From Flavobacterium pallidum (GTDB taxonomy: Bacteria; Bacteroidota; Bacteroidia; Flavobacteriales; Flavobacteriaceae), in assembly GCF_003097535.1 (NCBI RefSeq), contig NZ_CP029187.1:1922001-1986000 (forward strand): a stretch of DNA of 64,000 nt, written 5' to 3'. Made by a program: the position numbers and the translations under genes. Under the pieces are notes generated by a model. The model saw only the letters and a list, made by a program, of their open reading frames with translations. It searched no databases and had not been told where the DNA came from. Below are positions 1 to 64,000 of this stretch, one piece after another. Within the stretch, counting starts at the first letter, position 1, and every line of letters starts with the position of its first letter.

Positions 1-498
1 ACCAAAAATGAAGCTCAGTCCCAGCAACAGGCTCACCGGAGAAAAAAGCAGGATATAATTGCCGGAACTGAAAAAAACTAAATCTTCATTCCAAAGGCGT
101 TGGTAATTTTCTACGATAAAAATGGAAACGTAAACGAATGTGGCAAATATTATCGTAGTGAAGTTGAAGCCGAAAAAACCTTCAGCGAAGACGAGGTTTA
201 CTACAGCGAAAAGCACGAAGAAGGCGGTAAGCAACCTGGTTATTTTACGAAAACTCCCCAACTTGGACAATAACATCAGCCACAGCGTCAAATAAAGTAT
301 AAAACTGATGTTTGTTACTACAGCCGTATGGATGCCCCTTAAAATCAACACCGTATTGATTACTTCATTCCAGCATTCGATGGCCAGGATGAGCAGCACG
401 AGCCTATGAATACCATTCCGCCATCGCAAAACGGCCACACTGTGCAAAAATGTGGCCAGGACTATGGTTTTGATGATGTAGGGAATGAGGTGCTGCAT
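1..498 (-). CDS. Partial multi-pass membrane protein (C-terminus outside window)
   Basis: An open frame runs without a stop from an ATG at 498 to the window edge (166 codons). The translation begins MQHLIPYIIKTIVLA and contains about six hydrophobic stretches separated by very short loops, so it is an integral membrane protein. Its start lies 3 bases after the stop of the upstream lipoprotein gene, so the two are probably co-transcribed. Six-helix modules of this kind occur at the N-terminus of some Bacteroidota histidine kinases, but no kinase part is inside the window and I do not assign a function. Confidence 0.6.
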   Translation of the reverse strand, partial: MQHLIPYIIKTIVLATFLHSVAVLRWRNGIHRLVLLILAIECWNEVINTVLILRGIHTAVVTNISFILYLTLWLMLLSKLGSFRKITRLLTAFFVLFAVVNLVFAEGFFGFNFTTIIFATFVYVSIFIVENYQRLWNEDLVFFSSGNYILLFSPVSLLLGLSFIFG

Positions 499-501
499 GG
501 G

Positions 502-1227
502 TTATTGGGCTGTAGGATTGTCAGAGAAATTATAATACTCCAGGCGTCCGTTTTCCCTTTTGATACGGATGAGTATTTTCTCGACCTGCGGAAATTTTAC
601 TTTAAAGAAACCAATTTCAACAGGTGGATTTTCAACATCAGTCCTGGTAATACTGTGAAGGAAAGGAATAGAGTGCAGGTTTTCATCTACGCTAAACTCG
701 GACTCGGACTTAACTTTAACCCTTCCAAAATACGAAAAATAAAATCTGGCGTAGTTTTTATACATTTCAGTATCCAAGTCAAGTCCCTGATTTTGCAGCA
801 TGATTTTAAAATCGCCAATCGTTTTTGTCTTTACGGTGATGCTGCCCAGTTCCTGCCTTTGTATATCACTCAAAAAATGCATGCATGACAGGCTCATGTA
901 ATCTGGTGCCATGCATATATGTTCATCTATAGCTTTCCACCAGTCCGAAAATTCCCTGGATGTCATTTGTGGTAATTTTCCGAGGTCAATATAAATAGGA
1001 TTATGGCAATCAGACGGAAAATCAGGTATCGTATCGGGTGCATACCCTTGGTTTTGTTCAATCCATGTTTGGCTGACACCAGTCCTTTCTACTGCAATAA
1101 TTCCTGAAAGGTTGCATTGTATCATCTTTAGGATTTCAAGCTGTTTGTCAACCAAATCTATTGGTTTATCTCTTTTGCAGCCTACAATTACCAATAAAGC
1201 TAATACAGTTAATAATATTCTTCCCAT
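502..1227 (-). CDS. Putative lipoprotein, unknown function
   Basis: Predicted 241-residue protein starting MGRILLTVLALLVIVGCKRD, a typical signal peptide ending in a lipobox (VIVGC), so it should be lipidated and anchored in the envelope. The start was set at this methionine because ten extra upstream codons would spoil the signal peptide and read through an AT-rich leader. The mature part is polar, with no domain I recognise. It lies directly upstream of the partial membrane-protein gene, and the two may act together. Divergent from the secreted-protein gene at 1485. Confidence 0.65.
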   Translation of the reverse strand: MGRILLTVLALLVIVGCKRDKPIDLVDKQLEILKMIQCNLSGIIAVERTGVSQTWIEQNQGYAPDTIPDFPSDCHNPIYIDLGKLPQMTSREFSDWWKAIDEHICMAPDYMSLSCMHFLSDIQRQELGSITVKTKTIGDFKIMLQNQGLDLDTEMYKNYARFYFSYFGRVKVKSESEFSVDENLHSIPFLHSITRTDVENPPVEIGFFKVKFPQVEKILIRIKRENGRLEYYNFSDNPTAQ

Positions 1228-1390
1228 CACTAAAAAAATTAAGATTAATAACCACAAAGATTTCCAAACCTATCCAGAACCAAATAGGCAAAACCCTATG
1301 TTTTGGCGGTATTTTACCTATAAAGCCCATAGTAAAAATAGTCAGAAAAATAGTAACGTTTATACGTAAAACTACTGTTTTTTAAATCAT

Positions 1391-1426
1391 TAGGGAAAAA
1401 CCGCTTCCTAAATAGGGTTTTTCCTA
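1391..1426. promoter_or_regulatory. Imperfect hairpin / operator candidate
   Basis: TAGGGAAAAACC (1391-1402) pairs with GGTTTTTCCTA (1416-1426) with one bulged G, giving an 11-bp stem. It lies immediately upstream of the predicted -33 element of the gene at 1485, in the divergent intergenic region. It could be a regulator binding site or a structured element; no regulator is identified. Confidence 0.35.
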
Positions 1427-1457
1427 TTGGGCACCAGGATCTGCCCGTATACCTTTG
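1427..1457 (+). promoter_or_regulatory. Bacteroidota-type promoter for the gene at 1485
   Basis: TTG (1427-1429) followed after 20 bases by TACCTTTG (1450-1457), matching the Bacteroidota -33/-7 pattern TTG...TAnnTTTG. Transcription would start near 1463, giving a leader of roughly 20 bases before the ATG at 1485. Confidence 0.6.
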
Positions 1458-1484
1458 GTGCATAATCAATTAAATCAAAAACTT

Positions 1485-2237
1485 ATGAAGACAATTTTTA
1501 CAATGCTTGCCATCTTTTGCTTCGGAATCTATTATGCACAAACCGAAAATCCGGGACAAATGTTTGAATTGAAAGCTAACACCAACGCGACCTACCTCAA
1601 TCTTATGAAAGGGATTGGGCCTGATATGGTGACGGTGCCTGGTACCCACGTAATGGTTACCGAAAAGGTATTGTTTATCGTGCAAAGCGTGGATAAGGGA
1701 AATAATTGGGTGCGTTTCTATGCACGGCCTTATTCCGACGGTCCTGCACCTACATCAAACGCGTTTTATTACAACGACAAGCTGTTTGAAATGACCTATA
1801 CCGACTACAAGGCCAATGCAAAAGATGCCGCCTATCCTGACAGGATCAATTTCGGGATCATCACATTGCCTTTCAAGTACCGCCCGCAGAAGGGTGCTGG
1901 TTTCGATACTGAATTCAACCTTAACGCAGCATTCGGTTACCTCGTTACGCCAAAATACTTCAGGAAGACCAGGCTCTACATACAAGGGGGCGCTGGGATT
2001 GGCACTGTAGGGCTTGACAGTTCCAATTCAAAGGCAACAGACAGCCAGGACGTTTCAATAATTACAGGTTTTGCCGGGCTGATGGTGCAGTACAACGATG
2101 TACAGGCCGGAATTTATTTCGGAGCCGACAAGATTAACAACAACCAGAAATTTGACTGGGAGCACCAAGGCAACCTTTGGATGTCGCTTGGTGTCGGGTT
2201 TAAGATCTTCACGCTGTCTAAGTCGGATAAGAGTTAG
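1485..2237 (+). CDS. Secreted protein of unknown function, possible outer-membrane barrel
   Basis: Predicted 250-residue protein with an N-terminal signal peptide (MKTIFTMLAIFCFGIYYAQ). The C-terminal half has alternating hydrophobic/polar segments rich in Gly and aromatics (for example LYIQGGAGIGTVGL and LWMSLGVGFKIF), as in small outer-membrane beta-barrels. The start at 1485 is preferred over an upstream alternative because it gives a clean signal peptide and sits at a sensible distance from the promoter at 1427-1457. No named family recognised. Confidence 0.65.
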   Translation: MKTIFTMLAIFCFGIYYAQTENPGQMFELKANTNATYLNLMKGIGPDMVTVPGTHVMVTEKVLFIVQSVDKGNNWVRFYARPYSDGPAPTSNAFYYNDKLFEMTYTDYKANAKDAAYPDRINFGIITLPFKYRPQKGAGFDTEFNLNAAFGYLVTPKYFRKTRLYIQGGAGIGTVGLDSSNSKATDSQDVSIITGFAGLMVQYNDVQAGIYFGADKINNNQKFDWEHQGNLWMSLGVGFKIFTLSKSDKS

Positions 2238-2447
2238 TGTATTTTCAATCTGTCTATCAGGATTGTTTGTCAGCGGTATTTGTGAAACATGGATTTGCAA
2301 ATCTGCAATATCTGAACTTCAAAATCATTGATTCCTAGCAAACAAACACGTATTTATACGCATTTTATTTCGCCAAAATACCTTAAGTTTATACACAGGT
2401 AGTTTTTACGCTGCCGGTAAATAACCAAACCAATAAACCAGGATAAA

Positions 2448-2894
2448 ATGAAATTACCTTTACTACTGCTGGGCTTCCTGCTCTTGTTTTCCGTCGCCGG
2501 TGTTGCACAAGACACGATTACAAAACCCGTCACCGACAGCATAACGTCAAACAATCCCTTACCCGAAGAGGAACCTGAAACCCCCAAAGTTTCTACACAG
2601 GGTGCCCGCTTCCCGATGAGCGACAATGCATTCAACCTGTCGCTGTGCATACTTGGTTTTGGGGTACTGCTGATCATTGGCGAAATTATATTGGTATACC
2701 GGCTTTCGATTTCGCCGCAGGACACCATCAAGTTCATCGTCGTAACGGTCATTGTGATCGGGTCGCTGTACCTGATTACCGCTGGCTATACCAATGACCA
2801 GATTGCACCGGCAATGGGATTGCTGGGTACCATAGCGGGATACCTGCTCGGCAAGATGGGACCGGAGAGCAATGCCAACAAATCCAATTCTTAA
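2448..2894 (+). CDS. Small membrane protein with signal peptide
   Basis: 148 residues: an N-terminal signal peptide (MKLPLLLLGFLLLFSVAGVAQ), a polar Thr/Pro/Glu-rich linker to about residue 60, then three hydrophobic segments (around LSLCILGFGVLLIIGEIIL, IKFIVVTVIVIGSLYLI and MGLLGTIAGYLLGKMG). It is probably an inner-membrane protein with a periplasmic N-terminal tail. The next gene starts 4 bases after its stop, so the two form a short operon. Function unknown. Confidence 0.65.
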   Translation: MKLPLLLLGFLLLFSVAGVAQDTITKPVTDSITSNNPLPEEEPETPKVSTQGARFPMSDNAFNLSLCILGFGVLLIIGEIILVYRLSISPQDTIKFIVVTVIVIGSLYLITAGYTNDQIAPAMGLLGTIAGYLLGKMGPESNANKSNS

Positions 2895-2898
2895 GCAT

Positions 2899-3585
2899 AT
2901 GAAAAAAATATACCTGCTGTTTGCCTTACTGGCAGGCACCGCCATATTTGCATTTTCGCCTGCAGCAACTCCCGCGACAGTTTCAAGGATGGTAAATCCG
3001 GTGAAGGACACGCTCTGTGAGATACAGCTTAATGTCACCGTACGCGATGCCAGCCTCGGCAATCCGGTTCCGGGTGCAAACCTCATCCTTAAGGATGCCA
3101 GCGAAAATGTGCTCGAAACGAAAATAGCCGATGCCGACGGCCGTGCCAGTTTTACGGTAGCCTGTAGCCGTGATTATACTGTTGGGGCTTACGGCGATGG
3201 TTTTAACGGTAACAGTGTCCTGCTGTCCGTTCCGCCGGATTCCAAATCGCCTGTGCTGCTCGATATCCCGTTACAGGCTATAGGCGAAATGATCAAGAGC
3301 TCGGGCGGCCACCTGCTCGATTTCAAGGTAAGGGTATTCAACCCCAAAAAGACACCCCTGAACATCCGTTTCGGGCCTGACAGCAAAAATATGCAAACTA
3401 TTGCAATTGCAGGAGGCGCTGTCTGGGAAAGCCCGGCCTTCCCCACAGACCAGAAGTTGCAGTTGTGGGTCACTACAAATAAAGTAGTCAAAAAATATGT
3501 TACACTGCCCGGTAAGGCATACCAGTTGGTGTACGACAAGGTGAAGAAGGTGTATGGGATTGAGGAAGTGGTGGTGGAGGAGTGA
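2899..3585 (+). CDS. Secreted protein with carboxypeptidase-regulatory-like (Ig-like) domain
   Basis: Predicted 228 residues starting MKKIYLLFALLAGTAIFAFS, a signal peptide. Residues ~40-110 (QLNVTVRDASLGNPVPGANL...ADADGRASFTV) have the pattern of the carboxypeptidase-regulatory-like beta-sandwich common in Bacteroidota surface proteins. The C-terminal part is a second beta-rich region. The start at 2899 gives the signal peptide and follows the upstream stop closely. It converges on hsdR with only 12 bases between the stops. Role unknown. Confidence 0.65.
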   Translation: MKKIYLLFALLAGTAIFAFSPAATPATVSRMVNPVKDTLCEIQLNVTVRDASLGNPVPGANLILKDASENVLETKIADADGRASFTVACSRDYTVGAYGDGFNGNSVLLSVPPDSKSPVLLDIPLQAIGEMIKSSGGHLLDFKVRVFNPKKTPLNIRFGPDSKNMQTIAIAGGAVWESPAFPTDQKLQLWVTTNKVVKKYVTLPGKAYQLVYDKVKKVYGIEEVVVEE

Positions 3586-3597
3586 GTTTTTGAGTTC

Positions 3598-6500
3598 TTA
3601 GAGAAAACTTCCTGACTTACTATAGACACTATTCATTCCACCAGGGTAACTACTATAGATGTGTTGATACACATTAATCGTTTTCTCACCTACATCTGTA
3701 TCCGAATAACTGTTTTGTGGAAGCCATTGCAATGAATCAAAGATTATAGTTTTCACTTGAGCCATCAGTTGCCTGCTTTCTCGCCAACGCTCAATCCTTA
3801 ATTTTTCAGCTTTAAGTTTTATAATTAAGTCCATAGAAACCTTTTTTACTTCCTTAATTTCTTTTACTGAAAGTTCCTTGCCGGACATTAGTAAATCAAA
3901 TATTGCTAAGGATTCCTGATCCAGTTCTTCCCGGAATGCCCTGGCTTCCTCAAATGTCAGATCTTGTATAAATTTGGTAAGGTTACCAAAAGCAGACATC
4001 GTGTCTTCAAGGCTCTTCCCTTTATTATATTCCTTAATGATTTCCTGATATCGATCATAAAATTCCAACCGCAATGGGTTTTCCTTAAGCATTTGCTCAA
4101 GCTTCATCTCAACGGCTTCCTGAAGGTCATACAATAACTTATTTTTCCTTTGGGTCTTTGCAAATGCAGCTTTCAGTTTATCAAAATCTAGCTTTGATAA
4201 ATCTATATAAATCCCATCAGGCTCACTAGTTAGATCAGGTTCAATAAACACACTTTCATTTACAATCTGCTGCAACTCCATGATAATTGATGTCACATCT
4301 GCCGATTTCACTTTTTGATTCAATTGCTGATAGACGGCTTCAATTGCATTAAATTCTCTTACAAACGCCTTAACCTGTTTCTCCGGATACAATGCATGAT
4401 ACTTACGAAATACATCCCTCGCCATCACTTCAAACTTTGTTCGAGTGGTTCCATTGAGGCATACACAGTCAATAGCCTCCCTGATATTGGCTATTTTTTC
4501 CATTGGCTTAGCATCTTCACTGCTCAGGTCAGCCAACTGAAAACCCAGTTCGCTTAAGTAACCTTTAGTCTGCCTGATAGATTCTTTTAGCTCGATCGTG
4601 AGGCTTTCCAGTAATTCAAATGGTCGGTCTGTTCCTGATGCCGCTCCAGTACCGTTACCCGATCCTCCTCCTTCTCCGTAAACCGAGTAAGCTTTTTCCA
4701 GTTGCTTATATACATTACCATAATCTACTATCAGTCCATTTTCCTTTTCATCATCATAAACCCTGTTAGCCCTGGCTATGGTTTGCATCAAGGTATGTCC
4801 TTTGATGGGTTTGTCAAGATAAACAGTTGAAATGCAAGGCGCATCAAATCCAGTAATCCACATAGCGCAAACAATCGCCAGACGGAACGGATTCTCTTCA
4901 TCCTTAAACTCTTTTTCTAAATTACGTTCCACAATCTTCTTCCTGTGAACCGCAATATCAAGGTTCATTTTGCGGAATTTTTCTACCTCATTCTGCTCTG
5001 AACTGACAATAACGCAAACTTCAGTCTCTTCAACCTTTTTAAGTTTACGTTTTATATCCTGTTGTTCTTCAATGTCTGCCGCTTTTTCTATCCGCTTCTT
5101 CAATTCAGAGATATATTCCGGCCAATACTTCATAAACAGTTCATACATTCTTACTGCCGTCGGTTTGTCCAATGCGACCAACATTGCCTTTCCCTGATAG
5201 CCTCGCTCGTTAAAATGCCACACCAGATCCTTTGCAATAGCATCGAGGCGTGGCTCCGCAGTAAGTATTACATAATCTTTTTGAAACAGGTAAGACAATT
5301 TGCGTTTTTGGTCATCGTCAATCTCCTCGTTTTCGAGAACTTCAGCCATACGCTCATCCAATTCCGGATTTGCAATACCCAGCTTTTCGCCCTTATTGAG
5401 ATAGCGCAGGGGTAGGGTGGCACCATCTTCAATGGCACGTTTAAAATCATATACCGATACATACTCCCCGAAAATATTCTTTGTCAGTTCCTCTTCATCT
5501 TTAATGATAGGAGTACCAGTAAAACCAAGGTACGAAGCGTTCGGTATGGCATGAAATCTCATATTCCGTGCAAACGTACCAGCCTGTGTACGGTGTGCCT
5601 CATCAGAGATCACAATAATATTCCTGCGTTCTGTAATCAAAGGAAACTCTGTTTCAACCTTCGGGTCAATCGAAAATTTATGGATTAACGAAAACACATA
5701 ACGATGGTTTTGTTTAAGTAATTCACGTAGGTTATCCCGACTTTTAGCAATAACCTCCTTACTCGTGGTCGCACCAACACCGGTAAAAGTATCATACAGC
5801 TGACGTTCCAGTTCACTCCGGTCTACTACAATCAGGAAAGTGTACGACCCGCCAAACTTCCTGTGTATCTTCTGGCATACAAAAACCATGGAATATGATT
5901 TCCCGCTACCCTGTGTGTGCCAGAACACACCAAGTTTGCCCTGTAATTCCTCAATGGTAGCCGCCTTGTCTATAACCTTATTAACCCCAATAAACTGGTG
6001 GTTCTTCGCCATAATCTTCACCACATCACCGCCGCTATCGTCAAACAAAAGGAAATTCTCGAAGATGTCCATCAGGTTTTGTTTGGAACAGGTGCCCCGC
6101 AGCATAGTATCCAGACTGACAATACCTTCCTCCTCCTCAGTAATACGTTTCCAATCCAGAAAGTATTTATATGGACTTGTTATCGTACCTACTTTCGCAT
6201 CAGTACCATTGCTGAGCAATATAAAAGCATTGCAATGAAAAACATGTGGTATCGCATCCTTATAGTCAGTAATATTATCGGTAAAGGCATTCCGTAAATC
6301 AGTATGATGCGCTTTTAATTCAAAAAACAGCAATGGAATCCCATTTACAAACCCAACAATATCCGGCCTGCGATTGTACAACTCCCCAACGACTTCAAAC
6401 TGTCTGACAGCAACAAAATCATTATTGCTGTAATCTTCAAAATCAAATACTTTTAATCTTTTCTTTTCGAGTTCTCCCTGAGCATTTGTAAAAGTAACCG

Positions 6501-6807
6501 GAACACCATCTTTCAGCAGCTCGCTCTTTTCCTTATTAATACGTGCCAAAGTCTTGTCGGCATTTTTTTGCTCTATCTGCTCAATAGCTTGTTGATAGGC
6601 GGAATCAGGCAAATCTTTATTATACCTTCTTAAAGCAGCCAATAAATTCCTGCGTAAAACGACCTCCGACTTGTTCTCACGTCCCAGCAAACCACTCTGT
6701 CCGAAAGTTTCTTTCTTCCAGGCTGTGATAACTGTCCAACCCAGTTCTTCGAGAACGTGTTGGGTGGCGGTTTCTATGAGGCCGTCTTCGGAGTATTCGT
6801 AGCTCAT
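3598..6807 (-). CDS. hsdR: Type I restriction enzyme, restriction/translocation subunit HsdR
   Basis: 1069-residue motor and nuclease subunit of a type I restriction enzyme; it cleaves DNA lacking the methylation set by HsdM/HsdS after ATP-driven translocation. Visible parts: an N-terminal PD-(D/E)xK nuclease core with D149 and E164-L-K166 (RPDIVGF...FFELKA), Walker A GSGKS at 300-304, a DEAH box at 402-405, and helicase domain 2 around GFDAPCIST and QTIARANR. Length is normal for HsdR. It is the last gene of the operon, starting 1 base after the stop of the DUF262 gene. No frameshift or missing core motif seen. Confidence 0.95.
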   Translation of the reverse strand: MSYEYSEDGLIETATQHVLEELGWTVITAWKKETFGQSGLLGRENKSEVVLRRNLLAALRRYNKDLPDSAYQQAIEQIEQKNADKTLARINKEKSELLKDGVPVTFTNAQGELEKKRLKVFDFEDYSNNDFVAVRQFEVVGELYNRRPDIVGFVNGIPLLFFELKAHHTDLRNAFTDNITDYKDAIPHVFHCNAFILLSNGTDAKVGTITSPYKYFLDWKRITEEEEGIVSLDTMLRGTCSKQNLMDIFENFLLFDDSGGDVVKIMAKNHQFIGVNKVIDKAATIEELQGKLGVFWHTQGSGKSYSMVFVCQKIHRKFGGSYTFLIVVDRSELERQLYDTFTGVGATTSKEVIAKSRDNLRELLKQNHRYVFSLIHKFSIDPKVETEFPLITERRNIIVISDEAHRTQAGTFARNMRFHAIPNASYLGFTGTPIIKDEEELTKNIFGEYVSVYDFKRAIEDGATLPLRYLNKGEKLGIANPELDERMAEVLENEEIDDDQKRKLSYLFQKDYVILTAEPRLDAIAKDLVWHFNERGYQGKAMLVALDKPTAVRMYELFMKYWPEYISELKKRIEKAADIEEQQDIKRKLKKVEETEVCVIVSSEQNEVEKFRKMNLDIAVHRKKIVERNLEKEFKDEENPFRLAIVCAMWITGFDAPCISTVYLDKPIKGHTLMQTIARANRVYDDEKENGLIVDYGNVYKQLEKAYSVYGEGGGSGNGTGAASGTDRPFELLESLTIELKESIRQTKGYLSELGFQLADLSSEDAKPMEKIANIREAIDCVCLNGTTRTKFEVMARDVFRKYHALYPEKQVKAFVREFNAIEAVYQQLNQKVKSADVTSIIMELQQIVNESVFIEPDLTSEPDGIYIDLSKLDFDKLKAAFAKTQRKNKLLYDLQEAVEMKLEQMLKENPLRLEFYDRYQEIIKEYNKGKSLEDTMSAFGNLTKFIQDLTFEEARAFREELDQESLAIFDLLMSGKELSVKEIKEVKKVSMDLIIKLKAEKLRIERWRESRQLMAQVKTIIFDSLQWLPQNSYSDTDVGEKTINVYQHIYSSYPGGMNSVYSKSGSFL

Positions 6808-6808
6808 G

Positions 6809-8905
6809 TTAAGTTGCTTTAACTAGTTTGGATAACAAGTTAGGATTTCCGCCGTTTAGATTACCTTTTGTATTAAATATTTTTTTTGACTTTTTAAAAT
6901 ATTTGTCCTTGCGGTGACCATTTATCTTATGTAACGCATTATAATTATCTCCAGAAATTGAAATATAAAATCCCTCATCCCACATTTTTTCCGCGTCTAT
7001 ATTTTTAACATACCAGACAAGCTGATAATGCAAATCTTCAGAATCTTCCTCATACTCGATTGTAATCTGATCTAAACGATTTTGATAAAATTTCTCGATA
7101 GTTAAACCTCCCATCAAGAATTCCTTAAAAAATATTTTAAAAACATTATCTCGAATTGTTCTGCGCCAATTATTAAATCTGTAGTTGTAATAATAATTTG
7201 GAGTGACCTTTTGCCAAAACGGCCCATAACTTATTAATAAATTAATTGCCTTTTTTTCGTTGAATTTAACGAATTCAAAATAACTCTGCTTTATCAAAGA
7301 CAAATTTTCTATAGCCAAGGAGCGTGTATAATCAATAAGGTGACTACTATTAATACTGTTCATATCACTTCCGTCAAGGTTATATCTATGGTCTTCTAAC
7401 TCCCAAATGATTTGTTCCATCTCGCGAATAACCTGTGAGTTCGAATTTAACAACGCTCTGTGCTTAAGATTTTCTTCTTCACGTTCCCGTCCGAATTCAA
7501 ATTGCCATACACCGTCGTGTAACAATCCTTCAACATCCTTTTTGATTTGAACTACACTTCTTACATTGTTATTAAAGCGCAAATAGTAAATTCGGAGCAT
7601 TCTGAAAATTTCATCTGTAAAACTTTCATTAATTTTCTCATCAGACAGATACAATAATAATGACCAGATAAACACCATTCTCCTTTGTTCCGTCGTTCTG
7701 TTAGCATCATTGAAATCCGCAAACCAATTGGTTTTGGAATTCAAAATTATCCAAATTTCTCCGATTGCCTTTTGCAACCAATCTATATTGCTGTAATGAC
7801 TTTTAAAAGTTTTAGCTAAAGTCTTAAGTTTTACAAATCCATCGTAATACTTCTCTATTTTTTCTAAGCTTAAACTATTGGAAATAAACCGAATAGATAT
7901 TTTATTATTTAAATAATCTAAGTGTGAAACGAATCTGGACTTGTCGTCTGCTAAATAATTTTCTAAGCCTGCAATGCACATTAAAAAACTATCAAATCCT
8001 CTATCCGCATTTGAATTATTACCTTTTTTTTTCCAAAATAAATCCTGCCAAATTTCCCATTTTCTTCCCCACGTTATTACCGTTGTTTTATCTTCAATTT
8101 CTTCAAAAAGAAGGGCGCGAATATTTTCATTATCACTAATTGCTTTTCCCCTTGAATTCATAGTAATGTAAAGTTCCTCACCTTGGGATGTTGCGTTAGT
8201 ATTAAAGTGCCAAAACCTAACACGATTTAATATAAAATCATAGTCCGCTTCATCCATACTAAAACACAATCTATTGATGGTCTGAAAGCCTTCATTGATA
8301 GATTTTATTGTAGTGTCGTTTTTATAATTCTCTAAATACCAGGTTTTTTTAGATAATGAGTTTAGGTCATCGATAGTATTTGAATTATTAATAAGATCTA
8401 ACATAAAATCCTGAGTCAGATTTCTCACCCTATAATTAAACGCCAGGCTTTTTCGGCTTTTATCAAATCTAATATCTTTAAGGAATAAATCCTTTTTCTT
8501 TAATTTTATCGAGAGATAAAAACAAAGTAAAAAAAGCGAAGTAAATCGCTGTTGTCCATCAATTAAAAATAAATCGGCTATCTCATCATTATTAATGTAG
8601 TTGGGCCTATATGTATAAAGAAATCCAATGTCCATTGCTTTTTCTGCATGAAACTCATCTTTAATTTTTTGAATTTCAGCTAAGCCATCACTGCCTTTTT
8701 CTTCAAAGATTGATTTGATTTTATTATCTAATGCCTCCTTTTTTAAACCCTCATGTTTTTTTGAATCTTTGAGTCCAATAATTATGTCTTGAAGGAATTC
8801 TTCTAATATTTGGTTACTTATCAATCCCCAAACATATTCACGTTGTATTTCAGGAACGATTAAATTCTTTTTTTTAATAATGTCTTTTATACTTAATTGC
8901 TCCAT
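6809..8905 (-). CDS. DUF262 (ParB-like/GmrS-type) protein embedded in the hsd operon
   Basis: 698 residues. The N-terminal DUF262 domain is recognisable by VPEIQREYVWG (17-27) and IDGQQRFTSLF (115-125), the DGQQR motif that in GmrS and SspE proteins belongs to the nucleotide-hydrolysing ParB-like fold. I do not see the D-x-E-H-I-F-P motif of a DUF1524 nuclease, unlike the neighbouring paralogue. The ATG overlaps the stop of that paralogue by one base (TAATG) and hsdR follows after 1 base, so all are co-transcribed. The gene is clearly more AT-rich than hsdR and hsdM, which suggests separate acquisition. Likely an accessory anti-phage factor (inference). Confidence 0.85.
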   Translation of the reverse strand: MEQLSIKDIIKKKNLIVPEIQREYVWGLISNQILEEFLQDIIIGLKDSKKHEGLKKEALDNKIKSIFEEKGSDGLAEIQKIKDEFHAEKAMDIGFLYTYRPNYINNDEIADLFLIDGQQRFTSLFLLCFYLSIKLKKKDLFLKDIRFDKSRKSLAFNYRVRNLTQDFMLDLINNSNTIDDLNSLSKKTWYLENYKNDTTIKSINEGFQTINRLCFSMDEADYDFILNRVRFWHFNTNATSQGEELYITMNSRGKAISDNENIRALLFEEIEDKTTVITWGRKWEIWQDLFWKKKGNNSNADRGFDSFLMCIAGLENYLADDKSRFVSHLDYLNNKISIRFISNSLSLEKIEKYYDGFVKLKTLAKTFKSHYSNIDWLQKAIGEIWIILNSKTNWFADFNDANRTTEQRRMVFIWSLLLYLSDEKINESFTDEIFRMLRIYYLRFNNNVRSVVQIKKDVEGLLHDGVWQFEFGREREEENLKHRALLNSNSQVIREMEQIIWELEDHRYNLDGSDMNSINSSHLIDYTRSLAIENLSLIKQSYFEFVKFNEKKAINLLISYGPFWQKVTPNYYYNYRFNNWRRTIRDNVFKIFFKEFLMGGLTIEKFYQNRLDQITIEYEEDSEDLHYQLVWYVKNIDAEKMWDEGFYISISGDNYNALHKINGHRKDKYFKKSKKIFNTKGNLNGGNPNLLSKLVKAT

Positions 8906-10782
8906 TACAACAAATAGTTAAATATTATTTCCTTGATTGATTTGAAACTGTTTTCTACATCTACGTTAGTCCAATGCTCCAGATCTAAACTTTGGATACT
9001 TGACTCATCTTGAAATGCCCTCACGAACACGTTAAATGTATGAGGGTGGATGAAGTTCCCTTCGTTACTTTCCTGTATAAGCCTCAATCTTTTTTTCGAG
9101 TATGGATTATTCTGAATACTCCTATTTACAGACGAATCGAGTAAAACCAAATTACCTATGGAATTTGTATCCACATCGTCGGTAAATTTTTCTACGAACT
9201 TTTCGATTTTGTTCCTGAATGAGTCTTGAGCAAATTTTTCCTCGAACTTTTCGATATTAAACCTGTCACTTTCATTTTCAACTCTATATTTATTTATGAA
9301 TTCTATGTAAGATCTAAAATCAGATGCATTTTTGCTCTTTGGAGTCTTTGGGAAAATATGCTCAATATCTCTGTCTAATCTGTGAAATGCAATGGCGGGT
9401 AATTTTAGATTACTCCCTTGCTGCTTTGTGACGTGAATGATGTCAAGCAACAAAAGGATTTTTATCAACTCTTTCTGTGAAAGCGCTTCATCATACCAGT
9501 CTTTTTGATCTAGAAACTCTGCTGGGTCTTCACTAGTGGGAAAGAACTCTTTAAATTTATCTTTATAAAAATCGTGATAATTGCCATGAGTTTTTTCCTC
9601 GAACTTTCCGAGAATTCCTTCTCGAATAATGCCTTTTAATTCATCTATAAACTTTTGTCGGGTTTTATCTTCTTGATTCCATAACTTATAAATTTCTTTG
9701 AAAGAGGCATCTTTTTTTAACTGATTAAAAATATATCCCAAGAAATGATAAATATATTTATCATTGTACCAATCTGTCAAAGTATTGTGCAACTTGATAA
9801 TTTCCAAATAGGTTGTTATTATGTCAAGTTGTCCTTCAATAAATTGAATTTCTAGGCTTTTCCCCTTTGTCTGTGCAAACAAGTAGTATAAATTATTAAT
9901 TGGATATTGCTCACTATCAAATTTGATATCGCCTTTAGATTGTTGAGTTATAAAGCTGCTGAAATAACTTTTAGTTTCTTTGTTGCTCCACCAATTGTTC
10001 AATTCATCAAGTTCCCAGCCTATTCTAACGCGCTCTTCATTGATTTTAATTTGTAACTTTTGATCAGTGTCGTCATGTCCAAATTTAAATTTCGCGACTT
10101 TTGTAATTAATATTGCGCGAATTAGGTCAGAACCATCTAAAGGTATTCTCTTTGAATTAACATTTCCAAATACTTTCTCTTCGTCAGTGTCTTTGAGGTT
10201 ATTCACTATGAACTTTACATTTTCCAGTATTTTAGTTGAGAATTTTTCTTTTTTAAACGAAGGATATTCATCTTCTTTATCTTCAAACCATCCATTTACC
10301 GTTCTGCATGTTGAACATAAGTAAAATATATCCTGATAATTAAACTCTCCATTAGTTTGGGTGTTAAATTCGTCCCAACTCATACGGTATACATCCAAAA
10401 CTCTGTCCAAAATATAAGTTGTCTGAAATTCAAAAGTTTTTGATCTTATTGAATCTTGTGGATAGCTTAATTTATCTCTTATGAGTTCTTTTTCTCCGAG
10501 AAATGACAATATAATATAGAGTGTTGTGAGACGTTGCTGGCCGTCAACTACGTTAAAATAGCTATCTGATTTATTTACTAACGTAATATTTTGTAGACAA
10601 TAAAATTCGTTCTGTTTGCCCTGAAATTTAAAAATGTCATCTAATAAAGTTGTCACTTCGTTTTCAGACCATTTATATCCACGCTGATACTCTGGAATAT
10701 TATAGTGGGTCTTTTTATTCTGAGATAAGAATCCTGACTTACTATCAAATACTTCTGCCACACTATAGATAAAATTACTCAT
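8905..10782 (-). CDS. DUF262-DUF1524 protein (GmrSD-like) embedded in the hsd operon
   Basis: 625 residues from the ATG at 10782; a longer reading would need a TTG start at 10809. The N-terminal DUF262 domain shows IPEYQRGYKW (~29-38) and VVDGQQRLTTLY (~78-89). The C-terminal DUF1524 His-Me-type nuclease motif is DIEHIFPKT (~472-480), followed by IGNLVLLDSSVN and a conserved N...YSKK segment. This is the layout of type IV GmrSD and of SspE, which sense modified phage DNA and cut it. It lies between hsdS and the second DUF262 gene, 86 bases after hsdS, and is AT-rich. Substrate unknown. Confidence 0.88.
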   Translation of the reverse strand: MSNFIYSVAEVFDSKSGFLSQNKKTHYNIPEYQRGYKWSENEVTTLLDDIFKFQGKQNEFYCLQNITLVNKSDSYFNVVDGQQRLTTLYIILSFLGEKELIRDKLSYPQDSIRSKTFEFQTTYILDRVLDVYRMSWDEFNTQTNGEFNYQDIFYLCSTCRTVNGWFEDKEDEYPSFKKEKFSTKILENVKFIVNNLKDTDEEKVFGNVNSKRIPLDGSDLIRAILITKVAKFKFGHDDTDQKLQIKINEERVRIGWELDELNNWWSNKETKSYFSSFITQQSKGDIKFDSEQYPINNLYYLFAQTKGKSLEIQFIEGQLDIITTYLEIIKLHNTLTDWYNDKYIYHFLGYIFNQLKKDASFKEIYKLWNQEDKTRQKFIDELKGIIREGILGKFEEKTHGNYHDFYKDKFKEFFPTSEDPAEFLDQKDWYDEALSQKELIKILLLLDIIHVTKQQGSNLKLPAIAFHRLDRDIEHIFPKTPKSKNASDFRSYIEFINKYRVENESDRFNIEKFEEKFAQDSFRNKIEKFVEKFTDDVDTNSIGNLVLLDSSVNRSIQNNPYSKKRLRLIQESNEGNFIHPHTFNVFVRAFQDESSIQSLDLEHWTNVDVENSFKSIKEIIFNYLL

Positions 10783-10868
10783 AATTAAATTTTTGCTTTG
10801 TGCATCCAAAAAGTTGCCGGATTTATAGTTGACACATTCAAAATGAGGCTAAACATTTTATGCATAGT

Positions 10869-12692
10869 TTAATAATTAAAAATTGTAGGTAAAAACCCAA
10901 TCGCTCTCCCAATATTCCCATCACTAAAAATTTCCCTTTCCAACTTCGCCTTCCATTCCAGCTCCTTCTTAATAATTCCTTTTACGTTCTCTACAGTAAC
11001 AGGCAAATCATTTTTATACAATTCAATCATCGTACTATCCACAGTAGCATATAACTCCAATTCATCATTCGATTTATATTTAAACTGGCTTTCCAGCCAG
11101 TTCATATAATCATTGCTCCAATATTTTTCAAAGTAACCCTTTGCTACAACAATGTTTTGACCTGCAATAAACCCCGTCAGATTACCATTTTTATGGTCAA
11201 CCACATAACCATTTTGGTGTGCAATCTTTTCTGGTCCGGCATACTTTGTTTTAGGATTGTAAGGCCCCGCAGCTTTCCGCAGATAATCTGCTATCTGGTT
11301 GTCAGCATGGCGATGGAATAAATAAGAAAGTTTCGTATAACGTTTCCTGCCTAGTGGATACTTTTCACTGCCAAATCTTTCAGTTAAAACTGATATTAAA
11401 ACTGCTTCTTTGAATTCTTTAGATGCTTCTTTTATTTTGGCTTTTTGTATTGGAATAGTTAATGTTTCTAGCTGTTCTTTGACCTTCTGCACTTCAATCT
11501 TCCCACTCATCAACCGCGGCAATAAAATATCTCGGGATTCTTTGAGAAGACGGTTTTCAATACCAAGATTAATTTTCAAGTTTAGCCAATCATTAAATTT
11601 ATTGATATAATTGTCGATTTCTTTTGGTGGAATAACTATTTCGATTGTGTCTAAGTGTTTTTTTCCTAAGTGTGCTACCGTAGCTCCTGAAATTGTTGCC
11701 TCAAAATACTTAATAGGCTTTACGATTGCTTGTGAAAGATAACCGTGATAAAATTTATCTACTGCTTTTATATTGCAAGAACGCTGAACTAAAAAAGCTT
11801 TTGGCCCCGACCAATTATTTATATAGAACTCGCCGTCCATACCAACTAATAAATCTCCCTTTTTTACTAAAAATTTATCGTTAACTTTCTCTGTTGTGAA
11901 ATCATTTGTGTTGGAATTTGGAATATTTCTAATACGTATTATTGGCATACCCTTTTTATCTGTGTTGAACTGATTTGCTTTAAAAGCAAAACCATTGCTT
12001 ATTTCAGCGATATCAACAAGCATCTTCCTTTCCCACCCCTCCGGCAACCCATTCTGCCCAACCTCCAACTGCACCCCATTCACCCTAAACTTCACAAACC
12101 ACTCCTCATAAGTCCGCTGCGCCAATTCTTCAAGCAGCTTAATACGTTTCAAATTGTTTTCTATTAGATCGTCGTATTGCGACAGTATATATCCTATTTT
12201 TTGTTGAACATCAAAATTAGGAAGGGCAATTTTAAATTTTCTGATTGAACCTAACGTAATACTTGCTTGATTTGCTGCTCCTTGAGCTGTGCTTAAATTG
12301 TAAAACTTGAAGCTTTCATCTTTCAGCCTGTAAAACAAAAAATCGCTATCCACGTTTTCAAGGGGAACAATTTTCACAATATTCTGATTGAGCAATGCAT
12401 TTTCTAGTTGTTTTGGTACTCTAACAACTTTACCAACAATTGATGCTGGATTGCTTTGCCACGAACCAACAGTTTGGATCAAAATGTCTTTGTGCCGTAG
12501 TTTATATTTATGAAATTTACCTGCCTCATCATCAGAATAATATAACAAATCATCAGTAGAAATTGAATCACTTGTAAAATTTGAAGCTCTAACAATAGGT
12601 GTTCCTTCTTTAACGTATAAACTACTTTTAAAAGCATTACCTTTTAATGTAGTCATTATTCCCCCCAACTCAACTTCTTGATATTCTCTCAT
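10869..12692 (-). CDS. hsdS: Type I restriction enzyme, specificity subunit HsdS with C-terminal extension
   Basis: 607 residues, longer than the usual ~400-450. Two target-recognition domains: residues ~1-160 and ~225-370, each followed by a conserved helical spacer (first spacer ...RIKLLEELAQRTYEEWFVKFR; second ...ESRDILLPRLMSGKIEV). HsdS sets the sequence recognised by the methylase and the nuclease. After ~400 there is an extra domain of about 200 residues (LTERFGSEKYPLGRKRYTKL ... RKAAGPYNPKTKYAGPEKIA) resembling the winged-helix Panacea/SocA-like module (inference). Overlaps hsdM by 4 bases. The spacer region is richer in G+C than the AT-rich recognition domains, fitting recombinational swapping. 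Confidence 0.92.
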   Translation of the reverse strand: MREYQEVELGGIMTTLKGNAFKSSLYVKEGTPIVRASNFTSDSISTDDLLYYSDDEAGKFHKYKLRHKDILIQTVGSWQSNPASIVGKVVRVPKQLENALLNQNIVKIVPLENVDSDFLFYRLKDESFKFYNLSTAQGAANQASITLGSIRKFKIALPNFDVQQKIGYILSQYDDLIENNLKRIKLLEELAQRTYEEWFVKFRVNGVQLEVGQNGLPEGWERKMLVDIAEISNGFAFKANQFNTDKKGMPIIRIRNIPNSNTNDFTTEKVNDKFLVKKGDLLVGMDGEFYINNWSGPKAFLVQRSCNIKAVDKFYHGYLSQAIVKPIKYFEATISGATVAHLGKKHLDTIEIVIPPKEIDNYINKFNDWLNLKINLGIENRLLKESRDILLPRLMSGKIEVQKVKEQLETLTIPIQKAKIKEASKEFKEAVLISVLTERFGSEKYPLGRKRYTKLSYLFHRHADNQIADYLRKAAGPYNPKTKYAGPEKIAHQNGYVVDHKNGNLTGFIAGQNIVVAKGYFEKYWSNDYMNWLESQFKYKSNDELELYATVDSTMIELYKNDLPVTVENVKGIIKKELEWKAKLEREIFSDGNIGRAIGFLPTIFNY

Positions 12693-14257
12693 ATCAATTC
12701 CTTTAAATTTTCAGAAATAGTCTTACTCAAAACCAAAGCCTCTGCATTCAAAACATCCAATTCCTCCTGTATTTCAATCAACCGTGTTTTATAATCAAAA
12801 TCCTCATCCAATGACAAAGTCACCCCCACAAAACGCCCAGGCGTCAGGCTGTAATCATTCTCCGCCACTTCTTCAACAGTTACAATCTTGCACAGCCCTT
12901 CAATGTCCGTATATTGGCTTTCAGGAAAGCGCTCATTAAACCATTCATTATTCCCGGCAACTTCCGGCTTCTCGCCGCGGTACATTTGCATGATTGCCGT
13001 CAAACCTTCCAGCTGGTCATCACTAAAATCATTAATTGTCGTACTTACTTTGCGGAACACATTACGTGCATCAATCATCAGTATCTTATTCTTATTCTCC
13101 GGCTTTTTGCCCTTATCATAAAACCATAAGTGGCATGGCAGTGAACGCGTATAAAAGAAATTATTCGAGATAGAGACAATACAATCCACAGCGCCGCTTT
13201 CAATCAGTTGCTTCCGGATCAGTTTTTCACTATGCCCGGCATCAGTTGCAGAACTCGCCATGACAAATCCCGCACGGCCTGTAGCATTGAGGTAACTGTA
13301 AAAATACTGCATCCACATATAGTTCGCATTATCACTCTTCGGCAACCCAAACGGCAATCGCGGATCTTCTTTCACAAAATCCCTGTTCTTGTCCACTTTA
13401 TTTACGTTAAACGGCGGGTTCGCCATGACGAAATCGCACTTCTCAAACAAGTAGTGCGGGTCGCTGTAAAAGCTGTTCGCTTCAATGATTTTACCCTCAA
13501 TACCGTGAATTGCTAGGTTAATTTTAGCAAGTCGGGTGTTGTTGGTTTTCTGCTCGGTACCATAGCAGGTAATCGCCTCATTCACACCTTTGCTCGTATG
13601 GTCTTTTACAAAATAGCCTGTCTGCACAAACATACCGCCCGAGCCACATGCCGGGTCATGGATAATACCATGGTCAGGCTGTATAAAGTTTACTATCAGT
13701 TTCACAAGGCTTGGTGGCGTAAAGAACTCACCACCTTCCTGTGCACCCGCTCCCTGCATTGAAAACTTCATCAGGAAATATTCATATATCCTTCCAAAGA
13801 CATCTCCTGTAGCTTTTTTTACCGCATCCTTATTAAATACACGAATCAGGTCGCGCAAAAGGTCACTTTCAAATTCCTGGTAATTCTTAGGAAGGTTACC
13901 CTGTAAATCAGGATATTCCGTTTCAATGGTTTTCATCGCATTGTTTATAGCCTCAGCGATATCTGCACCCTCGGGTAAGTTGGCTAAGTATTCATATTTT
14001 GCCTCATTAGGCAGCATGATGGCTCCGGCAGCAAGGAAATCTTCTTTGGTTGCAGCACGTTTGCCTCTTGGCCCGTCCGGGATATTGGCTTCAACTGCCG
14101 GTCTGGCTTCCTCATATTTATTCTGTGCAAAGCGAAGTAAAACAAGTCCCAATACAGGGTCTTTATATTCGGCAGCGGTTAACTTACTGTTTGCTCTTAG
14201 CGAATCGGCAGCATCCCATAGTTCTTTTTCAAGTTGCTTGATTTGGTCTTGGGTCAT
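12689..14257 (-). CDS. hsdM: Type I restriction enzyme, DNA methyltransferase subunit HsdM
   Basis: 522-residue adenine-N6 methyltransferase subunit, normal length. Helical HsdM_N domain at ~10-140, SAM-binding motif I DPACGSGG (201-208), and catalytic motif IV NPPF (280-283) in DFVMANPPFNVNK. It methylates the host sites together with HsdS and supplies the core of the restriction complex with HsdR. First gene of the minus-strand operon, with its stop overlapping the hsdS start by 4 bases. No clear TAnnTTTG element was found upstream; a weak TACTTTTA lies near 14290. Confidence 0.95.
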   Translation of the reverse strand: MTQDQIKQLEKELWDAADSLRANSKLTAAEYKDPVLGLVLLRFAQNKYEEARPAVEANIPDGPRGKRAATKEDFLAAGAIMLPNEAKYEYLANLPEGADIAEAINNAMKTIETEYPDLQGNLPKNYQEFESDLLRDLIRVFNKDAVKKATGDVFGRIYEYFLMKFSMQGAGAQEGGEFFTPPSLVKLIVNFIQPDHGIIHDPACGSGGMFVQTGYFVKDHTSKGVNEAITCYGTEQKTNNTRLAKINLAIHGIEGKIIEANSFYSDPHYLFEKCDFVMANPPFNVNKVDKNRDFVKEDPRLPFGLPKSDNANYMWMQYFYSYLNATGRAGFVMASSATDAGHSEKLIRKQLIESGAVDCIVSISNNFFYTRSLPCHLWFYDKGKKPENKNKILMIDARNVFRKVSTTINDFSDDQLEGLTAIMQMYRGEKPEVAGNNEWFNERFPESQYTDIEGLCKIVTVEEVAENDYSLTPGRFVGVTLSLDEDFDYKTRLIEIQEELDVLNAEALVLSKTISENLKELI

Positions 14258-14366
14258 TGTAATCTTTATGAATTGATTTTGCTGCTAAAAGTAGGACTTT
14301 GGGTTTCCAAAAGCAAACGTCCGGAAGCCTAATTAACATTAGTGAATGACGAATATCAGTAAACTT

Positions 14367-14597
14367 TCATTTCTCATTTACTGCCCTGATCAAACTTTCG
14401 GTCCTTTTGTCTGCCCTTGCATTCTGCAAAGAAATCAAAGCCCACACCGCAGCTGGAATCCAGCCAATGAGCGTAATCTGAAGTAATAGGCAAATAACAG
14501 CAGTAATAATCCTGCCCCTGAAAAGGAAAGATAAAAAAGGAAAAAAAATGGCTATTAATGTCATTGGGTTTGATTTTAATTGTTTGAGCCCAAACAT
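14367..14597 (-). CDS. YqaE/Pmp3-like small membrane protein
   Basis: 76 residues with two hydrophobic helices: MTLIAIFFPFLSFLFRG and the segment around ITAVICLLLQITLIGWIPAA, ending in a charged tail. The FPF...G-x-x-W-IPA-x-x-W-A pattern is that of the YqaE/Pmp3 family, small hydrophobic proteins linked to membrane potential and stress. Translation may instead begin at an internal ATG (14564), which would give a more typical ~65-residue product. Stands alone between the hsd operon and two terminators. Confidence 0.6.
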   Translation of the reverse strand: MFGLKQLKSNPMTLIAIFFPFLSFLFRGRIITAVICLLLQITLIGWIPAAVWALISLQNARADKRTESLIRAVNEK

Positions 14598-14611
14598 AAT
14601 AACTTTCCAAT

Positions 14612-14641
14612 TACAAAAAAATACCCACTAGGGGGTATTTT
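14612..14641 (-). terminator. Second terminator after the gene at 14694
   Basis: Perfect 9-bp stem AAAATACCC (14618-14626) / GGGTATTTT (14633-14641) with a 6-base loop. On the minus strand the stem is followed by a run of seven T, so it should stop transcription coming from 14694. Confidence 0.6.
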
Positions 14642-14648
14642 ACAAATA

Positions 14649-14675
14649 AAAAGCGCCCCTTTCAAAGGCGCTTTT
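14649..14675 (-). terminator. Terminator after the gene at 14694
   Basis: AAAAGCGCC / GGCGCTTTT stem with a loop of about 9 bases, just beyond the stop at 14694. The stem is followed by T-rich sequence on the minus strand and could work in both directions. It is in tandem with the hairpin at 14612-14641. Confidence 0.7.
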
Positions 14676-14693
14676 CAATCAGCAGAACAGCTT

Positions 14694-15443
14694 TTATGCC
14701 ACATCAATAACCGTCAATGCATTAAACTGTCCGTTGCTTAATGCATACTGTATCCCGTTCATCTCCTGGTAAAATTCCATGAGCAGCAGGTACAGTACCG
14801 TACCCGTCCCGGCAGGTACGCCAGTAGGAGTGAGGGTCACATTTCCGATTGCAGCACTAAGGGCAAGATTCACTACAGGGCTGTACGTGATGGCCCGCTC
14901 CCCGGTATGGAAATTCAGGTTCAGGAACGCCGCCCGGAACGAAACATGTGTAGCATGCGGGGGTGCAACAACCTGCTCAGCAGGGATCAGGTCGGTAATG
15001 ACGATCTTTCCTGAAGCTTTAGTAAGTGCATAGGGTGCCATGAGCGCTTGTGGCAGCGACACTTGTCCGTTAAACTCAAAACCCTTAAGGAGTTCCTTGC
15101 CCGCTACAGTATTCAGTCCGTGGTAAACCTGCCGTTGCCCGCGTACCGAATTCACATCCAAAGCCTTGATGCCGGTCATGGTTTGCATCAGCCTGATGTT
15201 CATAGTGCCTTCTTTGGCCTTGTTAATCAGTACGCCACAGGAATCCCGCAGCAGCTTGCCCGCACTCGCAACCATTCCAAACTCTACGCCGTTCTCACGG
15301 GTACGTTTGAATTTCGGGTCGGTCATAATGCGGTGCTTGCTCACGCCACCTTTCTGCCTTAAAAGATATTCATCTTTTCTCTTAAAAAAGGAAATGTCAT
15401 CGATCTTTCCTTCAACCTTTAAAAATCCGCGTTGTTTCGCCAT
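14694..15443 (-). CDS. Conserved Bacteroidota hypothetical protein (MAKQ-type)
   Basis: Predicted 249 residues from MAKQRGFLKVEGKIDDISFF. The N-terminal pattern (GFLKVEG..DDISFFKRKDEYLLRQKGG, then D-P-K-F-K-R-T-R-E-N) recurs in many uncharacterised Bacteroidota proteins that I recall but cannot name. The C-terminal half looks beta-rich. The start at 15443 follows an AT-rich leader nearly identical to that of the lipoprotein gene at 1227. Ends at two tandem terminators. Function unknown; a structural or phage-derived role is possible. Confidence 0.65.
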   Translation of the reverse strand: MAKQRGFLKVEGKIDDISFFKRKDEYLLRQKGGVSKHRIMTDPKFKRTRENGVEFGMVASAGKLLRDSCGVLINKAKEGTMNIRLMQTMTGIKALDVNSVRGQRQVYHGLNTVAGKELLKGFEFNGQVSLPQALMAPYALTKASGKIVITDLIPAEQVVAPPHATHVSFRAAFLNLNFHTGERAITYSPVVNLALSAAIGNVTLTPTGVPAGTGTVLYLLLMEFYQEMNGIQYALSNGQFNALTVIDVA

Positions 15444-15723
15444 GATAAAAAAAATTAAAATTAATAATGGCACAAAGGAATATCCTTAATATGCTGGTTT
15501 CCAAATCGCTTGTTCCGTTTGGTTCGGGTTAGTTCCGAATAAATGCATTTATGTACAATTTAGCCGCACTTTTAAAATATCATAGGCGTTTTAAAGAGGT
15601 AATAATTTCATATATCTATTTAATAAATGTTAATTTATTCTCAATGAGTGCGTTTTATTATTAATTCCTTTAGAAATTAGCTACGTATTTAATGATAGTA
15701 CTAGCTCAAGCTCGCACGTCCCC

Positions 15724-15832
15724 GCGGCTGTAAAGCAGTTTTGATGAGGTATCAAAGCGGTACTAATGCGGTACTAATACGGTACTAGTGCGGTACTAAA
15801 GCGGTACTGGTGCGGAATAAAGCGGTAAATGA
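15724..15832. repeat. 11-bp tandem repeat array (consensus GCGGTACTAAT)
   Basis: Clear units of 11 bp lie at 15757, 15768, 15779, 15790 and 15801, followed by a 10-bp unit at 15812 and a degenerate one at 15822. Three more degenerate units precede them (15724, 15735, 15746), giving about ten in all. The unit length is close to one helical turn, so the GTAC cores would face the same side of the DNA. It lies in the 448-bp gap between the divergent genes at 15443 and 15892; the rest of that gap is AT-rich with no gene seen. Confidence 0.85.
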
Positions 15833-15891
15833 ATAATCCAAATACCAAATACAACTTAGAAAAAAATTACTAACCAATAAACAAACAAAAC

Positions 15892-16098
15892 ATGGGACAG
15901 CTAGAAGGCACATCAAGGTTGTGCATCCACACCAAAGACATGGTGCTCCTCACAGGTTACAGCGAAGGCTACTGCCGAAGGGTCATCAGGGAAATCCGAA
16001 CCAGGAATAACAAGAAAAGGCACCAGCCCGTTACCATATCAGAATTCTGCAGCTACCTCGGCTTCGAAGAGGAAGCTGTCCGCAAAAGGCTATACTAA
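15892..16098 (+). CDS. Small putative DNA-binding protein
   Basis: 68 residues, basic and helical: CIHTKDMVLLTGYSEGYCRR, then a basic linker (RTRNNKKRHQPV) and a second helical segment (TISEFCSYLGFEEEAVRKRL). The layout resembles two short helix-turn-helix units, a type of small protein frequent in Bacteroidota. It begins 59 bases after the 11-bp repeat array, which it might bind (inference). No named family assigned. Confidence 0.55.
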   Translation: MGQLEGTSRLCIHTKDMVLLTGYSEGYCRRVIREIRTRNNKKRHQPVTISEFCSYLGFEEEAVRKRLY

Positions 16099-16145
16099 TC
16101 TAAACATGTCCCATCACAATCCCCTCATGCCGGAGAGAAGTCGCC

Positions 16146-16209
16146 ACCAATCCCCTCCCCATAACAGAGTCCTCACTAATCCCCTCCCCCGGAGGGGTGG
16201 CCGCAGGCC
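16146..16209. repeat. GC-rich direct repeat and paired hairpins
   Basis: AATCCCCTCCCC occurs twice (~16149 and ~16178). The second copy forms CCCCTCC-CCC-GGAGGGG (16181-16197), directly followed by GGCC-GCA-GGCC (16199-16209). This base composition contrasts sharply with the AT-rich surroundings, as in REP-like dispersed elements. The gap 16099-16347 holds no gene that I can support. Confidence 0.5.
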
Positions 16210-16347
16210 GGGGTGGTTATCAAGACGCACCACAACCTCACATTAAAAGTGGCACCCATCATTCAAAAACTGTAAAACACCCCTGCAATACTGTAACCAT
16301 ACAATCTGCCCATATCGTAAATTTGATTCCATAAAAAACAAATCATT

Positions 16348-16530
16348 ATGGAATTCAGCGAAAACGACAAAGCAGGGTACAGGGGTGTCATTGCCGTAAA
16401 CCTGGACAACAAGGAAGAAGTGGCGCATTGGATGGAGCACTGGGATGTTACCGAAACGCAACTGCGCGAAGCTGTAGCCGGTTGTGACAGCAACCTGGTC
16501 AGTGCGATTGCGGCTTACCTGAAGAGATAA
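16348..16530 (+). CDS. DUF3606 family protein
   Basis: 60 residues. The pattern V-N-x-x-x-x-E-E-V-x-x-W, then W-D-V-T-E-T-Q-L-R-E-A-V and a C-terminal A-I-A-A-Y-L-K-R matches the small DUF3606 family, which is widespread in Proteobacteria and Bacteroidota and has no firm function. Its segments are consistent with a helical fold. Stands alone; no clear operon partner. Confidence 0.7.
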   Translation: MEFSENDKAGYRGVIAVNLDNKEEVAHWMEHWDVTETQLREAVAGCDSNLVSAIAAYLKR

Positions 16531-16670
16531 TACTCCGTTGTAAGATTCCGAAGTCGCTTAAACTATAGGCATGTTCCTGTATTTGTAAAAACTTGACTGG
16601 CCCGGTAGCGTCATTTCCAAATCATAAACTTTCATTTTTTATTCATAACACCGGCCCCAACGGCATCCTC

Positions 16671-16678
16671 TATTTTTG
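16671..16678 (+). promoter_or_regulatory. -7 element for the 48-residue gene at 16701
   Basis: TATTTTTG matches TAnnTTTG and lies 22 bases before the ATG at 16701. No good TTG at the expected -33 distance. Confidence 0.4.
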
Positions 16679-16700
16679 CTTGAAACAAAGCAACAGCACC

Positions 16701-16847
16701 ATGAAAGCACAACATACTTACAACGGATTCGAAGCCTACGAGCACCTGATGGTCATCAGCGCCAATGAAGATCATAATGAAGATGTGAATGCCACGCCAC
16801 ACTCTTTTGAGGATTGGGATTTATTCTTCCCGGACACGGCGTTTTAA
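16701..16847 (+). CDS. Very small acidic protein, unknown
   Basis: 48 residues from MKAQHTYNGFEAYEHLMVIS; acidic, ending in DLFFPDTAF. This start is chosen because it follows a TATTTTTG element at a plausible distance, whereas the longer frame would begin upstream of that element. No homologous family recognised. A hairpin terminator lies at 16904-16929. Confidence 0.4.
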   Translation: MKAQHTYNGFEAYEHLMVISANEDHNEDVNATPHSFEDWDLFFPDTAF

Positions 16848-16903
16848 CGAAACCTATTAAGCCACTGACAATAGGTCCGGCGATTGATGCCAATACTAAA
16901 TGA

Positions 16904-16929
16904 AAAGCCCGCAAATCAATGCAGGCTTT
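16904..16929 (+). terminator. Hairpin terminator candidate after the gene at 16701
   Basis: AAAGCCCGC / GCAGGCTTT with one mismatch and an 8-base loop. The T-run is weak (TTTCTC). Confidence 0.4.
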
Positions 16930-16986
16930 CTCACAATATAGTAATTTCAAATTCTAAAGTGAACTGTCAGAAACAATCCGCATCTT

Positions 16987-17340
16987 CTATCGATTCAAAG
17001 GATTGGCTCCTAAAATCGGCCCTTCGACTTCTTCCGGTTCCGGAGATTTGGTCGGGGAGGTACTTCCGGTAAGGACATTATTGCTGAAATCGTAGGCATC
17101 GTTAAGCTCCTTTGTCTTGACTTCGCGCGTGTTGCGGTACTTCTTCACGTTAATCTGGTGTTCATAAATGATCACCCATGAGCCGCTTTCACTATCCAGT
17201 GCCAAAGCCTTGGTGATGATAGCATGTGATGCGGTCTCATAATCTGGCCTGATGATTTGCGAAACCTGTGTTGTACTGTATTTTCCCTGCGAAAAGCAGA
17301 ACCCTGTTGCCAGGAGAAAGAAGAGGACATTGATTTTCAT
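16987..17340 (-). CDS. Secreted protein of unknown function
   Basis: 117 residues with a signal peptide (MKINVLFFLLATGFCFSQG), a mature part with a predicted alpha/beta stretch (ALALDSESGSWVIIYEHQI) and a Pro/Glu-rich C-terminal tail (SPTKSPEPEEVEGPI), probably disordered. No known family. Stands alone on the minus strand downstream of the MATE gene. Confidence 0.6.
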   Translation of the reverse strand: MKINVLFFLLATGFCFSQGKYSTTQVSQIIRPDYETASHAIITKALALDSESGSWVIIYEHQINVKKYRNTREVKTKELNDAYDFSNNVLTGSTSPTKSPEPEEVEGPILGANPLNR

Positions 17341-17543
17341 TTTGCTGCGGTTTTAATGGCAGCAGGTTAAGACCGGGTAGTTTGGTAATCCAAATGTATA
17401 CAAATTATATATAGCCCAGTGTTAAAGTGAGTAAAGAAGCCCAATGACTGAGTGAATACCTGATTGTAATGAGAATTAACGGAATCAGTTGCCGGATACC
17501 AAGCTTCTGAAGAGCTGAGCCGATCACTTCCTCACTCACTACC

Positions 17544-18968
17544 TTAAACCTTCACCGTCTTCCATTTTCCACGCTTAAACAGGATAAAGCTCGCTATCGT
17601 AATACCTGTTTCTGCCACAGGAAGTGCAATGAACACCCCGCGTGGCCCCATCTCTAAGTATTTGGCCAACAGATAGGCCAATGGAATCTGGAACAGCCAA
17701 AACCCTATCAGGTTTACGATCGTAGGGGTCCAGGTATCGCCGGCTCCGTTAAAAGCGTTGATCATCACCATCCCGATGCCGTAAAAGACATACCCGCAGG
17801 CTATGATACGCACCGCTTCAACTGCATACGTGCGTACGAGCGGATCGTTGGTAAAAAAATCAACCAGTATTTCTGCTCCAAGCAAAGATATCAGCATGAC
17901 AACCAGCATGTATATTACATTGTATTTAGCTGTTTTCAGCACCGATTCTTCAGCGCGCTGGATTTCCTTTGCGCCGAGGTTCTGCCCGACCAACGTAGCC
18001 GCAGCATTGCTCATGCCCCATGCCGGCAACAGGAAGAACATCATCAGGCGCATGGCCGTCTGGTACCCCGCAGAACCATGATCCCCGCCCGTAGTGGCGA
18101 CAAGCTGTGCCAGGAAAATCCAGCTGCACGAGGCTATGACAAACTGCAATACCGCCGGAGAGGCAATTTTTACAATCGACCGTATGATTTCGGGATCCGG
18201 TTTCAGATAAGAAAAAGCGACTTTGAGTACGCTGTTACCATGAAACAAATGATACAGCTGGTATGTTACTCCGATGCTCCGTCCAAGGGTCGTAGCGATC
18301 GCCGCACCTGTAAGTCCGAATGCAGGAATCGGTCCCAGTCCATTAATGAATATCGGGCATAAGATAATGTTGCTGATATTGGCAATCCAAAGGCTTTTCA
18401 TCGCAATGGCAGCATTACCAGCACCTCGGAAAATCCCATTGATCAGGAACAGCAGCATGATGACGATGCTTCCTCCGGTCATGATTTGTATAAAGGGCGT
18501 GCCTTGTTCCGCAGCCTGGGCACTGGCTCCCATGAGTTTTAATATATCGGTGCCAAAATAAACGCCAAGGCCACTGATGACGATGTTGATACAAAACGCA
18601 ATCAGGATGGCCTGCATGCCCGAACGTGCTGCCGCTTCAGGGTTTTTCTCGCCAATGCGGCGCGCGACCATGGCCGTTGCCGCCATGCTGATTCCGATGG
18701 CAAGCGAATAAATGATGGTCAATACGGATTCTGTCAGCCCGACCGTCTGCACTGCAAAGCTGCTGTTTTCAAGATGTCCCACAAAATACAGGTCGACCAA
18801 TGCAAATACCGATTCCATGCACATTTCGAGCATCATCGGGATGGCGAGCAGGATTACCGACAGCCGGATACTGCCGGTAGTATAGTCAATGGTTTCGCCT
18901 TTGAGCGATTGTTTTATGATGGAAAAGATATTGGACAGGGTTCCGGTGAAAGGTTTTTTCTGTTTCAT
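17544..18968 (-). CDS. MATE family efflux transporter
   Basis: 474 residues, about 12 transmembrane helices, the normal size of MATE cation/drug antiporters (NorM/DinF type). Two internally similar halves start near residues 30 and 260, with typical segments such as FVGHLENSSFAVQTVGLTES and QNLGAKEIQRAEE. It exports organic cations or drugs using an ion gradient; the actual substrate cannot be read from sequence. A -7 element, TATATTTG (18973-18980 on the minus strand), ends only 4 bases before the start codon, so the mRNA may be leaderless. Confidence 0.9.
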   Translation of the reverse strand: MKQKKPFTGTLSNIFSIIKQSLKGETIDYTTGSIRLSVILLAIPMMLEMCMESVFALVDLYFVGHLENSSFAVQTVGLTESVLTIIYSLAIGISMAATAMVARRIGEKNPEAAARSGMQAILIAFCINIVISGLGVYFGTDILKLMGASAQAAEQGTPFIQIMTGGSIVIMLLFLINGIFRGAGNAAIAMKSLWIANISNIILCPIFINGLGPIPAFGLTGAAIATTLGRSIGVTYQLYHLFHGNSVLKVAFSYLKPDPEIIRSIVKIASPAVLQFVIASCSWIFLAQLVATTGGDHGSAGYQTAMRLMMFFLLPAWGMSNAAATLVGQNLGAKEIQRAEESVLKTAKYNVIYMLVVMLISLLGAEILVDFFTNDPLVRTYAVEAVRIIACGYVFYGIGMVMINAFNGAGDTWTPTIVNLIGFWLFQIPLAYLLAKYLEMGPRGVFIALPVAETGITIASFILFKRGKWKTVKV

Positions 18969-18990
18969 AAAACAAATATATCTTTTTTAT

Positions 18991-19021
18991 AAAAAAGCAG
19001 GCCCATAAAGTGAGCCTGCTA
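18991..19021 (-). terminator. Terminator after the gene at 19048
   Basis: AGCAGGC (18996-19002) pairs with GCCTGCT (19014-19020); read on the minus strand the stem is followed by a run of T. It separates the 19048 gene from the MATE gene. Confidence 0.65.
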
Positions 19022-19047
19022 AAAGTCTAAAAGTCTAAAATCTATTT

Positions 19048-19395
19048 TTATGTATCCAGATTCCCACGATTGATATGGTTGTCCGGATGGGAATTCGGGT
19101 AACGGTTCGCCGCCGTATCCGAATTGCGGTCTTTGTTTTCTACCTGTGACTGCATGTCGCCATCGTATGATTTTGCGTTTGGAGTATCATCCTGAGTGTC
19201 ATTTGCAGCAGTGGCATCGGCATTCCTGGCGCGGTTCACTGTGTGTTGCCTGCCATTGTCGTCGGTTTCGGTTTCCTGCTGGAGTTTGGATGCTGCAGGA
19301 TTGTAATCTTCAGGGAGGTTTTCGGCACTGAAACCTTCGTTGACTTCCTGCTCGTTGTTTATTTTTTTATTGCCGAGGTCTTTATTGTGGTCCAT
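19048..19395 (-). CDS. Hydrophilic, probably disordered protein
   Basis: About 115 residues from MDHNKDLGNKKINNEQEV. The whole chain is rich in Asn, Asp, Glu, Gln and Thr with almost no hydrophobic core, so it is likely intrinsically disordered. Similar low-complexity stress-type proteins occur in Bacteroidota, but I recognise no family. The start at 19395 is preferred to one eight codons upstream because that extension is hydrophobic and unlike the rest. Confidence 0.5.
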   Translation of the reverse strand: MDHNKDLGNKKINNEQEVNEGFSAENLPEDYNPAASKLQQETETDDNGRQHTVNRARNADATAANDTQDDTPNAKSYDGDMQSQVENKDRNSDTAANRYPNSHPDNHINRGNLDT

Positions 19396-19452
19396 GATGG
19401 TATGGTTTAGAATTGTCATTTCAATTTACGGCGATTTAATGACAATCTATTT

Positions 19453-19486
19453 TTGTTTAACATACATTTAATTCCGTTTATCTTTG
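19453..19486 (+). promoter_or_regulatory. Promoter of the rluE-like gene (near-leaderless)
   Basis: TTG (19453-19455) and TATCTTTG (19479-19486), separated by 23 bases. The -7 element ends only 4 bases before the ATG at 19491, so transcription should begin at or next to the start codon. Confidence 0.55.
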
Positions 19487-19490
19487 CGCC

Positions 19491-20057
19491 ATGGGCCATC
19501 ATCATTACATCATCCATAAACCTTACGGGTATTTAAGCCAGTTTGTTTATGAACTCAAACGGAAGAAAAAGCTTTTAGGCGAATTGTATGATTTTGCTGA
19601 AGGCACGATGGCTATCGGGCGCCTCGACGAAGACTCCGAGGGTTTATTGCTATTGACAACGGACGGCATGATGAGTGAAATCGTGCGGGGCAGGAAAGTC
19701 GAAAAGGAATATTACGCCCAGGTGGATGGTATCATCACACAGGCCGCTGTCGACGAACTTAAGAACGGTGTCGAAATAGGCTTTAACGGCAAAAAATACA
19801 TTACCCGAAAATGTGAAGCCCATCTGCTTGAAACGCCTGATTTACCTGCACGCGGCCAAAAAATCCGGGATGAGCGCCATGGCCCGACGAGCTGGGTATC
19901 GATTACATTGAAGGAAGGGAAGTTTCGTCAGGTAAGGAAAATGACGGCTGCGGTGGGGTTTCCAACCTTAAGGCTGGTACGGGTGCGTATCGGGAATGTG
20001 CATCTGAATGACCTGAAGTCAGGAGAAGTCATGGAAGTGGATGATTTTTCGCTTTAG
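19491..20057 (+). CDS. rluE: 23S rRNA pseudouridine synthase, RluE/RsuA family
   Basis: 188 residues, the size of RluE, which makes pseudouridine 2457 in E. coli 23S rRNA. The catalytic segment is GRLDEDSEGLLLLTTDG (residues ~44-60), with the conserved Asp of RsuA-family synthases. YHIIHKPYG-like start (HHYIIHKPYGYLSQF) and the C-terminal EGKFRQVRKMTAAVG motif are also typical. No S4 domain precedes it, as in RluE. Monocistronic. The exact target uridine is inferred. Confidence 0.88.
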   Translation: MGHHHYIIHKPYGYLSQFVYELKRKKKLLGELYDFAEGTMAIGRLDEDSEGLLLLTTDGMMSEIVRGRKVEKEYYAQVDGIITQAAVDELKNGVEIGFNGKKYITRKCEAHLLETPDLPARGQKIRDERHGPTSWVSITLKEGKFRQVRKMTAAVGFPTLRLVRVRIGNVHLNDLKSGEVMEVDDFSL

Positions 20058-20124
20058 TATTAATATTTTACCACAATCAAAACCTATCAAAAACTTACAT
20101 TCCATTATTGGTGTTGTTTTGGAG

Positions 20125-20155
20125 TTGTATGAAAATTACGAAGCGTCTATATTTG
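20125..20155 (+). promoter_or_regulatory. Promoter of the GH30 gene
   Basis: TTG (20125-20127), 20 bases, then TATATTTG (20148-20155), the Bacteroidota pattern. The ATG is at 20181. Confidence 0.65.
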
Positions 20156-20180
20156 TAACCAACCAATAAACCGATCACAA

Positions 20181-21590
20181 ATGAAATTATTGAAGATTGC
20201 GCTGCTTGCGTTGCTGTTGTCCTTGCCGGTATCGGCACAAAAGAAAAAAGGGACAGTAGTGAGTTCCTGGATTACAAAACCGGACAGATCTGCCTTATTG
20301 CAGCAACAGCCTGCTTTATATTTTAAGAATGTAAAGCAAAAAATGCAGACCATTTATGTCGATGAAAAAACGACCTTCCAAACGATGGATGGTTTTGGCT
20401 ATTGTTTGACTGGCGGTAGTGCGCAACTGATCGGTAAAATGGGCGAAAAGGAACAATCTGAGTTGCTCAGGGAATTATTCTCGGATAATTTAAGCAGTAT
20501 TTCCATCAGTTACCTGCGCGTAAGCATCGGTGCTTCGGATCTAGATGACCATGTATTTTCGTATGATGATTTGCCTGAAGGTGCAACCGATCCGTCACTG
20601 GCTAAGTTCAGTTTAGACAATGATTACAGGACGGGATTGATTCCGCTGTTGAAGAAAATCATCGCCATCAATCCAACCATAAAAATCATGGGTTCGCCGT
20701 GGTCGGCACCGGTTTGGATGAAAACAAATGGCAAAGTCAAAGGAGGCAGCCTGAAACCGGAGTTTTACGAGACATACGCAAACTACTTCGTGAAATATAT
20801 TCAAGCCATGCAGAAAGTTGGCATTCCCATTGCTGCAATTACGATACAAAATGAACCGCTGCATCCCGGCAATACGCCGAGCATGTACATGGAAGCCAAG
20901 GACCAGGCCATTTTCATAAAGAAACATTTGGGACCGGCATTTAAGAGCGCTGGCATTAAGACTAAAATTATCCTGTACGACCACAATTGCGACAAACCCG
21001 AATATCCGATTTCGATAATGGATGACCCTGAAGCAAAACAATATGTTGACGGCTCCGGTTTTCATTTGTATGGCGGTGAAATCACAGCAATGACAACTGT
21101 TCACAATGCCCATCCGGATAAAAACCTGTATTTCACGGAACAATGGAACGGCGGTCCTGAGAAGTTTGCCGAAGATTTAAAAAGCAATGTCGGAAACCTT
21201 GTCATCGGGGCCACGCGCAATTGGGCGAAAACCGTCCTGCAATGGAACCTTGCCGCCGACCCGCAATACAATCCGCATACCGACGATGGCGGTTGTACTT
21301 CGTGCCTCGGGGCCATTACAATTGATGGAAATCATGTGACACGCAATATTGCCTATTACACCATGGCGCACGCTGCCTCATATGTTGAGACAGGCTCAAA
21401 ACGCATTCAGAGCAACATCGTCGGGGACTTACAAAATGTGGCATTTATTACGCCGAATGGCAGGAAAGTCCTGATTGTACTCAATACAGGCAATACGACA
21501 CAGCAATTCTTTATCAAAGATTCAAAACGCTGGGGCAAGGCGGTCACGGCAAGTTTGGAAGCTGGTGCCGTTGCCACTTATTCATGGTAA
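20181..21590 (+). CDS. Secreted glycoside hydrolase family 30 (glucosylceramidase-like)
   Basis: 469 residues with a signal peptide (MKLLKIALLALLLSLPVSAQ). A (beta/alpha)8 barrel follows, with the family-30 general acid/base in ITIQNEP (E225) and the nucleophile in YFTEQWNGG (E320); GFGYCLTGGSA near residue 71 and the PWSAPVWMK strand are also typical. A C-terminal beta-sandwich ends near ATYSW. GH30 enzymes retain configuration and act on beta-glucosides or beta-1,6-glucans; the substrate here is not known. It stands alone, without a polysaccharide-utilisation cluster. Confidence 0.9.
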   Translation: MKLLKIALLALLLSLPVSAQKKKGTVVSSWITKPDRSALLQQQPALYFKNVKQKMQTIYVDEKTTFQTMDGFGYCLTGGSAQLIGKMGEKEQSELLRELFSDNLSSISISYLRVSIGASDLDDHVFSYDDLPEGATDPSLAKFSLDNDYRTGLIPLLKKIIAINPTIKIMGSPWSAPVWMKTNGKVKGGSLKPEFYETYANYFVKYIQAMQKVGIPIAAITIQNEPLHPGNTPSMYMEAKDQAIFIKKHLGPAFKSAGIKTKIILYDHNCDKPEYPISIMDDPEAKQYVDGSGFHLYGGEITAMTTVHNAHPDKNLYFTEQWNGGPEKFAEDLKSNVGNLVIGATRNWAKTVLQWNLAADPQYNPHTDDGGCTSCLGAITIDGNHVTRNIAYYTMAHAASYVETGSKRIQSNIVGDLQNVAFITPNGRKVLIVLNTGNTTQQFFIKDSKRWGKAVTASLEAGAVATYSW

Positions 21591-21634
21591 CATCGACAAT
21601 AAAACATACAGCGATAAAAGCAGGCCCGAAATGA

Positions 21635-21658
21635 AAAGACCCGCCTAAGCAGGTCTTT
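21635..21658. terminator. Bidirectional hairpin between GH30 and the lipoprotein gene
   Basis: AAAGACC (21635-21641) / GGTCTTT (21652-21658) between two converging genes. Confidence 0.5.
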
Positions 21659-21682
21659 GTCATCAAAGTGTACCATCAAAAA

Positions 21683-22207
21683 CTAGTAGCTGTTGTCTGG
21701 ATTTTCGGTATAGGTCACACCCACCGTACCCGAAGACGATTGGGGATTTCCGGAACCATCCCTGACCGGAAAACTCGTGTTCGGCGTAATCATCGTCATG
21801 GTGTTGCCCGACATTCCGTTCCCGGTTTTAAAAACATAATGATTTACAACGATATCATTGTCCAGGTCCGATGTGGTGGTGAGCGAGTTTTCTGACCTTG
21901 TCCAGGTTCCCTTCGTGACCCTTGCATCGCAAAACGAAATTGTCCCTTGTATACTGATGAAATTCTCCTCCAGTATGTAGGTGCCGTCGCGGTTAATCGT
22001 GATCCTTGAATCATCAAAACACCTGCTTTCCTCCATCAGGTTAATGGAACTGACACCGTCCTCATCATAGTCTACCGCCCTCGGGGCATTAAACGCAGTA
22101 AGATTGTAGGTTCCTGTAATGTCATGGTTACCGGTGGTCCTTTCATCATCACATGCCAGTACTAAACATCCGGCAGCGGCAAGCAAAACAAATTTCATTT
22201 TTTTCAT
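21683..22207 (-). CDS. Lipoprotein with lipocalin-like repeat
   Basis: 174 residues starting MKKMKFVLLAAAGCLVLACDD, with a lipobox (LVLAC). The mature part has the pattern of small Bacteroidota lipocalin-like proteins: ITGTYNLTAF near the start, ITINRDGTYILEENF in the middle and KGTWTRSENSLTT, i.e. strands around G-T-x-x-L / D-G-T / G-x-W. Such proteins are usually surface or periplasmic lipoproteins without known ligand. Translation could begin three codons later. Function unknown. Confidence 0.7.
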   Translation of the reverse strand: MKKMKFVLLAAAGCLVLACDDERTTGNHDITGTYNLTAFNAPRAVDYDEDGVSSINLMEESRCFDDSRITINRDGTYILEENFISIQGTISFCDARVTKGTWTRSENSLTTTSDLDNDIVVNHYVFKTGNGMSGNTMTMITPNTSFPVRDGSGNPQSSSGTVGVTYTENPDNSY

Positions 22208-22277
22208 TTTCTTTTTTCATTTATTAATTGGTCAAATGTACACTGGGCATTGGCGGAACCTTTACAACATTCCATCC

Positions 22278-22314
22278 GAAGGTTACGATGCGTTTCCGTA
22301 ATCCCGTAACCTTC
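22278..22314. repeat. Perfect 10-bp inverted repeat upstream of transketolase
   Basis: GAAGGTTACG (22278-22287) and CGTAACCTTC (22305-22314) with a 17-base loop, in the 257-bp gap between the divergent lipoprotein and transketolase genes. Could be an operator or an mRNA hairpin; no regulator known. Confidence 0.45.
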
Positions 22315-22430
22315 AAAGCCAATCCTGTAACTTTAGCAGCACAACATCAGCTTGACTGTTTTACGGCATTTCAGGTACAGTTACCAACAGTCATTTAATA
22401 ACTAATTCAAACGAAATCCAATTATCTGAC

Positions 22431-22438
22431 TATCTTTG
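22431..22438 (+). promoter_or_regulatory. -7 element of the transketolase operon
   Basis: TATCTTTG, 26 bases before the ATG at 22465; no good -33 TTG at the expected distance. Confidence 0.45.
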
Positions 22439-22464
22439 CGCAAGTTTAACTTTTTCAAATAAAA

Positions 22465-23316
22465 ATGAAGCCTGACACACAACAACTCAACAATTTAAGC
22501 ATTCAGGTACGCAGGGATATTTTGCGTATGGTTCATGCCGTAAACTCAGGCCATCCGGGCGGTTCGCTGGGCTGTACCGAGTTTTTCGTAGCCCTTTACC
22601 AAAACCTGATGGACCGGAAAGACACCTTTGATATGGATGGTATCGGGGAAGATATCTTCTTCCTTTCCAACGGCCACATTTCACCGGTTTTTTACAGCGT
22701 ATTGGCGCGCAGCGGATATTTTCCGGTTGCAGAACTGGCGACTTTCCGCCACATTAATTCCCGTCTTCAGGGACATCCGACGACACATGAAGGATTGCCG
22801 GGCGTACGCATCGCATCAGGCTCACTAGGGCAGGGGATGTCGGTAGCCATCGGAGCTGCACAGGCCAAGAAACTGAACAAATGCAATCATCTCGTTTATT
22901 CCCTGCACGGTGATGGGGAATTGCAGGAAGGACAGAATTGGGAAGCCATTATGTATGCTTCAGCAAAAAAAGTGGACAACCTGATCGCTACCATCGACCT
23001 TAACGGAAAGCAGATAGACGGTTCTACCGATGAGGTGTTGGCGATGGGTAGTGTAAAAGCCAAATTCGAAGCTTTCGACTGGGAAGTACTTGAAATCACT
23101 GAAGGAAACAACATCGAAGCCATTATCAAAGGCATGACCGAAGCCAAATCCAAAACCGGAAAAGGAAAACCGGTTTGTGTACTGTTGCACACTGAAATGG
23201 GCCACGGTGTCGATTACATGATGCACACCCACGCCTGGCATGGCAAAGCCCCGAATGATGCGCAGCTTGAAGCGGCATTAAGCCAGAATTACAGCGAAAG
23301 TGAAAGCGACTATTAA
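22465..23316 (+). CDS. Transketolase, N-terminal (thiamine-diphosphate) subunit
   Basis: 283 residues corresponding to the first third of a full-length transketolase. The ThDP/Mg site motif is GDGELQEGQNWEA (~residues 151-163); other conserved points are HAVNSGHPGGSLG (~23-35) and SLGQGMSVAIGAAQ. With the next gene it makes a two-subunit transketolase transferring two-carbon units in the pentose phosphate pathway, as in many Bacteroidota and archaea. The partner begins 93 bases downstream; the spacer contains nested ATTGAGA/TCTCAAT inverted repeats. Confidence 0.93.
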   Translation: MKPDTQQLNNLSIQVRRDILRMVHAVNSGHPGGSLGCTEFFVALYQNLMDRKDTFDMDGIGEDIFFLSNGHISPVFYSVLARSGYFPVAELATFRHINSRLQGHPTTHEGLPGVRIASGSLGQGMSVAIGAAQAKKLNKCNHLVYSLHGDGELQEGQNWEAIMYASAKKVDNLIATIDLNGKQIDGSTDEVLAMGSVKAKFEAFDWEVLEITEGNNIEAIIKGMTEAKSKTGKGKPVCVLLHTEMGHGVDYMMHTHAWHGKAPNDAQLEAALSQNYSESESDY

Positions 23317-23409
23317 AAAGAGATATTAGATTTTAGGATTGAGAATTGAGACAAGGCACAAGTTGTTTATCTCACATCTCAATACGCATTATTCAATACT
23401 AAAAAGACA

Positions 23410-24363
23410 ATGAAAAAATATACAAACACAGGCAGTAAAGACACCCGATCCGGTTTTGGGGCAGGGCTTACTGAGTTAGGGCAGAAGAATGAAAACGTAG
23501 TCGCATTGTGTGCGGACCTTATCGGATCGCTCAAAATGGACGACTTCAAGAAAAACCATCCGGAGCGTTTCTTCCAGATCGGTATTGCTGAGGCGAATAT
23601 GATTGGCATTGCCGCCGGATTGACCATTGGCGGTAAAATACCTTTTACGGGAACTTTTGCAAATTTTTCCACAGGAAGGGTTTATGATCAAATCCGCCAG
23701 TCAGTGGCATATTCGGATAAGAATGTAAAAATTTGCGCTTCACACGCCGGACTTACATTAGGTGAAGATGGTGCCACACACCAAATCCTGGAAGACATCG
23801 GCCTGATGAAGATGCTGCCGGGAATGACCGTAATCAATACCTGTGATTACAACCAGACCAAAGCCGCTACGCTTGCAATAGCTGACCATCATGGACCTGT
23901 TTACCTGCGTTTCGGGAGGCCGGTTGTGCCAAATTTCATGCCGTCCGATGAACCTTTTGAAATCGGGAAAGCCATTTTGCTCAATGAGGGTAGTGATGTA
24001 ACTATAGTTGCCACCGGGCATCTCGTTTGGGAGGCATTGCTTGCAGCCGAAGCTTTGGAAGCCAAAGGGATTTCTGCGGAAGTCATTAATATCCATACCA
24101 TTAAGCCCTTGGATGAAGCCGCAATCCTGAAATCTTTAGGTAAAACAAAATGCATTGTAACTGCCGAAGAGCACAATATCCTGGGAGGACTTGGTGAAAG
24201 TGTGGCAAGAGTGTTGTCACTTCACCATCCGGCGCCACAGGAATTTGTTGCCGTACAGGACAGTTTCGGCGAAAGCGGGACCCCTGAGCAACTGATGGAA
24301 AAATATAAGCTGAACCATCAGGCGATTGCTGAAGCGGCCATGAAGGTAATTGCGAGGAAATAA
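23410..24363 (+). CDS. Transketolase, C-terminal (pyrimidine-binding) subunit
   Basis: 317 residues covering the pyrimidine-binding and C-terminal domains of transketolase. The conserved E in RFFQIGIAEANMIGIAAG (around residue 60) contacts ThDP; the phosphate-binding region HAGLTLGEDGATHQ follows. Pairs with the N-terminal subunit encoded just upstream; together they equal one ~600-residue enzyme. Convergent with the FKBP-like gene across a strong terminator. Confidence 0.93.
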   Translation: MKKYTNTGSKDTRSGFGAGLTELGQKNENVVALCADLIGSLKMDDFKKNHPERFFQIGIAEANMIGIAAGLTIGGKIPFTGTFANFSTGRVYDQIRQSVAYSDKNVKICASHAGLTLGEDGATHQILEDIGLMKMLPGMTVINTCDYNQTKAATLAIADHHGPVYLRFGRPVVPNFMPSDEPFEIGKAILLNEGSDVTIVATGHLVWEALLAAEALEAKGISAEVINIHTIKPLDEAAILKSLGKTKCIVTAEEHNILGGLGESVARVLSLHHPAPQEFVAVQDSFGESGTPEQLMEKYKLNHQAIAEAAMKVIARK

Positions 24364-24410
24364 GAAATTAGTGAATTGGCAGATTAGCGAATTCGCTCTG
24401 CGACCAATAA

Positions 24411-24440
24411 AAAAATCCCGTCTATTATGACGGGATTTTT
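24411..24440. terminator. Bidirectional rho-independent terminator
   Basis: AAAAATCCCGTC / GACGGGATTTTT with a 6-base loop, perfect 12-bp stem, between converging genes ending at 24363 and 24472. Confidence 0.85.
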
Positions 24441-24471
24441 ATTTATAGTGTATGTGTAATCCGCTGATTTA

Positions 24472-25500
24472 TTAATGGCAACTCGCATCCAGATGCTTCC
24501 TCAATCGCGTCTGTGATGAAGTGTCTCCAGCGCAATTCGGAATTCCTGCCGGTTCATTCAGCAGTGGATCTGCATTAGGAATCGGGTCAAATGGATATTT
24601 CCATGAAGGGCCTGCTGTTCCTGCTGGTTTGCGGACTTCATCTTTGGTATAGTAATGGTCGTTGTCATCATCGATATCGATAAAATCAGGAACAGTATCA
24701 CCATCTGTATCATCATCAAAATAATCGCCATTGTGGTTCAGGTCTTCATACAGTGACAATACGCCATCCTGATCATGGTCACGGCGTTTCACTGAATTGA
24801 GCCTGACGGTAAAAACCAATGGGGAATACGAAGGGATGTTCACCCTCGCCGTATTAAAGTAGCCCAATCCGGAAGGAAGGAAAACCACACCCACACCGGC
24901 ATTGTTAAACGTATAAGTCCCGTCACCATTCTGTGTAACGCTTTCGGCAGGATTCAGCAGGGTTACAAATTGCCTGTAGCCTGAAATCAATGCGCTTTCT
25001 GCCGTACTCATTATAGGGTAAGTGGACCAGATGCCATTTTTATTCCTGTCAAATTCCTTGTTGTCAAGCTTCCATCCGCGATAACTTGTGAAAGTCGAAT
25101 CTACGGTTGTCGGGCGGTTTGCACCACCACCCTGGTTCAAAATCACATAATACATGTGGTAAGGTACCGTATCTTCAGGATCACCGGTAGTAAGGTTGGA
25201 TACCCTAACATCGTTGGTTACGATTTTATCTTTTACCAAAGGATATTCCGTATTGTCCCAAATGGACACGTGTCCGTCACCTGCAATAAGCGTGTCAATC
25301 GCAATATCCTGCAGTCCGTCGATAGTGGTGACGGTCATGTAATGTGTTTTCAGGTAAGTTTCGATAGAATCTATATCGGCGGTATATTGTGCAGCGCGAT
25401 CACGCAGAGGAGCTGTTTTGATACTATCATCATTTTTATGGCAGGAAAATAATGTCAGGGAGGCGGTAAACGCAATAAAATAAAACTTAAATTTGTTCAT
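24472..25500 (-). CDS. FKBP-type peptidyl-prolyl isomerase-like lipoprotein with calcium-type repeats
   Basis: 342 residues from MNKFKFYFIAFTASLTLFSC, a lipobox. An FKBP-like fold lies around residues 150-245 (VDSTFTSYRGW...SGYRQFVTLLNPAE...FLPSGLGYFN...SPLVFTVRL), the pattern seen in flavobacterial lipoprotein isomerases. It is followed by an Asp-rich segment (RDHDQDGVLSLYEDLN, DDDTDGDTVPDFIDIDDDND) like EF-hand or thrombospondin type-3 calcium-binding repeats. It may assist folding of exported proteins. Key aromatic active-site residues could not be checked with confidence. Confidence 0.7.
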   Translation of the reverse strand: MNKFKFYFIAFTASLTLFSCHKNDDSIKTAPLRDRAAQYTADIDSIETYLKTHYMTVTTIDGLQDIAIDTLIAGDGHVSIWDNTEYPLVKDKIVTNDVRVSNLTTGDPEDTVPYHMYYVILNQGGGANRPTTVDSTFTSYRGWKLDNKEFDRNKNGIWSTYPIMSTAESALISGYRQFVTLLNPAESVTQNGDGTYTFNNAGVGVVFLPSGLGYFNTARVNIPSYSPLVFTVRLNSVKRRDHDQDGVLSLYEDLNHNGDYFDDDTDGDTVPDFIDIDDDNDHYYTKDEVRKPAGTAGPSWKYPFDPIPNADPLLNEPAGIPNCAGDTSSQTRLRKHLDASCH

Positions 25501-25580
25501 TCTTGAGTCGAATTTTGATGGCGCAAGATACAATATAGATTTATTTTTGAAACAAATTTAACTCCGTTTTTGTAAAAGAT

Positions 25581-25961
25581 ATGAGAATTGATAAATATCT
25601 GTGGTGTGTGAGATATTACAAGACACGGAATATGGTGACAGAAGCCTGCAAGAAGAACCAGATCACTGTAAATGGCAGTGTTGCAAAGCCATCGAAGGAA
25701 GTGTTTGCAGGAGATAAGATTACTTTTCGCAAAGAGCAGATTACCCATATTATTGCGGTATTGGATATTCCGCTGAATCGTGTAGGCGCGAAGTTGGTTG
25801 ATATTTACCGAAAAGATGAAACCCCGCCGGAAGCCTTTGCACATCTCGAGATGATGAAGCTTTCCAAAGAACATTACCGTCGCACCGGAGATGGGCGCCC
25901 TACTAAAAAAGACCGTCGTGATCTTGAGGATTACGAGCTTGAAAACGAAACCGATTCCTGA
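25581..25961 (+). CDS. hslR: S4-domain RNA-binding protein (Hsp15-like)
   Basis: 126 residues. The S4 domain occupies residues 1-65: MRIDKYLWCVRYYKTRNMVT, then QITVNGSVAKPSKEVFAGD. Hsp15 binds free 50S subunits carrying a nascent chain, and the basic C-terminal tail (TGDGRPTKKDRRDLEDY) is typical of the family. The next gene starts 18 bases downstream, suggesting co-transcription. Confidence 0.85.
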   Translation: MRIDKYLWCVRYYKTRNMVTEACKKNQITVNGSVAKPSKEVFAGDKITFRKEQITHIIAVLDIPLNRVGAKLVDIYRKDETPPEAFAHLEMMKLSKEHYRRTGDGRPTKKDRRDLEDYELENETDS

Positions 25962-25979
25962 GTATAATTTACAAAGCAC

Positions 25980-26474
25980 ATGAGCCACAACATCATCCTG
26001 AACCATCAGGAAATCGAGCATAAGATCCGCAGGATTGCTTACCAGATATATGAAACATTCGTTGACGAGGAGACTGTAATTGTAGCCGGTATCGCTGACA
26101 ATGGGATTGTTTTTGCAGAGAAAATCAAGTCGGTGCTTGAAAAAATCGCTCCTATAAAAGTACTTTTATGTGAAGTGCGTATCGACAAGCAAAATCCGAA
26201 TAATCCAGTAACCACTTCACTTACACCCAGTGAATACAGTGAAAAATGCCTTGTATTGGTTGACGATGTGCTGAATTCCGGGACTACATTAATATATGGG
26301 GTAAGGCATTTCCTGGATGTTCCACTGAAGAAATTCAAGACGGCGGTTTTGGTCGACAGGAATCATAAAAAGTACCCGGTGAAAGCTGATTTTAAAGGGA
26401 TTTCGCTTTCGACTTCGTTGCTTGAGCATGTGAATGTGGAATTTAAGGAAGAATCAATCGCCTACCTGAGCTAG
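25980..26474 (+). CDS. Phosphoribosyltransferase (PyrR-like)
   Basis: 164 residues with the PRPP-binding loop VLVDDVLNSGTTLIYG (~residues 89-104). The short type-I phosphoribosyltransferase fold and the region around LCEVRID resemble PyrR/hypoxanthine-type enzymes, but I cannot tell whether it acts on uracil, hypoxanthine or as a regulator. Its 3' end overlaps the convergent aroK gene by 21 bases. Confidence 0.8.
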   Translation: MSHNIILNHQEIEHKIRRIAYQIYETFVDEETVIVAGIADNGIVFAEKIKSVLEKIAPIKVLLCEVRIDKQNPNNPVTTSLTPSEYSEKCLVLVDDVLNSGTTLIYGVRHFLDVPLKKFKTAVLVDRNHKKYPVKADFKGISLSTSLLEHVNVEFKEESIAYLS

Positions 26475-26984
26475 CAATTTTATGATTTCCTGAGCCACCC
26501 CTTCAGGTGTAAGTGCATCGGTATTGATTTTAAAACGGGCCTGGTTGTAGTAAAAACTTCTTTCAAAAAGATGGGCTGCAATGTAATCTGATTGCTCCTG
26601 TTCAGATATTGATGTGATTAAAGGTCTTCCGGAAATCCCTTCCCGCAGCCTTTGCATTAAAGTACCCACTGTTGCTTTCAGGTAAATTGAAATGACATCT
26701 TCCTGCTTTAAAAACTCATGGTTGTTTGCATAGCACGGTGTTCCGCCGCCAAGGCTCAGGATAAAACTTTCCGGGCGTTGCAACTGTACCATCAGTGCTT
26801 TGTGTTCTGCTTTCCTGAACCAGATTTCTCCTTTTGAACTGAAAATTTCGGGAATACCTGCCTGTTCGCTTTCTTCAATAATTTCATCAAGGTCATAGGC
26901 CGGTATATGGATTTTTTGAGACAAAATTTTCCCAACCGTCGTTTTCCCCGAACCCATATAACCAAGTAAAATGATTTTTCGCAT
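26454..26984 (-). CDS. aroK: Shikimate kinase
   Basis: 176 residues, standard length. Walker A GYMGSGKTTVGK (8-19), substrate-binding D and R residues around DLDEII and FRKAE, the conserved LGGGTPCY motif (~78-85) and the lid arginines near LREGISGRPLI. Phosphorylates shikimate at the 3-hydroxyl in aromatic amino acid synthesis. Its 3' end overlaps that of the phosphoribosyltransferase gene. Confidence 0.93.
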   Translation of the reverse strand: MRKIILLGYMGSGKTTVGKILSQKIHIPAYDLDEIIEESEQAGIPEIFSSKGEIWFRKAEHKALMVQLQRPESFILSLGGGTPCYANNHEFLKQEDVISIYLKATVGTLMQRLREGISGRPLITSISEQEQSDYIAAHLFERSFYYNQARFKINTDALTPEGVAQEIIKLLAQVGD

Positions 26985-27054
26985 AGAATAAATCCTTATA
27001 AACTAGGGCCTTAAGGCCAATTATCAAAAAAACCCAAATTTAAAGGAAAATTGC

Positions 27055-27086
27055 TTTGAAAAATAAATAATAAGGTCTTATATTTG
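27055..27086 (+). promoter_or_regulatory. Promoter of the tRNA cluster
   Basis: TTTG (27055-27058), 20 bases, TATATTTG (27079-27086), 27 bases before the first tRNA-Lys. Confidence 0.65.
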
Positions 27087-27113
27087 CACCCGCGTTCAGG
27101 GAATGAAAATAAT

Positions 27114-27186
27114 GACTCGATAGCTCAGTTGGTAGAGCACAACACTTTTAATGTTGGGGTCCTGGGTTCGAGCCCCAGTCGGGTCA
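27114..27186 (+). tRNA. tRNA-Lys (anticodon TTT), copy 1
   Basis: 73 bases forming a full cloverleaf: acceptor GACTCGA / TCGGGTC with one T-G pair, D-arm AGCTCAGTTGGTAGAGC, anticodon loop CTTTTAA with TTT, T-arm GGGTTCGAGCCCC. Identical to the second copy 100 bases downstream. Confidence 0.97.
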
Positions 27187-27213
27187 CGAAACGACTTAAT
27201 TTCCTGAAGCACA

Positions 27214-27286
27214 GACTCGATAGCTCAGTTGGTAGAGCACAACACTTTTAATGTTGGGGTCCTGGGTTCGAGCCCCAGTCGGGTCA
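27214..27286 (+). tRNA. tRNA-Lys (anticodon TTT), copy 2
   Basis: Exact repeat of the tRNA-Lys at 27114-27186, shifted by 100 bases, with a different 27-base spacer between them. A recent tandem duplication is likely. Confidence 0.97.
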
Positions 27287-27321
27287 CAGAAGTCGGGCGA
27301 AAAGCTTGACTTTTTTTTTAC

Positions 27322-27405
27322 GGCGACGTGGAGAAACTGGTAGACTTGCCATCTTGAGGGGGTGGTGCTCGTAAGGGCGTGTGGGTTCGAATCCCATCGT
27401 CGTCA
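27322..27405 (+). tRNA. tRNA-Leu (anticodon GAG)
   Basis: 84 bases with a long variable arm. Acceptor GGCGACG / CGTCGTC with one wobble pair, anticodon stem CCATC / GGTGG enclosing TTGAGGG (anticodon GAG), T-arm with GGTTCGAATCCC. Its 3' end is repeated at 27562-27579. Confidence 0.95.
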
Positions 27406-27419
27406 CTTAAGAATGGAAA

Positions 27420-27444
27420 CCCGCACGATAGTGCGGGTTTTTTT
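27420..27444 (+). terminator. Terminator after tRNA-Leu
   Basis: CCCGCAC-GATA-GTGCGGG followed by seven T. Confidence 0.9.
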
Positions 27445-27498
27445 ATTTTCCTTCCTGATGTTGAGCTTGCTCATAAATCAGGAAGGAAAATAAAAAAA
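27438..27498. repeat. 22-bp perfect palindrome sharing the terminator T-tract
   Basis: The left arm 27438-27459 (T-run, then ATTTTCCTTCCTGAT) is the exact reverse complement of the right arm 27477-27498. The 17-base loop itself contains TGAGC-TT-GCTCA. The left arm begins in the T-tract of the tRNA-Leu terminator, so the two structures compete or stack. Confidence 0.9.
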
Positions 27499-27550
27499 CG
27501 CCCAATCCCTGATTGGGCAGGTTTTCATTTCCACTACGCGCCAGATGGGC
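27491..27550. repeat. 60-bp repeat, copy 1
   Basis: Contains the hairpin GCCCAATC-CCT-GATTGGGC and ends in CAGATGGGC. It matches the 60-bp segment 27664-27723 with few differences; the loop is CCT here and AGG there. Confidence 0.8.
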
Positions 27551-27561
27551 TGGCCGCAGCC

Positions 27562-27579
27562 ATCCCATCGTCGTCACTT
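27562..27579 (+). repeat. Duplicated 3' end of tRNA-Leu (att-like)
   Basis: ATCCCATCGTCGTCACTT is an exact 18-bp copy of 27391-27408, the 3' end of tRNA-Leu plus three bases. The copies are 171 bases apart. Such direct repeats mark integration of elements into tRNA genes or loss of a second tRNA copy. Confidence 0.85.
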
Positions 27580-27582
27580 TTT

Positions 27583-27622
27583 AAAACCGTAATCAGCTAT
27601 AAATAAACTGATTACGGTTTTT
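27583..27622 (+). terminator. Second terminator in the tRNA-Leu downstream region
   Basis: AAAACCGTAATCAG / CTGATTACGGTTTT, perfect 14-bp stem, 11-base loop, then T-rich. It follows the duplicated tRNA end just as the first terminator follows the real tRNA. Confidence 0.8.
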
Positions 27623-27663
27623 ACTTTTAAAATCTTCACGATATTTTCACAGCATATATCACT

Positions 27664-27723
27664 TAAAAAAACGCCCAATCAGGGATTGGGCAGGTTTTCA
27701 GTTCCACTGCTAATCAGATGGGC
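27664..27723. repeat. 60-bp repeat, copy 2
   Basis: Contains the hairpin GCCCAATC-AGG-GATTGGGC with the loop inverted relative to copy 1. Offset from copy 1 is 173 bases, almost the same as the 171-base offset of the duplicated tRNA end. Confidence 0.8.
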
Positions 27724-27823
27724 ACCCGAGCGCAGCGAACTGACGCACTAATCCCGCCATCATGTAAGGAATAAACCGGAAACTTCGGGTTCCTTCGCCA
27801 TTATTATCGCGAAACTGCGTTAA

Positions 27824-27873
27824 GGATAGAAGCGGAAAGCCCGGAGCGCAGCGAGGACTTGTAGCGGATAGCC
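27824..27873. repeat. Dispersed GC-rich repeat, member A
   Basis: Starts GGATAGAAGCGGAAAGCCC and ends GTAGCGGATAGCC around a GGAGCGCAGCGAGGA core. It resembles the element at 46236-46293. I recall similar AGCGG-flanked elements in intergenic regions of Flavobacterium genomes. The stretch 27724-27932 holds no gene that I can support. Confidence 0.55.
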
Positions 27874-27932
27874 TGACGCGACGCAGGAAGCGTAACGCCC
27901 AAAAAAGCCTGTGGAAAGACATAAATTTTCCC

Positions 27933-27940
27933 TATTTTTG
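27933..27940 (+). promoter_or_regulatory. -7 element of the carotenoid regulator gene
   Basis: TATTTTTG, 19 bases before the ATG at 27960. Confidence 0.45.
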
Positions 27941-27959
27941 TTTAAATCCGTTTGTAGTG

Positions 27960-28853
27960 ATGAACAATACCCATGCTATTTTCAATATCCGAGACCTCGA
28001 AAACATTTCGGGTATTAAGGCGCATACGATACGTATTTGGGAAAAGCGGTACAATATTTTGCAGCCGGAGCGTACTGATACCAACATCAGGCTTTATACT
28101 ATTGAAAATCTCAGGCGCCTACTTAACATTACGTTGTTGCACCATCACGGCTATAAAATTTCCAAGATTGCCATTTTTGATGAAGGTAGGCTTGCCTCGA
28201 TGATCAAGGATATCATTTCGCCTAAAACTGTCAAACATCACGCTATCAATGCGTTTAAGATGGCCATGCTGCAATTTGATCAGCAATTTTTCCAGGAAAC
28301 TTATTTTAATCTATTGGCAGAAAAATCATTCAGGGAAATCTTCAATGACATTTTCATCCCCCTTTTGAATGAAGTCGGGTTGTTATGGCAAACCGAAACC
28401 ATCACTGCAGTGCAGGAGCATTTCATAAGTTCGATGATACGCCAGAAACTCTTTGTCAGTATTGAAAAAACGCAACAAGAGGTAACCATTAGTAATAGCG
28501 GAACTTTTATTTTTTACCTTCCGTCAAACGAAAACCACGATATCGGATTGCTGTATATGTATTATGAGGCGATCCTGAATGGTTATAAAACCATTTACCT
28601 CGGTCCGGGAATACAGATAGATGACCTGCGCAGGCTTTTGCCGCATGTTGAGAATCCAGTTTTTGTAACGTATTTTACGCTGCATCCTGAAAAAGAGACT
28701 TTGCAGGAATATTTTTCAGAATTCCTAAGAAAATTACCTGATGAGACTGAATTGTGGATTGCAGGCCATAAGGTACTGGATCTGCCGGATCAGGTCAATA
28801 TTCCGTCCATCTCTATCATTCGCTCGTTTGCAGACTATACGAGGAAATTATAA
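27960..28853 (+). CDS. MerR-family regulator, CarH/LitR-like (possible B12 photoreceptor)
   Basis: 297 residues from the ATG at 27960; a GTG directly before it is also possible. N-terminal MerR winged helix at 1-75 (FNIRDLENISGIKAHTIRIW...), then a helical region and a Rossmann-like C-terminal domain. W143, nine residues, then E153-H154 match the W-x9-EH signature of adenosylcobalamin photoreceptors; H193 in ENHDIG is a candidate lower ligand, although the full E-x-D-x-H-x-x-G motif is not intact. It heads the carotenoid cluster, so light- and B12-dependent repression of crt genes is plausible, not shown. Confidence 0.82.
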   Translation: MNNTHAIFNIRDLENISGIKAHTIRIWEKRYNILQPERTDTNIRLYTIENLRRLLNITLLHHHGYKISKIAIFDEGRLASMIKDIISPKTVKHHAINAFKMAMLQFDQQFFQETYFNLLAEKSFREIFNDIFIPLLNEVGLLWQTETITAVQEHFISSMIRQKLFVSIEKTQQEVTISNSGTFIFYLPSNENHDIGLLYMYYEAILNGYKTIYLGPGIQIDDLRRLLPHVENPVFVTYFTLHPEKETLQEYFSEFLRKLPDETELWIAGHKVLDLPDQVNIPSISIIRSFADYTRKL

Positions 28854-28889
28854 TTTTCGATGGTAGGCTTATTTTGTTTATCATTTTGC

Positions 28890-28897
28890 TATATTTG
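28890..28897 (+). promoter_or_regulatory. -7 element of the crtI-crtB-crtZ operon
   Basis: TATATTTG, 10 bases before the crtI ATG. The nearest -33-like TTG is only 13 bases upstream of it, shorter than usual, which may mean activator dependence or a weak promoter. Confidence 0.5.
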
Positions 28898-28907
28898 TTA
28901 AACAATT

Positions 28908-30389
28908 ATGAAAAAGAAAATTGCTGTTATCGGTTCCGGATTTTCATCGCTTGCTGCTGCTTGCTATCTGGCAAAAGACGGGCATGCGGTAACTGTTTAC
29001 GAAAAAAATGACACCATCGGAGGCCGCGCAAGGCAGTTGAAAAAAGATGGGTTTACGTTCGATATGGGACCGAGCTGGTATTGGATGCCTGATATTTTTG
29101 AGCGTTTTTTTGCTGATTTTGACAAAAAGCCATCTGATTATTATGAACTGATCAAACTTTCGCCAGCTTATAGTGTTTATTTCGGGCCAAATGAGCACGT
29201 TGAAATTGCAGACAATTTTACCGCAATCTGCAATACTTTTGAAGAGATAGAACCTGGAAGTGGTATCAAGCTTGCTAATTTCATTGGCAAGGCCAAAAAT
29301 AATTATGCCATCGCAATGACGGATTTGGTATACAGGCCCGGGAATTCTCCTCTGGAGCTGGTCACTGCAAAAACGATCCAGAATCTGGGACAGTTCTTTA
29401 CCAATATCAGCGGCGATATCAGGAAACAGTTCAGCAACCCGAAATTGGTCAGCATTCTTGAATTCCCAGTATTATTCCTTGGCGCCAAGCCATCGGATAC
29501 GCCATCTTTTTATAGTTTTATGAACTACGCTGATTTTGGGATGGGCACCTGGCATCCGAAAACCGGGATGTTCGATGTGGTAAAGGCGATGCAGGAACTC
29601 GCAACAGCATTGGGCGTTACTTTTAAAACATCAAGCAGCATTCAGAAAATAATCGTACAAAATAATAAGGCGACAGGGCTTGTCATAAACGGCGAAAATA
29701 TAAACGCAGATTTGGTTCTGAGCGGTGCAGATTACCACCATACTGAAACATTAGTGGACAAGCGCTTTCGGCAATACTCAGAAAAATATTGGAATAGCAG
29801 GGTTTTTGCTCCTTCTGCGTTGCTTTTTTATGTGGGACTGAATGAGAAAATCAAAGGTATAAGCCACCATGCCTTATTTTTTGACACCGATTTCGAAAAA
29901 CATGCGAAATCTATTTATGACACGCCTGAATGGCCGGAAGCCCCTTTGTTTTATTCCAGCTTCCCTTCAAAAACAGATCCTTCGACTGCTCCTGAAGGCA
30001 TGGAAAGTGCCGTTTTCCTTATTCCGCTTGCGCCCGGAATTGATGATACTCCGCAACTGCGCGATAAATACTTCGAAATCATTATGAACCGTTTCGGAAC
30101 GATAACCGGAACCGATTTGCGTAAAAGCATTGTATTTAAGGAAGACTATTGTGTGAATGATTTCACATCAGATTACAATTCCTATAAAGGCAATGCCTAC
30201 GGACTGGCCAATACGCTGATGCAAACAGCTTTCCTGAGGCCAAAACTGAAAAGCAGGAAAATCCGTAATTTATATTTTACGGGCCAACTGACTGTTCCGG
30301 GCCCTGGTGTTCCCCCTGCGTTAATTTCGGGGAAACTGGCTGCGGGGCTGATACAAAAAGACATTGCAAATAAACCTGATCAACGATGA
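28908..30389 (+). CDS. crtI: Phytoene desaturase
   Basis: 493 residues, normal length. N-terminal FAD-binding fold KKKIAVIGSGFSSLAAACYL with G-x-G-x-x-(S)-x-x-A, then IGGRARQLKKDGFTFDMGPS. The C-terminal FAD/substrate segment ...NLYFTGQLTVPGPGVPPALISG is typical of CrtI. Desaturates phytoene to lycopene at the membrane. Overlaps crtB by 4 bases (ATGA), so translation is probably coupled. Confidence 0.95.
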   Translation: MKKKIAVIGSGFSSLAAACYLAKDGHAVTVYEKNDTIGGRARQLKKDGFTFDMGPSWYWMPDIFERFFADFDKKPSDYYELIKLSPAYSVYFGPNEHVEIADNFTAICNTFEEIEPGSGIKLANFIGKAKNNYAIAMTDLVYRPGNSPLELVTAKTIQNLGQFFTNISGDIRKQFSNPKLVSILEFPVLFLGAKPSDTPSFYSFMNYADFGMGTWHPKTGMFDVVKAMQELATALGVTFKTSSSIQKIIVQNNKATGLVINGENINADLVLSGADYHHTETLVDKRFRQYSEKYWNSRVFAPSALLFYVGLNEKIKGISHHALFFDTDFEKHAKSIYDTPEWPEAPLFYSSFPSKTDPSTAPEGMESAVFLIPLAPGIDDTPQLRDKYFEIIMNRFGTITGTDLRKSIVFKEDYCVNDFTSDYNSYKGNAYGLANTLMQTAFLRPKLKSRKIRNLYFTGQLTVPGPGVPPALISGKLAAGLIQKDIANKPDQR

Positions 30390-31225
30390 AATCCATATTC
30401 GATACCATATCATTCCAATGCTCCAGAGATGTCACGAAGGCTTACAGCACTTCATTCTCGGCCGCAGTGCGTATGCTCGCGCCATCCATTAGGCAGGATA
30501 TTTACAATATTTACGGATTTGTTCGTTTTGCGGATGAAATCGTAGACAGTTTCCATGACTATGATAAAAATGTGCTTTTCGATGCTTTTGAAATGGATTT
30601 GAAAAAGGCGATAAGCCATAAAATCAGCCTGAATCCTGTACTCAATGCATTTCAGCACACCGTGCATAAATACCAGATTCCGATGGCGCTGATTGATGCT
30701 TTTATGAAAAGCATGCGGCTGGACCTGACAAAGACGGTTTATGAAACCCAGGCGGATTATGAACAATATATTTATGGCTCGGCCGATGTAGTGGGATTGA
30801 TGTGCCTTAAAGTTTTCGTAAATGGGAATGATGCAAAATACAACGAACTGGAATTTGCGGCGATGAAACTCGGATCTGCATTCCAGAAAGTCAATTTTCT
30901 CAGGGATCTGAAGGCGGACCATGAAGAATTAAACCGCACCTATTTCCCGGGAACTGATCTGAACCAGCTCGATGAAATTTCAAAGCAACGGATTATTGAT
31001 GAAATTGAAGCCGATTTCAAGATTGGATATGAAGGCATTGCGGCATTGCCGCTTGAAGCAAAGTTTGGCGTTTATACCGCTTATGTTTATTATACGAGGC
31101 TACTTTCTAAACTTAAAAAAATCCCGTCGACGGATTTGAAGAGCAAACGCATCCGTGTGCCGGATTATGAAAAATATGGACTTTTTGCCAAATGTTACCT
31201 GACGTACAGGTTTAATTTTATTTAA
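30386..31225 (+). CDS. crtB: Phytoene synthase
   Basis: 279 residues of the squalene/phytoene synthase fold. First Asp-rich motif in FVRFADEIVDSFHDYD, second in NFLRDLKADHEELNRTY. Joins two geranylgeranyl diphosphates into phytoene, the first committed step. Overlaps crtI by 4 bases and is followed by crtZ after 1 base. Confidence 0.94.
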   Translation: MKSIFDTISFQCSRDVTKAYSTSFSAAVRMLAPSIRQDIYNIYGFVRFADEIVDSFHDYDKNVLFDAFEMDLKKAISHKISLNPVLNAFQHTVHKYQIPMALIDAFMKSMRLDLTKTVYETQADYEQYIYGSADVVGLMCLKVFVNGNDAKYNELEFAAMKLGSAFQKVNFLRDLKADHEELNRTYFPGTDLNQLDEISKQRIIDEIEADFKIGYEGIAALPLEAKFGVYTAYVYYTRLLSKLKKIPSTDLKSKRIRVPDYEKYGLFAKCYLTYRFNFI

Positions 31226-31226
31226 T

Positions 31227-31670
31227 ATGTGGATTCATATTGTCGTTTTTTTCCTGACTTTTTTCTTTATGGAATTTATGGCCTGGTTCAGCCATAAATA
31301 TATCATGCATGGGTTTTTATGGGTTTTGCACGCTGATCACCATAAAAAAGACCATGACTCGTGGTTTGAACGTAATGACATGTTTTTTATATTTTATGCT
31401 GTCATCAGTATCGGTTTTTTCCTGCTTTGGCAATATGATGTCCTGAACATAGGGCTTGCCATCGGTTTAGGGATTTTTGCTTACGGAGCAGCATATTTTA
31501 TGGTGCACGATATTTTTATACATCAAAGGTTTAAAATATTCCGAAATGCCAACAACCGCTACGCACGCGCCGTACGCAGGGCACATAAGATGCATCACAA
31601 GCATTTGGGCAAACATGACGGTGAATGTTTCGGGATGTTGATTGTCCCGTTCAAATATTTCAAAAAATAA
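31227..31670 (+). CDS. crtZ: Beta-carotene hydroxylase
   Basis: 147 residues with four hydrophobic helices and the His clusters of the fatty-acid-hydroxylase superfamily: HKYIMHG, HADHHKKDH, HDIFIH and HKMHHKHLG. Introduces 3-hydroxyl groups into beta-carotene, giving zeaxanthin, the typical yellow pigment of marine and freshwater flavobacteria. A lycopene cyclase is required but not in the window. Ends at a terminator. Confidence 0.92.
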   Translation: MWIHIVVFFLTFFFMEFMAWFSHKYIMHGFLWVLHADHHKKDHDSWFERNDMFFIFYAVISIGFFLLWQYDVLNIGLAIGLGIFAYGAAYFMVHDIFIHQRFKIFRNANNRYARAVRRAHKMHHKHLGKHDGECFGMLIVPFKYFKK

Positions 31671-31694
31671 AGCACCCTTTTGAGGTGCTTTTTT
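31669..31694 (+). terminator. Terminator of the crt operon
   Basis: AAAGCACC / GGTGCTTT with a 7-base loop and a six-T run; it begins inside the crtZ stop codon. Confidence 0.85.
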
Positions 31695-31726
31695 GATTTG
31701 CTGTCCGATTGTTGATTATATATGTC

Positions 31727-32260
31727 TTATTTCATAAGCTTTTTCAATGGCTCCAATTGCTTTTGGTCGATGTTGGCATTTTTCAGCAGCGATAACAACG
31801 TCATCACACCTGATGGATCCATATCATTGCCTAAAACCCTGACTACTGCAATGCCGTTTTCTTTTTTTGCAGCATAAATAACGAATTCGTCAATATGCTC
31901 GTCGTCTTTTCCTACATAGCTTATAGAAGCGCCATCGCTTCCGGAACCGACACGCATCAGCAGTTCGTATTTCTTGTCATTAAGAAGGTTTTTTAATGCC
32001 TTATTTTCTGTGTCATAAGCCGTAGTTGAAACAGAATCCGATTTGAAGAAAAGCATGTTCATTTTATCAAACGAGTCGAGCGCTTTCTTTTCATCTGCAG
32101 TCAGTTTCAGCTTGTCCATCTTGAAAATATTTGGTGTTAAATCCAATACGATAAAATTGGACTTTCCGCTTTTCTTAATGAAGTATTTCTGCAGGGTAGG
32201 TTCAGAATTGCAGCCCGTTAAAAACAGGCTGCAACTGAGTGATATAAGAAGGCGTTTCAT
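31727..32260 (-). CDS. DUF4252 lipoprotein
   Basis: 177 residues starting MKRLLISLSCSLFLTGCNSE with a lipobox. The mature part shares size and layout with its neighbour (a KFD-like start, a central E..LL.RV segment and a DDEHIDEFVIYA region), the pattern of the DUF4252 family of Bacteroidota. Follows the second DUF4252 gene after 1 base in an operon headed by a sigma factor. Likely an envelope protein controlled by that sigma factor; role unknown. Confidence 0.75.
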   Translation of the reverse strand: MKRLLISLSCSLFLTGCNSEPTLQKYFIKKSGKSNFIVLDLTPNIFKMDKLKLTADEKKALDSFDKMNMLFFKSDSVSTTAYDTENKALKNLLNDKKYELLMRVGSGSDGASISYVGKDDEHIDEFVIYAAKKENGIAVVRVLGNDMDPSGVMTLLSLLKNANIDQKQLEPLKKLMK

Positions 32261-32261
32261 G

Positions 32262-32789
32262 TTACTTTTTGCCTTTAGTACCCTTTGACAGCACGTCGCC
32301 GCCCGGAAGGTTCATTTTATCGGTCAATACTGAAATCTCGTCCAGGTCAAATTCACCAATCAGTGACAGCAAAACCGTGTCATCTTTTCCGGAACCTTCA
32401 ATGAACATGAGCAGTTCCTTAACAACGGTTTCCTTTGCACCGGATTTGATCATGATCCTGATGTTTTTGCCTTTGTCATTCACGCGCATCAGTTCTTCAA
32501 GGCCTGATGATTTGATATATTTCTCGGCCGTGGATTTGAGTTCCTGCGTAGTCTTGTCATTCGTTGTGGTAAAAACCCTGAGGTAATCCAGTTTCTTGAT
32601 CAGGTTCAGGTATTGCTGGGCTTCCTTATCCTTGCTGTCTACTTTACCCATCATCTGGAACATCTTTTTGTTGACAATTACCGCAGTAATATCGTCACGG
32701 CCATCGAATTTATCAAAGGCTGTCTGGCCGAAGAATAACATTGGCAATAAAAGCGCTGCATAAAGGAACATTTTTTTTGTTGATTTCAT
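32262..32789 (-). CDS. DUF4252 secreted protein
   Basis: 175 residues with a signal peptide (MKSTKKMFLYAALLLPMLFFGQTA) but no lipobox Cys, unlike its paralogue. DUF4252 pattern: ITAVIVNKKMFQMMGKVD, YLNLIKKLDYLRVFTT, and ELLMFIEGSGKDDTVLLSLIGEFDLDEISVL. Third gene of the sigma / anti-sigma / DUF4252 / DUF4252 operon. Function unknown; in Bacteroidota these genes usually accompany ECF sigma factors. Confidence 0.78.
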   Translation of the reverse strand: MKSTKKMFLYAALLLPMLFFGQTAFDKFDGRDDITAVIVNKKMFQMMGKVDSKDKEAQQYLNLIKKLDYLRVFTTTNDKTTQELKSTAEKYIKSSGLEELMRVNDKGKNIRIMIKSGAKETVVKELLMFIEGSGKDDTVLLSLIGEFDLDEISVLTDKMNLPGGDVLSKGTKGKK

Positions 32790-32852
32790 GATAACTATTT
32801 GTTTGTTGATTAATTCACTTTTCCTGTTTTCAGAAGCATAACAGGGAATGCT

Positions 32853-33293
32853 TTATTGTTTAAAAATCCTTTCTTTGGTATTCTCGTAGGCTTTGAGGTG
32901 CTGCATGCCTTCCACGCCGGTATTGACATTTCTGGAAAGCAGCGCCAATGCTTTTTTCGTCTCCAGGAAAGCCCTTTCAGGACTGTTATAAGTACCTAAA
33001 TCCTGTTGCGGTTTTTCCTGGAAATTCAGGTAGGAAAAACTCCCGATACTTAAAAAAACAATTGCGGCCGCAGCTACTGCCAGCCACGGATTTTGATTTT
33101 TTACCGAAATGGATGTGATTTCCGGTTGTTGTGATTTTTCGCTTTCGAAATAACCGAATAACGGCTTATACATTTCAAATTCAGGAGCGACATCTGCGGA
33201 AGCGAAATAAACACTAAGCAATTTCTCTTCGGCAATTGTGGTCTCTCCTTCAAAATATTTCTCTAATAAATGAGCTGCTTTATGCGGTTCCAT
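32853..33293 (-). CDS. Putative membrane-anchored anti-sigma factor
   Basis: 146 residues. A short N-terminal helical region (HKAAHLLEKYFEGETTIAEEKLLSVYF) of the kind that binds sigma factors, one transmembrane helix (~residues 71-88, WLAVAAAAIVFLSIGSFSYL) and a polar periplasmic tail. Overlaps the sigma factor gene by 14 bases, the usual arrangement for an anti-sigma factor. It lacks a zinc-binding H-x3-C-x2-C motif. Role inferred from position and layout. Confidence 0.65.
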   Translation of the reverse strand: MEPHKAAHLLEKYFEGETTIAEEKLLSVYFASADVAPEFEMYKPLFGYFESEKSQQPEITSISVKNQNPWLAVAAAAIVFLSIGSFSYLNFQEKPQQDLGTYNSPERAFLETKKALALLSRNVNTGVEGMQHLKAYENTKERIFKQ

Positions 33294-33792
33294 ACTGGTG
33301 CGTTTTAATAATTTGTTCTTTAATCGTCTTGCGCGCCCTGTTCAGGGTCACCCTTGCCGTAACTTCGGTGATGTCCAGGATTTCTGCAATCTGTGCGAAT
33401 TCATAGTGTTCGATATCACGCATGTGCAACACTAATTTCTGTTGCTCAGGAAGCTGGTTCACAATCCTGCCGATCCATTTCAGGCTGTCGGAAGATTCAA
33501 GGTCCTTCTGGTAATCTTTTCCATGAATTGCAAAATCATTGTGAACAATCTGCAGGTGCTTTGTTGCCCTGTTTGATTTGAGCTGGTCCAGGCAGTAATT
33601 TTTTGTCATGGTCATGGCCAGTGCTTCAATGCTGCGGTATTCATTTAACCTTTCATTCATCGCCCAAAGTTTCATGATGACTTCCTGCGTAGCGTCTTCG
33701 GCTTCTTCATTGCTGATCAGCAAACGCTTTGCAAAGCGGAACATTTTGCTCCTGAGCGGATTGATGATGGCAATAAAATCGCTTTGGGTCAT
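33280..33792 (-). CDS. ECF-type RNA polymerase sigma factor
   Basis: 170 residues. Region 2: SKMFRFAKRLLISNEEAEDATQEVIMKLW; region 4: LPEQQKLVLHMRDIEHYEFAQIAEILDITEVTARVTLNRARK. Standard length for an ECF sigma factor. First gene of the operon with a putative anti-sigma factor and two DUF4252 proteins. Its stop overlaps the next gene by 14 bases. Confidence 0.9.
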   Translation of the reverse strand: MTQSDFIAIINPLRSKMFRFAKRLLISNEEAEDATQEVIMKLWAMNERLNEYRSIEALAMTMTKNYCLDQLKSNRATKHLQIVHNDFAIHGKDYQKDLESSDSLKWIGRIVNQLPEQQKLVLHMRDIEHYEFAQIAEILDITEVTARVTLNRARKTIKEQIIKTHQYGTA

Positions 33793-33906
33793 CGGTAAGT
33801 TTGGTCGGTTATGAAGTCAAGACGAAGGTGCCTGATTTTTGTTACAAAGAATTAAAAATAAAATTAAAGTATTAAATTTACGTTCACACTTAAAAGTGCC
33901 ATTGCT

Positions 33907-35385
33907 ATGAAAAGAACTTATAAATACCTGATTTTACTGTTTTTGGGCGTGCTTGGTTTCCAGGCATGCGATGATATGGATGATAAAGTTGCCTCAGTAC
34001 CGGAAGGCCTTGAAGTGGAAAGCTTCATTTACCGTGGGCTGAACCTTTATTACCTATGGAAAGCTGACGTCCCGGATCTGGCTGACGACCGCTTTGAGAA
34101 CCAGGAACAAAAAAATGCATTCCTGGCCGCAGCGGGTGGTCCGGGGAACCTATTCCAGGACCTGCTTTACAGGCCGTCGAGCAAATTTCCAAATGATCCC
34201 GTGGACCGTTTCAGTGTGCTCTTTGATGATTATGTTGCGCTTGAAAATCTTTTTGCCGGGGTAACAAAAAATAATGGGGTCGATTTTGGATTAAAGCGAA
34301 TAAACGGCGGCAGCCAGGTCTTCGGCTGGGTACGGTATATCATTCCCGGTTCAGATGCGGCTACAAAGGATATTCACCGCGGCGATATGTTCTATGCCGT
34401 GGATGGCGTCCCGCTATTTTCGAACAGCCCAACCGACGATAACCTCGATTTACTGGCCAAGGAAACATATACATTGAGCCTTGCTGATTATGACGGCGGG
34501 AATATTACACCAAATGGACGTACTGTAACGCTGACAAAAACACAGCTTACAGAAAATCCAGTGTTCGATGCCCGGGTAATTACTACCGGAAACCATAAGA
34601 TTGCCTATCTGGCTTATAACGGTTTTACGGCAAATTTCGATTCCCAACTCAACGATGCTTTTGCCCAATTCCTTAGTGCAGATGCTACTGATCTTGTATT
34701 GGATTTAAGATACAATTCCGGTGGTTCTGTCCGCACGGCAACGCGGCTTGCCAGTATGGTTACCGGACAGTTTAACGGGCAGCTGTTCGCAAAGCAACAG
34801 TGGAATGAAGAAGTGCAGGCGGCCTTTGAAGACATGAACCCACAGGCATTGGTAAATAATTTTACGAATTCCATTGGCAGCACAAGCATCAATAGTCTGA
34901 ACCTGACAAAAGTCTACATCCTTACATCCAGAGGAACAGCATCAGCCAGTGAGCTTGTCATTAATGGGTTAAAACCTTATATTGATGTAGTACAAATTGG
35001 GGATAAAACCACCGGAAAAAATGTGGGCTCTATTACCTTATATGATTCACCTGCGCTTGTCAATAAAGACAATGTCTCGAACAAGCATAAATATGCAATG
35101 CAACCTTTGGTTTTTAAAACGACCAATGCTGAAGGATTCGGCGAGTATGCAAACGGCCTGCCTCCAACGGTTCCGCTGTTAGAGGATCTTGGAAACCTCG
35201 GTCAACTGGGAGATGTAAACGAACCTTTGCTTAGTACCGCCATCGGGTTGATTACTTCAAATGGAAGAAGGATCCATCAAAACCCTTCAGACCAGACGCG
35301 TGATTTCAAAGATTCTAAATCCATCAGGCGTTTCGGGACAGATATGTACCTTGAGGAAGTTCCTGCCGGAATCGTCCGCAGATAA
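33907..35385 (+). CDS. S41-family C-terminal processing peptidase, lipoprotein
   Basis: 492 residues from MKRTYKYLILLFLGVLGFQACDD, a lipobox (FQAC). A PDZ-like domain at ~115-215 (RYIIPGSDAATKDIHRGDMFYAVDGV) precedes the peptidase domain; the catalytic Ser is in TSRGTASASELVINGL and the Lys in GDKTTGKNVGS, the Ser-Lys dyad of the S41 (CtpA/tail-specific) family. Acts in the periplasm or at the outer membrane. Monocistronic with a strong terminator. Confidence 0.9.
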   Translation: MKRTYKYLILLFLGVLGFQACDDMDDKVASVPEGLEVESFIYRGLNLYYLWKADVPDLADDRFENQEQKNAFLAAAGGPGNLFQDLLYRPSSKFPNDPVDRFSVLFDDYVALENLFAGVTKNNGVDFGLKRINGGSQVFGWVRYIIPGSDAATKDIHRGDMFYAVDGVPLFSNSPTDDNLDLLAKETYTLSLADYDGGNITPNGRTVTLTKTQLTENPVFDARVITTGNHKIAYLAYNGFTANFDSQLNDAFAQFLSADATDLVLDLRYNSGGSVRTATRLASMVTGQFNGQLFAKQQWNEEVQAAFEDMNPQALVNNFTNSIGSTSINSLNLTKVYILTSRGTASASELVINGLKPYIDVVQIGDKTTGKNVGSITLYDSPALVNKDNVSNKHKYAMQPLVFKTTNAEGFGEYANGLPPTVPLLEDLGNLGQLGDVNEPLLSTAIGLITSNGRRIHQNPSDQTRDFKDSKSIRRFGTDMYLEEVPAGIVRR

Positions 35386-35390
35386 TAAAT

Positions 35391-35421
35391 AAAAAAGGCT
35401 TTCGTTGTGAAAGCCTTTTTT
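35391..35421. terminator. Bidirectional terminator between S41 peptidase and the BtuG-like gene
   Basis: AAAAAAGGCTTTC / GAAAGCCTTTTTT with a 5-base loop between two converging genes. Confidence 0.9.
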
Positions 35422-35436
35422 AAATCTCGTTTTTAT

Positions 35437-36468
35437 TTAGTTGAAATAAAATCCGTTCGGGATCAATCCCACTGTAAATTGATTTTGGAGCGCTCCTGCG
35501 AGGGAGTAAATAAACGCTTTTCCATCAGATACGTAATCTTTCGCATCTGAAATATAAATTTTATTATTGTCTACCGCAAACCCGTACAAAGTAGTCGCAT
35601 CTGATGTAAATAAGGGTGTGCTACCAACAGTTGTGGCGTTCAAAGGGGCGGAAAAAACATCAGAATTCACGGTGAAATACAATTTGCCGTTCTCAATATC
35701 CAGGTTTTGGGCATTCACCAATCCATCAGCCAGCGTGATTGTTCCTGTAATCTGGTTGTTGGAAAGGTTGATTTTAACAATCGTACTCGGATCTGCATAG
35801 TTCGAACAAAGCACATATAAAGTATTGTTGTCTTCTGCCATCGATGTAGGTGAAAGCGTGGTTTCCAAAGTAGAAATTATCGCGCCGTTTGCAGGATTCA
35901 TTACGGTTACCGAATGCCCTTCGCCGTAATTCCCGTTGCCGATATATAATTTTCCGTTTTCTTCCAAAATCCTGTCGGCGATGGCATTTACGGGAAAAGT
36001 AGTTTCCACTGCATAAGTGTCAAGGTTGATGACCGTAACGAAATCGTCGGTCAGGCTCCCGAAAGTGGCCAGGTTGGTCACATAAGCCTTACCGTCAACA
36101 ACCACACCATATCTTGGTACTGAAAGATTGGTTTCTATCTTATCAATCACCTTGAAGGTATAACGGTTTACAACAGTTATCTTATTGGAGCCATTCGAAA
36201 TGATAAAAGCCTTATCACCATTGAAGAAAATGGATTGCACATAGCCACCCAGGCCATCACCTGCATTTTCAGCACCATATACATTTTGCTGTGTCGTAAC
36301 CATATCATCACCGATAAACGTTACTGAACCTGCTGTCCCGCTGCCTTCATTGACAACCAGAATGCCATTGTCATAGGCTCCAAGTGGTGCCGAATTATCA
36401 GAATCATCACAGGAAACCAAAAACAGGGAACCGGCAAGCATTGCGAAAAAAAATTTTGTGAACTTCAT
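35437..36468 (-). CDS. BtuG-like cobalamin-binding beta-propeller lipoprotein
   Basis: 343 residues with signal peptide and lipobox (MKFTKFFFAMLAGSLFLVSC). Repeats such as VVNRYTFKVIDKIETNLSVP, TVINLDTYAVETTFPV and VKINLSNNQITGTI form a seven-bladed YVTN/DUF5074-type propeller. BtuG of Bacteroides is such a surface lipoprotein; it binds B12 with very high affinity and sits on BtuB. Here the gene follows the riboswitch-controlled TonB receptor after 3 bases, the same gene pair. Function inferred from fold and context. Confidence 0.82.
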   Translation of the reverse strand: MKFTKFFFAMLAGSLFLVSCDDSDNSAPLGAYDNGILVVNEGSGTAGSVTFIGDDMVTTQQNVYGAENAGDGLGGYVQSIFFNGDKAFIISNGSNKITVVNRYTFKVIDKIETNLSVPRYGVVVDGKAYVTNLATFGSLTDDFVTVINLDTYAVETTFPVNAIADRILEENGKLYIGNGNYGEGHSVTVMNPANGAIISTLETTLSPTSMAEDNNTLYVLCSNYADPSTIVKINLSNNQITGTITLADGLVNAQNLDIENGKLYFTVNSDVFSAPLNATTVGSTPLFTSDATTLYGFAVDNNKIYISDAKDYVSDGKAFIYSLAGALQNQFTVGLIPNGFYFN

Positions 36469-36471
36469 TGT

Positions 36472-38304
36472 TTAAAATTTAAGGGTTAGGTATATATTAA
36501 AATTTCGTTGTGGCATATAACGGCCTTCCTTGCTTTGGTAATTTTCATCCCACAGGTTGCGAACGTTAACCCCCAGTTTGTAAGTGTCTCTTTTACCGAA
36601 ATCATACGCCAGTCCGGTATCGGTGACATTATAGTAAGAAACGATTTTCGTCGGGCTGTTGTCAGTTTGGATGTAAACTTTGTCTGTAAAAAGATGTTGT
36701 ACCGTAAAGGACCATTTCCGGAAACTATAGCCTGCCGAAGCTGTAATTTTATGAAAAGGCACGTAAATCAATTGCTTTCCCGTTTCGGCATTTTCAGATT
36801 GGTTGTAAGCGTAAAGCACATTGGCTTCTATCGTATGAAAATTGATTTTTTTGTTCCAATGCAAAGCCGTTTCCACTCCGTTTATCTTCACTTTGTTGGT
36901 GTTTTGGGGCGCAAAAACACCATTGGATCCGGGAATCCAGCGAATCATATCCCTGATGTCCATATGATATGCAGTAATGGAAATATTGAAACCCTTTAGC
37001 TTGAATTCATTCCCGATCTCACTTTGTATTGAAGTTTCCGGCTTTAAATCAGGGTTGCCGAGGCCATCCCAATACAAGTCATTGAATGTCGGGATGCGGA
37101 AGTTTTTCGAAATATTGGCTTTTAAGCTGTAGTTTTTGGTAATGTTGTAAAGCGTTCCTGCAGAAAAAAGCAACGGGCTTTCATAGTTGTCCGTAATTTC
37201 CTTTTTCAACCCGGCTTCATATTTCAGTTTTTCCGAAAGCCTGTGGCTCATCAGCAATGCGGCTGAAGCAATATTGCGGTTTTCTTTGATATTTTCAGAA
37301 ACACGGCCATAATCCCGGGTAAAATCCAAAATACTGTTCAAACGTATTTTTTCATTGACATCAAAAGACAAATCGTATTTGCCTGTAAAACGCTGCGATT
37401 TCCCAAATGTGTACGCATCACTTTGGATATTTTCATAATATTGATAACGTTCGGTAAGCAAAGCGACCTTAGTCCGGGAAGCAAAACGCCCGGCGAAGTG
37501 ATCCCATTCCAGCAAATGCCATGTGTTGGAATCACGGTATTTTGTCTTCGTATCCGAGGGCGAAATCAAGGCAAAATGGCGTTCGCCGTCATAAATGCGG
37601 GTGTAAAACTTCAGGAAATCATTTCCGCCTAAGCGGTAACCGAAATTGGCATTGAAACCGATATTGCGGTACTGGCCATTCTCATTTTTAAACTCCGGAT
37701 TAGGGTATGGATAATCATTGTCCGAATAGTTTGCGGAAAAACTGAATTGGGAACTGAATTTGTCTGTTCCGTATTGCAGGCGATATGCCAAAGCCGCTGT
37801 GTTGAAACTCGCGTACGCAGCATGAATATTGTTCGAGAATGATTTCCCGAAAACCATATCGTTGTTCAGGCTGACCGCCCCGCCAATCGCACTGCTGCCA
37901 TACAACACACTGCCACCGCCTGCACGTACCGAAATAGAATTAAAATCAGATCCCGAAATGGTGTTGAAATCCGTTTGCCCGTTCAATTGTGAATTGACGT
38001 TGATCCCGTTCCAAATCACGCTCGTTTGCTCTGCAGTCGTACCACGGAAGGAAGGGGAGGAGACCATGCCCAGGCCGTTTTCCTTAAAATAAATAAATGA
38101 ATTGTGATTGAGCAGTGCCGTTAGTGAAGATTGATTCGCTTCAATTACAGAATCATTCAGGACCAAAACGGATTGCGAACTACTGAAATGCTTCAGCTGG
38201 CTGTCAGAAACCGTCACTTCCTCCAATACAATGGTCGTTTGCTGTGCGCAAAGGCTTTGGCACAAAAAATAGAAACAAAATAAGAAAGCGTGTCTGCAAG
38301 TCAT
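36472..38304 (-). CDS. TonB-dependent outer-membrane receptor, BtuB-like
   Basis: 610 residues: signal peptide (to about residue 20, ...CQSLCAQ), plug domain (EEVTVSDSQLKHFSSSQSVL, then GTTAEQTSVIWNGINVNSQLN and GGGSVLYGSSAIGGAVSL), and a 22-strand-type barrel ending in the aromatic residue of NIYLTLKF. Length fits BtuB, which is shorter than the sugar-import SusC family. The cobalamin riboswitch lies just upstream, and the BtuG-like lipoprotein follows, so the substrate is very probably cobalamin. Confidence 0.9.
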   Translation of the reverse strand: MTCRHAFLFCFYFLCQSLCAQQTTIVLEEVTVSDSQLKHFSSSQSVLVLNDSVIEANQSSLTALLNHNSFIYFKENGLGMVSSPSFRGTTAEQTSVIWNGINVNSQLNGQTDFNTISGSDFNSISVRAGGGSVLYGSSAIGGAVSLNNDMVFGKSFSNNIHAAYASFNTAALAYRLQYGTDKFSSQFSFSANYSDNDYPYPNPEFKNENGQYRNIGFNANFGYRLGGNDFLKFYTRIYDGERHFALISPSDTKTKYRDSNTWHLLEWDHFAGRFASRTKVALLTERYQYYENIQSDAYTFGKSQRFTGKYDLSFDVNEKIRLNSILDFTRDYGRVSENIKENRNIASAALLMSHRLSEKLKYEAGLKKEITDNYESPLLFSAGTLYNITKNYSLKANISKNFRIPTFNDLYWDGLGNPDLKPETSIQSEIGNEFKLKGFNISITAYHMDIRDMIRWIPGSNGVFAPQNTNKVKINGVETALHWNKKINFHTIEANVLYAYNQSENAETGKQLIYVPFHKITASAGYSFRKWSFTVQHLFTDKVYIQTDNSPTKIVSYYNVTDTGLAYDFGKRDTYKLGVNVRNLWDENYQSKEGRYMPQRNFNIYLTLKF

Positions 38305-38350
38305 TATCCAGCCTTTCTTCCCGAAGGCGCGGTATTGGTTAATGAAAAAA

Positions 38351-38540
38351 GGCAGGTCTCCTGGCTTGCGTCCTGTTGCTGCCTTCCCGGTAGAATTTCA
38401 AATTTCAAATTATAAATTACGAGTATAGCCGTAATTCATAATTTCTGATTCATAATTCAATTCCAGTGGCTTTGCGGTACAACAGGCTTTTTAGCTTACA
38501 GTTGCGGGAACAGCTTAGGTCTTGAACCTAATTCCCTTTT
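38351..38540 (-). ncRNA. Cobalamin (adenosylcobalamin) riboswitch
   Basis: On the minus strand, from 38540 down: AAAAGGGAATTAGGTTC, then CTGTTCCCGCAACTGTAAGC, AAAGCCACTGGAA, ACCGGGAAGGCAGCAACAGG and ACGCAAGCCAGGAGACCTGC. These are the conserved blocks of the cobalamin riboswitch in order. A variable arm between GCCACTG and CGGGAAGG is enlarged by a dispersed repeat (38407-38444). It lies 47 bases before the BtuB-like start codon and should lower expression when B12 is abundant. Translational control is more likely than termination, but the T-run after ACCTGCC leaves both open. Confidence 0.95.
38407..38444. repeat. Dispersed AT-rich hairpin inside the riboswitch arm
   Basis: AAATTAT-x-AATTACG (38407-38421) pairs with CGTAATT-x-ATAATTT (38430-38444) around the loop AGTATAGC. 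The segment to about 38460 closely matches 47531-47570. Confidence 0.7.
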
Positions 38541-38545
38541 AATGC

Positions 38546-38566
38546 GATTGCTGAAAGCCAGCAATC
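38546..38566 (-). other. Leader hairpin 5' of the riboswitch
   Basis: GATTGCTG / CAGCAATC, perfect 8-bp stem with a 5-base loop, in the transcribed leader between the promoter and the riboswitch core. Confidence 0.5.
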
Positions 38567-38583
38567 ACAACCTTAATCCGCCG

Positions 38584-38591
38584 CAAATATA
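38584..38591 (-). promoter_or_regulatory. -7 element of the btuB-like transcript
   Basis: TATATTTG on the minus strand, about 40 bases upstream of the riboswitch core; no good -33 TTG found. Confidence 0.5.
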
Positions 38592-38653
38592 GGCTGAATA
38601 TTGCGATTATGAAATTTGAAAGCCGAATTCTTTCAAAAAACCGCCTTTACTTC

Positions 38654-38661
38654 TACCTTTG
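38654..38661 (+). promoter_or_regulatory. -7 element of the ABC transporter operon
   Basis: TACCTTTG, 21 bases before the ATG at 38683. The riboswitch is on the other strand and would not act on this transcript. Confidence 0.5.
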
Positions 38662-38682
38662 CCTTGCTTTTAAACCTTCCCC

Positions 38683-39825
38683 ATGAAAAAAAACTTCCTG
38701 AAATTTTTATTATTACTGCTTGTTTCCCTGAGTTTTTCCTGTGCGAAAAATGAAAAGCCTGCTAAAGCCGGAATGCCATCAGGCACAAACGTGATAAAGT
38801 ATGCAAAGGGCCTTGCCATCAGTCATTACGAAGGTTTTTCGATTGTGAAAGTCACCAATCCGTGGCCGAAAGCAAATAAGGATTACACTTATATCCTTTA
38901 TAAAAAAAATACCGTCATTCCCGACAGCCTGAAACAATTTACTTCGGTTCAGGTCCCGATAAAATCAGTTGTGGTCACTTCCACGACGCACATTCCGTCA
39001 TTGGATATGCTGGGTGTCGAAAATTCATTGGTCGGGTTTCCTAACCTTGGTTATATTTCATCAGAAAAAATCCGGACACGCATTGAAGCGAGGCAAATAA
39101 AGGAACTCGGCTCAAACCAAAGCCTGAATACCGAAGTGCTGATCGGGCTTTCGCCTGATGTTATCGTTGGCTATGGCATCGATAACAACAACCCGACGCT
39201 CGACAATTTGCAGCGCGCCGGACTGAAGGTATTGCTGAATGGCGACTGGAATGAGCAAACGCCCTTAGGCAAAGCCGAATGGATTAAATTCTTCGGTACT
39301 TTATACGATAAGGATGCTGAAGCTGAAAAACTGTTTTCAGCGATTGAAAAAGAATACAACACGACAATGGCCATGGTCAAGAAAGTAAAAACAAAACCAA
39401 CGGTTCTGGCCGGAGCTGTTTATGAAAACCAATGGTACCTGCCTGAAGGCAACAGTTGGGGGGCGCAATTCATCGCTCAGGCTGGAGGAGATTATTTATG
39501 GGAGGATTCCAAAGGCACGGGAAGTTTGTCGCTACCTTTTGAAGTCGTATTTGAAAAAGCCAAAAATGCCAGATTCTGGATTGGCCCCGGGCAATTTACA
39601 TCATTGAAGGAAATGGCCGATGCCAATGCGAATTACAAAGCATTTGATGCTTATAAGAACAAAACCATTTACTCCTTCAGTTCAAAGAAAGGTAAAACAG
39701 GCGGAATCATATTCTATGAACTGGCACCGAATCGGCCCGACTTGGTCCTGAAGGATATGGTGAAGATCCTGCATCCTGAACTGTTACAGGATTATAAACT
39801 TTATTTCTTCGAGCAACTGCAATAA
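38683..39825 (+). CDS. ABC transporter substrate-binding lipoprotein, BtuF-like
   Basis: 380 residues starting MKKNFLKFLLLLLVSLSFSC with a lipobox. Two-lobed periplasmic binding protein of the B12/iron-siderophore class: first lobe with VVVTSTTHIPSLDMLGVENS and LIGLSPDVIVGYG, second with LAGAVYENQWYLPEGNSWG and FWIGPGQFTSLKEM. First of three tightly overlapping ABC genes (stop/start TAATG). Cobalamin is the likely ligand because of the adjacent riboswitch-controlled receptor; a siderophore cannot be excluded. Confidence 0.85.
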   Translation: MKKNFLKFLLLLLVSLSFSCAKNEKPAKAGMPSGTNVIKYAKGLAISHYEGFSIVKVTNPWPKANKDYTYILYKKNTVIPDSLKQFTSVQVPIKSVVVTSTTHIPSLDMLGVENSLVGFPNLGYISSEKIRTRIEARQIKELGSNQSLNTEVLIGLSPDVIVGYGIDNNNPTLDNLQRAGLKVLLNGDWNEQTPLGKAEWIKFFGTLYDKDAEAEKLFSAIEKEYNTTMAMVKKVKTKPTVLAGAVYENQWYLPEGNSWGAQFIAQAGGDYLWEDSKGTGSLSLPFEVVFEKAKNARFWIGPGQFTSLKEMADANANYKAFDAYKNKTIYSFSSKKGKTGGIIFYELAPNRPDLVLKDMVKILHPELLQDYKLYFFEQLQ

Positions 39826-40856
39826 TGCACCGATCCAAACGACATATTACTTTATTCCTGCTGCTTTTTGGCGTTACGATATTATTTTTTTTATTGGACA
39901 TTAGCTTCGGACCGCTTAAAATTCCGGTTCAGGATGTATTCCGGAGCCTTGCAGGAAAAAAAGCATCGAAAGATACCTGGGAATTCATCATCCTCAATTA
40001 CCGCCTGCCGAAAGCCATTACGGCAATGTTGGTCGGGATGGGATTATCTGTTAGTGGCTTGCTGATGCAGACATTGTTTCGGAATCCTTTAGCGGGGCCT
40101 GATGTATTGGGACTTAGTTCCGGTTCGGGGCTGGGTGTGGCATTTGTGATTATGGGCGCCGGAATGCTGCCGGGTGCTGTGAGTATGTTCCTGATTTCCT
40201 CTTATGGCGTCATATTGGCTTCCTGCCTCGGAAGTTTTGCAGTATTGATGACATTGCTGTTTGTGGCAAGGAAGCTGCGTGATACCTCCGCAACATTGAT
40301 CGTCGGGTTGATGTTCGGGAGCTTCAGCAGCGCGATTGTGGGCGTTCTTACCTATTTCAGCACGGCGGAACAATTGCAGAAATATACTTTTTGGGCATTA
40401 GGCAATTTAGGAAACCTTTCCTGGATTTCGATATCGATTTTGGCGACCGCCATACTTTTAGGTTTGGTTTTAAGTATTGCAAGCGTCAAGTCGCTTAATG
40501 CGATGCTTTTGGGGGATAATTATGCCCGTAGCCTGGGAATGGATTTAAAGAAATCAAGGTTGCTGATTATTTTTTCGACCAGTATTCTGGCGGGTAGTAT
40601 TACCGCATTTGCCGGTCCCATTGCGTTTATCGGGCTTGCCGTCCCGCATATGGCAAAGTTGGTATTCCAGACCAGCGAACACCGCATCCTGTTTGGGGCT
40701 ACGTTGTTGTGCGGCGCGATCATCATGTTGCTTTGCGATATGTTATGCCAGTTTCCAGGTTCGGAAACGGTATTGCCGATTAATGCCATTACTTCCATTA
40801 TTGGGGCACCGATGGTGATCTGGCTTGTGATGCGTAAACGAAAAATCATCAACTGA
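39825..40856 (+). CDS. ABC transporter permease, BtuC/FecCD family
   Basis: 343 residues with about ten transmembrane helices. Family motifs: NYRLPKAITAMLVGMGLSVS near the N-terminus, GLLMQTLFRNPLAGPDVLG, and AFAGPIAFIGLAVPHMAKL in the second half. Forms the membrane channel with the binding protein and ATPase encoded on either side. Start overlaps the previous stop by one base (TAATG). Confidence 0.92.
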   Translation: MHRSKRHITLFLLLFGVTILFFLLDISFGPLKIPVQDVFRSLAGKKASKDTWEFIILNYRLPKAITAMLVGMGLSVSGLLMQTLFRNPLAGPDVLGLSSGSGLGVAFVIMGAGMLPGAVSMFLISSYGVILASCLGSFAVLMTLLFVARKLRDTSATLIVGLMFGSFSSAIVGVLTYFSTAEQLQKYTFWALGNLGNLSWISISILATAILLGLVLSIASVKSLNAMLLGDNYARSLGMDLKKSRLLIIFSTSILAGSITAFAGPIAFIGLAVPHMAKLVFQTSEHRILFGATLLCGAIIMLLCDMLCQFPGSETVLPINAITSIIGAPMVIWLVMRKRKIIN

Positions 40857-41638
40857 TGGAAAAAGACAGCATACTTTACACCCAAAACCTCAGTATCGGC
40901 TATCAGCAGAAAAATGGGAATATTGTAGTAGCGTCCGAAATCAATATCGCACTGAAAGCTGGAATGCTGATGACCATCGCAGGAGCAAACGGCATTGGAA
41001 AATCGACATTGCTTCGGACACTTACAGGAATACAACACCCTTTGAGCGGAAAAGTCATTTTGGATGGAGCGCCATTAGATGATTGCACGCCGTTGGCTTT
41101 GGCACAAAAAATAAGCGTGGTCCTTACAGAAAAACTTCCACCTGGAAATCTTACGGTGTATGAAATTATCGCGTTGGGGCGGCAGCCATACACGAATTGG
41201 CTCGGTAGCCTTTCAGCTGAGGATAAAACGAAAATCAATCACGCGATTGGTTTGGCAGGAATTTCGGATTTGCTTCATAAAAAGCACTATGAAATCAGTG
41301 ACGGGCAATTGCAGCGTGTGATGATTGCAAGGGCCCTGGCGCAGGACACCCCGATAATCATATTGGATGAGCCGACGACACACCTGGATCTACCTCACAA
41401 AATCAGGTTATTTGCGTTACTTAAAAAATTGGCCACCGAAACCGGGAAATGCATCCTGTTCTCAACACATGATATCGATCTTGCGATTGAAATCAGTGAT
41501 GAAATGATTGTAATGACTCCCGGCCATTTCATCCAGGATGTGCCAAAAAAATTGATTGAAAAGCAGGTTTTTAACGCTCTTTTCGAAAAAGACAATATTC
41601 GGTTTGATGCTGAAAAGGGCCGGTTTGTGATGGATTAG
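40856..41638 (+). CDS. ABC transporter ATP-binding protein, BtuD-like
   Basis: 260 residues. Walker A GANGIGKST (~residues 44-52), signature in the altered form ISDGQLQRVMIARAL, Walker B IIILDEPTTHLDL, H-switch in STHDIDLA. It hydrolyses ATP to drive uptake by the BtuC-like permease. Start overlaps the permease stop by one base (TGATG). The signature motif reads SDGQ instead of the usual SGGQ, a common variant. Confidence 0.92.
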   Translation: MEKDSILYTQNLSIGYQQKNGNIVVASEINIALKAGMLMTIAGANGIGKSTLLRTLTGIQHPLSGKVILDGAPLDDCTPLALAQKISVVLTEKLPPGNLTVYEIIALGRQPYTNWLGSLSAEDKTKINHAIGLAGISDLLHKKHYEISDGQLQRVMIARALAQDTPIIILDEPTTHLDLPHKIRLFALLKKLATETGKCILFSTHDIDLAIEISDEMIVMTPGHFIQDVPKKLIEKQVFNALFEKDNIRFDAEKGRFVMD

Positions 41639-41662
41639 TTTTTAAATAAAGGCGTAAATGGT

Positions 41663-41670
41663 TATCTTTG
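41663..41670 (+). promoter_or_regulatory. -7 element of the gene at 41686
   Basis: TATCTTTG, 15 bases before the ATG. Confidence 0.45.
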
Positions 41671-41685
41671 AGAGAAACGCCAGAT

Positions 41686-42189
41686 ATGAAAAAACTACTT
41701 TTATTCCTCGTATTATATAGCTGCAACGCCGTTACAGCACAAATTAAGATGGAATTATCGCCTTCAGGTTTTAATTCCGTCGAAGGCATGATGCCGAATG
41801 CACCGCTTGTAAATCTTATTGAAACTGCGAAAGGCTGGGCGTATAATTACAATAAAAAAAGCGTCGATGTTTATGACATTACCGCTAATTCCCTGAAAAT
41901 CGACGGTGTAAAGGAAAACGGGTTTTATTACCTCAACCGTGGGCAGAAATATGTCTTCAAGATAAAATATACTCTGGCGGTTTTGTTTGGGGAAAAGACT
42001 TACAAGGTGACTTTCACCATTAATGAAATCCTGGGTAAAGACGATAAACCGCAACAATCAACACTTGCCGACTATTTCACTTCTGAAGGGAAAATCAAGG
42101 AAGATTACACCGAAATGCGGCCGTCACTGGAATACACCGCAAGCCAGATTGTAGGTAATTTCATGGAGAAGATTGCGAGGAGCAATTAA
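41686..42189 (+). CDS. Secreted protein of unknown function
   Basis: 167 residues with a signal peptide (MKKLLLFLVLYSCNAVTAQ). The mature part is mixed alpha/beta with the segments KIDGVKENGFYYLNRGQKY and YTLAVLFGEKTYKVTFTINE; no family recognised. Start set at 41686 rather than six codons earlier because it follows the -7 element and begins the signal peptide. Downstream of the B12 transporter but with its own promoter. Confidence 0.6.
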   Translation: MKKLLLFLVLYSCNAVTAQIKMELSPSGFNSVEGMMPNAPLVNLIETAKGWAYNYNKKSVDVYDITANSLKIDGVKENGFYYLNRGQKYVFKIKYTLAVLFGEKTYKVTFTINEILGKDDKPQQSTLADYFTSEGKIKEDYTEMRPSLEYTASQIVGNFMEKIARSN

Positions 42190-42380
42190 GGCAATCTTGA
42201 ATGACTGTTGAAAATTATGTCTTTCGTAAATATAATCGCGAACAAAGATGAACATAGATGCTGCGTATAATCGTGTACACAAAGCCATACCGGTTTTTTG
42301 AATATGCGAATAAAAAAGATTTGAACTAAAGTAAATTTGGTAAAAAAAAGCTGTAAAAGCAGGACAATCTTAAAAGCGAT

Positions 42381-42590
42381 ATGGAATATAAAAATCTGAA
42401 ATACTTTTTTTTGAGCATTATAGGAGCTTGGGCCTTTTATAAATTGCACAAAATTCGAATTAAAGATCGAGAGGAAAGATTAGGAATGACAGGAGCTTTT
42501 AACAACAATGTTAACACCAAGGCGTTTGTTACAATCTTTTGTTTAATAATTATAGCAATTGTAAACCTATACTGGTTTTTAACTTCATAA
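42381..42590 (+). CDS. Small two-helix membrane protein
   Basis: 69 residues: a hydrophobic helix near the N-terminus (YFFLSIIGAWAFYKL), a basic/polar middle (HKIRIKDREERLG) and a second helix (FVTIFCLIIIAIVNLYWFL). No family recognised. The 191-base gap before it (42190-42380) is AT-rich and shows no clear promoter. Confidence 0.45.
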   Translation: MEYKNLKYFFLSIIGAWAFYKLHKIRIKDREERLGMTGAFNNNVNTKAFVTIFCLIIIAIVNLYWFLTS

Positions 42591-42607
42591 ATATCTGGTC
42601 AATAGAT

Positions 42608-44215
42608 TTATTTTCCCTTCAGCAAATTAATGCTCACCGTTGCCGTATCAGCATCAGGAAAACGCCTGAACACTTCCGGATCCGGGAAAAGTCCCGCCTC
42701 AGAAGCGATGCGATTGAATACTTCGATTTCCACAATATATTGGTCTGAGAAACCATGCGTGGCATCATAAGCGGTAGCCGCGGTTTTTCCCAAATGTGAC
42801 GACGTGAGTGCAGGGGAAATGGTGTGCAGTTCGATCAGCAGCAAACCAAATTTACTGACATAAGGAGACCATTTCTGGATGTGCTCATAAAGATTGTCTT
42901 CCACCAGGCTGTTGGAAATGCGCTTTCCACGGTGTGCAAATGCACCGGTTGACGTACTGATACGGCCTTCAGTAATGTGTTTCGGGTCTTCCCAGATGCG
43001 GTTGTGGTCCAGGAATGTCCTTACATTCAATAAATCTTTCAGGTCAATCGAATAATTTTCCTTCAGGTCACCGGCTAAAATATCAGGACGCCCGATGTCG
43101 CCCCAAATCACCTTCGCCCAGATATCGGCTTTGATGAGATTGCCACGCGTTACCTTAAGCGCAGCCTGGTTGTAATCTACCCCGACGAGGAACAAGGGAT
43201 GTTCATCGAGCATTTTACCGCGCAATGTCTGCCTGTCAATCACTTCGAAAATATGTTGTAAAAAAGCACCATTTCCGCAACCCATATCAAGGATTCCTTT
43301 TGGCTGCTGCTCAATCGGCAGGTTGAAAAGGCGGATCAGGATTTCGTCAACGACCTTGAAATACGTGTCGTGTGCACCGCCGCTTCCCCATACGTTCATT
43401 TCGCGGTCTACGTGGATTTCCTCGCTGCCGTCAGGCTGCATGCGCAGGATAGCAGGGTTTCCGAACATCAGTTCCTCGATTTTTGCAAAAGTGGGGAGGT
43501 AAGAAACCGTTACACCATAAGCCGAAGCTTTTTTTGCAAAAAACAAACCGGTCTCTGTAAATTGGTAATTGCCATTTTTTTCTGTAAACCAACCCAAAAA
43601 TACCATGAAATCAAGGATTTTCCTGAATTGTTCGGGAGAACGGTGGTATTCATCCGGGCTGAACGACGTTTCCATGAAATATTTATGGAACATGCCATTC
43701 ATACCGAGACGCACGAGCGTCGGGCCTACAAGATACCCTTCAATATGTTTTAATATTTGCTGTTGTACCGAACTTTCTGTAGTGTCATCAGCTATTTTTA
43801 TGCCATAACCCGCTTTATATTTATCGAGGATGGCATCAAGCTTGCGAAATGGCTCTTCTTCGAAAATCCTTGGATGGAAACTCGATGAGAATTGCAGCAA
43901 ATCGACGACATCTTCGTATAAATAAAATAAGGAAAAGGCAAAAGTGCTTTTGTCATTGATGCTGCATGAAACCGTATCCGTCGCATTGTCAATATGATAA
44001 TCCAAAAATCCCTGTGAAGCCAGTACGCGCAAACCAACATTGAGGTAACCTTCATTGGCATTAAATGTAGAAACCAACTCTGAAAGCGTGGCTTTTTTAT
44101 GCTGAAGCAGGTAATCAGTGATGCCTTTGTTTTTTAAGGCGACAGCGACGGGAGCTGTTGCAAGTCCGTCGAGATGCCTGAAAATGGTACTGCGAAGGTC
44201 GTTTTTGTTTATCAT
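42608..44215 (-). CDS. Class I SAM-dependent methyltransferase (AprA-related type)
   Basis: 535 residues from MINKNDLRSTIFRHLDG. N-terminal winged-helix-like region (~1-80), a central helical region, and a SAM-binding Rossmann domain with GILDMGCGNGAFLQ near residue 311. The size and layout recall the methyltransferases related to AprA domains of polyketide synthases, but no such pathway is nearby, so the substrate is unknown. The start at 44215 lies 21 bases after a TATATTTG element (44237-44244, minus strand). Confidence 0.7.
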   Translation of the reverse strand: MINKNDLRSTIFRHLDGLATAPVAVALKNKGITDYLLQHKKATLSELVSTFNANEGYLNVGLRVLASQGFLDYHIDNATDTVSCSINDKSTFAFSLFYLYEDVVDLLQFSSSFHPRIFEEEPFRKLDAILDKYKAGYGIKIADDTTESSVQQQILKHIEGYLVGPTLVRLGMNGMFHKYFMETSFSPDEYHRSPEQFRKILDFMVFLGWFTEKNGNYQFTETGLFFAKKASAYGVTVSYLPTFAKIEELMFGNPAILRMQPDGSEEIHVDREMNVWGSGGAHDTYFKVVDEILIRLFNLPIEQQPKGILDMGCGNGAFLQHIFEVIDRQTLRGKMLDEHPLFLVGVDYNQAALKVTRGNLIKADIWAKVIWGDIGRPDILAGDLKENYSIDLKDLLNVRTFLDHNRIWEDPKHITEGRISTSTGAFAHRGKRISNSLVEDNLYEHIQKWSPYVSKFGLLLIELHTISPALTSSHLGKTAATAYDATHGFSDQYIVEIEVFNRIASEAGLFPDPEVFRRFPDADTATVSINLLKGK

Positions 44216-44314
44216 ATAAATTAGGCTAATGGTTGCCAAATATATAAAAATTTAATTGTAAGACAGGAAATAATACAAATTGCAGGGTTGTGAAATCGAT
44301 TGCGTAAATGAATT

Positions 44315-44767
44315 TTATTTTAGCATAATCTGTCGCTTTGCTTCGCCTATGACAAAGGCTACGGCATTCGCCAGGTTGAAGCTGCGTACCAATGGTGAAA
44401 TCGGAATCTTAAGATGGTTAGGGAAACGGGAAAGCATTTCTGTGCCAAGTCCGACGCTTTCTTTTCCAAAGACAAGCCAGTCGCCATCACGGAAATCATT
44501 TTCAAGATAGCTCGTTTGTGCGTGTGAACTGAACAGGAAAATGCGGGATGTATCAGGTACTACGGCAAGCCATTCGTCTACATTCTGGTAATCCTGCCAG
44601 TCGAGGTGCACCCAATAATCGAGTCCGGCGCGCTTTACGCTGGTATCTGTAATTTTGAACCCGAATGGGTGGATCAGATGCAACCGGCTTTCGGTGCCTA
44701 CGCAAAGGCGTCCGATATTGCCGGTATTGGTTGGGATTTCAGGTTCTACAAGTACGATGTTGAGCAT
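44315..44767 (-). CDS. trmL: tRNA (cytidine/uridine-34-2'-O)-methyltransferase TrmL
   Basis: 150 residues, normal for the trefoil-knot SPOUT enzyme that methylates the wobble ribose of tRNA-Leu. Motifs: VEPEIPTNTGNIGRLC (8-23), LVFGKESVGLGTEML and ISPLVRSFNLANAVAFVIGE, the knot that binds SAM. Standalone. A dispersed AT-rich repeat lies just upstream (44779-44812). Confidence 0.93.
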   Translation of the reverse strand: MLNIVLVEPEIPTNTGNIGRLCVGTESRLHLIHPFGFKITDTSVKRAGLDYWVHLDWQDYQNVDEWLAVVPDTSRIFLFSSHAQTSYLENDFRDGDWLVFGKESVGLGTEMLSRFPNHLKIPISPLVRSFNLANAVAFVIGEAKRQIMLK

Positions 44768-44778
44768 GGTTTTTGGAG

Positions 44779-44812
44779 TTACGAATTATAAATTACGAAT
44801 TATGAATTGTGA
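44779..44812. repeat. AT-rich dispersed repeat fragment
   Basis: ACGAATTATAAATTACG followed by AATTATGAATTGTGATTC; resembles the repeats at 38407-38460 and 47531-47570. Lies in the 131-base gap between trmL and the MFS gene. Confidence 0.45.
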
Positions 44813-44898
44813 TTCAGGCAGGAAGCTTTGTTATGATTTTGGCGATGGCTGCAATACTTTTTACAAGAGCATTTAAAGGAACTCTTTTCTGTCCACAG

Positions 44899-46140
44899 CT
44901 ACTCGGTAAAATCAAGGTCTTTATTATGTGTCTCAGGAATCGTAAGTGTCGAGTAAATACCCAGGGAAAACGCACCAAAACCTACAATTGCCGCAGCAAT
45001 AATGACACCTTGTGATAACTTGAAATAATCAAAAATAATGATCATCACAGGAACCAGTCCGCGTACCATATTAGGCACCGTAGTGGTAGCCGTACTCCGG
45101 ATATTCGTGCCGAATTGTTCTGCAGCTACTGTGACGAACATGGCCCAATATCCGGTTCCCAACCCAAGCCAGGCACAGAAAAAATAGTAACTATTTTCAG
45201 TGGTGGCCACGCCGGAAAGCATCAGGATGACACCCAATAAGGTAAAAAGTGTCATGTATAAAATGGCTTTCTTCCGCGAATGAAGGACATGTGAAATCCA
45301 TCCGCTCGCAAAGTCCCCTGCTGAAATCCCGATGTATGCCCACATAATTGCTTTGCCAGGTTCAATATGCCCAATGCCCATTGCTGTTGCGAATTGGTTC
45401 GCCAACATCGCCAATATCCCTACGCAAAACCAGGTAGGCAAACCTATAGCGATGCATTTCAGGTATTTGACAAAGCGTTGCCGGCTGGTGAAAAATGACA
45501 GGAAATTACCTTTGGAGATTTCAGATTTGGAAATGTCTTTATACAAACCACTTTCCAATACACCGACACGCAATAACAGTAGCACCAATCCAAGTCCGCC
45601 GCCGATGAAGTAAGCGATCGTCCAGTCTCCTGCAAGCTGTACTGTAAGTTGCGCTACCACAGCACCAAGCAATCCGAAACCGGCCACGATGGAAGTCCCG
45701 ATGGCGCGTAATTCTTTGGGCAGGCTTTCAGAAACCAATGTAATTCCTGCTCCGAGTTCTCCGGCAAGCCCGATTCCGGCGATGAAGCGTAACGAGGCAT
45801 AAAGCAGCGCTTTGTCCGCGACATCAATATGCGGCAAAAATCCACACGCAATATTGGCGAGTGAATACACTAAAATGGATCCGAACAACACCGAAAGCCT
45901 GCCTTTTTTATCGCCGATAATCCCCCAGAGGATGCCTCCCAGCAAAAGTCCTACCATCTGGTAGTTGATAATCATCGTGCCGACTGTGTCTACATCGAGC
46001 CGCAGGCGCTCCAGGCTTGGGACGCGTACGATACCGAAAAGGAGCAAATCGTAAATGTCTACGAAATAGCCTAAAGCGGCCACGATAACAGGGAAACTTA
46101 AAAGATATTTGGTTTTTTCCCGAAGGGTAAACTCGTGCAT
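44899..46140 (-). CDS. MFS transporter (metabolite:H+ symporter type)
   Basis: 413 residues from MHEFTLREKTKYLLSFPVIV, with about 12 transmembrane helices. The helix 2-3 loop GIIGDKKGRLSVLFGS has the D-x-x-G-R-x motif of MFS; ALRFIAGIGLAGELGAGITL and PEEL-type SLPKELRAIGTSIVAG place it near the metabolite/aromatic acid symporters. The substrate is unknown. Start at 46140 chosen because the upstream extension is not membrane-like. Monocistronic. Confidence 0.85.
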   Translation of the reverse strand: MHEFTLREKTKYLLSFPVIVAALGYFVDIYDLLLFGIVRVPSLERLRLDVDTVGTMIINYQMVGLLLGGILWGIIGDKKGRLSVLFGSILVYSLANIACGFLPHIDVADKALLYASLRFIAGIGLAGELGAGITLVSESLPKELRAIGTSIVAGFGLLGAVVAQLTVQLAGDWTIAYFIGGGLGLVLLLLRVGVLESGLYKDISKSEISKGNFLSFFTSRQRFVKYLKCIAIGLPTWFCVGILAMLANQFATAMGIGHIEPGKAIMWAYIGISAGDFASGWISHVLHSRKKAILYMTLFTLLGVILMLSGVATTENSYYFFCAWLGLGTGYWAMFVTVAAEQFGTNIRSTATTTVPNMVRGLVPVMIIIFDYFKLSQGVIIAAAIVGFGAFSLGIYSTLTIPETHNKDLDFTE

Positions 46141-46235
46141 GGAATAGATTTTTCCAAATGTAATGAGAAAGTTGCAAAATCCGAAAACCTCCAAACAGGA
46201 AAAAATCCGTTAAAGCTACGATCAAACCCTAGCCC

Positions 46236-46293
46236 GGATGGGAGCGGCATCCTTTTGCGGAGTGCAACGGAGCAAAAGATACAGCGGACAGCC
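46236..46293. repeat. Dispersed GC-rich repeat, member B
   Basis: Begins GGATGGGAGCGGCATCC, contains the hairpin TTTTGC...GCAAAA, and ends ACAGCGGACAGCC. Same framework as the element at 27824-27873. Located in the 203-base gap between the divergent MFS and PhnA-like genes. Confidence 0.55.
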
Positions 46294-46316
46294 GGATAAA
46301 GCTCCTGAAAAAAAAT

Positions 46317-46324
46317 TACCTTTG
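46317..46324 (+). promoter_or_regulatory. -7 element of the PhnA-like gene
   Basis: TACCTTTG, 19 bases before the ATG at 46344. Confidence 0.5.
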
Positions 46325-46343
46325 CCCGATAAAACAAACAAAT

Positions 46344-46553
46344 ATGGAAGTAAAAGACAGCAACGGCAATATCCTCAGTGACGGCGACTCGGTAACCGTG
46401 ATTAAAGACCTTAAGGTCCGCGGATCCTCAGATGTGATCAAGAGAGGGACGATGGTGAAAAATATCCGCCTTACCGACGATCCGGCGGAAATTGACTGCC
46501 GTGTCAATAAAACGGCTATGGTCCTCAGGACCGAATTTGTAAAGAAGGCATAA
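46344..46553 (+). CDS. PhnA-domain (YjdM-like) protein
   Basis: 69 residues: [21 protein letters not shown] followed by VKGS-like [18 protein letters not shown]. This is the C-terminal domain of PhnA/YjdM; the N-terminal zinc ribbon of the longer form is absent. Despite the name the family has no proven role in alkylphosphonate use. Single gene with its own promoter and terminator. Confidence 0.85.
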
Positions 46554-46581
46554 AAAAACCACAGTGAAAGCTGTGGTTTTT
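46554..46581 (+). terminator. Terminator after the PhnA-like gene
   Basis: AAAAACCACAG / CTGTGGTTTTT with a 6-base loop; also suited to stop transcripts from the minus-strand tonB gene. Confidence 0.85.
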
Positions 46582-46597
46582 ATTTTTATGAAGTCTG

Positions 46598-47419
46598 TTA
46601 CTGCTTTGGCTGTATCGCAATCGGCAGGTTGTAGATGGTGCGTACGGGATGACCGGCGATCATTCCCGGATTCCATTTGGTTTTCATCGATTTCAATACC
46701 CTTATGGCTTCTTTGTCCATACCGTAACCGGGATTGCGTACGATTTTGATGTCCGAAATCGATCCGTCTATTTCGACAACGAATGATACGAGTACTTTTA
46801 CGACATTATTTCCGCTTTCTTCAGCATCCGGAGCCTTGAAGTTGTCTGCTATATATTTACGGAATTTATTGATACCGCCTGGATACTCAGGCATTTTATC
46901 TACAGCAATATACGGTTTATCAATCGGGATTTCTGTAGTGACAGTACCGGGTTCTGTACCGTCGCCACCCGGAGTTCCGGTAACAGGCGTTCCGGTTCCT
47001 GATGTTCCCGGTGCCGTCGTTGGGTTTGTGTTCACACCTTCACCCAGATTTGGGGTTTCATGCGGCGCATCGGTGACTATTGGATTGTCGTTAATGACCG
47101 GCTGGTCGGGTTTTTGGGTGTCGATAGGAGGCGTGGCAGGGTTAGCTTTTGGCGCTTCTGGCTGTTTTGGCATAATCGATATCGGCGTTACATGGTCGAA
47201 TGTATCGGTGATTATCGGGCTTTCGACCGGAGCTTTACCAAACGAGCTCAGCAGATAAGGCAGCATCGCAAGCGCAGTAATCAGGCACAAGCCTAGAAAT
47301 AAGGCTTTAAGCGTGGTTTTTGGGTTTTCACGGCGCAATTGGTAAGCACCGTATTCCTTGTTCCTTCCTTCAAAAACAAGATTGATCCATGAAGTTTCGA
47401 AAATACTTGATCCAGACAT
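46598..47419 (-). CDS. TonB family energy transducer
   Basis: 273 residues: short cytoplasmic N-terminus (LVFEGRNKEYGAYQLRRENP, typical of Bacteroidota TonB), one transmembrane helix (~36-55), a long Pro/Thr/Gly-rich periplasmic linker (~70-165) and a C-terminal TonB domain (PEYPGGINKFRKYIADNF ... GYGMDKEAIRVLKSM ... NLPIAIQPK). It passes proton-motive energy to outer-membrane receptors such as the BtuB-like protein of this window, although exbB/exbD are not here. Confidence 0.9.
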   Translation of the reverse strand: MSGSSIFETSWINLVFEGRNKEYGAYQLRRENPKTTLKALFLGLCLITALAMLPYLLSSFGKAPVESPIITDTFDHVTPISIMPKQPEAPKANPATPPIDTQKPDQPVINDNPIVTDAPHETPNLGEGVNTNPTTAPGTSGTGTPVTGTPGGDGTEPGTVTTEIPIDKPYIAVDKMPEYPGGINKFRKYIADNFKAPDAEESGNNVVKVLVSFVVEIDGSISDIKIVRNPGYGMDKEAIRVLKSMKTKWNPGMIAGHPVRTIYNLPIAIQPKQ

Positions 47420-47530
47420 AATAATTTATTGTTAAGGTTAAGTATTTTCATTGCATAAGACGGTGGATTTTAAGAGATAACGTAAGGTAGGGAGGGAATA
47501 TTGTGAAAAAATTAAGAAACGAATTAGGAA

Positions 47531-47570
47531 TTACGGTATAGCCGCAATTCGTAATTTCTAATTCATAATT
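47531..47570. repeat. Dispersed AT-rich repeat, related to the riboswitch insert
   Basis: TTACGGTATAGCCGCAATTC then GTAATTTCTAATTCATAATT; nearly the same as 38417-38456. It lies just past the stop of the sigma factor gene. Confidence 0.65.
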
Positions 47571-47576
47571 AAAAAA

Positions 47577-48128
47577 TTACCGTCTTTCCTGAATGATTTC
47601 GGCCAGAAGCTTTTTGGCGCGGAGTAACTTGATCTTCACATTGCTCAGGGGTTCGCCGATTTTATCCGAAATCTCCTGGTAACTCATTTCCTGGAAATAC
47701 CGGAGCTGGATGACTTCCTGGTAATGCGGTTTCAACTCTTTGATGAAGCGCAGCAATTGGGAGAGGTTTTGTTCGGTAATCAGTTCGTCTTCAGCGGAAG
47801 GGGCGGTATCTGCAATATTATATGCCTGATGGTCTTCCTCGTCGGTAATCTCGATGAAAAGCGAGGATTTCTTTTTACGCAGCAAATCGATATGCACGTT
47901 TTTGGCAATCGCAATGAGCCAGGTGTTGAATTTGAATTCAGGATTGTAACTCCCGATCTTATCGAAGGCTTTCGAGAAAGTTTCTATCGTAATGTCCTCG
48001 GCATCGGTTTCATTTTCAGTCCGCTTAAGCATAAAACCATAGACTTCATTCCAGTAGCGGTCCAGCAAAAAGGTAAAAGCCACCTGGTCGCCTTCCTTGG
48101 CTTTGTCTATATAAGCTTTTATTTCCAA
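47577..48128 (-). CDS. ECF sigma factor (TTG start)
   Basis: About 183 residues beginning at a TTG codon (48128): LEIKAYIDKAKEGDQVAFTF. Region 2 is FLLDRYWNEVYGFMLKRTENETDAEDITIETFSKAF, and region 4 is LKPHYQEVIQLRYFQEMSYQEISDKIGEPLSNVKIKLLRAKK. No ATG lies in the right place: the next in-frame Met falls inside region 2. The start overlaps the last 10 bases of the upstream glycosyltransferase gene, so translation is probably coupled. A sigma-24 type factor; regulon unknown. Confidence 0.85.
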   Translation of the reverse strand: MEIKAYIDKAKEGDQVAFTFLLDRYWNEVYGFMLKRTENETDAEDITIETFSKAFDKIGSYNPEFKFNTWLIAIAKNVHIDLLRKKKSSLFIEITDEEDHQAYNIADTAPSAEDELITEQNLSQLLRFIKELKPHYQEVIQLRYFQEMSYQEISDKIGEPLSNVKIKLLRAKKLLAEIIQERR

Positions 48129-49225
48129 TGTACCGGTTTTGAAAAGAGATTGGTGATAAAGATATTCAATTGCGTGAACACCACCACGATTTCGATCACC
48201 GGATACCAGATCATCACATCTTTTTCTTTTAACTTTCCAGCCGTAAACCCTAAAGTGAGCCATGTAAACAGGTAACGGAAACCGATGATTGCTGTGACTG
48301 TAATCCATTCATACTGGAAAATCAGCAGCAATACAGGCAATAAAAAGAAAGACAATTGTGAAGCGTAAAACAAGCCAAGCTGGAATTTATCCATCGGTTT
48401 GTAATGCTGTGCCGTGGAGATGTGCCTTCTTTTTTGGGTAAACCACGCCGTGAAACTGGTTTTTGGCCTCGAATAAGTAAAACCCTCCGGCGTATAGCAA
48501 ACTGTCGTATTCTTTTTGTTGGCCACCTGGTTGATGAAAAGATCATCGTCCCCGGAACGGATTTTCAAATGGTCGCGATAACCATCCACCTTGAAAAATT
48601 CATCTTTTTTATAAGCCAGGTTCCTGCCCACTCCCATAAAAGGACGTCCAATGCGTGCCCAGGAAAGGTATTGCGCAGCGGCAAGTAGCGTTTCAAAACG
48701 GATGATTTTATTCAAGAAGGAATTAGGGACTTTTTCATAAGCGCCATAACCGATGACGATGGTTTTTTGCAATGTAAAATTGGAACTCATTTCGGTGATC
48801 CAGTTTTTGGAAGTCGGGTAACAATCCGCATCTGTAAAAAGCAGGTATTCCTTTTTCGCCGCTTTGATTCCCAGTGTGAGCGCGAATTTTTTATTGCCCC
48901 AAAAAGCCTCGTTATTAGCCACTTTTACAAGGCGTACATTTTTATATTGCTTTTCAAATTCTTCAAAAACTTCGAGTGTATTGTCGAATGAAGCATCGTC
49001 AATCAGGACAATTTCATAGTCCGGATAATTTTGTTCTGCTAAAAGAGGTATATATTTCGCCACATTTTCCTCCTCGTTTTTAGCGCATACGATTACAGAA
49101 ATGGGAATTTTTTTAGGATTGTGCTGCTTTGGCTTTACAAAAGCTATTTTGCCGAAAATGAGCACATAATAAATGAACTGGATGGCAACTACGGCAATAA
49201 AGACAAAAAAAATCACTTGTAACAT
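48119..49225 (-). CDS. Membrane glycosyltransferase family 2
   Basis: 368 residues. One N-terminal transmembrane helix (1-24), then the GT-A domain with SVIVCAKNEEENVAKYIPLL, EIVLIDDASFDNTLEV, the metal-binding TDADCYP and a later GDDDLFINQ and Q-x-x-R-R-(H) (KRRHIST); two C-terminal helices. This is the pattern of processive or lipid-linked GT2 enzymes. A TACCTTTG element lies at 49256-49263 (minus strand). The acceptor is unknown. Confidence 0.88.
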   Translation of the reverse strand: MLQVIFFVFIAVVAIQFIYYVLIFGKIAFVKPKQHNPKKIPISVIVCAKNEEENVAKYIPLLAEQNYPDYEIVLIDDASFDNTLEVFEEFEKQYKNVRLVKVANNEAFWGNKKFALTLGIKAAKKEYLLFTDADCYPTSKNWITEMSSNFTLQKTIVIGYGAYEKVPNSFLNKIIRFETLLAAAQYLSWARIGRPFMGVGRNLAYKKDEFFKVDGYRDHLKIRSGDDDLFINQVANKKNTTVCYTPEGFTYSRPKTSFTAWFTQKRRHISTAQHYKPMDKFQLGLFYASQLSFFLLPVLLLIFQYEWITVTAIIGFRYLFTWLTLGFTAGKLKEKDVMIWYPVIEIVVVFTQLNIFITNLFSKPVHWK

Positions 49226-49341
49226 AACTTTTCCGGCGGCTGTTAAATTTTTTGCAAAGGTACGATTACATCACCAATATAAAAAGCTGTTTTTTTAATT
49301 TAATCGTATTTTGGAATGATTATGGTATGCTGCCTAAGTGC

Positions 49342-50355
49342 TTAAATAATATTGACTTCCGCTTCGATATTAATCCCGTAAATATCAAAAACGGCCTGCT
49401 GTACTTTGCGTGATACTTCAAGGATTTCGGCGCCGGTAGCATTGCCATAATTCACGAGGACGAGCGCCTGGTTTTTATGCACGCCCGCATCGCCGAAGCG
49501 TTTTCCCTTGAATCCGGCCTGTTCAATAAGCCAGCCCGCAGGCACTTTCACTTCAGTGTCTGAAACGGGGAAAAACCTGATCTCGGGAAATTTTTCCTTA
49601 ATGGCATCAAACTGTACTTTCGGGATGATGGGATTTTTAAAGAAACTGCCGCTGTTTCCAAGTTCTGCCGGATCGGGCAGCTTGCTTTTGCGAATGGAGA
49701 TGACGGCATTGCTCACGTCTTTCAGGGTTGGCGTTTCAATATTTTTTTTGGCCAGTTCAGCGAGGATGTCACCGTATGAAGTATTGATTTTATGGTCTTT
49801 TTTCGTAAGCCGGAAAGTTACGGATGTGATAATGTACTGGCCTTTGGCTTCGTTTTTAAAGATACTTTCGCGATAACCGAATGCACATTCGGTATTTGAA
49901 AAAGTCCGGATTTCAAGCGTTTTGATGTCCATCGCTTCACAGCTGACAAAGGTATCCTTGATTTCTGTGCCATAAGCGCCGATATTCTGCACCGGCGTGG
50001 TTCCTACATTGCCGGGAATAAGCGACATATTTTCCAGTCCACCGAAGCCATGGTCGATGGTCCACAGCACAAATTCATGCCAGTTTTCGCCGGCGTTGCA
50101 TTGTACTTCAACCACATCGTCGTTTTCAAAAATGACTTTCTTTCCTTTGATATCGATATGTATTACCAAAGCGTCTATGTCCTGTGTCAGCAGCATATTG
50201 CTTCCGCCGCCGAGGATGAATTTTTCTTTCGATGTGTTTTGCTCGAGGATTTGTTTTAATTCGTCGGTGTTGTGAATCGCGACAAATTGTTTTGCAAAGG
50301 CCTCAATTCCGAAAGTATTGTATTTTTTGAGCGAAAAATTATCGAAGATTTCCAT
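49342..50355 (-). CDS. murB: UDP-N-acetylenolpyruvoylglucosamine reductase
   Basis: 337 residues, type I MurB. FAD-binding: FILGGGSNMLLTQD, GLENMSLIPGNVGTTPVQNIGAYG and FGYRESIF; active site Ser in GNSGSFFKNP and the C-terminal GDAGVHKNQALVLVNYG. Reduces the enolpyruvyl intermediate to UDP-MurNAc in peptidoglycan synthesis. A -7 element TACCTTTG (50382-50389, minus strand) precedes it. Confidence 0.95.
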   Translation of the reverse strand: MEIFDNFSLKKYNTFGIEAFAKQFVAIHNTDELKQILEQNTSKEKFILGGGSNMLLTQDIDALVIHIDIKGKKVIFENDDVVEVQCNAGENWHEFVLWTIDHGFGGLENMSLIPGNVGTTPVQNIGAYGTEIKDTFVSCEAMDIKTLEIRTFSNTECAFGYRESIFKNEAKGQYIITSVTFRLTKKDHKINTSYGDILAELAKKNIETPTLKDVSNAVISIRKSKLPDPAELGNSGSFFKNPIIPKVQFDAIKEKFPEIRFFPVSDTEVKVPAGWLIEQAGFKGKRFGDAGVHKNQALVLVNYGNATGAEILEVSRKVQQAVFDIYGINIEAEVNII

Positions 50356-50406
50356 AGGAGAAACTGCTGTTGGATTGCTGCCAAAGGTAAGCCAAATTTC
50401 GAAAAC

Positions 50407-52272
50407 CTAAATCATATCTGCGGCAGCGGAAAAACTTTTCACATAATATTTCAGCCAGATATGCAGCATGAACAGCGGCATGACGTAGGAAACCATCTGC
50501 CTTTCTCCTTTGCGGAGCTGGCACACGAGTTTTTCAGCATCGATATGTTCCAGGTAAGGCATCCTGAAAATATCACTTTTGATGAAGGATTCCACTTCTT
50601 CTGCGAAAGCGGGATTTTTAATAAGGTAATCACCCCATGGCGCACTGAGTCCTATTTTCCGGAAGTTTAAAATCTCTTCGGGCAACCTGTTTTCAACAGA
50701 TGATTTCAGGATATATTTCCCTTTCTTGCCTGTAAAGAGCCATTTGTCGTCCAGAGAACCAAGTCCTTTAACAAGCCTTTGGTCCAGGTATGGCTCGCGG
50801 CATTCAATCGAAGCGCCCATAGTACAGCGGTCATTGCGGTCGAGCAGCGAACATAAATAGGTGTGCTGGTCGAAATACAGCATTTGGCGTTTCAGGTTTC
50901 CGGGATACAGCGATCTGGCGTCTTCAAATATTTTATGTCGGTACTCGTTTGCCGGTTCATCGGAAATGCGAAAAACCTGCTCGATGTCTTTCGGGTAAAT
51001 ATTGGAACCATTATAAATGACAAGACCCGACTGGCTTTTAATCTGTGCATACCTCGATAATTTATCGAATCGTGCATTTTTAGAAAAAATCCCCATACTG
51101 CTGATCGCGCCCATCGATTGCAGCAATGACGGGAAACGAAGCGGTTTGTAGCGCACATATCCGCCCATAAGTTCATCTGCACCTTCGCCGGAAAGCAATA
51201 CTTTTACCGATGGTTTGGCAAGTTCAGACACAGCCAAAAGGTGCGGTTCGCTTAAATGCATCAATGGCTCGTCGTGGTAATATGCGGCGGCAACCATTTT
51301 TTTGAAAAGTGTTTCGCCTTTGAGTTCTATCGACTCGAATTTATAATCAAATTTTTCCGAAAGCATCTTTGCCAAATGCGACTCATTATGCTCGGATTCC
51401 GAAAAACCAATGTTGAATGTATTGATGTCCTCATAATCCTGATGTTTCAGTGAAGCCAGAACCGAGGAAGAATCCAGGCCTCCGCTCAATAAAACGCCAA
51501 CAGGTACATCGCTGACCATGCGCAGTTTTACCGATTCGTCAAAAGTTTCAGAAAACCATTGTTGCGGATTCTTGATCTTAGGCTGTTCCTGGATCTCTTT
51601 TTTCAGGTTCCACCATTGGGATGTTTCGGTTTTGCCATTTTCTGAAATGGTCATGATATGGCCCGGAAGTAATTTCTTCACTTTTTCGAATAATGTATTT
51701 TCACCTGCTACAAATCGGTTGAAGATATATTCCTGGAGCCCTTCGGCGGCAATTTGTAAGGGAACACCTGCAGCAAAAATAGCTTTTTGTTCAGACGCGA
51801 AGAATATTGCGTCATTGTAAAAAGCATAGTATAAGGGTTTTACGCCCATCCTGTCGCGAACCAGCGTAAGTTTCCGTTCCAGTTTGTCCCAGATGGCGAA
51901 AGCGAACATGCCATTAAGTCGCTGTAACATTTTGGTGCCGTGCAGTTGGAACAGTTTCATCAGTACTTCCGTATCCGATTGCGTTTTGAGAGCACATCCT
52001 GCGGCTTTGAGTTCGCTGTGGAATTCCCGGAAATTGTAAATTTCACCGTTGAAGACCATCGCATACCTTCCATCGTCAGATAAAAACGGCTGGTGTCCCG
52101 CAGCTGAAGTATCCAGGATAGAGAGCCGCCTGTGGCCTAAACCAAGATTTCCATCAATAAAAATCCCGCAATCATCCGGCCCGCGATGTGCCAGAGCATC
52201 GCGCATTTTGGTTAAAACCTGCTCGTCAGCGTCTTGCTTCCGAAAATAAAGAATACCGTTTATCCCACACAT
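50407..52272 (-). CDS. asnB: Asparagine synthase (glutamine-hydrolysing), class B
   Basis: 621 residues. N-terminal glutamine amidotransferase domain begins MCGINGILYF, so Cys2 is the nucleophile after Met removal. The synthetase domain carries the PP-loop GVLLSGGLDSSSVLASL near residue 260, then AYYHDEPLMHLSEPH and LSGEGADELMGGY. Such enzymes may make asparagine or, beside glycosyltransferases, amidate a sugar or peptide. Start overlaps the stop of the upstream GT4 gene, so the two form an operon. Confidence 0.9.
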   Translation of the reverse strand: MCGINGILYFRKQDADEQVLTKMRDALAHRGPDDCGIFIDGNLGLGHRRLSILDTSAAGHQPFLSDDGRYAMVFNGEIYNFREFHSELKAAGCALKTQSDTEVLMKLFQLHGTKMLQRLNGMFAFAIWDKLERKLTLVRDRMGVKPLYYAFYNDAIFFASEQKAIFAAGVPLQIAAEGLQEYIFNRFVAGENTLFEKVKKLLPGHIMTISENGKTETSQWWNLKKEIQEQPKIKNPQQWFSETFDESVKLRMVSDVPVGVLLSGGLDSSSVLASLKHQDYEDINTFNIGFSESEHNESHLAKMLSEKFDYKFESIELKGETLFKKMVAAAYYHDEPLMHLSEPHLLAVSELAKPSVKVLLSGEGADELMGGYVRYKPLRFPSLLQSMGAISSMGIFSKNARFDKLSRYAQIKSQSGLVIYNGSNIYPKDIEQVFRISDEPANEYRHKIFEDARSLYPGNLKRQMLYFDQHTYLCSLLDRNDRCTMGASIECREPYLDQRLVKGLGSLDDKWLFTGKKGKYILKSSVENRLPEEILNFRKIGLSAPWGDYLIKNPAFAEEVESFIKSDIFRMPYLEHIDAEKLVCQLRKGERQMVSYVMPLFMLHIWLKYYVKSFSAAADMI

Positions 52273-53342
52273 TAGCTGTCGCCTTTAACATTATTGATCA
52301 GTTCGTGATACCGGTTCGCAATGATTTTCATGTTCACTTTGTAATCGGCATGATCTTCAACAAATTTTCGGTTATTTTTTATAGCGGTTTGAATGGTTTC
52401 AGTGTTTTGGGTGGCCCATAGTAGCTCCCCGGCCAGCATTTCAGCATCGTCTGTCGCAATCAGCTGCCCGTTCCCGCGGTGCGTTATCCAGCTTTGGTTT
52501 CCCGGGATATCGGTAACCAAAGGATAACAGCCTGCTGCCATTGCTTCAAATAATGATGCCGATACGCCTTCCGTAATCGGCATGCTGATGTAATAATTGG
52601 ATTGCTGTAATAATGCAGGCAGATCGCGGTTGTCAATCCGCCCTGTGAATATTACTTTATGATCGATCTTTAATTTTTGTGCCAAATTTTTCAGGTTTTG
52701 CAATTCCTTTCCGTCACCGACAATCCTAAGTACGAAATCCATCCCTTTTCGGTTTAGGATTTCGAATGCTGCCAATATCACGTCATGCCGGTATTCCGGT
52801 AGCAGTGAGCGGGTTACGATGGCATTGATTTTCTGGCGCTCATTAAAGTTACTGAAAACAAATGAATTCAGGTCAATTCCTTTTGGGAGCACCATAACCT
52901 TATTCATATCTACCCGCGCTTCCTTCATTGAAATCGTCATCACAGGGCCCCAGGCGTGGATCAGGTCGGCTTTTTTGAAAGCATAAGTTTGTATAGCGCG
53001 TTTCAGTGGCAGTAAAATGGAACCTTCAGGCCATAAATCTGTCCTGCCTTGCTGGGCGATCGCGACCGGCTTTACACCGCACAGTGCGGCAAGAAATCCA
53101 TAACTCGTGGTGCGTTCCGCAATTACCATGTCGGGATGGTGTTCGCGTATCAGTTTCCTGATGCTCCACCATGCAAATTTGAATTCAAAAAGCCTTTTGA
53201 CACGGTTCAGGCCGCTCCCGGAAGATTTCAATTCCCAGGTGATGATTTCAAAATCACCGAATTCCCTTAGGCCGTTCATCCAGGTAATGGCGTCGGCACG
53301 GTAGGATTCCCCAAGGAAAAGGATCTTCTTTTTCTGGCTCAT
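52272..53342 (-). CDS. Glycosyltransferase family 4 (GT-B fold)
   Basis: 356 residues. C-terminal nucleotide-sugar domain with RSLLPEYRHDVILAAFEIL, RIVGDGKELQNLKNLAQ, KVIFTGRIDNRDLPALLQQS and the E-x7-E region PITEGVSASLFEAMAAGCYPL. The N-terminal domain (KKILFLGESYRADAITWM) binds the acceptor. Overlaps asnB by one base. Probably cell-surface polysaccharide synthesis together with AsnB; the acceptor is unknown. Confidence 0.88.
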   Translation of the reverse strand: MSQKKKILFLGESYRADAITWMNGLREFGDFEIITWELKSSGSGLNRVKRLFEFKFAWWSIRKLIREHHPDMVIAERTTSYGFLAALCGVKPVAIAQQGRTDLWPEGSILLPLKRAIQTYAFKKADLIHAWGPVMTISMKEARVDMNKVMVLPKGIDLNSFVFSNFNERQKINAIVTRSLLPEYRHDVILAAFEILNRKGMDFVLRIVGDGKELQNLKNLAQKLKIDHKVIFTGRIDNRDLPALLQQSNYYISMPITEGVSASLFEAMAAGCYPLVTDIPGNQSWITHRGNGQLIATDDAEMLAGELLWATQNTETIQTAIKNNRKFVEDHADYKVNMKIIANRYHELINNVKGDS

Positions 53343-53344
53343 GC

Positions 53345-54019
53345 TTAATCGTTTTGCGTCAGCGCCCTGGTAAGGAATTCGGTCATAGGCTTCAACGCAA
53401 TGAGCTTTTTAGTGGTTTTTGAAACAAAATCTTTTTGCAAAACTTCTTTGGTGTCAAAATTGGCGCTCGCGGTAAAACTTTTAAGTTTCAGGAAATGGAT
53501 TGCCGGATGGTCTTTTTCGTAATCTTTCGGTGATGTTTTGAGCGAATTGTTCTCGTTGATATCCAATCCGCCGAAGACTTTTTTGAAATCCTTGTGCGCG
53601 ACAATTTCATCGAGATCCTCATAAAAAAAGGCAATTTCTTTGCGTATCTTTTTGAGTTCCTCGTTTTCAGGCTGGTAAAATCCACCTGCGATAAAACTGC
53701 CTTCAGGAGCAATGTGTACATAATATCCGGGACGGTTTGCGCCTTTGGCTCCGCCTGAAAACCACATGCCCATATGGTCTTTATAAGGCGATTTGTCTTT
53801 GGAGAAACGGATGTCGCGGTTAATCCGGAAAGTACAGTTTTTCACTTCAAGATGTTCGAGTGCGGGATCGAGGGGTTTCAGTGCCTCGAGAAAATCAGAG
53901 ACCAGTTTGTGATAATCTGCTTTATAGGCTTCGTAGCGTTTTTTGTTCGCTAAAAACCAGTCACGGTTGTTGTTTGCCTTAAGATCCGACAGGAATTGCA
54001 GTGATTCTTTCGTGAGCAT
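53345..54019 (-). CDS. DUF2461 family protein
   Basis: 224 residues with the DUF2461 pattern: FLSDLKANNNRDWFLANKKRYE at the N-terminus, RINRDIRFSKDKSPYKDHMG in the middle and HIAPEGSFIAGGFYQPE. The family has no proven activity. Located between the thioredoxin/rhodanese gene and the GT4/asnB pair, 1-2 bases from each neighbour, so co-transcribed. Confidence 0.85.
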   Translation of the reverse strand: MLTKESLQFLSDLKANNNRDWFLANKKRYEAYKADYHKLVSDFLEALKPLDPALEHLEVKNCTFRINRDIRFSKDKSPYKDHMGMWFSGGAKGANRPGYYVHIAPEGSFIAGGFYQPENEELKKIRKEIAFFYEDLDEIVAHKDFKKVFGGLDINENNSLKTSPKDYEKDHPAIHFLKLKSFTASANFDTKEVLQKDFVSKTTKKLIALKPMTEFLTRALTQND

Positions 54020-54020
54020 A

Positions 54021-54716
54021 TTACAGGTTTTTTTTAAGATCTTCTTCGTTGATGAAGCCTGTGTGCTGCCATTTTACTTCCTTATTTTCATATAAGTAAA
54101 GCGCAGGCAATTCGTCAATTTTCATTTCTGACATCAGGGTTTTATTCTCGTCGGCATTCAGCCTTACAATGACGACCTTGTCTTTCATGTCCGATTGCAT
54201 CCTGGTGATGTATGGCGCCATTTTTTTGCAAGGCTCACACCATTCTGCATAAAAATTGATGAGGACTTTCTTATCGGTATTCAGCAGTTCCTTATATTCC
54301 TGGGGGCACATCCCGACGATGCGGTCACTTTTCGGAGCGAGTCCGGCGGCGTTCCATTTCATGATGCCGCCCTGGAGTTCATAGATTGAAGTGAACCCCA
54401 TTTCAGACAACTTGGCCGCTGCCTGTTTGCTTCGCCCACCGCTCATGCAGTATACGAAAACTGGTTTTGATTTGTCATAAGTGGCCACTTTTTGTGCAAA
54501 ATCATCACTGTTCCAGTTTACGTTTTTCGCGTTATCGATGTGCTGGTCATTGTATTCTTCAGGAGTGCGGACATCCAATATCTGGGCTTCCGGAGTGGTT
54601 TTTATCTTTTCGGCGAAAGCCAAAGCAGGTATTGATTCGTATTTTTTTGAGGGCTGTGCCTGGCAACTGCCCAATATAAAGCAGATCAGCAGCGGTAAAA
54701 CCAAACGTAGTTTCAT
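54021..54716 (-). CDS. Rhodanese-thioredoxin fusion lipoprotein
   Basis: 231 residues from MKLRLVLPLLICFILGSCQA, a lipobox. A rhodanese domain (~25-125) has ILDVRTPEEYNDQHIDNAKN and the active-site loop VYCMSGGRSKQ. The thioredoxin domain (~135-231) has the CxxC motif NFYAEWCEPCKKMAP. It probably handles sulphane sulphur or disulphides in the periplasm. Start set at 54716; the upstream extension is not signal-like. First of a compact minus-strand run with DUF2461, GT4 and asnB. Confidence 0.88.
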   Translation of the reverse strand: MKLRLVLPLLICFILGSCQAQPSKKYESIPALAFAEKIKTTPEAQILDVRTPEEYNDQHIDNAKNVNWNSDDFAQKVATYDKSKPVFVYCMSGGRSKQAAAKLSEMGFTSIYELQGGIMKWNAAGLAPKSDRIVGMCPQEYKELLNTDKKVLINFYAEWCEPCKKMAPYITRMQSDMKDKVVIVRLNADENKTLMSEMKIDELPALYLYENKEVKWQHTGFINEEDLKKNL

Positions 54717-54797
54717 AAAGCGATTTTTAATGATGATGCTAAAATAGAATATTTTTTTCGTTTGCCTGAAAAATATAGGTGAACAGTGCAAAGACTG

Positions 54798-55877
54798 CTA
54801 CAGATTGAAAATCCTATAGCTTTGATGCGTCGATTTTACGATTTCTTCTGTCCGCTGCGGGTGGGTGTCAGAAATGAAAAGCTGCCCGAAATCATCATTA
54901 TTCACCATTTCTACGATTTTCCCGACGCGGCTTTCGTCAAGTTTGTCAAAGATATCGTCAAAAAGTATAATCGGTTTTTCACCGCTTTGTTGTTTTACGA
55001 ATTCAAATTGGGCAAGTTTTAAAGCGATCAGGAAGGATTTTTGCTGTCCCTGCGAGCCGAATTTCCGGATGGAATGGTGGTCGAGCTCAAATGACAGGTC
55101 GTCACGGTGGATCCCGACTGATGTGTAATGCAGCATGCGGTCTTTCGCAATATTTTGTTCCAGAAGCTGGAGCAGGCTGGCATCGTGCAAATGGCTTTCA
55201 TATACCAGCTGCACCGTTTCGCCTGAGCCTGTAATCGCCTGGTGGTGTCGGTTGAAGATCGGGATGAAATCTTCCAGAAAAGATTTTCGTTTCTCATAAA
55301 TCTTTTGCCCCGCCGCATCGAGCTGTCCATTGTATATATTTAAGGTGTCGGTTTCAAAAACGTGGTTCAGCGCAAAATACTTCAATAAAGCATTGCGCTG
55401 TGCGAGTACTTTCTGGTATTGGATCAGCAATTGCAGGTAAGCTGCGTCGGACTGTGAAATCACGCTGTCGATGAATTTCCTTCGGGTTTCGCTGCCTTCT
55501 ACAATGAGGTCGCGGTCGGCAGGGGAAATGATCACCAGCGGAATAAACCCGATATGGTCTGAAAACTTGTCGTAAGGCTTGCCGTTGCGCTTCAGGATTT
55601 TTTTCTGGCCTTTCTTGAGGCTGCATACGATCTGTTCGTCACGTTGCTGCTTATGGAAGGCACCGTCTATTACGAAAAATTCTTCACCATGCCGGATGTT
55701 TTGTACTGCCAGCGGATTGAAATAACTTTTTCCGTAAGAAAGATGGTAGATCGCGTCAAGTACATTGGTTTTCCCGATGCCGTTTTTGCCTACGAAGCAA
55801 TTGATCTTGGTGTCAAAATCAAAATCGGCTTCCGAAAAATTCTTATAATTGAAGAGTGAAATTTTTTTTAAATACAT
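54798..55877 (-). CDS. recF: DNA replication/repair protein RecF
   Basis: 359 residues, normal RecF length. Walker [19 protein letters not shown] (29-46), signature region in [23 protein letters not shown] and Walker [20 protein letters not shown]-like ATPase that loads RecA at gaps together with RecO and RecR. Starts [21 protein letters not shown], typical of RecF. Divergent from the TPR protein gene. Confidence 0.94.
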
Positions 55878-55982
55878 AGTGTAAACCCGCGTAAATACTG
55901 ACTATTTTGTTGTTTTGATGAAGTCATTGGAAAGGGTCATCCATGCAGCCCGCAAATTATTGAAAAATATCGATAAAACATC

Positions 55983-56012
55983 TTTTGTTATTGAATAAAA
56001 ATTTTATTTTTG
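55983..56012 (+). promoter_or_regulatory. Promoter of the TPR protein gene
   Basis: TTTTG (55983-55987), 17 bases, then TATTTTTG (56005-56012), the Bacteroidota pattern; ATG at 56034. Confidence 0.6.
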
Positions 56013-56033
56013 CACCTCACTAAATTATAATAG

Positions 56034-56822
56034 ATGGCAACTTTTAACAAAAGAGGATATAAAGCACCAAAACCTAAAGAAGAAAAAATTGACAACCAGT
56101 TTGTCGATGATACGGATTTGAATATTGATGAGAAAGACAGCGCTACGGCGAGCGTCTTTAATTCATTGGACAATACGGCTTCAAAAACGGAGGAATTCGT
56201 GGAGCGCAACCAAAAATTGATTTTCGGTGCGGTATTCGTGGTTGCTTTAATCGCTGCGGGTTATTTCTTATACCAGAAATTTGTTGTAGAAGTGAAGGAG
56301 GCTGAGGCAAATAAGGACATGTTCCAGGCGCAGAAATATTTTCAACAGGCGACTGATGGTGTTAGCCCGGATTCTTTATACGTTTTGTCATTGAACGGCG
56401 GTGAAGGAAAATACGGATTCGTGAAGCTTGCTGACAAATATTCAGGAACTGATGCCGGTAACCTTGCCAACTATTACGCCGGTATGGCTTACCTGAACAC
56501 AGGTAAATTTGACGAAGCAATCAAATATCTTGAAAAATTCCAATCGAAAGAAGAGTACCTGAGCGCTACGGCTACCGGAGCGATAGGTGATGCACATGCT
56601 GAGAAGAACCACCTGAAAGAAGCGCTAAGCTTTTATCTGAAAGCTGCCGATGCTACCAAAAGCGATGCCATCAGGCCACGTTTTCTTCTGAAAGCTGGAA
56701 AAGTAGCTTTGGAATTGGGCAACAAAGCCGATGCATTGAAATATTTCACAGAGATCAAGGAAAGTTTTGATGTTACTCCGGAAGCACAGAATATCGATGT
56801 GCTGATCGGATTGGCACAATAA
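56034..56822 (+). CDS. Membrane-anchored tetratricopeptide-repeat protein
   Basis: 262 residues: acidic N-terminal cytoplasmic region (1-57), one transmembrane helix (~59-80, LIFGAVFVVALIAAGYFLYQ), then TPR-type helices to the end (GNLANYYAGMAYLNTGKFDEAIKYLEKFQ, GDAHAEKNHLKEALSFYLKA, KAGKVALELGNKADALKYFTEI). Topology resembles YfgM, an ancillary SecYEG-associated chaperone, but this is only similarity of layout. The ribH gene follows after 56 bases. Confidence 0.8.
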   Translation: MATFNKRGYKAPKPKEEKIDNQFVDDTDLNIDEKDSATASVFNSLDNTASKTEEFVERNQKLIFGAVFVVALIAAGYFLYQKFVVEVKEAEANKDMFQAQKYFQQATDGVSPDSLYVLSLNGGEGKYGFVKLADKYSGTDAGNLANYYAGMAYLNTGKFDEAIKYLEKFQSKEEYLSATATGAIGDAHAEKNHLKEALSFYLKAADATKSDAIRPRFLLKAGKVALELGNKADALKYFTEIKESFDVTPEAQNIDVLIGLAQ

Positions 56823-56878
56823 AAAAATATAGGTTTCAGTTTAAATCTGAAATTATAAATCATAAATCTGAAATAATT

Positions 56879-57448
56879 ATGGCGACTGCTAATAAGAATT
56901 TATCAGACTACGACAAAAATACGATCCCAAGCGCGAAAGATTTTCGGTTTGGGATTGTTGTTTCTGAATGGAACGAGCATATTACGGAAGGACTTTATGC
57001 CGGTGCCATTACCGCGTTGATGGACTGTGGCGCTTCGCAATTCAACATCATCCGCTGGAGTGTTCCCGGAAGTTTTGAATTGGTGTATGCTGCCAAAAAA
57101 ATGATCGAAACCCAGAAACCTGATGTCGTCATTACCATCGGAAGTGTCATACAGGGGGAAACAAAACATTTTGATTTCGTCTGTGAAGGCGTCACCCAGG
57201 GCATTAAGGACTTGAATATCCTTACTGACATTCCGGTTATTTTTTGTGTGCTGACAGACAACAATGAGCAACAATCCATAGACCGCAGTGGCGGAGCACA
57301 CGGTAATAAAGGCACTGAAGCGGCCATAGCGGCCATTAAGATGGCTTACCTAAGGCAGCAGGCTAATTTAGGGTACCAATTTCCGGCTCAAAACCTGCTT
57401 GAACCTGGAGCCATTCAAATAGAAGGGACTTATAAGCTGGAACAATAA
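56879..57448 (+). CDS. ribH: 6,7-dimethyl-8-ribityllumazine synthase
   Basis: 189 residues with a short N-terminal extension. Substrate motifs: FRFGIVVSEWNEHITEGLYAG, VPGSFELVYAAKKM, TIGSVIQGETKHFDFVCEGV with the catalytic His, and IFCVLTDNNEQQSIDRSGG. It makes the riboflavin precursor lumazine as an icosahedral capsid or pentamer. It ends at a strong terminator, followed by mutL. Confidence 0.95.
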   Translation: MATANKNLSDYDKNTIPSAKDFRFGIVVSEWNEHITEGLYAGAITALMDCGASQFNIIRWSVPGSFELVYAAKKMIETQKPDVVITIGSVIQGETKHFDFVCEGVTQGIKDLNILTDIPVIFCVLTDNNEQQSIDRSGGAHGNKGTEAAIAAIKMAYLRQQANLGYQFPAQNLLEPGAIQIEGTYKLEQ

Positions 57449-57466
57449 ATTCAGTTTGATTATAAT

Positions 57467-57498
57467 AAAAAACCTGTTTCTTCTGAGCAGGTTTTTTT
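57467..57498 (+). terminator. Terminator after ribH
   Basis: AAAAACCTG / CAGGTTTTT with an 11-12-base loop and a seven-T run. Confidence 0.85.
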
Positions 57499-57554
57499 GT
57501 TTAAAAACTACGTTGATTTAAGATTTCCGGCGGAAGATTTCTGCAATATTTGTG

Positions 57555-57562
57555 TAACTTTG
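57555..57562 (+). promoter_or_regulatory. -7 element of mutL
   Basis: TAACTTTG, 54 bases before the ATG at 57617. Confidence 0.4.
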
Positions 57563-57616
57563 GAAGTCGTTCGAAAACCAGTTTCCGAAACGGACACTAC
57601 TAACCAAAAATGCCAA

Positions 57617-59467
57617 ATGTCGAGTATTATCCAATTGCTCCCCGATCATGTCGCCAACCAGATTGCCGCCGGAGAAGTCGTTCAAAGACCCGCTTCAGTA
57701 GTAAAAGAACTGCTTGAAAACGCTGTTGATGCAAAAGCGACTGACATCAAATTAATTATCAAGGATGCCGGAAAATCATTGGTACAGGTCATTGACAACG
57801 GTTTGGGAATGAGCGTTACCGATGCGAGGCTCTGCTTCGAGCGCCATGCTACTTCCAAAATACGCCAGGCTGAAGATTTATTTTCATTGCATACCAAAGG
57901 ATTCCGCGGAGAGGCACTCGCCTCGATTGCTGCTATTGCTCATGTAGAAATGAAGACGCGCCCGGACCAGGAAGAGCTTGGAACGCACATCGTGATTGAG
58001 GGCAGTAAATTCATGTCGCAGGATGTGGCTGTGTTGCCGAAAGGAACATCATTTGCAGTTAAAAACCTGTTTTTCAACATTCCTGCAAGGCGCAATTTCC
58101 TGAAATCGGATATTGTCGAGCAGCGCCATATTATTGATGAATTCCTGAGGGTGGTAATGGCGCATCCAAACATTCATTTCACTTTATACCACAATGGCAG
58201 CGAGGTTTTTAACCTGCCTCAATCAAATATCAGGCAACGGATTGTAAATATTTTCGGTGGGAAAACCAACGAAAAGCTGGTGCCTGTAAAAGAAACCACC
58301 GACATCGTCTCGATACAGGGATTCGTTTCCAAACCTGAATTTTCAAAGAAGAGCAGGGGAGAGCAGTTTTTCTTTGTCAACGATCGTTTCATTAAGAGCG
58401 GTTACCTGCACCATGCGGTGATGGCCGCTTATGAAGGTTTGCTCAAAGACGGCTGCCAGCCCGCATATTACCTATATCTCGATGTGCCGCCACATACCAT
58501 CGACATCAACATCCATCCGACAAAAACGGAAATTAAATTTGATGATGAGCATGCATTGTATGCCATTCTGAGATCGGCTATAAAACACAGCCTGGGACAG
58601 TTTAACGTGGCACCGGTATTGGATTTTGAACGCGACCCGAACCTGGATACGCCTTATGATTATAAAAACCAGGAAGCGTCTGTTCCGCTAATTCAGGTCG
58701 ATGCAAACTTCAATCCGTTTTCGGATGACAAACCATCTAAGCCATCCTATTCCACTTATAAAAAACCGGATACTTCGCATTGGGAAGGCTTGTACGTTGG
58801 GCTTCGGCAGGAAACCGAAACCCTCACTGCGCCTGTTGAAATCCATTTTGAGCAAGAAGAAGTCACGGCTTCTCTGTTTGACGACCATGAGCAGGAGCAG
58901 CAGACCGTCAAACTGTTCCAGATCCATAAAAAATACATTGTCAATCCGATCAAATCCGGAATGATTATCGTCGACCAGCAGCGCGCGCACCAACGCATCT
59001 TATATGAAAAGTTCCTTACAAATATGACTGTAAGGCAGGCTGCGAGCCAACAATTGCTTTTTCCGCTGACGCTGTATTTTTCAAGGCAGGAAATAGAATT
59101 GATTGCCGAACTCCAGGAGTCATTAGTCAATACAGGTTTCGTTTTTGAAAGTATGGCGGATGACCATGCCGTAATTTCAGGGCTGCCTGTCAATGTTGCC
59201 GAAAGCGAAGTCTCGATATTGCTGGAACAATTATTGGGAGACCTGCAGGACGGTATACCGGACAGCAGTTTTAGCCAGAATGACAGCATCGCCAAATCGA
59301 TGGCGCGAAGCCTGGCCGTGAAGACCGGAACATTTTTAAATGAGAAAGAACAGGAAAACATTGTCAATGGATTATTTGCATGTAAAGACCCGAACGTGTC
59401 GCCTTTCCATAAACCTACTTTCATCACGATGCGGGTGGAAGACCTGGACAAAAAATTTGCCTTATGA
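57617..59467 (+). CDS. mutL: DNA mismatch repair protein MutL
   Basis: 616 residues from MSSIIQLLPDHVANQIAAGE; an earlier start would lie upstream of the -7 element. GHKL ATPase motifs: KELLENAVDAKATDI, VIDNGLGM, HTKGFRGEALASIAAIA. C-terminal dimer domain ends in KPTFITMRVEDLDKKF. The endonuclease motif D-Q-H-A-x2-E-x4-E is degenerate (DQQRAHQRILYE), so this MutL may not nick DNA itself; similar residues occur in Bacteroidota MutL as I recall. Overlaps the first rhomboid gene by 4 bases. Confidence 0.92.
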   Translation: MSSIIQLLPDHVANQIAAGEVVQRPASVVKELLENAVDAKATDIKLIIKDAGKSLVQVIDNGLGMSVTDARLCFERHATSKIRQAEDLFSLHTKGFRGEALASIAAIAHVEMKTRPDQEELGTHIVIEGSKFMSQDVAVLPKGTSFAVKNLFFNIPARRNFLKSDIVEQRHIIDEFLRVVMAHPNIHFTLYHNGSEVFNLPQSNIRQRIVNIFGGKTNEKLVPVKETTDIVSIQGFVSKPEFSKKSRGEQFFFVNDRFIKSGYLHHAVMAAYEGLLKDGCQPAYYLYLDVPPHTIDINIHPTKTEIKFDDEHALYAILRSAIKHSLGQFNVAPVLDFERDPNLDTPYDYKNQEASVPLIQVDANFNPFSDDKPSKPSYSTYKKPDTSHWEGLYVGLRQETETLTAPVEIHFEQEEVTASLFDDHEQEQQTVKLFQIHKKYIVNPIKSGMIIVDQQRAHQRILYEKFLTNMTVRQAASQQLLFPLTLYFSRQEIELIAELQESLVNTGFVFESMADDHAVISGLPVNVAESEVSILLEQLLGDLQDGIPDSSFSQNDSIAKSMARSLAVKTGTFLNEKEQENIVNGLFACKDPNVSPFHKPTFITMRVEDLDKKFAL

Positions 59468-60246
59468 TGAATAACATGACCCCGGTGGTGAAGCAGTTGC
59501 TCATCATCAATATTATTGTTTTTATTGGCGCGCAGCTCATGGGCGGCAATCCGATAGAATCTAATGCGGCTTACCAGCAGCTGTCCTTATTTTATTTTGA
59601 AAATCCACATTTTAAAATCTGGCAGCCCATAACCAGCATGTTTATGCACGCCCCGATGCCCAATATTATGCACATTGCATTCAACATGATTGCTTTGGTA
59701 TCATTCGGCTCGATGCTGGAGCATTTCTGGGGTGCAAAAAAATTCCTGATTTTTTATTTCGTATGCGGATTGGGAGCTTTCCTGATGCATACGGGTGTGA
59801 ATTATTATTTTTTTCATGAAGGACTCAATGCATTGGCGGCAAAAGGATTTTCTCCTGATCAAGTGATGCAGACTTTACATCAAGGAAAATTTAATACCAG
59901 TTGGCAGGAGGCATTGCCAGTTACGCAATTCAATACTTTTATAGATGCTTACATGGGTACCGCTGTCGGCGCGTCAGGAGCGATTTACGGACTGTTGGTC
60001 GCTTTTGCCTTTATGTTTCCGATGGCGGAATTGGCGATGTTTTTTATTCCTATTCCAATCAAGGCCAAATATTTTGTACCCGGACTGATTGCCGTCGACC
60101 TTTTCCTTGGACTTAAAGGAAATTCTATTTTTGGGGATGGTGGCGGAGGAATTGCCCATTTCGCCCATATTGGCGGAGCTCTTTTAGGATTCATCATGAT
60201 GATGTCATGGCGTAACAATAAGTTTCAAAATAACCGTTGGAATTAA
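59464..60246 (+). CDS. Rhomboid family intramembrane serine protease 1
   Basis: 260 residues with six or seven transmembrane helices. Active-site Ser in VGASGAIYGLLVAF (GASG), His in FAHIGGALLGF, plus the N-terminal PITSMFMHAPMPNIMHIAFNM loop. A glycine-rich insertion (NSIFGDGGGGI) precedes the His helix. Starts within the mutL stop; the second rhomboid follows after 3 bases. Confidence 0.88.
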   Translation: MMNNMTPVVKQLLIINIIVFIGAQLMGGNPIESNAAYQQLSLFYFENPHFKIWQPITSMFMHAPMPNIMHIAFNMIALVSFGSMLEHFWGAKKFLIFYFVCGLGAFLMHTGVNYYFFHEGLNALAAKGFSPDQVMQTLHQGKFNTSWQEALPVTQFNTFIDAYMGTAVGASGAIYGLLVAFAFMFPMAELAMFFIPIPIKAKYFVPGLIAVDLFLGLKGNSIFGDGGGGIAHFAHIGGALLGFIMMMSWRNNKFQNNRWN

Positions 60247-60249
60247 ATT

Positions 60250-61110
60250 ATGGGATTATTAGATGATTTGAAAGTGCAATACCGGATGGGCGGGATTACC
60301 CAGCGCCTGATTTTCTGGAATATCGGTATTTTCCTTATTTCATTGTTCTTTTATGAATTTCGCCTGGGGGTTTTCATTTTTCCCGATTGGCTGGCGTTGT
60401 CATCAGACCCGCTTACCGTAGCAATTCATCCCTGGACATTAATCAGTTATGCCTTTTTGCACAGCGGATTCCTTCATCTGCTGTTTAATATGCTCGTGTT
60501 GAATTATTCCGGCATGTTATTCCTTACATTTTTCAAAGAAAAGCAGTTGGTTGGATTGTATATTCTGAGTGCGGTATTTTCGGGAATCGTTTTTAGTACG
60601 GCCTATTTCCTTATGGGGCAACAGTCTACAATTGTAGGCGCTTCGGCAGCAATTATGGCGGTACTGATGGCGACCACTACCTACAGCCCGAAAATGCCGA
60701 TACGATTGCTTTTAATCGGAAGGGTGCAATTATGGCATATGACGGCAGTGATCCTGATTATAGACTTAATGCAACTCATGATCGAAAATACCGGTGGCCA
60801 CATATCACACCTTGCCGGCGCTTTTTTCGGATTTATATATATTAAAATGCTGCAAAATGGCACCGATCTCAGTAAAATTATTACGGGCATTTCTGACTGG
60901 GTTGTGAACATTTCCAAACCATCAAATCCAAAGCCATTTAAAAAAGTCCATCGCAATTACAACACAAAGCAAAACCCAACCGCATCTAAACTCATCGGCA
61001 GGGATAAAAAACAGCAGCAAATTGATGATATTCTTGATAAGATCAGCCGTTCCGGTTATGAGAGCCTGACTCAGGAAGAGAAGGATTTTCTGTTCAATGC
61101 CGGAAAATAA
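60250..61110 (+). CDS. Rhomboid family protein 2 with C-terminal extension
   Basis: 286 residues. Rhomboid core with six helices, Ser in IVGASAAIMAVLM (GASA rather than GASG) and His in GGHISHLAGAFFGF. A cytoplasmic tail (~220-286) ends QQQIDDILDKISRSGYESLT then QEEKDFLFNAGK, a conserved motif of Bacteroidota rhomboids (DUF6576-like). Directly follows rhomboid 1, and the two may form a pair. Confidence 0.85.
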   Translation: MGLLDDLKVQYRMGGITQRLIFWNIGIFLISLFFYEFRLGVFIFPDWLALSSDPLTVAIHPWTLISYAFLHSGFLHLLFNMLVLNYSGMLFLTFFKEKQLVGLYILSAVFSGIVFSTAYFLMGQQSTIVGASAAIMAVLMATTTYSPKMPIRLLLIGRVQLWHMTAVILIIDLMQLMIENTGGHISHLAGAFFGFIYIKMLQNGTDLSKIITGISDWVVNISKPSNPKPFKKVHRNYNTKQNPTASKLIGRDKKQQQIDDILDKISRSGYESLTQEEKDFLFNAGK

Positions 61111-61170
61111 TTTCCCAAGTCACTAATTGTTTGTAGATTAGTACGGTTTTCGGCCAACCCATACGCACCA

Positions 61171-62226
61171 ATGAAAAATCTTTCGTTATTCAATAAAATC
61201 ATGTTCGTGTGCAACATTGTCCTGGCATGCTGCACTTTCATGGCGTATCTGTTGCCGTTTATGGCTCCAAAACTTTTTCCGTTCCTGTCGGTATTCACGC
61301 TTTGCCTGCCATTGATATTGGTGCTCAATCTGCTGTTTTTTTGCTATTGGGTAGTGCAGTTCAAAAGGCAAATGCTATTGTCGGGAATTGCATTGCTGAT
61401 TGGGATTACCTTCATCAATAAGTTTTATAAATTTTCAGCACCGGATTATACGCCGGCCGATGGCGATTTTAGCGTGATGAGTTATAATGTGCGCCTTTTT
61501 AATAAATTCGAATGGTCGGAAAAGGAAACGGTGCCGATTGAAATTTCAGATTTCGTAAAGGAAAAAAAACCAGCACTGCTTTGCATACAGGAATTCTCAA
61601 ATGCCAGGGACTTTGATTATTCGGCTTTCCCGCATCGTTTTATTTTTTCAAATGGAAAAAAAATTAAGACCGGGCAGGCCATTTTTTCAAAGTTTAAAAT
61701 CATCAATACCGGAAATATCGAGTTCCCCGATTCAAACAACAACGCCATATTTGCGGATATCATCAAAGGAAAAGATACGATCAGGGTCTATAATATGCAC
61801 CTGCAATCCATCAAGATCAGCCCCGATGTGCATGATATTTCTGAAGACATCAACGAAATCGACAAAAAGAAATCAGAAATGATGTTCAGGCGCATTGGCA
61901 AAGCTTTCAGGAAACAGCAGCTCCAGGCCGAAATCATCATGAAACACAAGCAAAACTGCAAATACCCGATCATCATTTGCGGTGATATGAACAACAGTGC
62001 GTTTTCATATGTTTATAGAAATATCAAAGGCGACCTTAACGATTGTTTCGTCGAAGCCGGGAAAGGGTTCGGGAAGACTTACGATTTCAATTATTATCCG
62101 GCAAGGATCGATTATGTTTTTGCCGATGAGAAGTTTGAGGTAAAAATGTTTAGCAGTTATCCGGAGATTGTAGATTCGGATCATTTTCCGGTGATGGCGG
62201 TGTTGTCTGATAAAAAGCAGCAGTAA
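61171..62226 (+). CDS. Membrane protein with endonuclease/exonuclease/phosphatase domain
   Basis: 351 residues: three hydrophobic helices in residues 1-90, then an EEP domain from ~100 (FSVMSYNVRLFNKF, LLCIQEF, IICGDMNNSAFSYVY, DSDHFPVMAVL, holding the Asn, Glu, Asp-x-Asn and Asp-His residues). The active site should face the periplasm. Such proteins follow rhomboid and mutL genes in flavobacteria. The substrate (nucleic acid, lipid phosphate) is not known. Confidence 0.85.
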   Translation: MKNLSLFNKIMFVCNIVLACCTFMAYLLPFMAPKLFPFLSVFTLCLPLILVLNLLFFCYWVVQFKRQMLLSGIALLIGITFINKFYKFSAPDYTPADGDFSVMSYNVRLFNKFEWSEKETVPIEISDFVKEKKPALLCIQEFSNARDFDYSAFPHRFIFSNGKKIKTGQAIFSKFKIINTGNIEFPDSNNNAIFADIIKGKDTIRVYNMHLQSIKISPDVHDISEDINEIDKKKSEMMFRRIGKAFRKQQLQAEIIMKHKQNCKYPIIICGDMNNSAFSYVYRNIKGDLNDCFVEAGKGFGKTYDFNYYPARIDYVFADEKFEVKMFSSYPEIVDSDHFPVMAVLSDKKQQ

Positions 62227-62268
62227 GCAATGGCCGTGGGCAGTGTGCCAACTGTAAACTGAGACTGC

Positions 62269-62886
62269 TTACTTTACTTCCTGTCTTTTCAAATAATCCA
62301 AAGCGTGCCTGCCTTCATTAAAGAGCAGGTCCAAAATGCTAAGGTTGTTTATAAATCCATGCTTTTCTCCGAAAACCTGCGTGTAAGGCTCTAATTGCAT
62401 CTTATCTTTTTTTCCATTGGCGAGGTACCGGAAATCCTGAAATGTTTCAACGTCCTTAAAATATTCTTCGGTTTTCGAATAGCGGAAATCCATGCGCAGG
62501 CATTTGCTTCCAATGTCCATAGTATCCAGATTCAGGTCCATCAGGAAGGTGTATTTTTTTTCAAAAACCGGCATTATCGCATCTTCAAAATATTCAAAGA
62601 AAGGCGAACTCCTGTAGGCTGCTTCCAAGGACTTGAAATGCTGTTTCTGCCAGTCGAATGCCGTCTCTAATTTGATATCCCGCGTTTTCTGGTGTGCATT
62701 TTCCCTAGAATGTTTCACAGGAATGTTTAACAACTGTATCCCGTTCGGGCTGTAAATGTACATCCTGTTGCGATTCGTCTGTTTCTGGAAATTGTCATCC
62801 ATTTCCAGAGTCACCGCCTCTGCCTGGGCCATTGCCGCAAAAGAAGAGATGCTTGGGAAATATGTTGGATGGATGAGGATGGGCAT
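62269..62886 (-). CDS. WbqC-like family protein
   Basis: 205 residues from MPILIHPTYFPSISSFAAMA; the start at 62886 is preferred because codons upstream (SKQSKNPSSPN) come from the adjacent inverted repeat. Contains PTYFPSI and the QKQTNRNRMYIYSPNGIQLLNIPVKH and HFKSLEAAYRSSPFFEYFEDAI segments of the WbqC family, linked to surface polysaccharide clusters but of unknown activity. Confidence 0.85.
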   Translation of the reverse strand: MPILIHPTYFPSISSFAAMAQAEAVTLEMDDNFQKQTNRNRMYIYSPNGIQLLNIPVKHSRENAHQKTRDIKLETAFDWQKQHFKSLEAAYRSSPFFEYFEDAIMPVFEKKYTFLMDLNLDTMDIGSKCLRMDFRYSKTEEYFKDVETFQDFRYLANGKKDKMQLEPYTQVFGEKHGFINNLSILDLLFNEGRHALDYLKRQEVK

Positions 62887-62890
62887 ATTT

Positions 62891-62972
62891 GGACTACTTG
62901 GATTTTTAGACTGCTTAGACATTTTAGACTTTCCGATTTTTAGACAAGTCTAAGAAGTCCAAAAATCCAAGA
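62891..62972. repeat. Long imperfect inverted repeat
   Basis: The left arm around 62891-62920 (GGACTACTTGGATTTTTAGA, continuing CTGCTTAGAC) matches the reverse complement of 62943-62972 with only a few mismatches over about 30 bp, leaving a ~22-base loop. It spans the upstream part of the WbqC-like gene and the gap to lepB. Confidence 0.75.
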
Positions 62973-62986
62973 AGTCTAATGCAATC

Positions 62987-64000
62987 TTAAGTTGTTTTTT
63001 CTTTCTTCCTGTTCATAAAAAAACTGATCCCGAAATAGGCGGCCAGTGCGATCAGGAAAAACTTAAAATACGAATAAGGCTCGCCGCTGCCGCCAACAGT
63101 CGTGAAAAGCCTGTCCCAACGGATGCTCCAGTTCTTGAACCCGTCATTGATGCCATCAATACTCATCCAGATGAATACGGGTTTGCCGACGATATGGTCT
63201 TCAGGTACAAAGCCCCAATAGCGGCTGTCTTCTGATTTGTTGCGATTGTCTCCCATCATCCAGTAATAATTCATTTTGAAGGTATAAGTGGTCGCTGGCT
63301 TATCGTTAATGAAGATCTGGCTGCCTTTCACTTCAAGCTTATTATTTTCATATACGGATATAATGCGCTTGTAAAGCGGCAGGTTTCCCATTGTCAATTG
63401 TACTGTGGCATCGCGCTTGGGAATCGTAATCGGGCCGAAATTATCTTCACCCCATTTGGAATCGTGCGGGAAAACGCGCGGGTCGTTGGTTGCTGGCTTA
63501 TATCGTATTACAGAATCGATTGTTGGATTTTTCCGCAATGTCTCTGCTTCCTTCAAGGTCAGGTTTGCGAAATTTTCCGGCTCATATTGTTCCTGGGCAA
63601 AAATCCCGGCTTTTTGTATCACTGAAGCCGGTAATCCGCGCGGGCCGGTATATACCATATTTTCCTTAGCTCCTGTAAGGTATGGCCTGATCATATTGAA
63701 TTGATCATCAGAAGTCACCTGTACTTTGTATGCGCGTTGGTAGTCATTTGTGCCTAAGGTTTTCAGTAATTCGCTGCTCACGCCTTCCTTAGCAGCAAAT
63801 ATCCTGTGCATATACTGTACTTTTGCCCTGTCAGAATACTGCATTTCCTTGCCATTCACAAACAGTATGCCGTCTTTCGCCTGTACCATATCACCCGGTG
63901 TGCCCACGCAGCGTTTCACATAATTCGACTTTTTATCAATCGGCTTTACAACCGCCTTGCGCCCGCTTTTATCAAAAAAGACATGCACTGTATCCACTGG
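62987..64000 (-). CDS. lepB: Signal peptidase I, N-terminus outside window
   Basis: Open from the window end to a stop at 62987 (337 codons visible). The general-base Lys lies in NYVKRCVGTPGD; box E is MMGDNRNKSEDSRYWGFVPEDHIVGKP, and a C-terminal hydrophobic helix (YFKFFLIALAAYFGISFFMN) precedes a basic tail. The Ser nucleophile must lie upstream, outside. Bacteroidota LepB has a large insertion between the Lys region and box E, as seen here (~residues 60-210). Cleaves signal peptides at the inner membrane. Confidence 0.92.
   Translation of the reverse strand, partial: PVDTVHVFFDKSGRKAVVKPIDKKSNYVKRCVGTPGDMVQAKDGILFVNGKEMQYSDRAKVQYMHRIFAAKEGVSSELLKTLGTNDYQRAYKVQVTSDDQFNMIRPYLTGAKENMVYTGPRGLPASVIQKAGIFAQEQYEPENFANLTLKEAETLRKNPTIDSVIRYKPATNDPRVFPHDSKWGEDNFGPITIPKRDATVQLTMGNLPLYKRIISVYENNKLEVKGSQIFINDKPATTYTFKMNYYWMMGDNRNKSEDSRYWGFVPEDHIVGKPVFIWMSIDGINDGFKNWSIRWDRLFTTVGGSGEPYSYFKFFLIALAAYFGISFFMNRKKEKTT

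Follow-up and report, generated by a model that had tools for sequence, protein, structure and literature searches.

A probable GrwAB-type defence cassette against modified DNA, nested in a Type I restriction-modification operon of Flavobacterium pallidum

The window analysed here is a 64,000-nucleotide stretch of the Flavobacterium pallidum genome (contig NZ_CP029187.1, positions 1,922,001 to 1,986,000). Five ORFs, all intact, all on the minus strand and identified by Pfam searches, follow one another in the order hsdM, hsdS, a gene for a DUF262+DUF1524 protein, a gene for a DUF262 protein, and hsdR. The two genes between hsdS and hsdR are called the cassette below. The features are as follows.

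12689..14257, minus strand: hsdM, Type I methyltransferase subunit, 522 aa (Pfam N6_Mtase 3.6e-78, HsdM_N 3.8e-19)
10869..12692, minus strand: hsdS, specificity subunit, 607 aa (Pfam Methylase_S 1e-31, two stretches)
10783..10868, minus strand: gap between hsdS and the cassette, 86 bases
8905..10782, minus strand: first cassette gene, GrwA-like, DUF262, helical linker and DUF1524 nuclease, 625 aa (Pfam, AF2 model)
10531..10545, minus strand: DGQQR nucleotide-pocket motif, residues 80-84 of the first protein, invariant in 56/56 aligned proteins
9349..9363, minus strand: E-H-I-F-P of the His-Me nuclease, residues 474-478, with catalytic His 475; E474 and H475 invariant in 56/56
9124..9153, minus strand: N544 and N553, nuclease asparagines 9 apart, invariant in 56/56 with constant spacing
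6809..8905, minus strand: second cassette gene, GrwB-like, DUF262 and a long C-terminal region, 698 aa (Pfam GmrSD_N, AF2 model)
8546..8560, minus strand: DGQQR motif, residues 116-120 of the second protein, invariant in 55/55 aligned proteins
6812..8044, minus strand: C-terminal ~411 residues of the second protein, mostly helical, with no Pfam family and no EHxxP nuclease motif
3598..6807, minus strand: hsdR, Type I restriction/translocase subunit, 1069 aa (TIGR00348 5e-143; Pfam HSDR_N 1.7e-39, SWI2_SNF2 8e-67)

The Type I set is complete, with an intact hsdM, an hsdS encoding two target-recognition domains and an hsdR with nuclease and translocase domains. HsdS carries in addition a C-terminal extension of about 200 aa, which matched no Pfam family and was conserved in just two further HsdS among the ORFs compared; judged by eye, it may be DUF4065-like. 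An earlier note on this DNA had given the same gene order, and its outer bounds for the cassette (6809-10782) are exact. It had also described the genes as joined by 1-base gaps or overlaps. This holds for the 1-base overlap of the cassette genes (8905) and the 1-base gap before hsdR (6808), and there is a 4-base overlap between hsdM and hsdS; the description is wrong at the hsdS-cassette junction, because the gap there is 86 bases from the ATG at 10782, or 59 from an in-frame TTG at 10809. No sigma-70-like promoter was found on the operon strand of the 86-base gap with a scan model that excludes Bacteroidota promoters. The Type I genes and the cassette probably share one transcription unit. 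The G+C content of the cassette is 31-32%, versus 44% for hsdM and 41% for hsdR.

The first cassette protein matched GmrSD_N/DUF262 (1.3e-27) and GmrSD_C/DUF1524 (2.4e-7) in Pfam. Its AF2 model (mean pLDDT 89.6) has SspE as top PDB match (1.8e-5), and the top PADLOC match of the protein is HEC-06 (2.3e-22). R84, H475, N544 and N553, with a constant N-x8-N spacing, are kept in every aligned first-gene protein, and the further motifs Q33R34 and F205xxxN209 are present. The first-gene and second-gene alignments both include the window's own protein. A regular expression for the EH motif failed to match 19/76 first-gene relatives, which is not evidence of motif loss because the E and H are invariant in the alignment; a DGQQR expression matched 73/76 first-gene and 74/78 second-gene ORFs, fragments among them. 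The claim that both proteins keep DGQQR was confirmed, as was the restriction of the D-x-E-H-I-F-P motif (here D-I-E-H-I-F-P) to one of them, the first. The idea of a split sensor/nuclease pair found no support: the first protein by itself is a complete GmrSD, with DUF262, helical linker and DUF1524, and the second is an additional DUF262 protein.

The second protein matched GmrSD_N alone in Pfam (1.6e-19), with no Pfam family beyond residue ~287, and searches against PADLOC and NCBIfam gave no match at E 0.01. Its AF2 model has a mean pLDDT of 90.3, and a Foldseek search with the C-terminal region gave no match with E <= 0.001. We considered a degenerate DUF1524 in this region, which was unsupported: a profile comparison with the first gene aligned DUF262 only, and the best Foldseek match was BrxU at E 0.015.

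The closest described system, which the earlier note does not mention, is GrwAB of V. cholerae VSP-II (Adams et al. 2025, PMC12137116), the match in gene order, domains and catalytic residues being made to its published description. There, GrwAB is a two-gene operon of adjacent genes with the nuclease gene first, as in the window. Its first gene likewise encodes DUF262, a helical linker and DUF1524 with QR, DGQQR, FxxxN and H/N/N, and its second encodes DUF262 and an extended C-terminal part of unknown domains. The residues reported as essential in GrwA, R81, H431, N521 and N530 (PMC12137116), are the same set as R84, H475, N544 and N553 of the window. Unlike the window pair, GrwAB is described as adjoining a Shedu gene in VSP-II, outside any hsd operon, and in a Vibrio host.

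A similar location is described for TgvAB of V. cholerae VPI-2 (Vizzarro et al. 2024, PMC11411939), in which the genes for two DUF262 proteins, one with DUF1524, lie within a five-gene Type I operon, flanked by hsdS and hsdR. However, the reported TgvAB order is reversed, with the DUF262-only gene (VC1767) preceding the DUF262+DUF1524 gene (VC1766). The partners also seem to differ: those that are TgvAB-type by layout (L131, L132, on Vibrio plasmids) have 446-447 aa with DUF7834, whereas the 698-aa partner in the window has an unrelated C-terminal part. The latter had no Pfam match to DUF7834 and aligned with profiles of 10 TgvA-layout proteins only over DUF262 (residues 4-287). According to the published accounts, GrwAB and TgvAB each target phages whose DNA is modified, and each depends on both of its proteins (PMC12137116, PMC11411939). 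TgvAB is reported to be active on Tevenvirinae even when the HsdR nuclease is inactivated, and the pair alone to give 10-100-fold less protection than the whole cluster against several V. cholerae phages (PMC11411939); because of this weaker protection, genomic context may matter.

Pairwise BLAST raised the possibility that the nuclease domain had moved between subunits. In BLAST comparisons with one TgvAB-layout pair (L131), the window first gene was nearer the first, non-nuclease gene (1e-14) than the second (5e-10), and the window second gene was nearer the second gene (4e-7 versus 2e-5). DUF262 trees of the 72/218 collected sequences that passed filters on coverage and redundancy placed window-type first genes, window-type second genes and TgvA-layout genes in one clade each, and TgvB-layout genes nearly so. 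FastTree and IQ-TREE leaned towards a group of window-type first plus second genes (support 0.88 and 72, the latter with two intruders). With 12/24 single GmrSD rows additionally dropped, AU tests rejected none of four groupings (first with second, p 0.63; first with first, 0.44; second with second, 0.59; window-first with TgvB-layout, 0.58).

Other known systems share parts of this arrangement. RloF, from the hsd loci of Campylobacter jejuni (Miller et al. 2005, via PMC4619093), is likewise a DUF262 gene between hsdS and hsdR, but the passages on it describe no pair and report no phage phenotype. The single-chain nucleases GmrSD, BrxU, SspE and HEC-06 have the architecture of the first protein; they are described as one-protein enzymes, whereas here a second DUF262 protein adjoins in 75/79 relatives, always with the nuclease gene first in the two-gene unit. 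The remaining 4 are uninformative (3 cut by contig ends, 1 under-scored). The need for the partner is nevertheless not certain, because HEC-06, the nearest PADLOC family of the first protein, is described as working alone (PMC11411939). McrBC, a Type IV system, also occurs in one operon with Type I genes, as reported for the branch of the E. coli K-12 McrBC (PMC11090510), and takes the same slot in close relatives of this operon, although its enzymes are unrelated (AAA GTPase and McrC nuclease). The likeness to SspE drawn in the earlier note found no support past shared domains and fold: a profile search of the genome for DndC (TIGR03183), the one phosphorothioation gene sought, gave no match.

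Same-strand embedding, the pair being preceded by hsdM/hsdS and followed by hsdR, was found in 17/60 adequately flanked relatives, and since it recurs in this way, the cassette-in-operon arrangement is unlikely to be due to chance. The hsd genes were missing from the embedding positions in 40/60, although in at least three of these (L031, L043, L088) the fetched stretch contains hsd genes at other places. On the tree, embedding required 13 parsimony changes, at least 8 of them forced. The earlier note would have read a pair lying mainly away from hsd genes as accidentally linked to them, and this is in part what was seen; yet embedding recurs repeatedly, so the link of the pair to hsd genes is neither obligate nor plainly accidental. 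In the 17 embedded operons, the divergence of first and second genes was correlated (Mantel r 0.81), and the cassette genes correlated with HsdR at r 0.42 and 0.32 (both p < 0.005). The hsd families that host the pair are only 22-24% identical in HsdR and 21-22% in HsdM. The presence of a GmrSD-family pair within a Type I operon is supported. Both halves of the pair were previously known elsewhere; the repeated embedding changes, and the slot pattern in close relatives described below, are new here. As separate observations, 2 relatives of the second gene were found in viral contigs, and 2 phage records contain short partial first-gene matches.

We consider, with a probability of roughly 80%, that the pair is a GrwAB-type modified-DNA defence cassette nested in the Type I operon, forming a complementary second arm and swapped as a unit. 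By homology, the two DUF262 proteins would assemble into a complex whose DGQQR pockets bind and hydrolyse nucleotide, coupling the recognition of a modified base to activation of the nuclease. The cue would be a bulky modified base in incoming DNA and the effector the first protein's His-Me nuclease (DUF1524), while the long helical C-terminal region of the second may help the complex to assemble, to recognise its target or to withstand phage inhibitors. Phage DNA without host methylation would be cut by the Type I enzyme, and phages that block this enzyme by hypermodified bases would face the second arm. The combined defence proposed in the earlier note is likely by analogy, because GrwAB and TgvAB are reported to act on such phages and to need both proteins; complementary defence from a similar hsd-embedded layout has been demonstrated experimentally for TgvAB in V. 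cholerae (PMC11411939). The cassette would be exchanged as one unit, so that the slot could accept different Type IV modules.

Consistent with such exchange, the hsdS-hsdR interval looks like an exchangeable cargo space. In the 8 nearest other hsd operons, this slot holds McrBC in 6, falling in three divergent groups, a GrwAB-type pair in 1 and a dCTP deaminase in 1 (L232). A Type IV system thus occupies the slot in 7/8 of the closest operons versus 4/27 distant ones, both samples being small and composed of mutually related operons. We put at even odds the wider proposal that, in this lineage of Type I operons, the interval is an exchangeable slot dedicated to Type IV systems. The frame of hsdM and hsdR would be kept while hsdS and cassette are swapped by recombination, the alternative occupants being pairs of GrwAB type and McrBC from at least three divergent groups. 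The Type I enzyme would always be paired with a modification-dependent enzyme, while sequence specificity and modification range change. Regarding the slot alone, a possible but rather doubtful explanation is hitch-hiking: the interval would be a mere recombination hotspot that gathers defence genes, and a Type IV neighbour would bring no functional advantage. Such a hotspot has been proposed in the literature (PMC12255303), and in distant operons the interval holds many other kinds of cargo (RhuM-Fic, Schlafen, OLD-like, Fic, IrrE-like) or none (3/27). However, the Type IV systems of the nearest operons fall into four divergent lineages, namely the pair and three groups of McrBC, and their frequency there contrasts with that in distant operons.

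As for the pair itself, it is improbable that it acts as a guard, triggered when a phage anti-restriction protein blocks HsdM, HsdS or HsdR, instead of as an independent arm. Such a role has a reported precedent in PrrC, triggered by T4 Stp in the EcoprrI locus (PMC12707154), and DarTG2 is reported in the same slot in EPEC (PMC12255303). The fixed position between hsdS and hsdR through repeated embeddings and the weaker protection by TgvAB alone would also fit. However, most relatives lack hsd genes in the embedding positions, the divergence of the pair is largely independent of HsdR, and the host families share little HsdR identity; TgvAB, moreover, is reported to protect without T1RM, and an HsdR nuclease mutant to leave the pattern unchanged (PMC11411939). 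An SspE-like self/non-self logic, in which methylation by its own HsdMS would be the cue of the pair and the two arms one coupled system, is hardly credible: the shared DUF262-DUF1524 architecture, SspE as best PDB match and the physical embedding speak for it, but the pair lives mostly outside hsd operons, its host families differ strongly in HsdM, GrwAB escape is reported to map to phage DpdA, and TgvAB is reportedly escaped through loss of phage glucosylation.

As a GrwAB-type second arm, a modified-DNA cutter nested in an unmodified-DNA cutter would shut off phage escape by base hypermodification, as demonstrated with TgvAB in V. cholerae. The locus suggests that Bacteroidota and some Gammaproteobacteria have repeatedly arrived at the same solution through another two-protein family, and close relatives suggest that McrBC enzymes, which are unrelated, also provide it from the same position. 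Should a larger survey bear out the slot pattern, Type IV systems could be predicted by a simple rule, and the natural swaps would allow one to ask whether the pairing matters.

The ORFs and family matches define an intact five-gene operon on the minus strand, as the earlier note had read from the sequence, with exact coordinates (6809-10782) for the two embedded genes:

14257-12689, minus strand, hsdM
12692-10869, minus strand, hsdS
10782-8905, minus strand, DUF262+DUF1524 protein of 625 residues (first, or nuclease, gene of the cassette)
8905-6809, minus strand, DUF262 protein of 698 residues (second gene of the cassette)
6807-3598, minus strand, hsdR

The accompanying claim of 1-base gaps or overlaps throughout needs amendment: the other junctions are tight, but hsdS and the first gene are separated by 86 bases, or by 59 if translation begins at a TTG. 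A scan for sigma-70 types only revealed no promoter-like site on the operon strand in this gap, and overall it showed no excess over shuffled sequence (42 sites versus 36.5). The G+C content of hsdS (35.0%) and the cassette genes (31.9 and 30.6%) is low compared with hsdM (43.6%) and hsdR (40.7%), as replacement of the central genes within a lasting frame would predict; it could also have other causes. HsdS has a C-terminal extension of about 200 residues (10869-11480, minus strand), for which neither a Pfam family nor a match in the plasmid search was found. Among the ORFs compared, the extension recurs (E about 1e-75) only in HsdS of L168 and of L047, two fetched loci. Each of the three operons with the extension carries a pair of the type of GrwAB, a two-gene DUF262 system of Vibrio cholerae.

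The two cassette genes form one unit. A profile of the second protein detected 89 relatives in the genome_contigs collection, of which the best 80, representing 79 distinct loci, were kept; these are mostly from Bacteroidota, with some from Spirochaetota, Ignavibacteriota, Campylobacterota and Gammaproteobacteria. In 75 of these 79 loci, a first-gene homologue immediately precedes the second gene in the same orientation; in three of the others the second gene is truncated by the end of the contig (L050, L082, L085), and in L086 it is there but was scored too low. Taking the earliest possible start codon, the two genes are spaced by -37 to +15 bases, except for 335 in the frameshifted contig of L026. 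The nuclease gene also comes first in three plasmid records that were inspected (L012, L013, L014). The DGQQR motif is invariant in all aligned second-gene (55/55) and first-gene (56/56) proteins, and E474, H475, N544 and N553 are kept in all 56 first-gene proteins, with an N544-N553 distance of always 9.

The AlphaFold2 single-chain models were confident (mean pLDDT 89.6 for the first protein and 90.3 for the second). The top structural match of the first protein was SspE (E 1.8e-5), while that of the second was BrxU with an E of only 0.015, and no match to the viral structure library reached 0.001 for the second protein. In PADLOC, the nearest family of the first protein was HEC-06 (2.3e-22), which is described as working on its own (PMC11411939), and the second protein had no match. 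Beyond residue ~287, the second protein is mostly helical in its model and belongs to no family, and its C-terminal region did not align with the DUF1524 of the first protein. Among solved chains, both cassette profiles have their best match (4e-18 and 9e-8) in chain B of PDB 9jfl, which is 596 residues long and annotated as a "DUF262 domain-containing protein".

In every feature tested, the pair agrees with GrwAB as described in print, including its architecture and gene order (Adams et al. 2025, PMC12137116), a likeness at the level of description. The gene order of TgvAB, the other such V. cholerae system, differs, and in pairs of TgvAB layout the partner is unlike our second protein; a review also sets GrwAB against TgvAB (PMC12409362). 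DUF262 domain trees and tests are compatible with one or two origins of two-protein GmrSD.

We scored a pair as embedded when, all on one strand, hsdM/hsdS preceded the second gene at a distance of up to 6.5 kb and hsdR followed it at up to 3 kb. Among the 60 loci with full flanks (6 kb or more upstream and 3 kb or more downstream of the second gene), 17 were embedded, a lower bound because the hsd models were built up from the window's own genes; two had the upstream part only, one the downstream part only and 40 neither, although at least three of these 40 (L031, L043, L088) carry hsd genes elsewhere in the fetched stretch. Among 19 shorter loci, hsdR was found downstream in one, hsdM/hsdS upstream in one and neither in 17. 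On a tree of 55 second-gene proteins, with 18 embedded rows including the window and L033 judged on hsdR alone, the embedded state requires 13 changes when five rows with unknown flanks are left out; at least eight are forced by well supported branches when those five count as not embedded. L040, L060 and L070 were scored not embedded although their flanks are below the length limit. Clustering of the state is barely above chance (48 of 500 shuffles were as low).

Across the 17 embedded operons, the first and second genes co-diverge (Mantel r 0.81), as do HsdR and HsdM (0.99), whereas the cassette genes follow HsdR more loosely (0.42 and 0.32; p 0.001 and 0.0025). Where HsdR shares 67-72% identity with that of the window, the first genes are only 27-43% identical, and in six embedded operons HsdR itself is just 22-24% identical. 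Because the pair co-diverges, follows HsdR loosely and sits in operons with divergent HsdR, the cassette seems, from these comparisons, to move between hsd frames as one unit.

Near the pair, 13 of the 61 loci not embedded by these criteria have a WYL-like regulator and 11 have a 3'-5' exonuclease, which may represent a control gene or a third component. The WYL identity was assigned by eye and from how such genes are annotated in L012 and L013, and the exonuclease as RNase_T in L012; these genes lie mostly upstream of the pair on the same strand (among the regions concerned are L012 5689-11112 and L013 6439-11022). In two operons, the stretch separating hsdS from the pair encodes a protein of 138 residues (L046 6996-7409; L032 7126-7539), the two resembling each other by eye.

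The hsdS-hsdR slot was also surveyed independently of DUF262, by searching 249 family-level and 395 phylum-level genomes, plus plasmids, for relatives of hsdR. The genomes yielded seven other operons in which HsdR identity reached 66% or more, and an Emticicia plasmid an eighth (67.6%). The slot holds McrB-McrC in six of the eight (L164, L165, L166, L167, L198, L199), a GrwAB-type pair in L168 and, in L232, a dCTP deaminase cluster on the reverse strand. L232 is the Emticicia oligotrophica plasmid pEMTOL01, typed conjugative, in which two hypothetical genes accompany the dCTP deaminase gene. Pfam identified McrC (PF10117) and an AAA_5 partner in all four McrBC operons scanned (L164-L167), from which the models used to call L198 and L199 were built; hsdS and hsdM of L166 were located further upstream, in a second stretch. 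Extra slot genes are a HipA-like gene in L164 and a 1541-residue helicase in L166. In two operons of this hsd family, HipA-like two-gene modules lie directly before hsdR, beside Type IV cargo: L018 (12431-13740) and L164 (6756-8065), HipA_C being confirmed for the L164 module only. The McrBC pairs fall into three groups, namely L164/L166/L198 (McrC 51-86% identical), L165/L199 (58%) and L167, which is 29-31% identical to the others; the first two groups share 19-24% or no match. L164 and L165 are 86% identical in HsdR and 88% in HsdM (312 residues fetched), yet just 24% in McrC.

More distant operons were drawn from 34 of 52 other HsdR places, the remaining 18 being mostly partial or weaker matches and one short of upstream DNA. 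Five of 32 distant loci were left out, three with hsdS not in reach (L204, L206, L210) and two with only an hsdM-like fragment of ~100 residues (L205, L207). In the 27 operons with hsdS found (HsdR 38-51%), the slot holds a Type IV family in four (McrBC in L219; DUF262 proteins, as called by our model, in L224, L228 and L229) and is empty in three; the others hold further genes, including RhuM-Fic, Schlafen, OLD-like ATPase, Fic and IrrE-like proteins. The family scan covered 10 of 53 unassigned slot ORFs, two of them without a family. Type IV systems thus occupy 7/8 near versus 4/27 distant slots (Fisher p 0.0003), a descriptive comparison because the rows are related (11/27 from one genus code).

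The source genome, a single contig of 3.55 Mb, has one full-length HsdR_N match, the window hsdR, and no DndC or McrC match. Its three DUF262 matches are both cassette genes and one more (G000:C1:3192129-3192599, locus L002; ORF of ~372 residues, E 5.8e-28).

In earlier work, no neighbours of GmrSD homologues were more enriched than Type I genes, and RloF was noted between hsdS and hsdR (Machnicka et al. 2015, PMC4619093). TgvAB, a pair of DUF262 genes within a Type I operon, defends against Tevenvirinae (Vizzarro et al. 2024, PMC11411939); protection is reported to require both genes and not HsdR nuclease activity, and the pair alone is 10-100-fold weaker than the whole cluster against several phages (PMC11411939). 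GrwAB acts against phages whose DNA carries 7-deazaguanine or sugar-modified cytosine (Adams et al. 2025, PMC12137116). DarTG2 and one further gene pair have been found between hsdS and hsdR, a potential recombination hotspot (PMC12255303), and one McrBC branch is frequently operonic with Type I systems (PMC11090510). A search of titles and abstract openings in the mostly open-access literature, with incomplete lists, found no paper on alternating Type IV modules in this slot or on GrwAB-type pairs within hsd operons, which is weak evidence of novelty, since it took in few subscription papers or preprints and no supplementary tables.

The combined defence suggested in the earlier note is a likely function of the operon, judging from the published precedents. 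Nested systems of such a kind had already been discovered, and the observation itself is sound. The present analysis adds a second protein family that occupies this kind of nest, its repeated gain or loss, and what looks like its exchange with McrBC at the same position.
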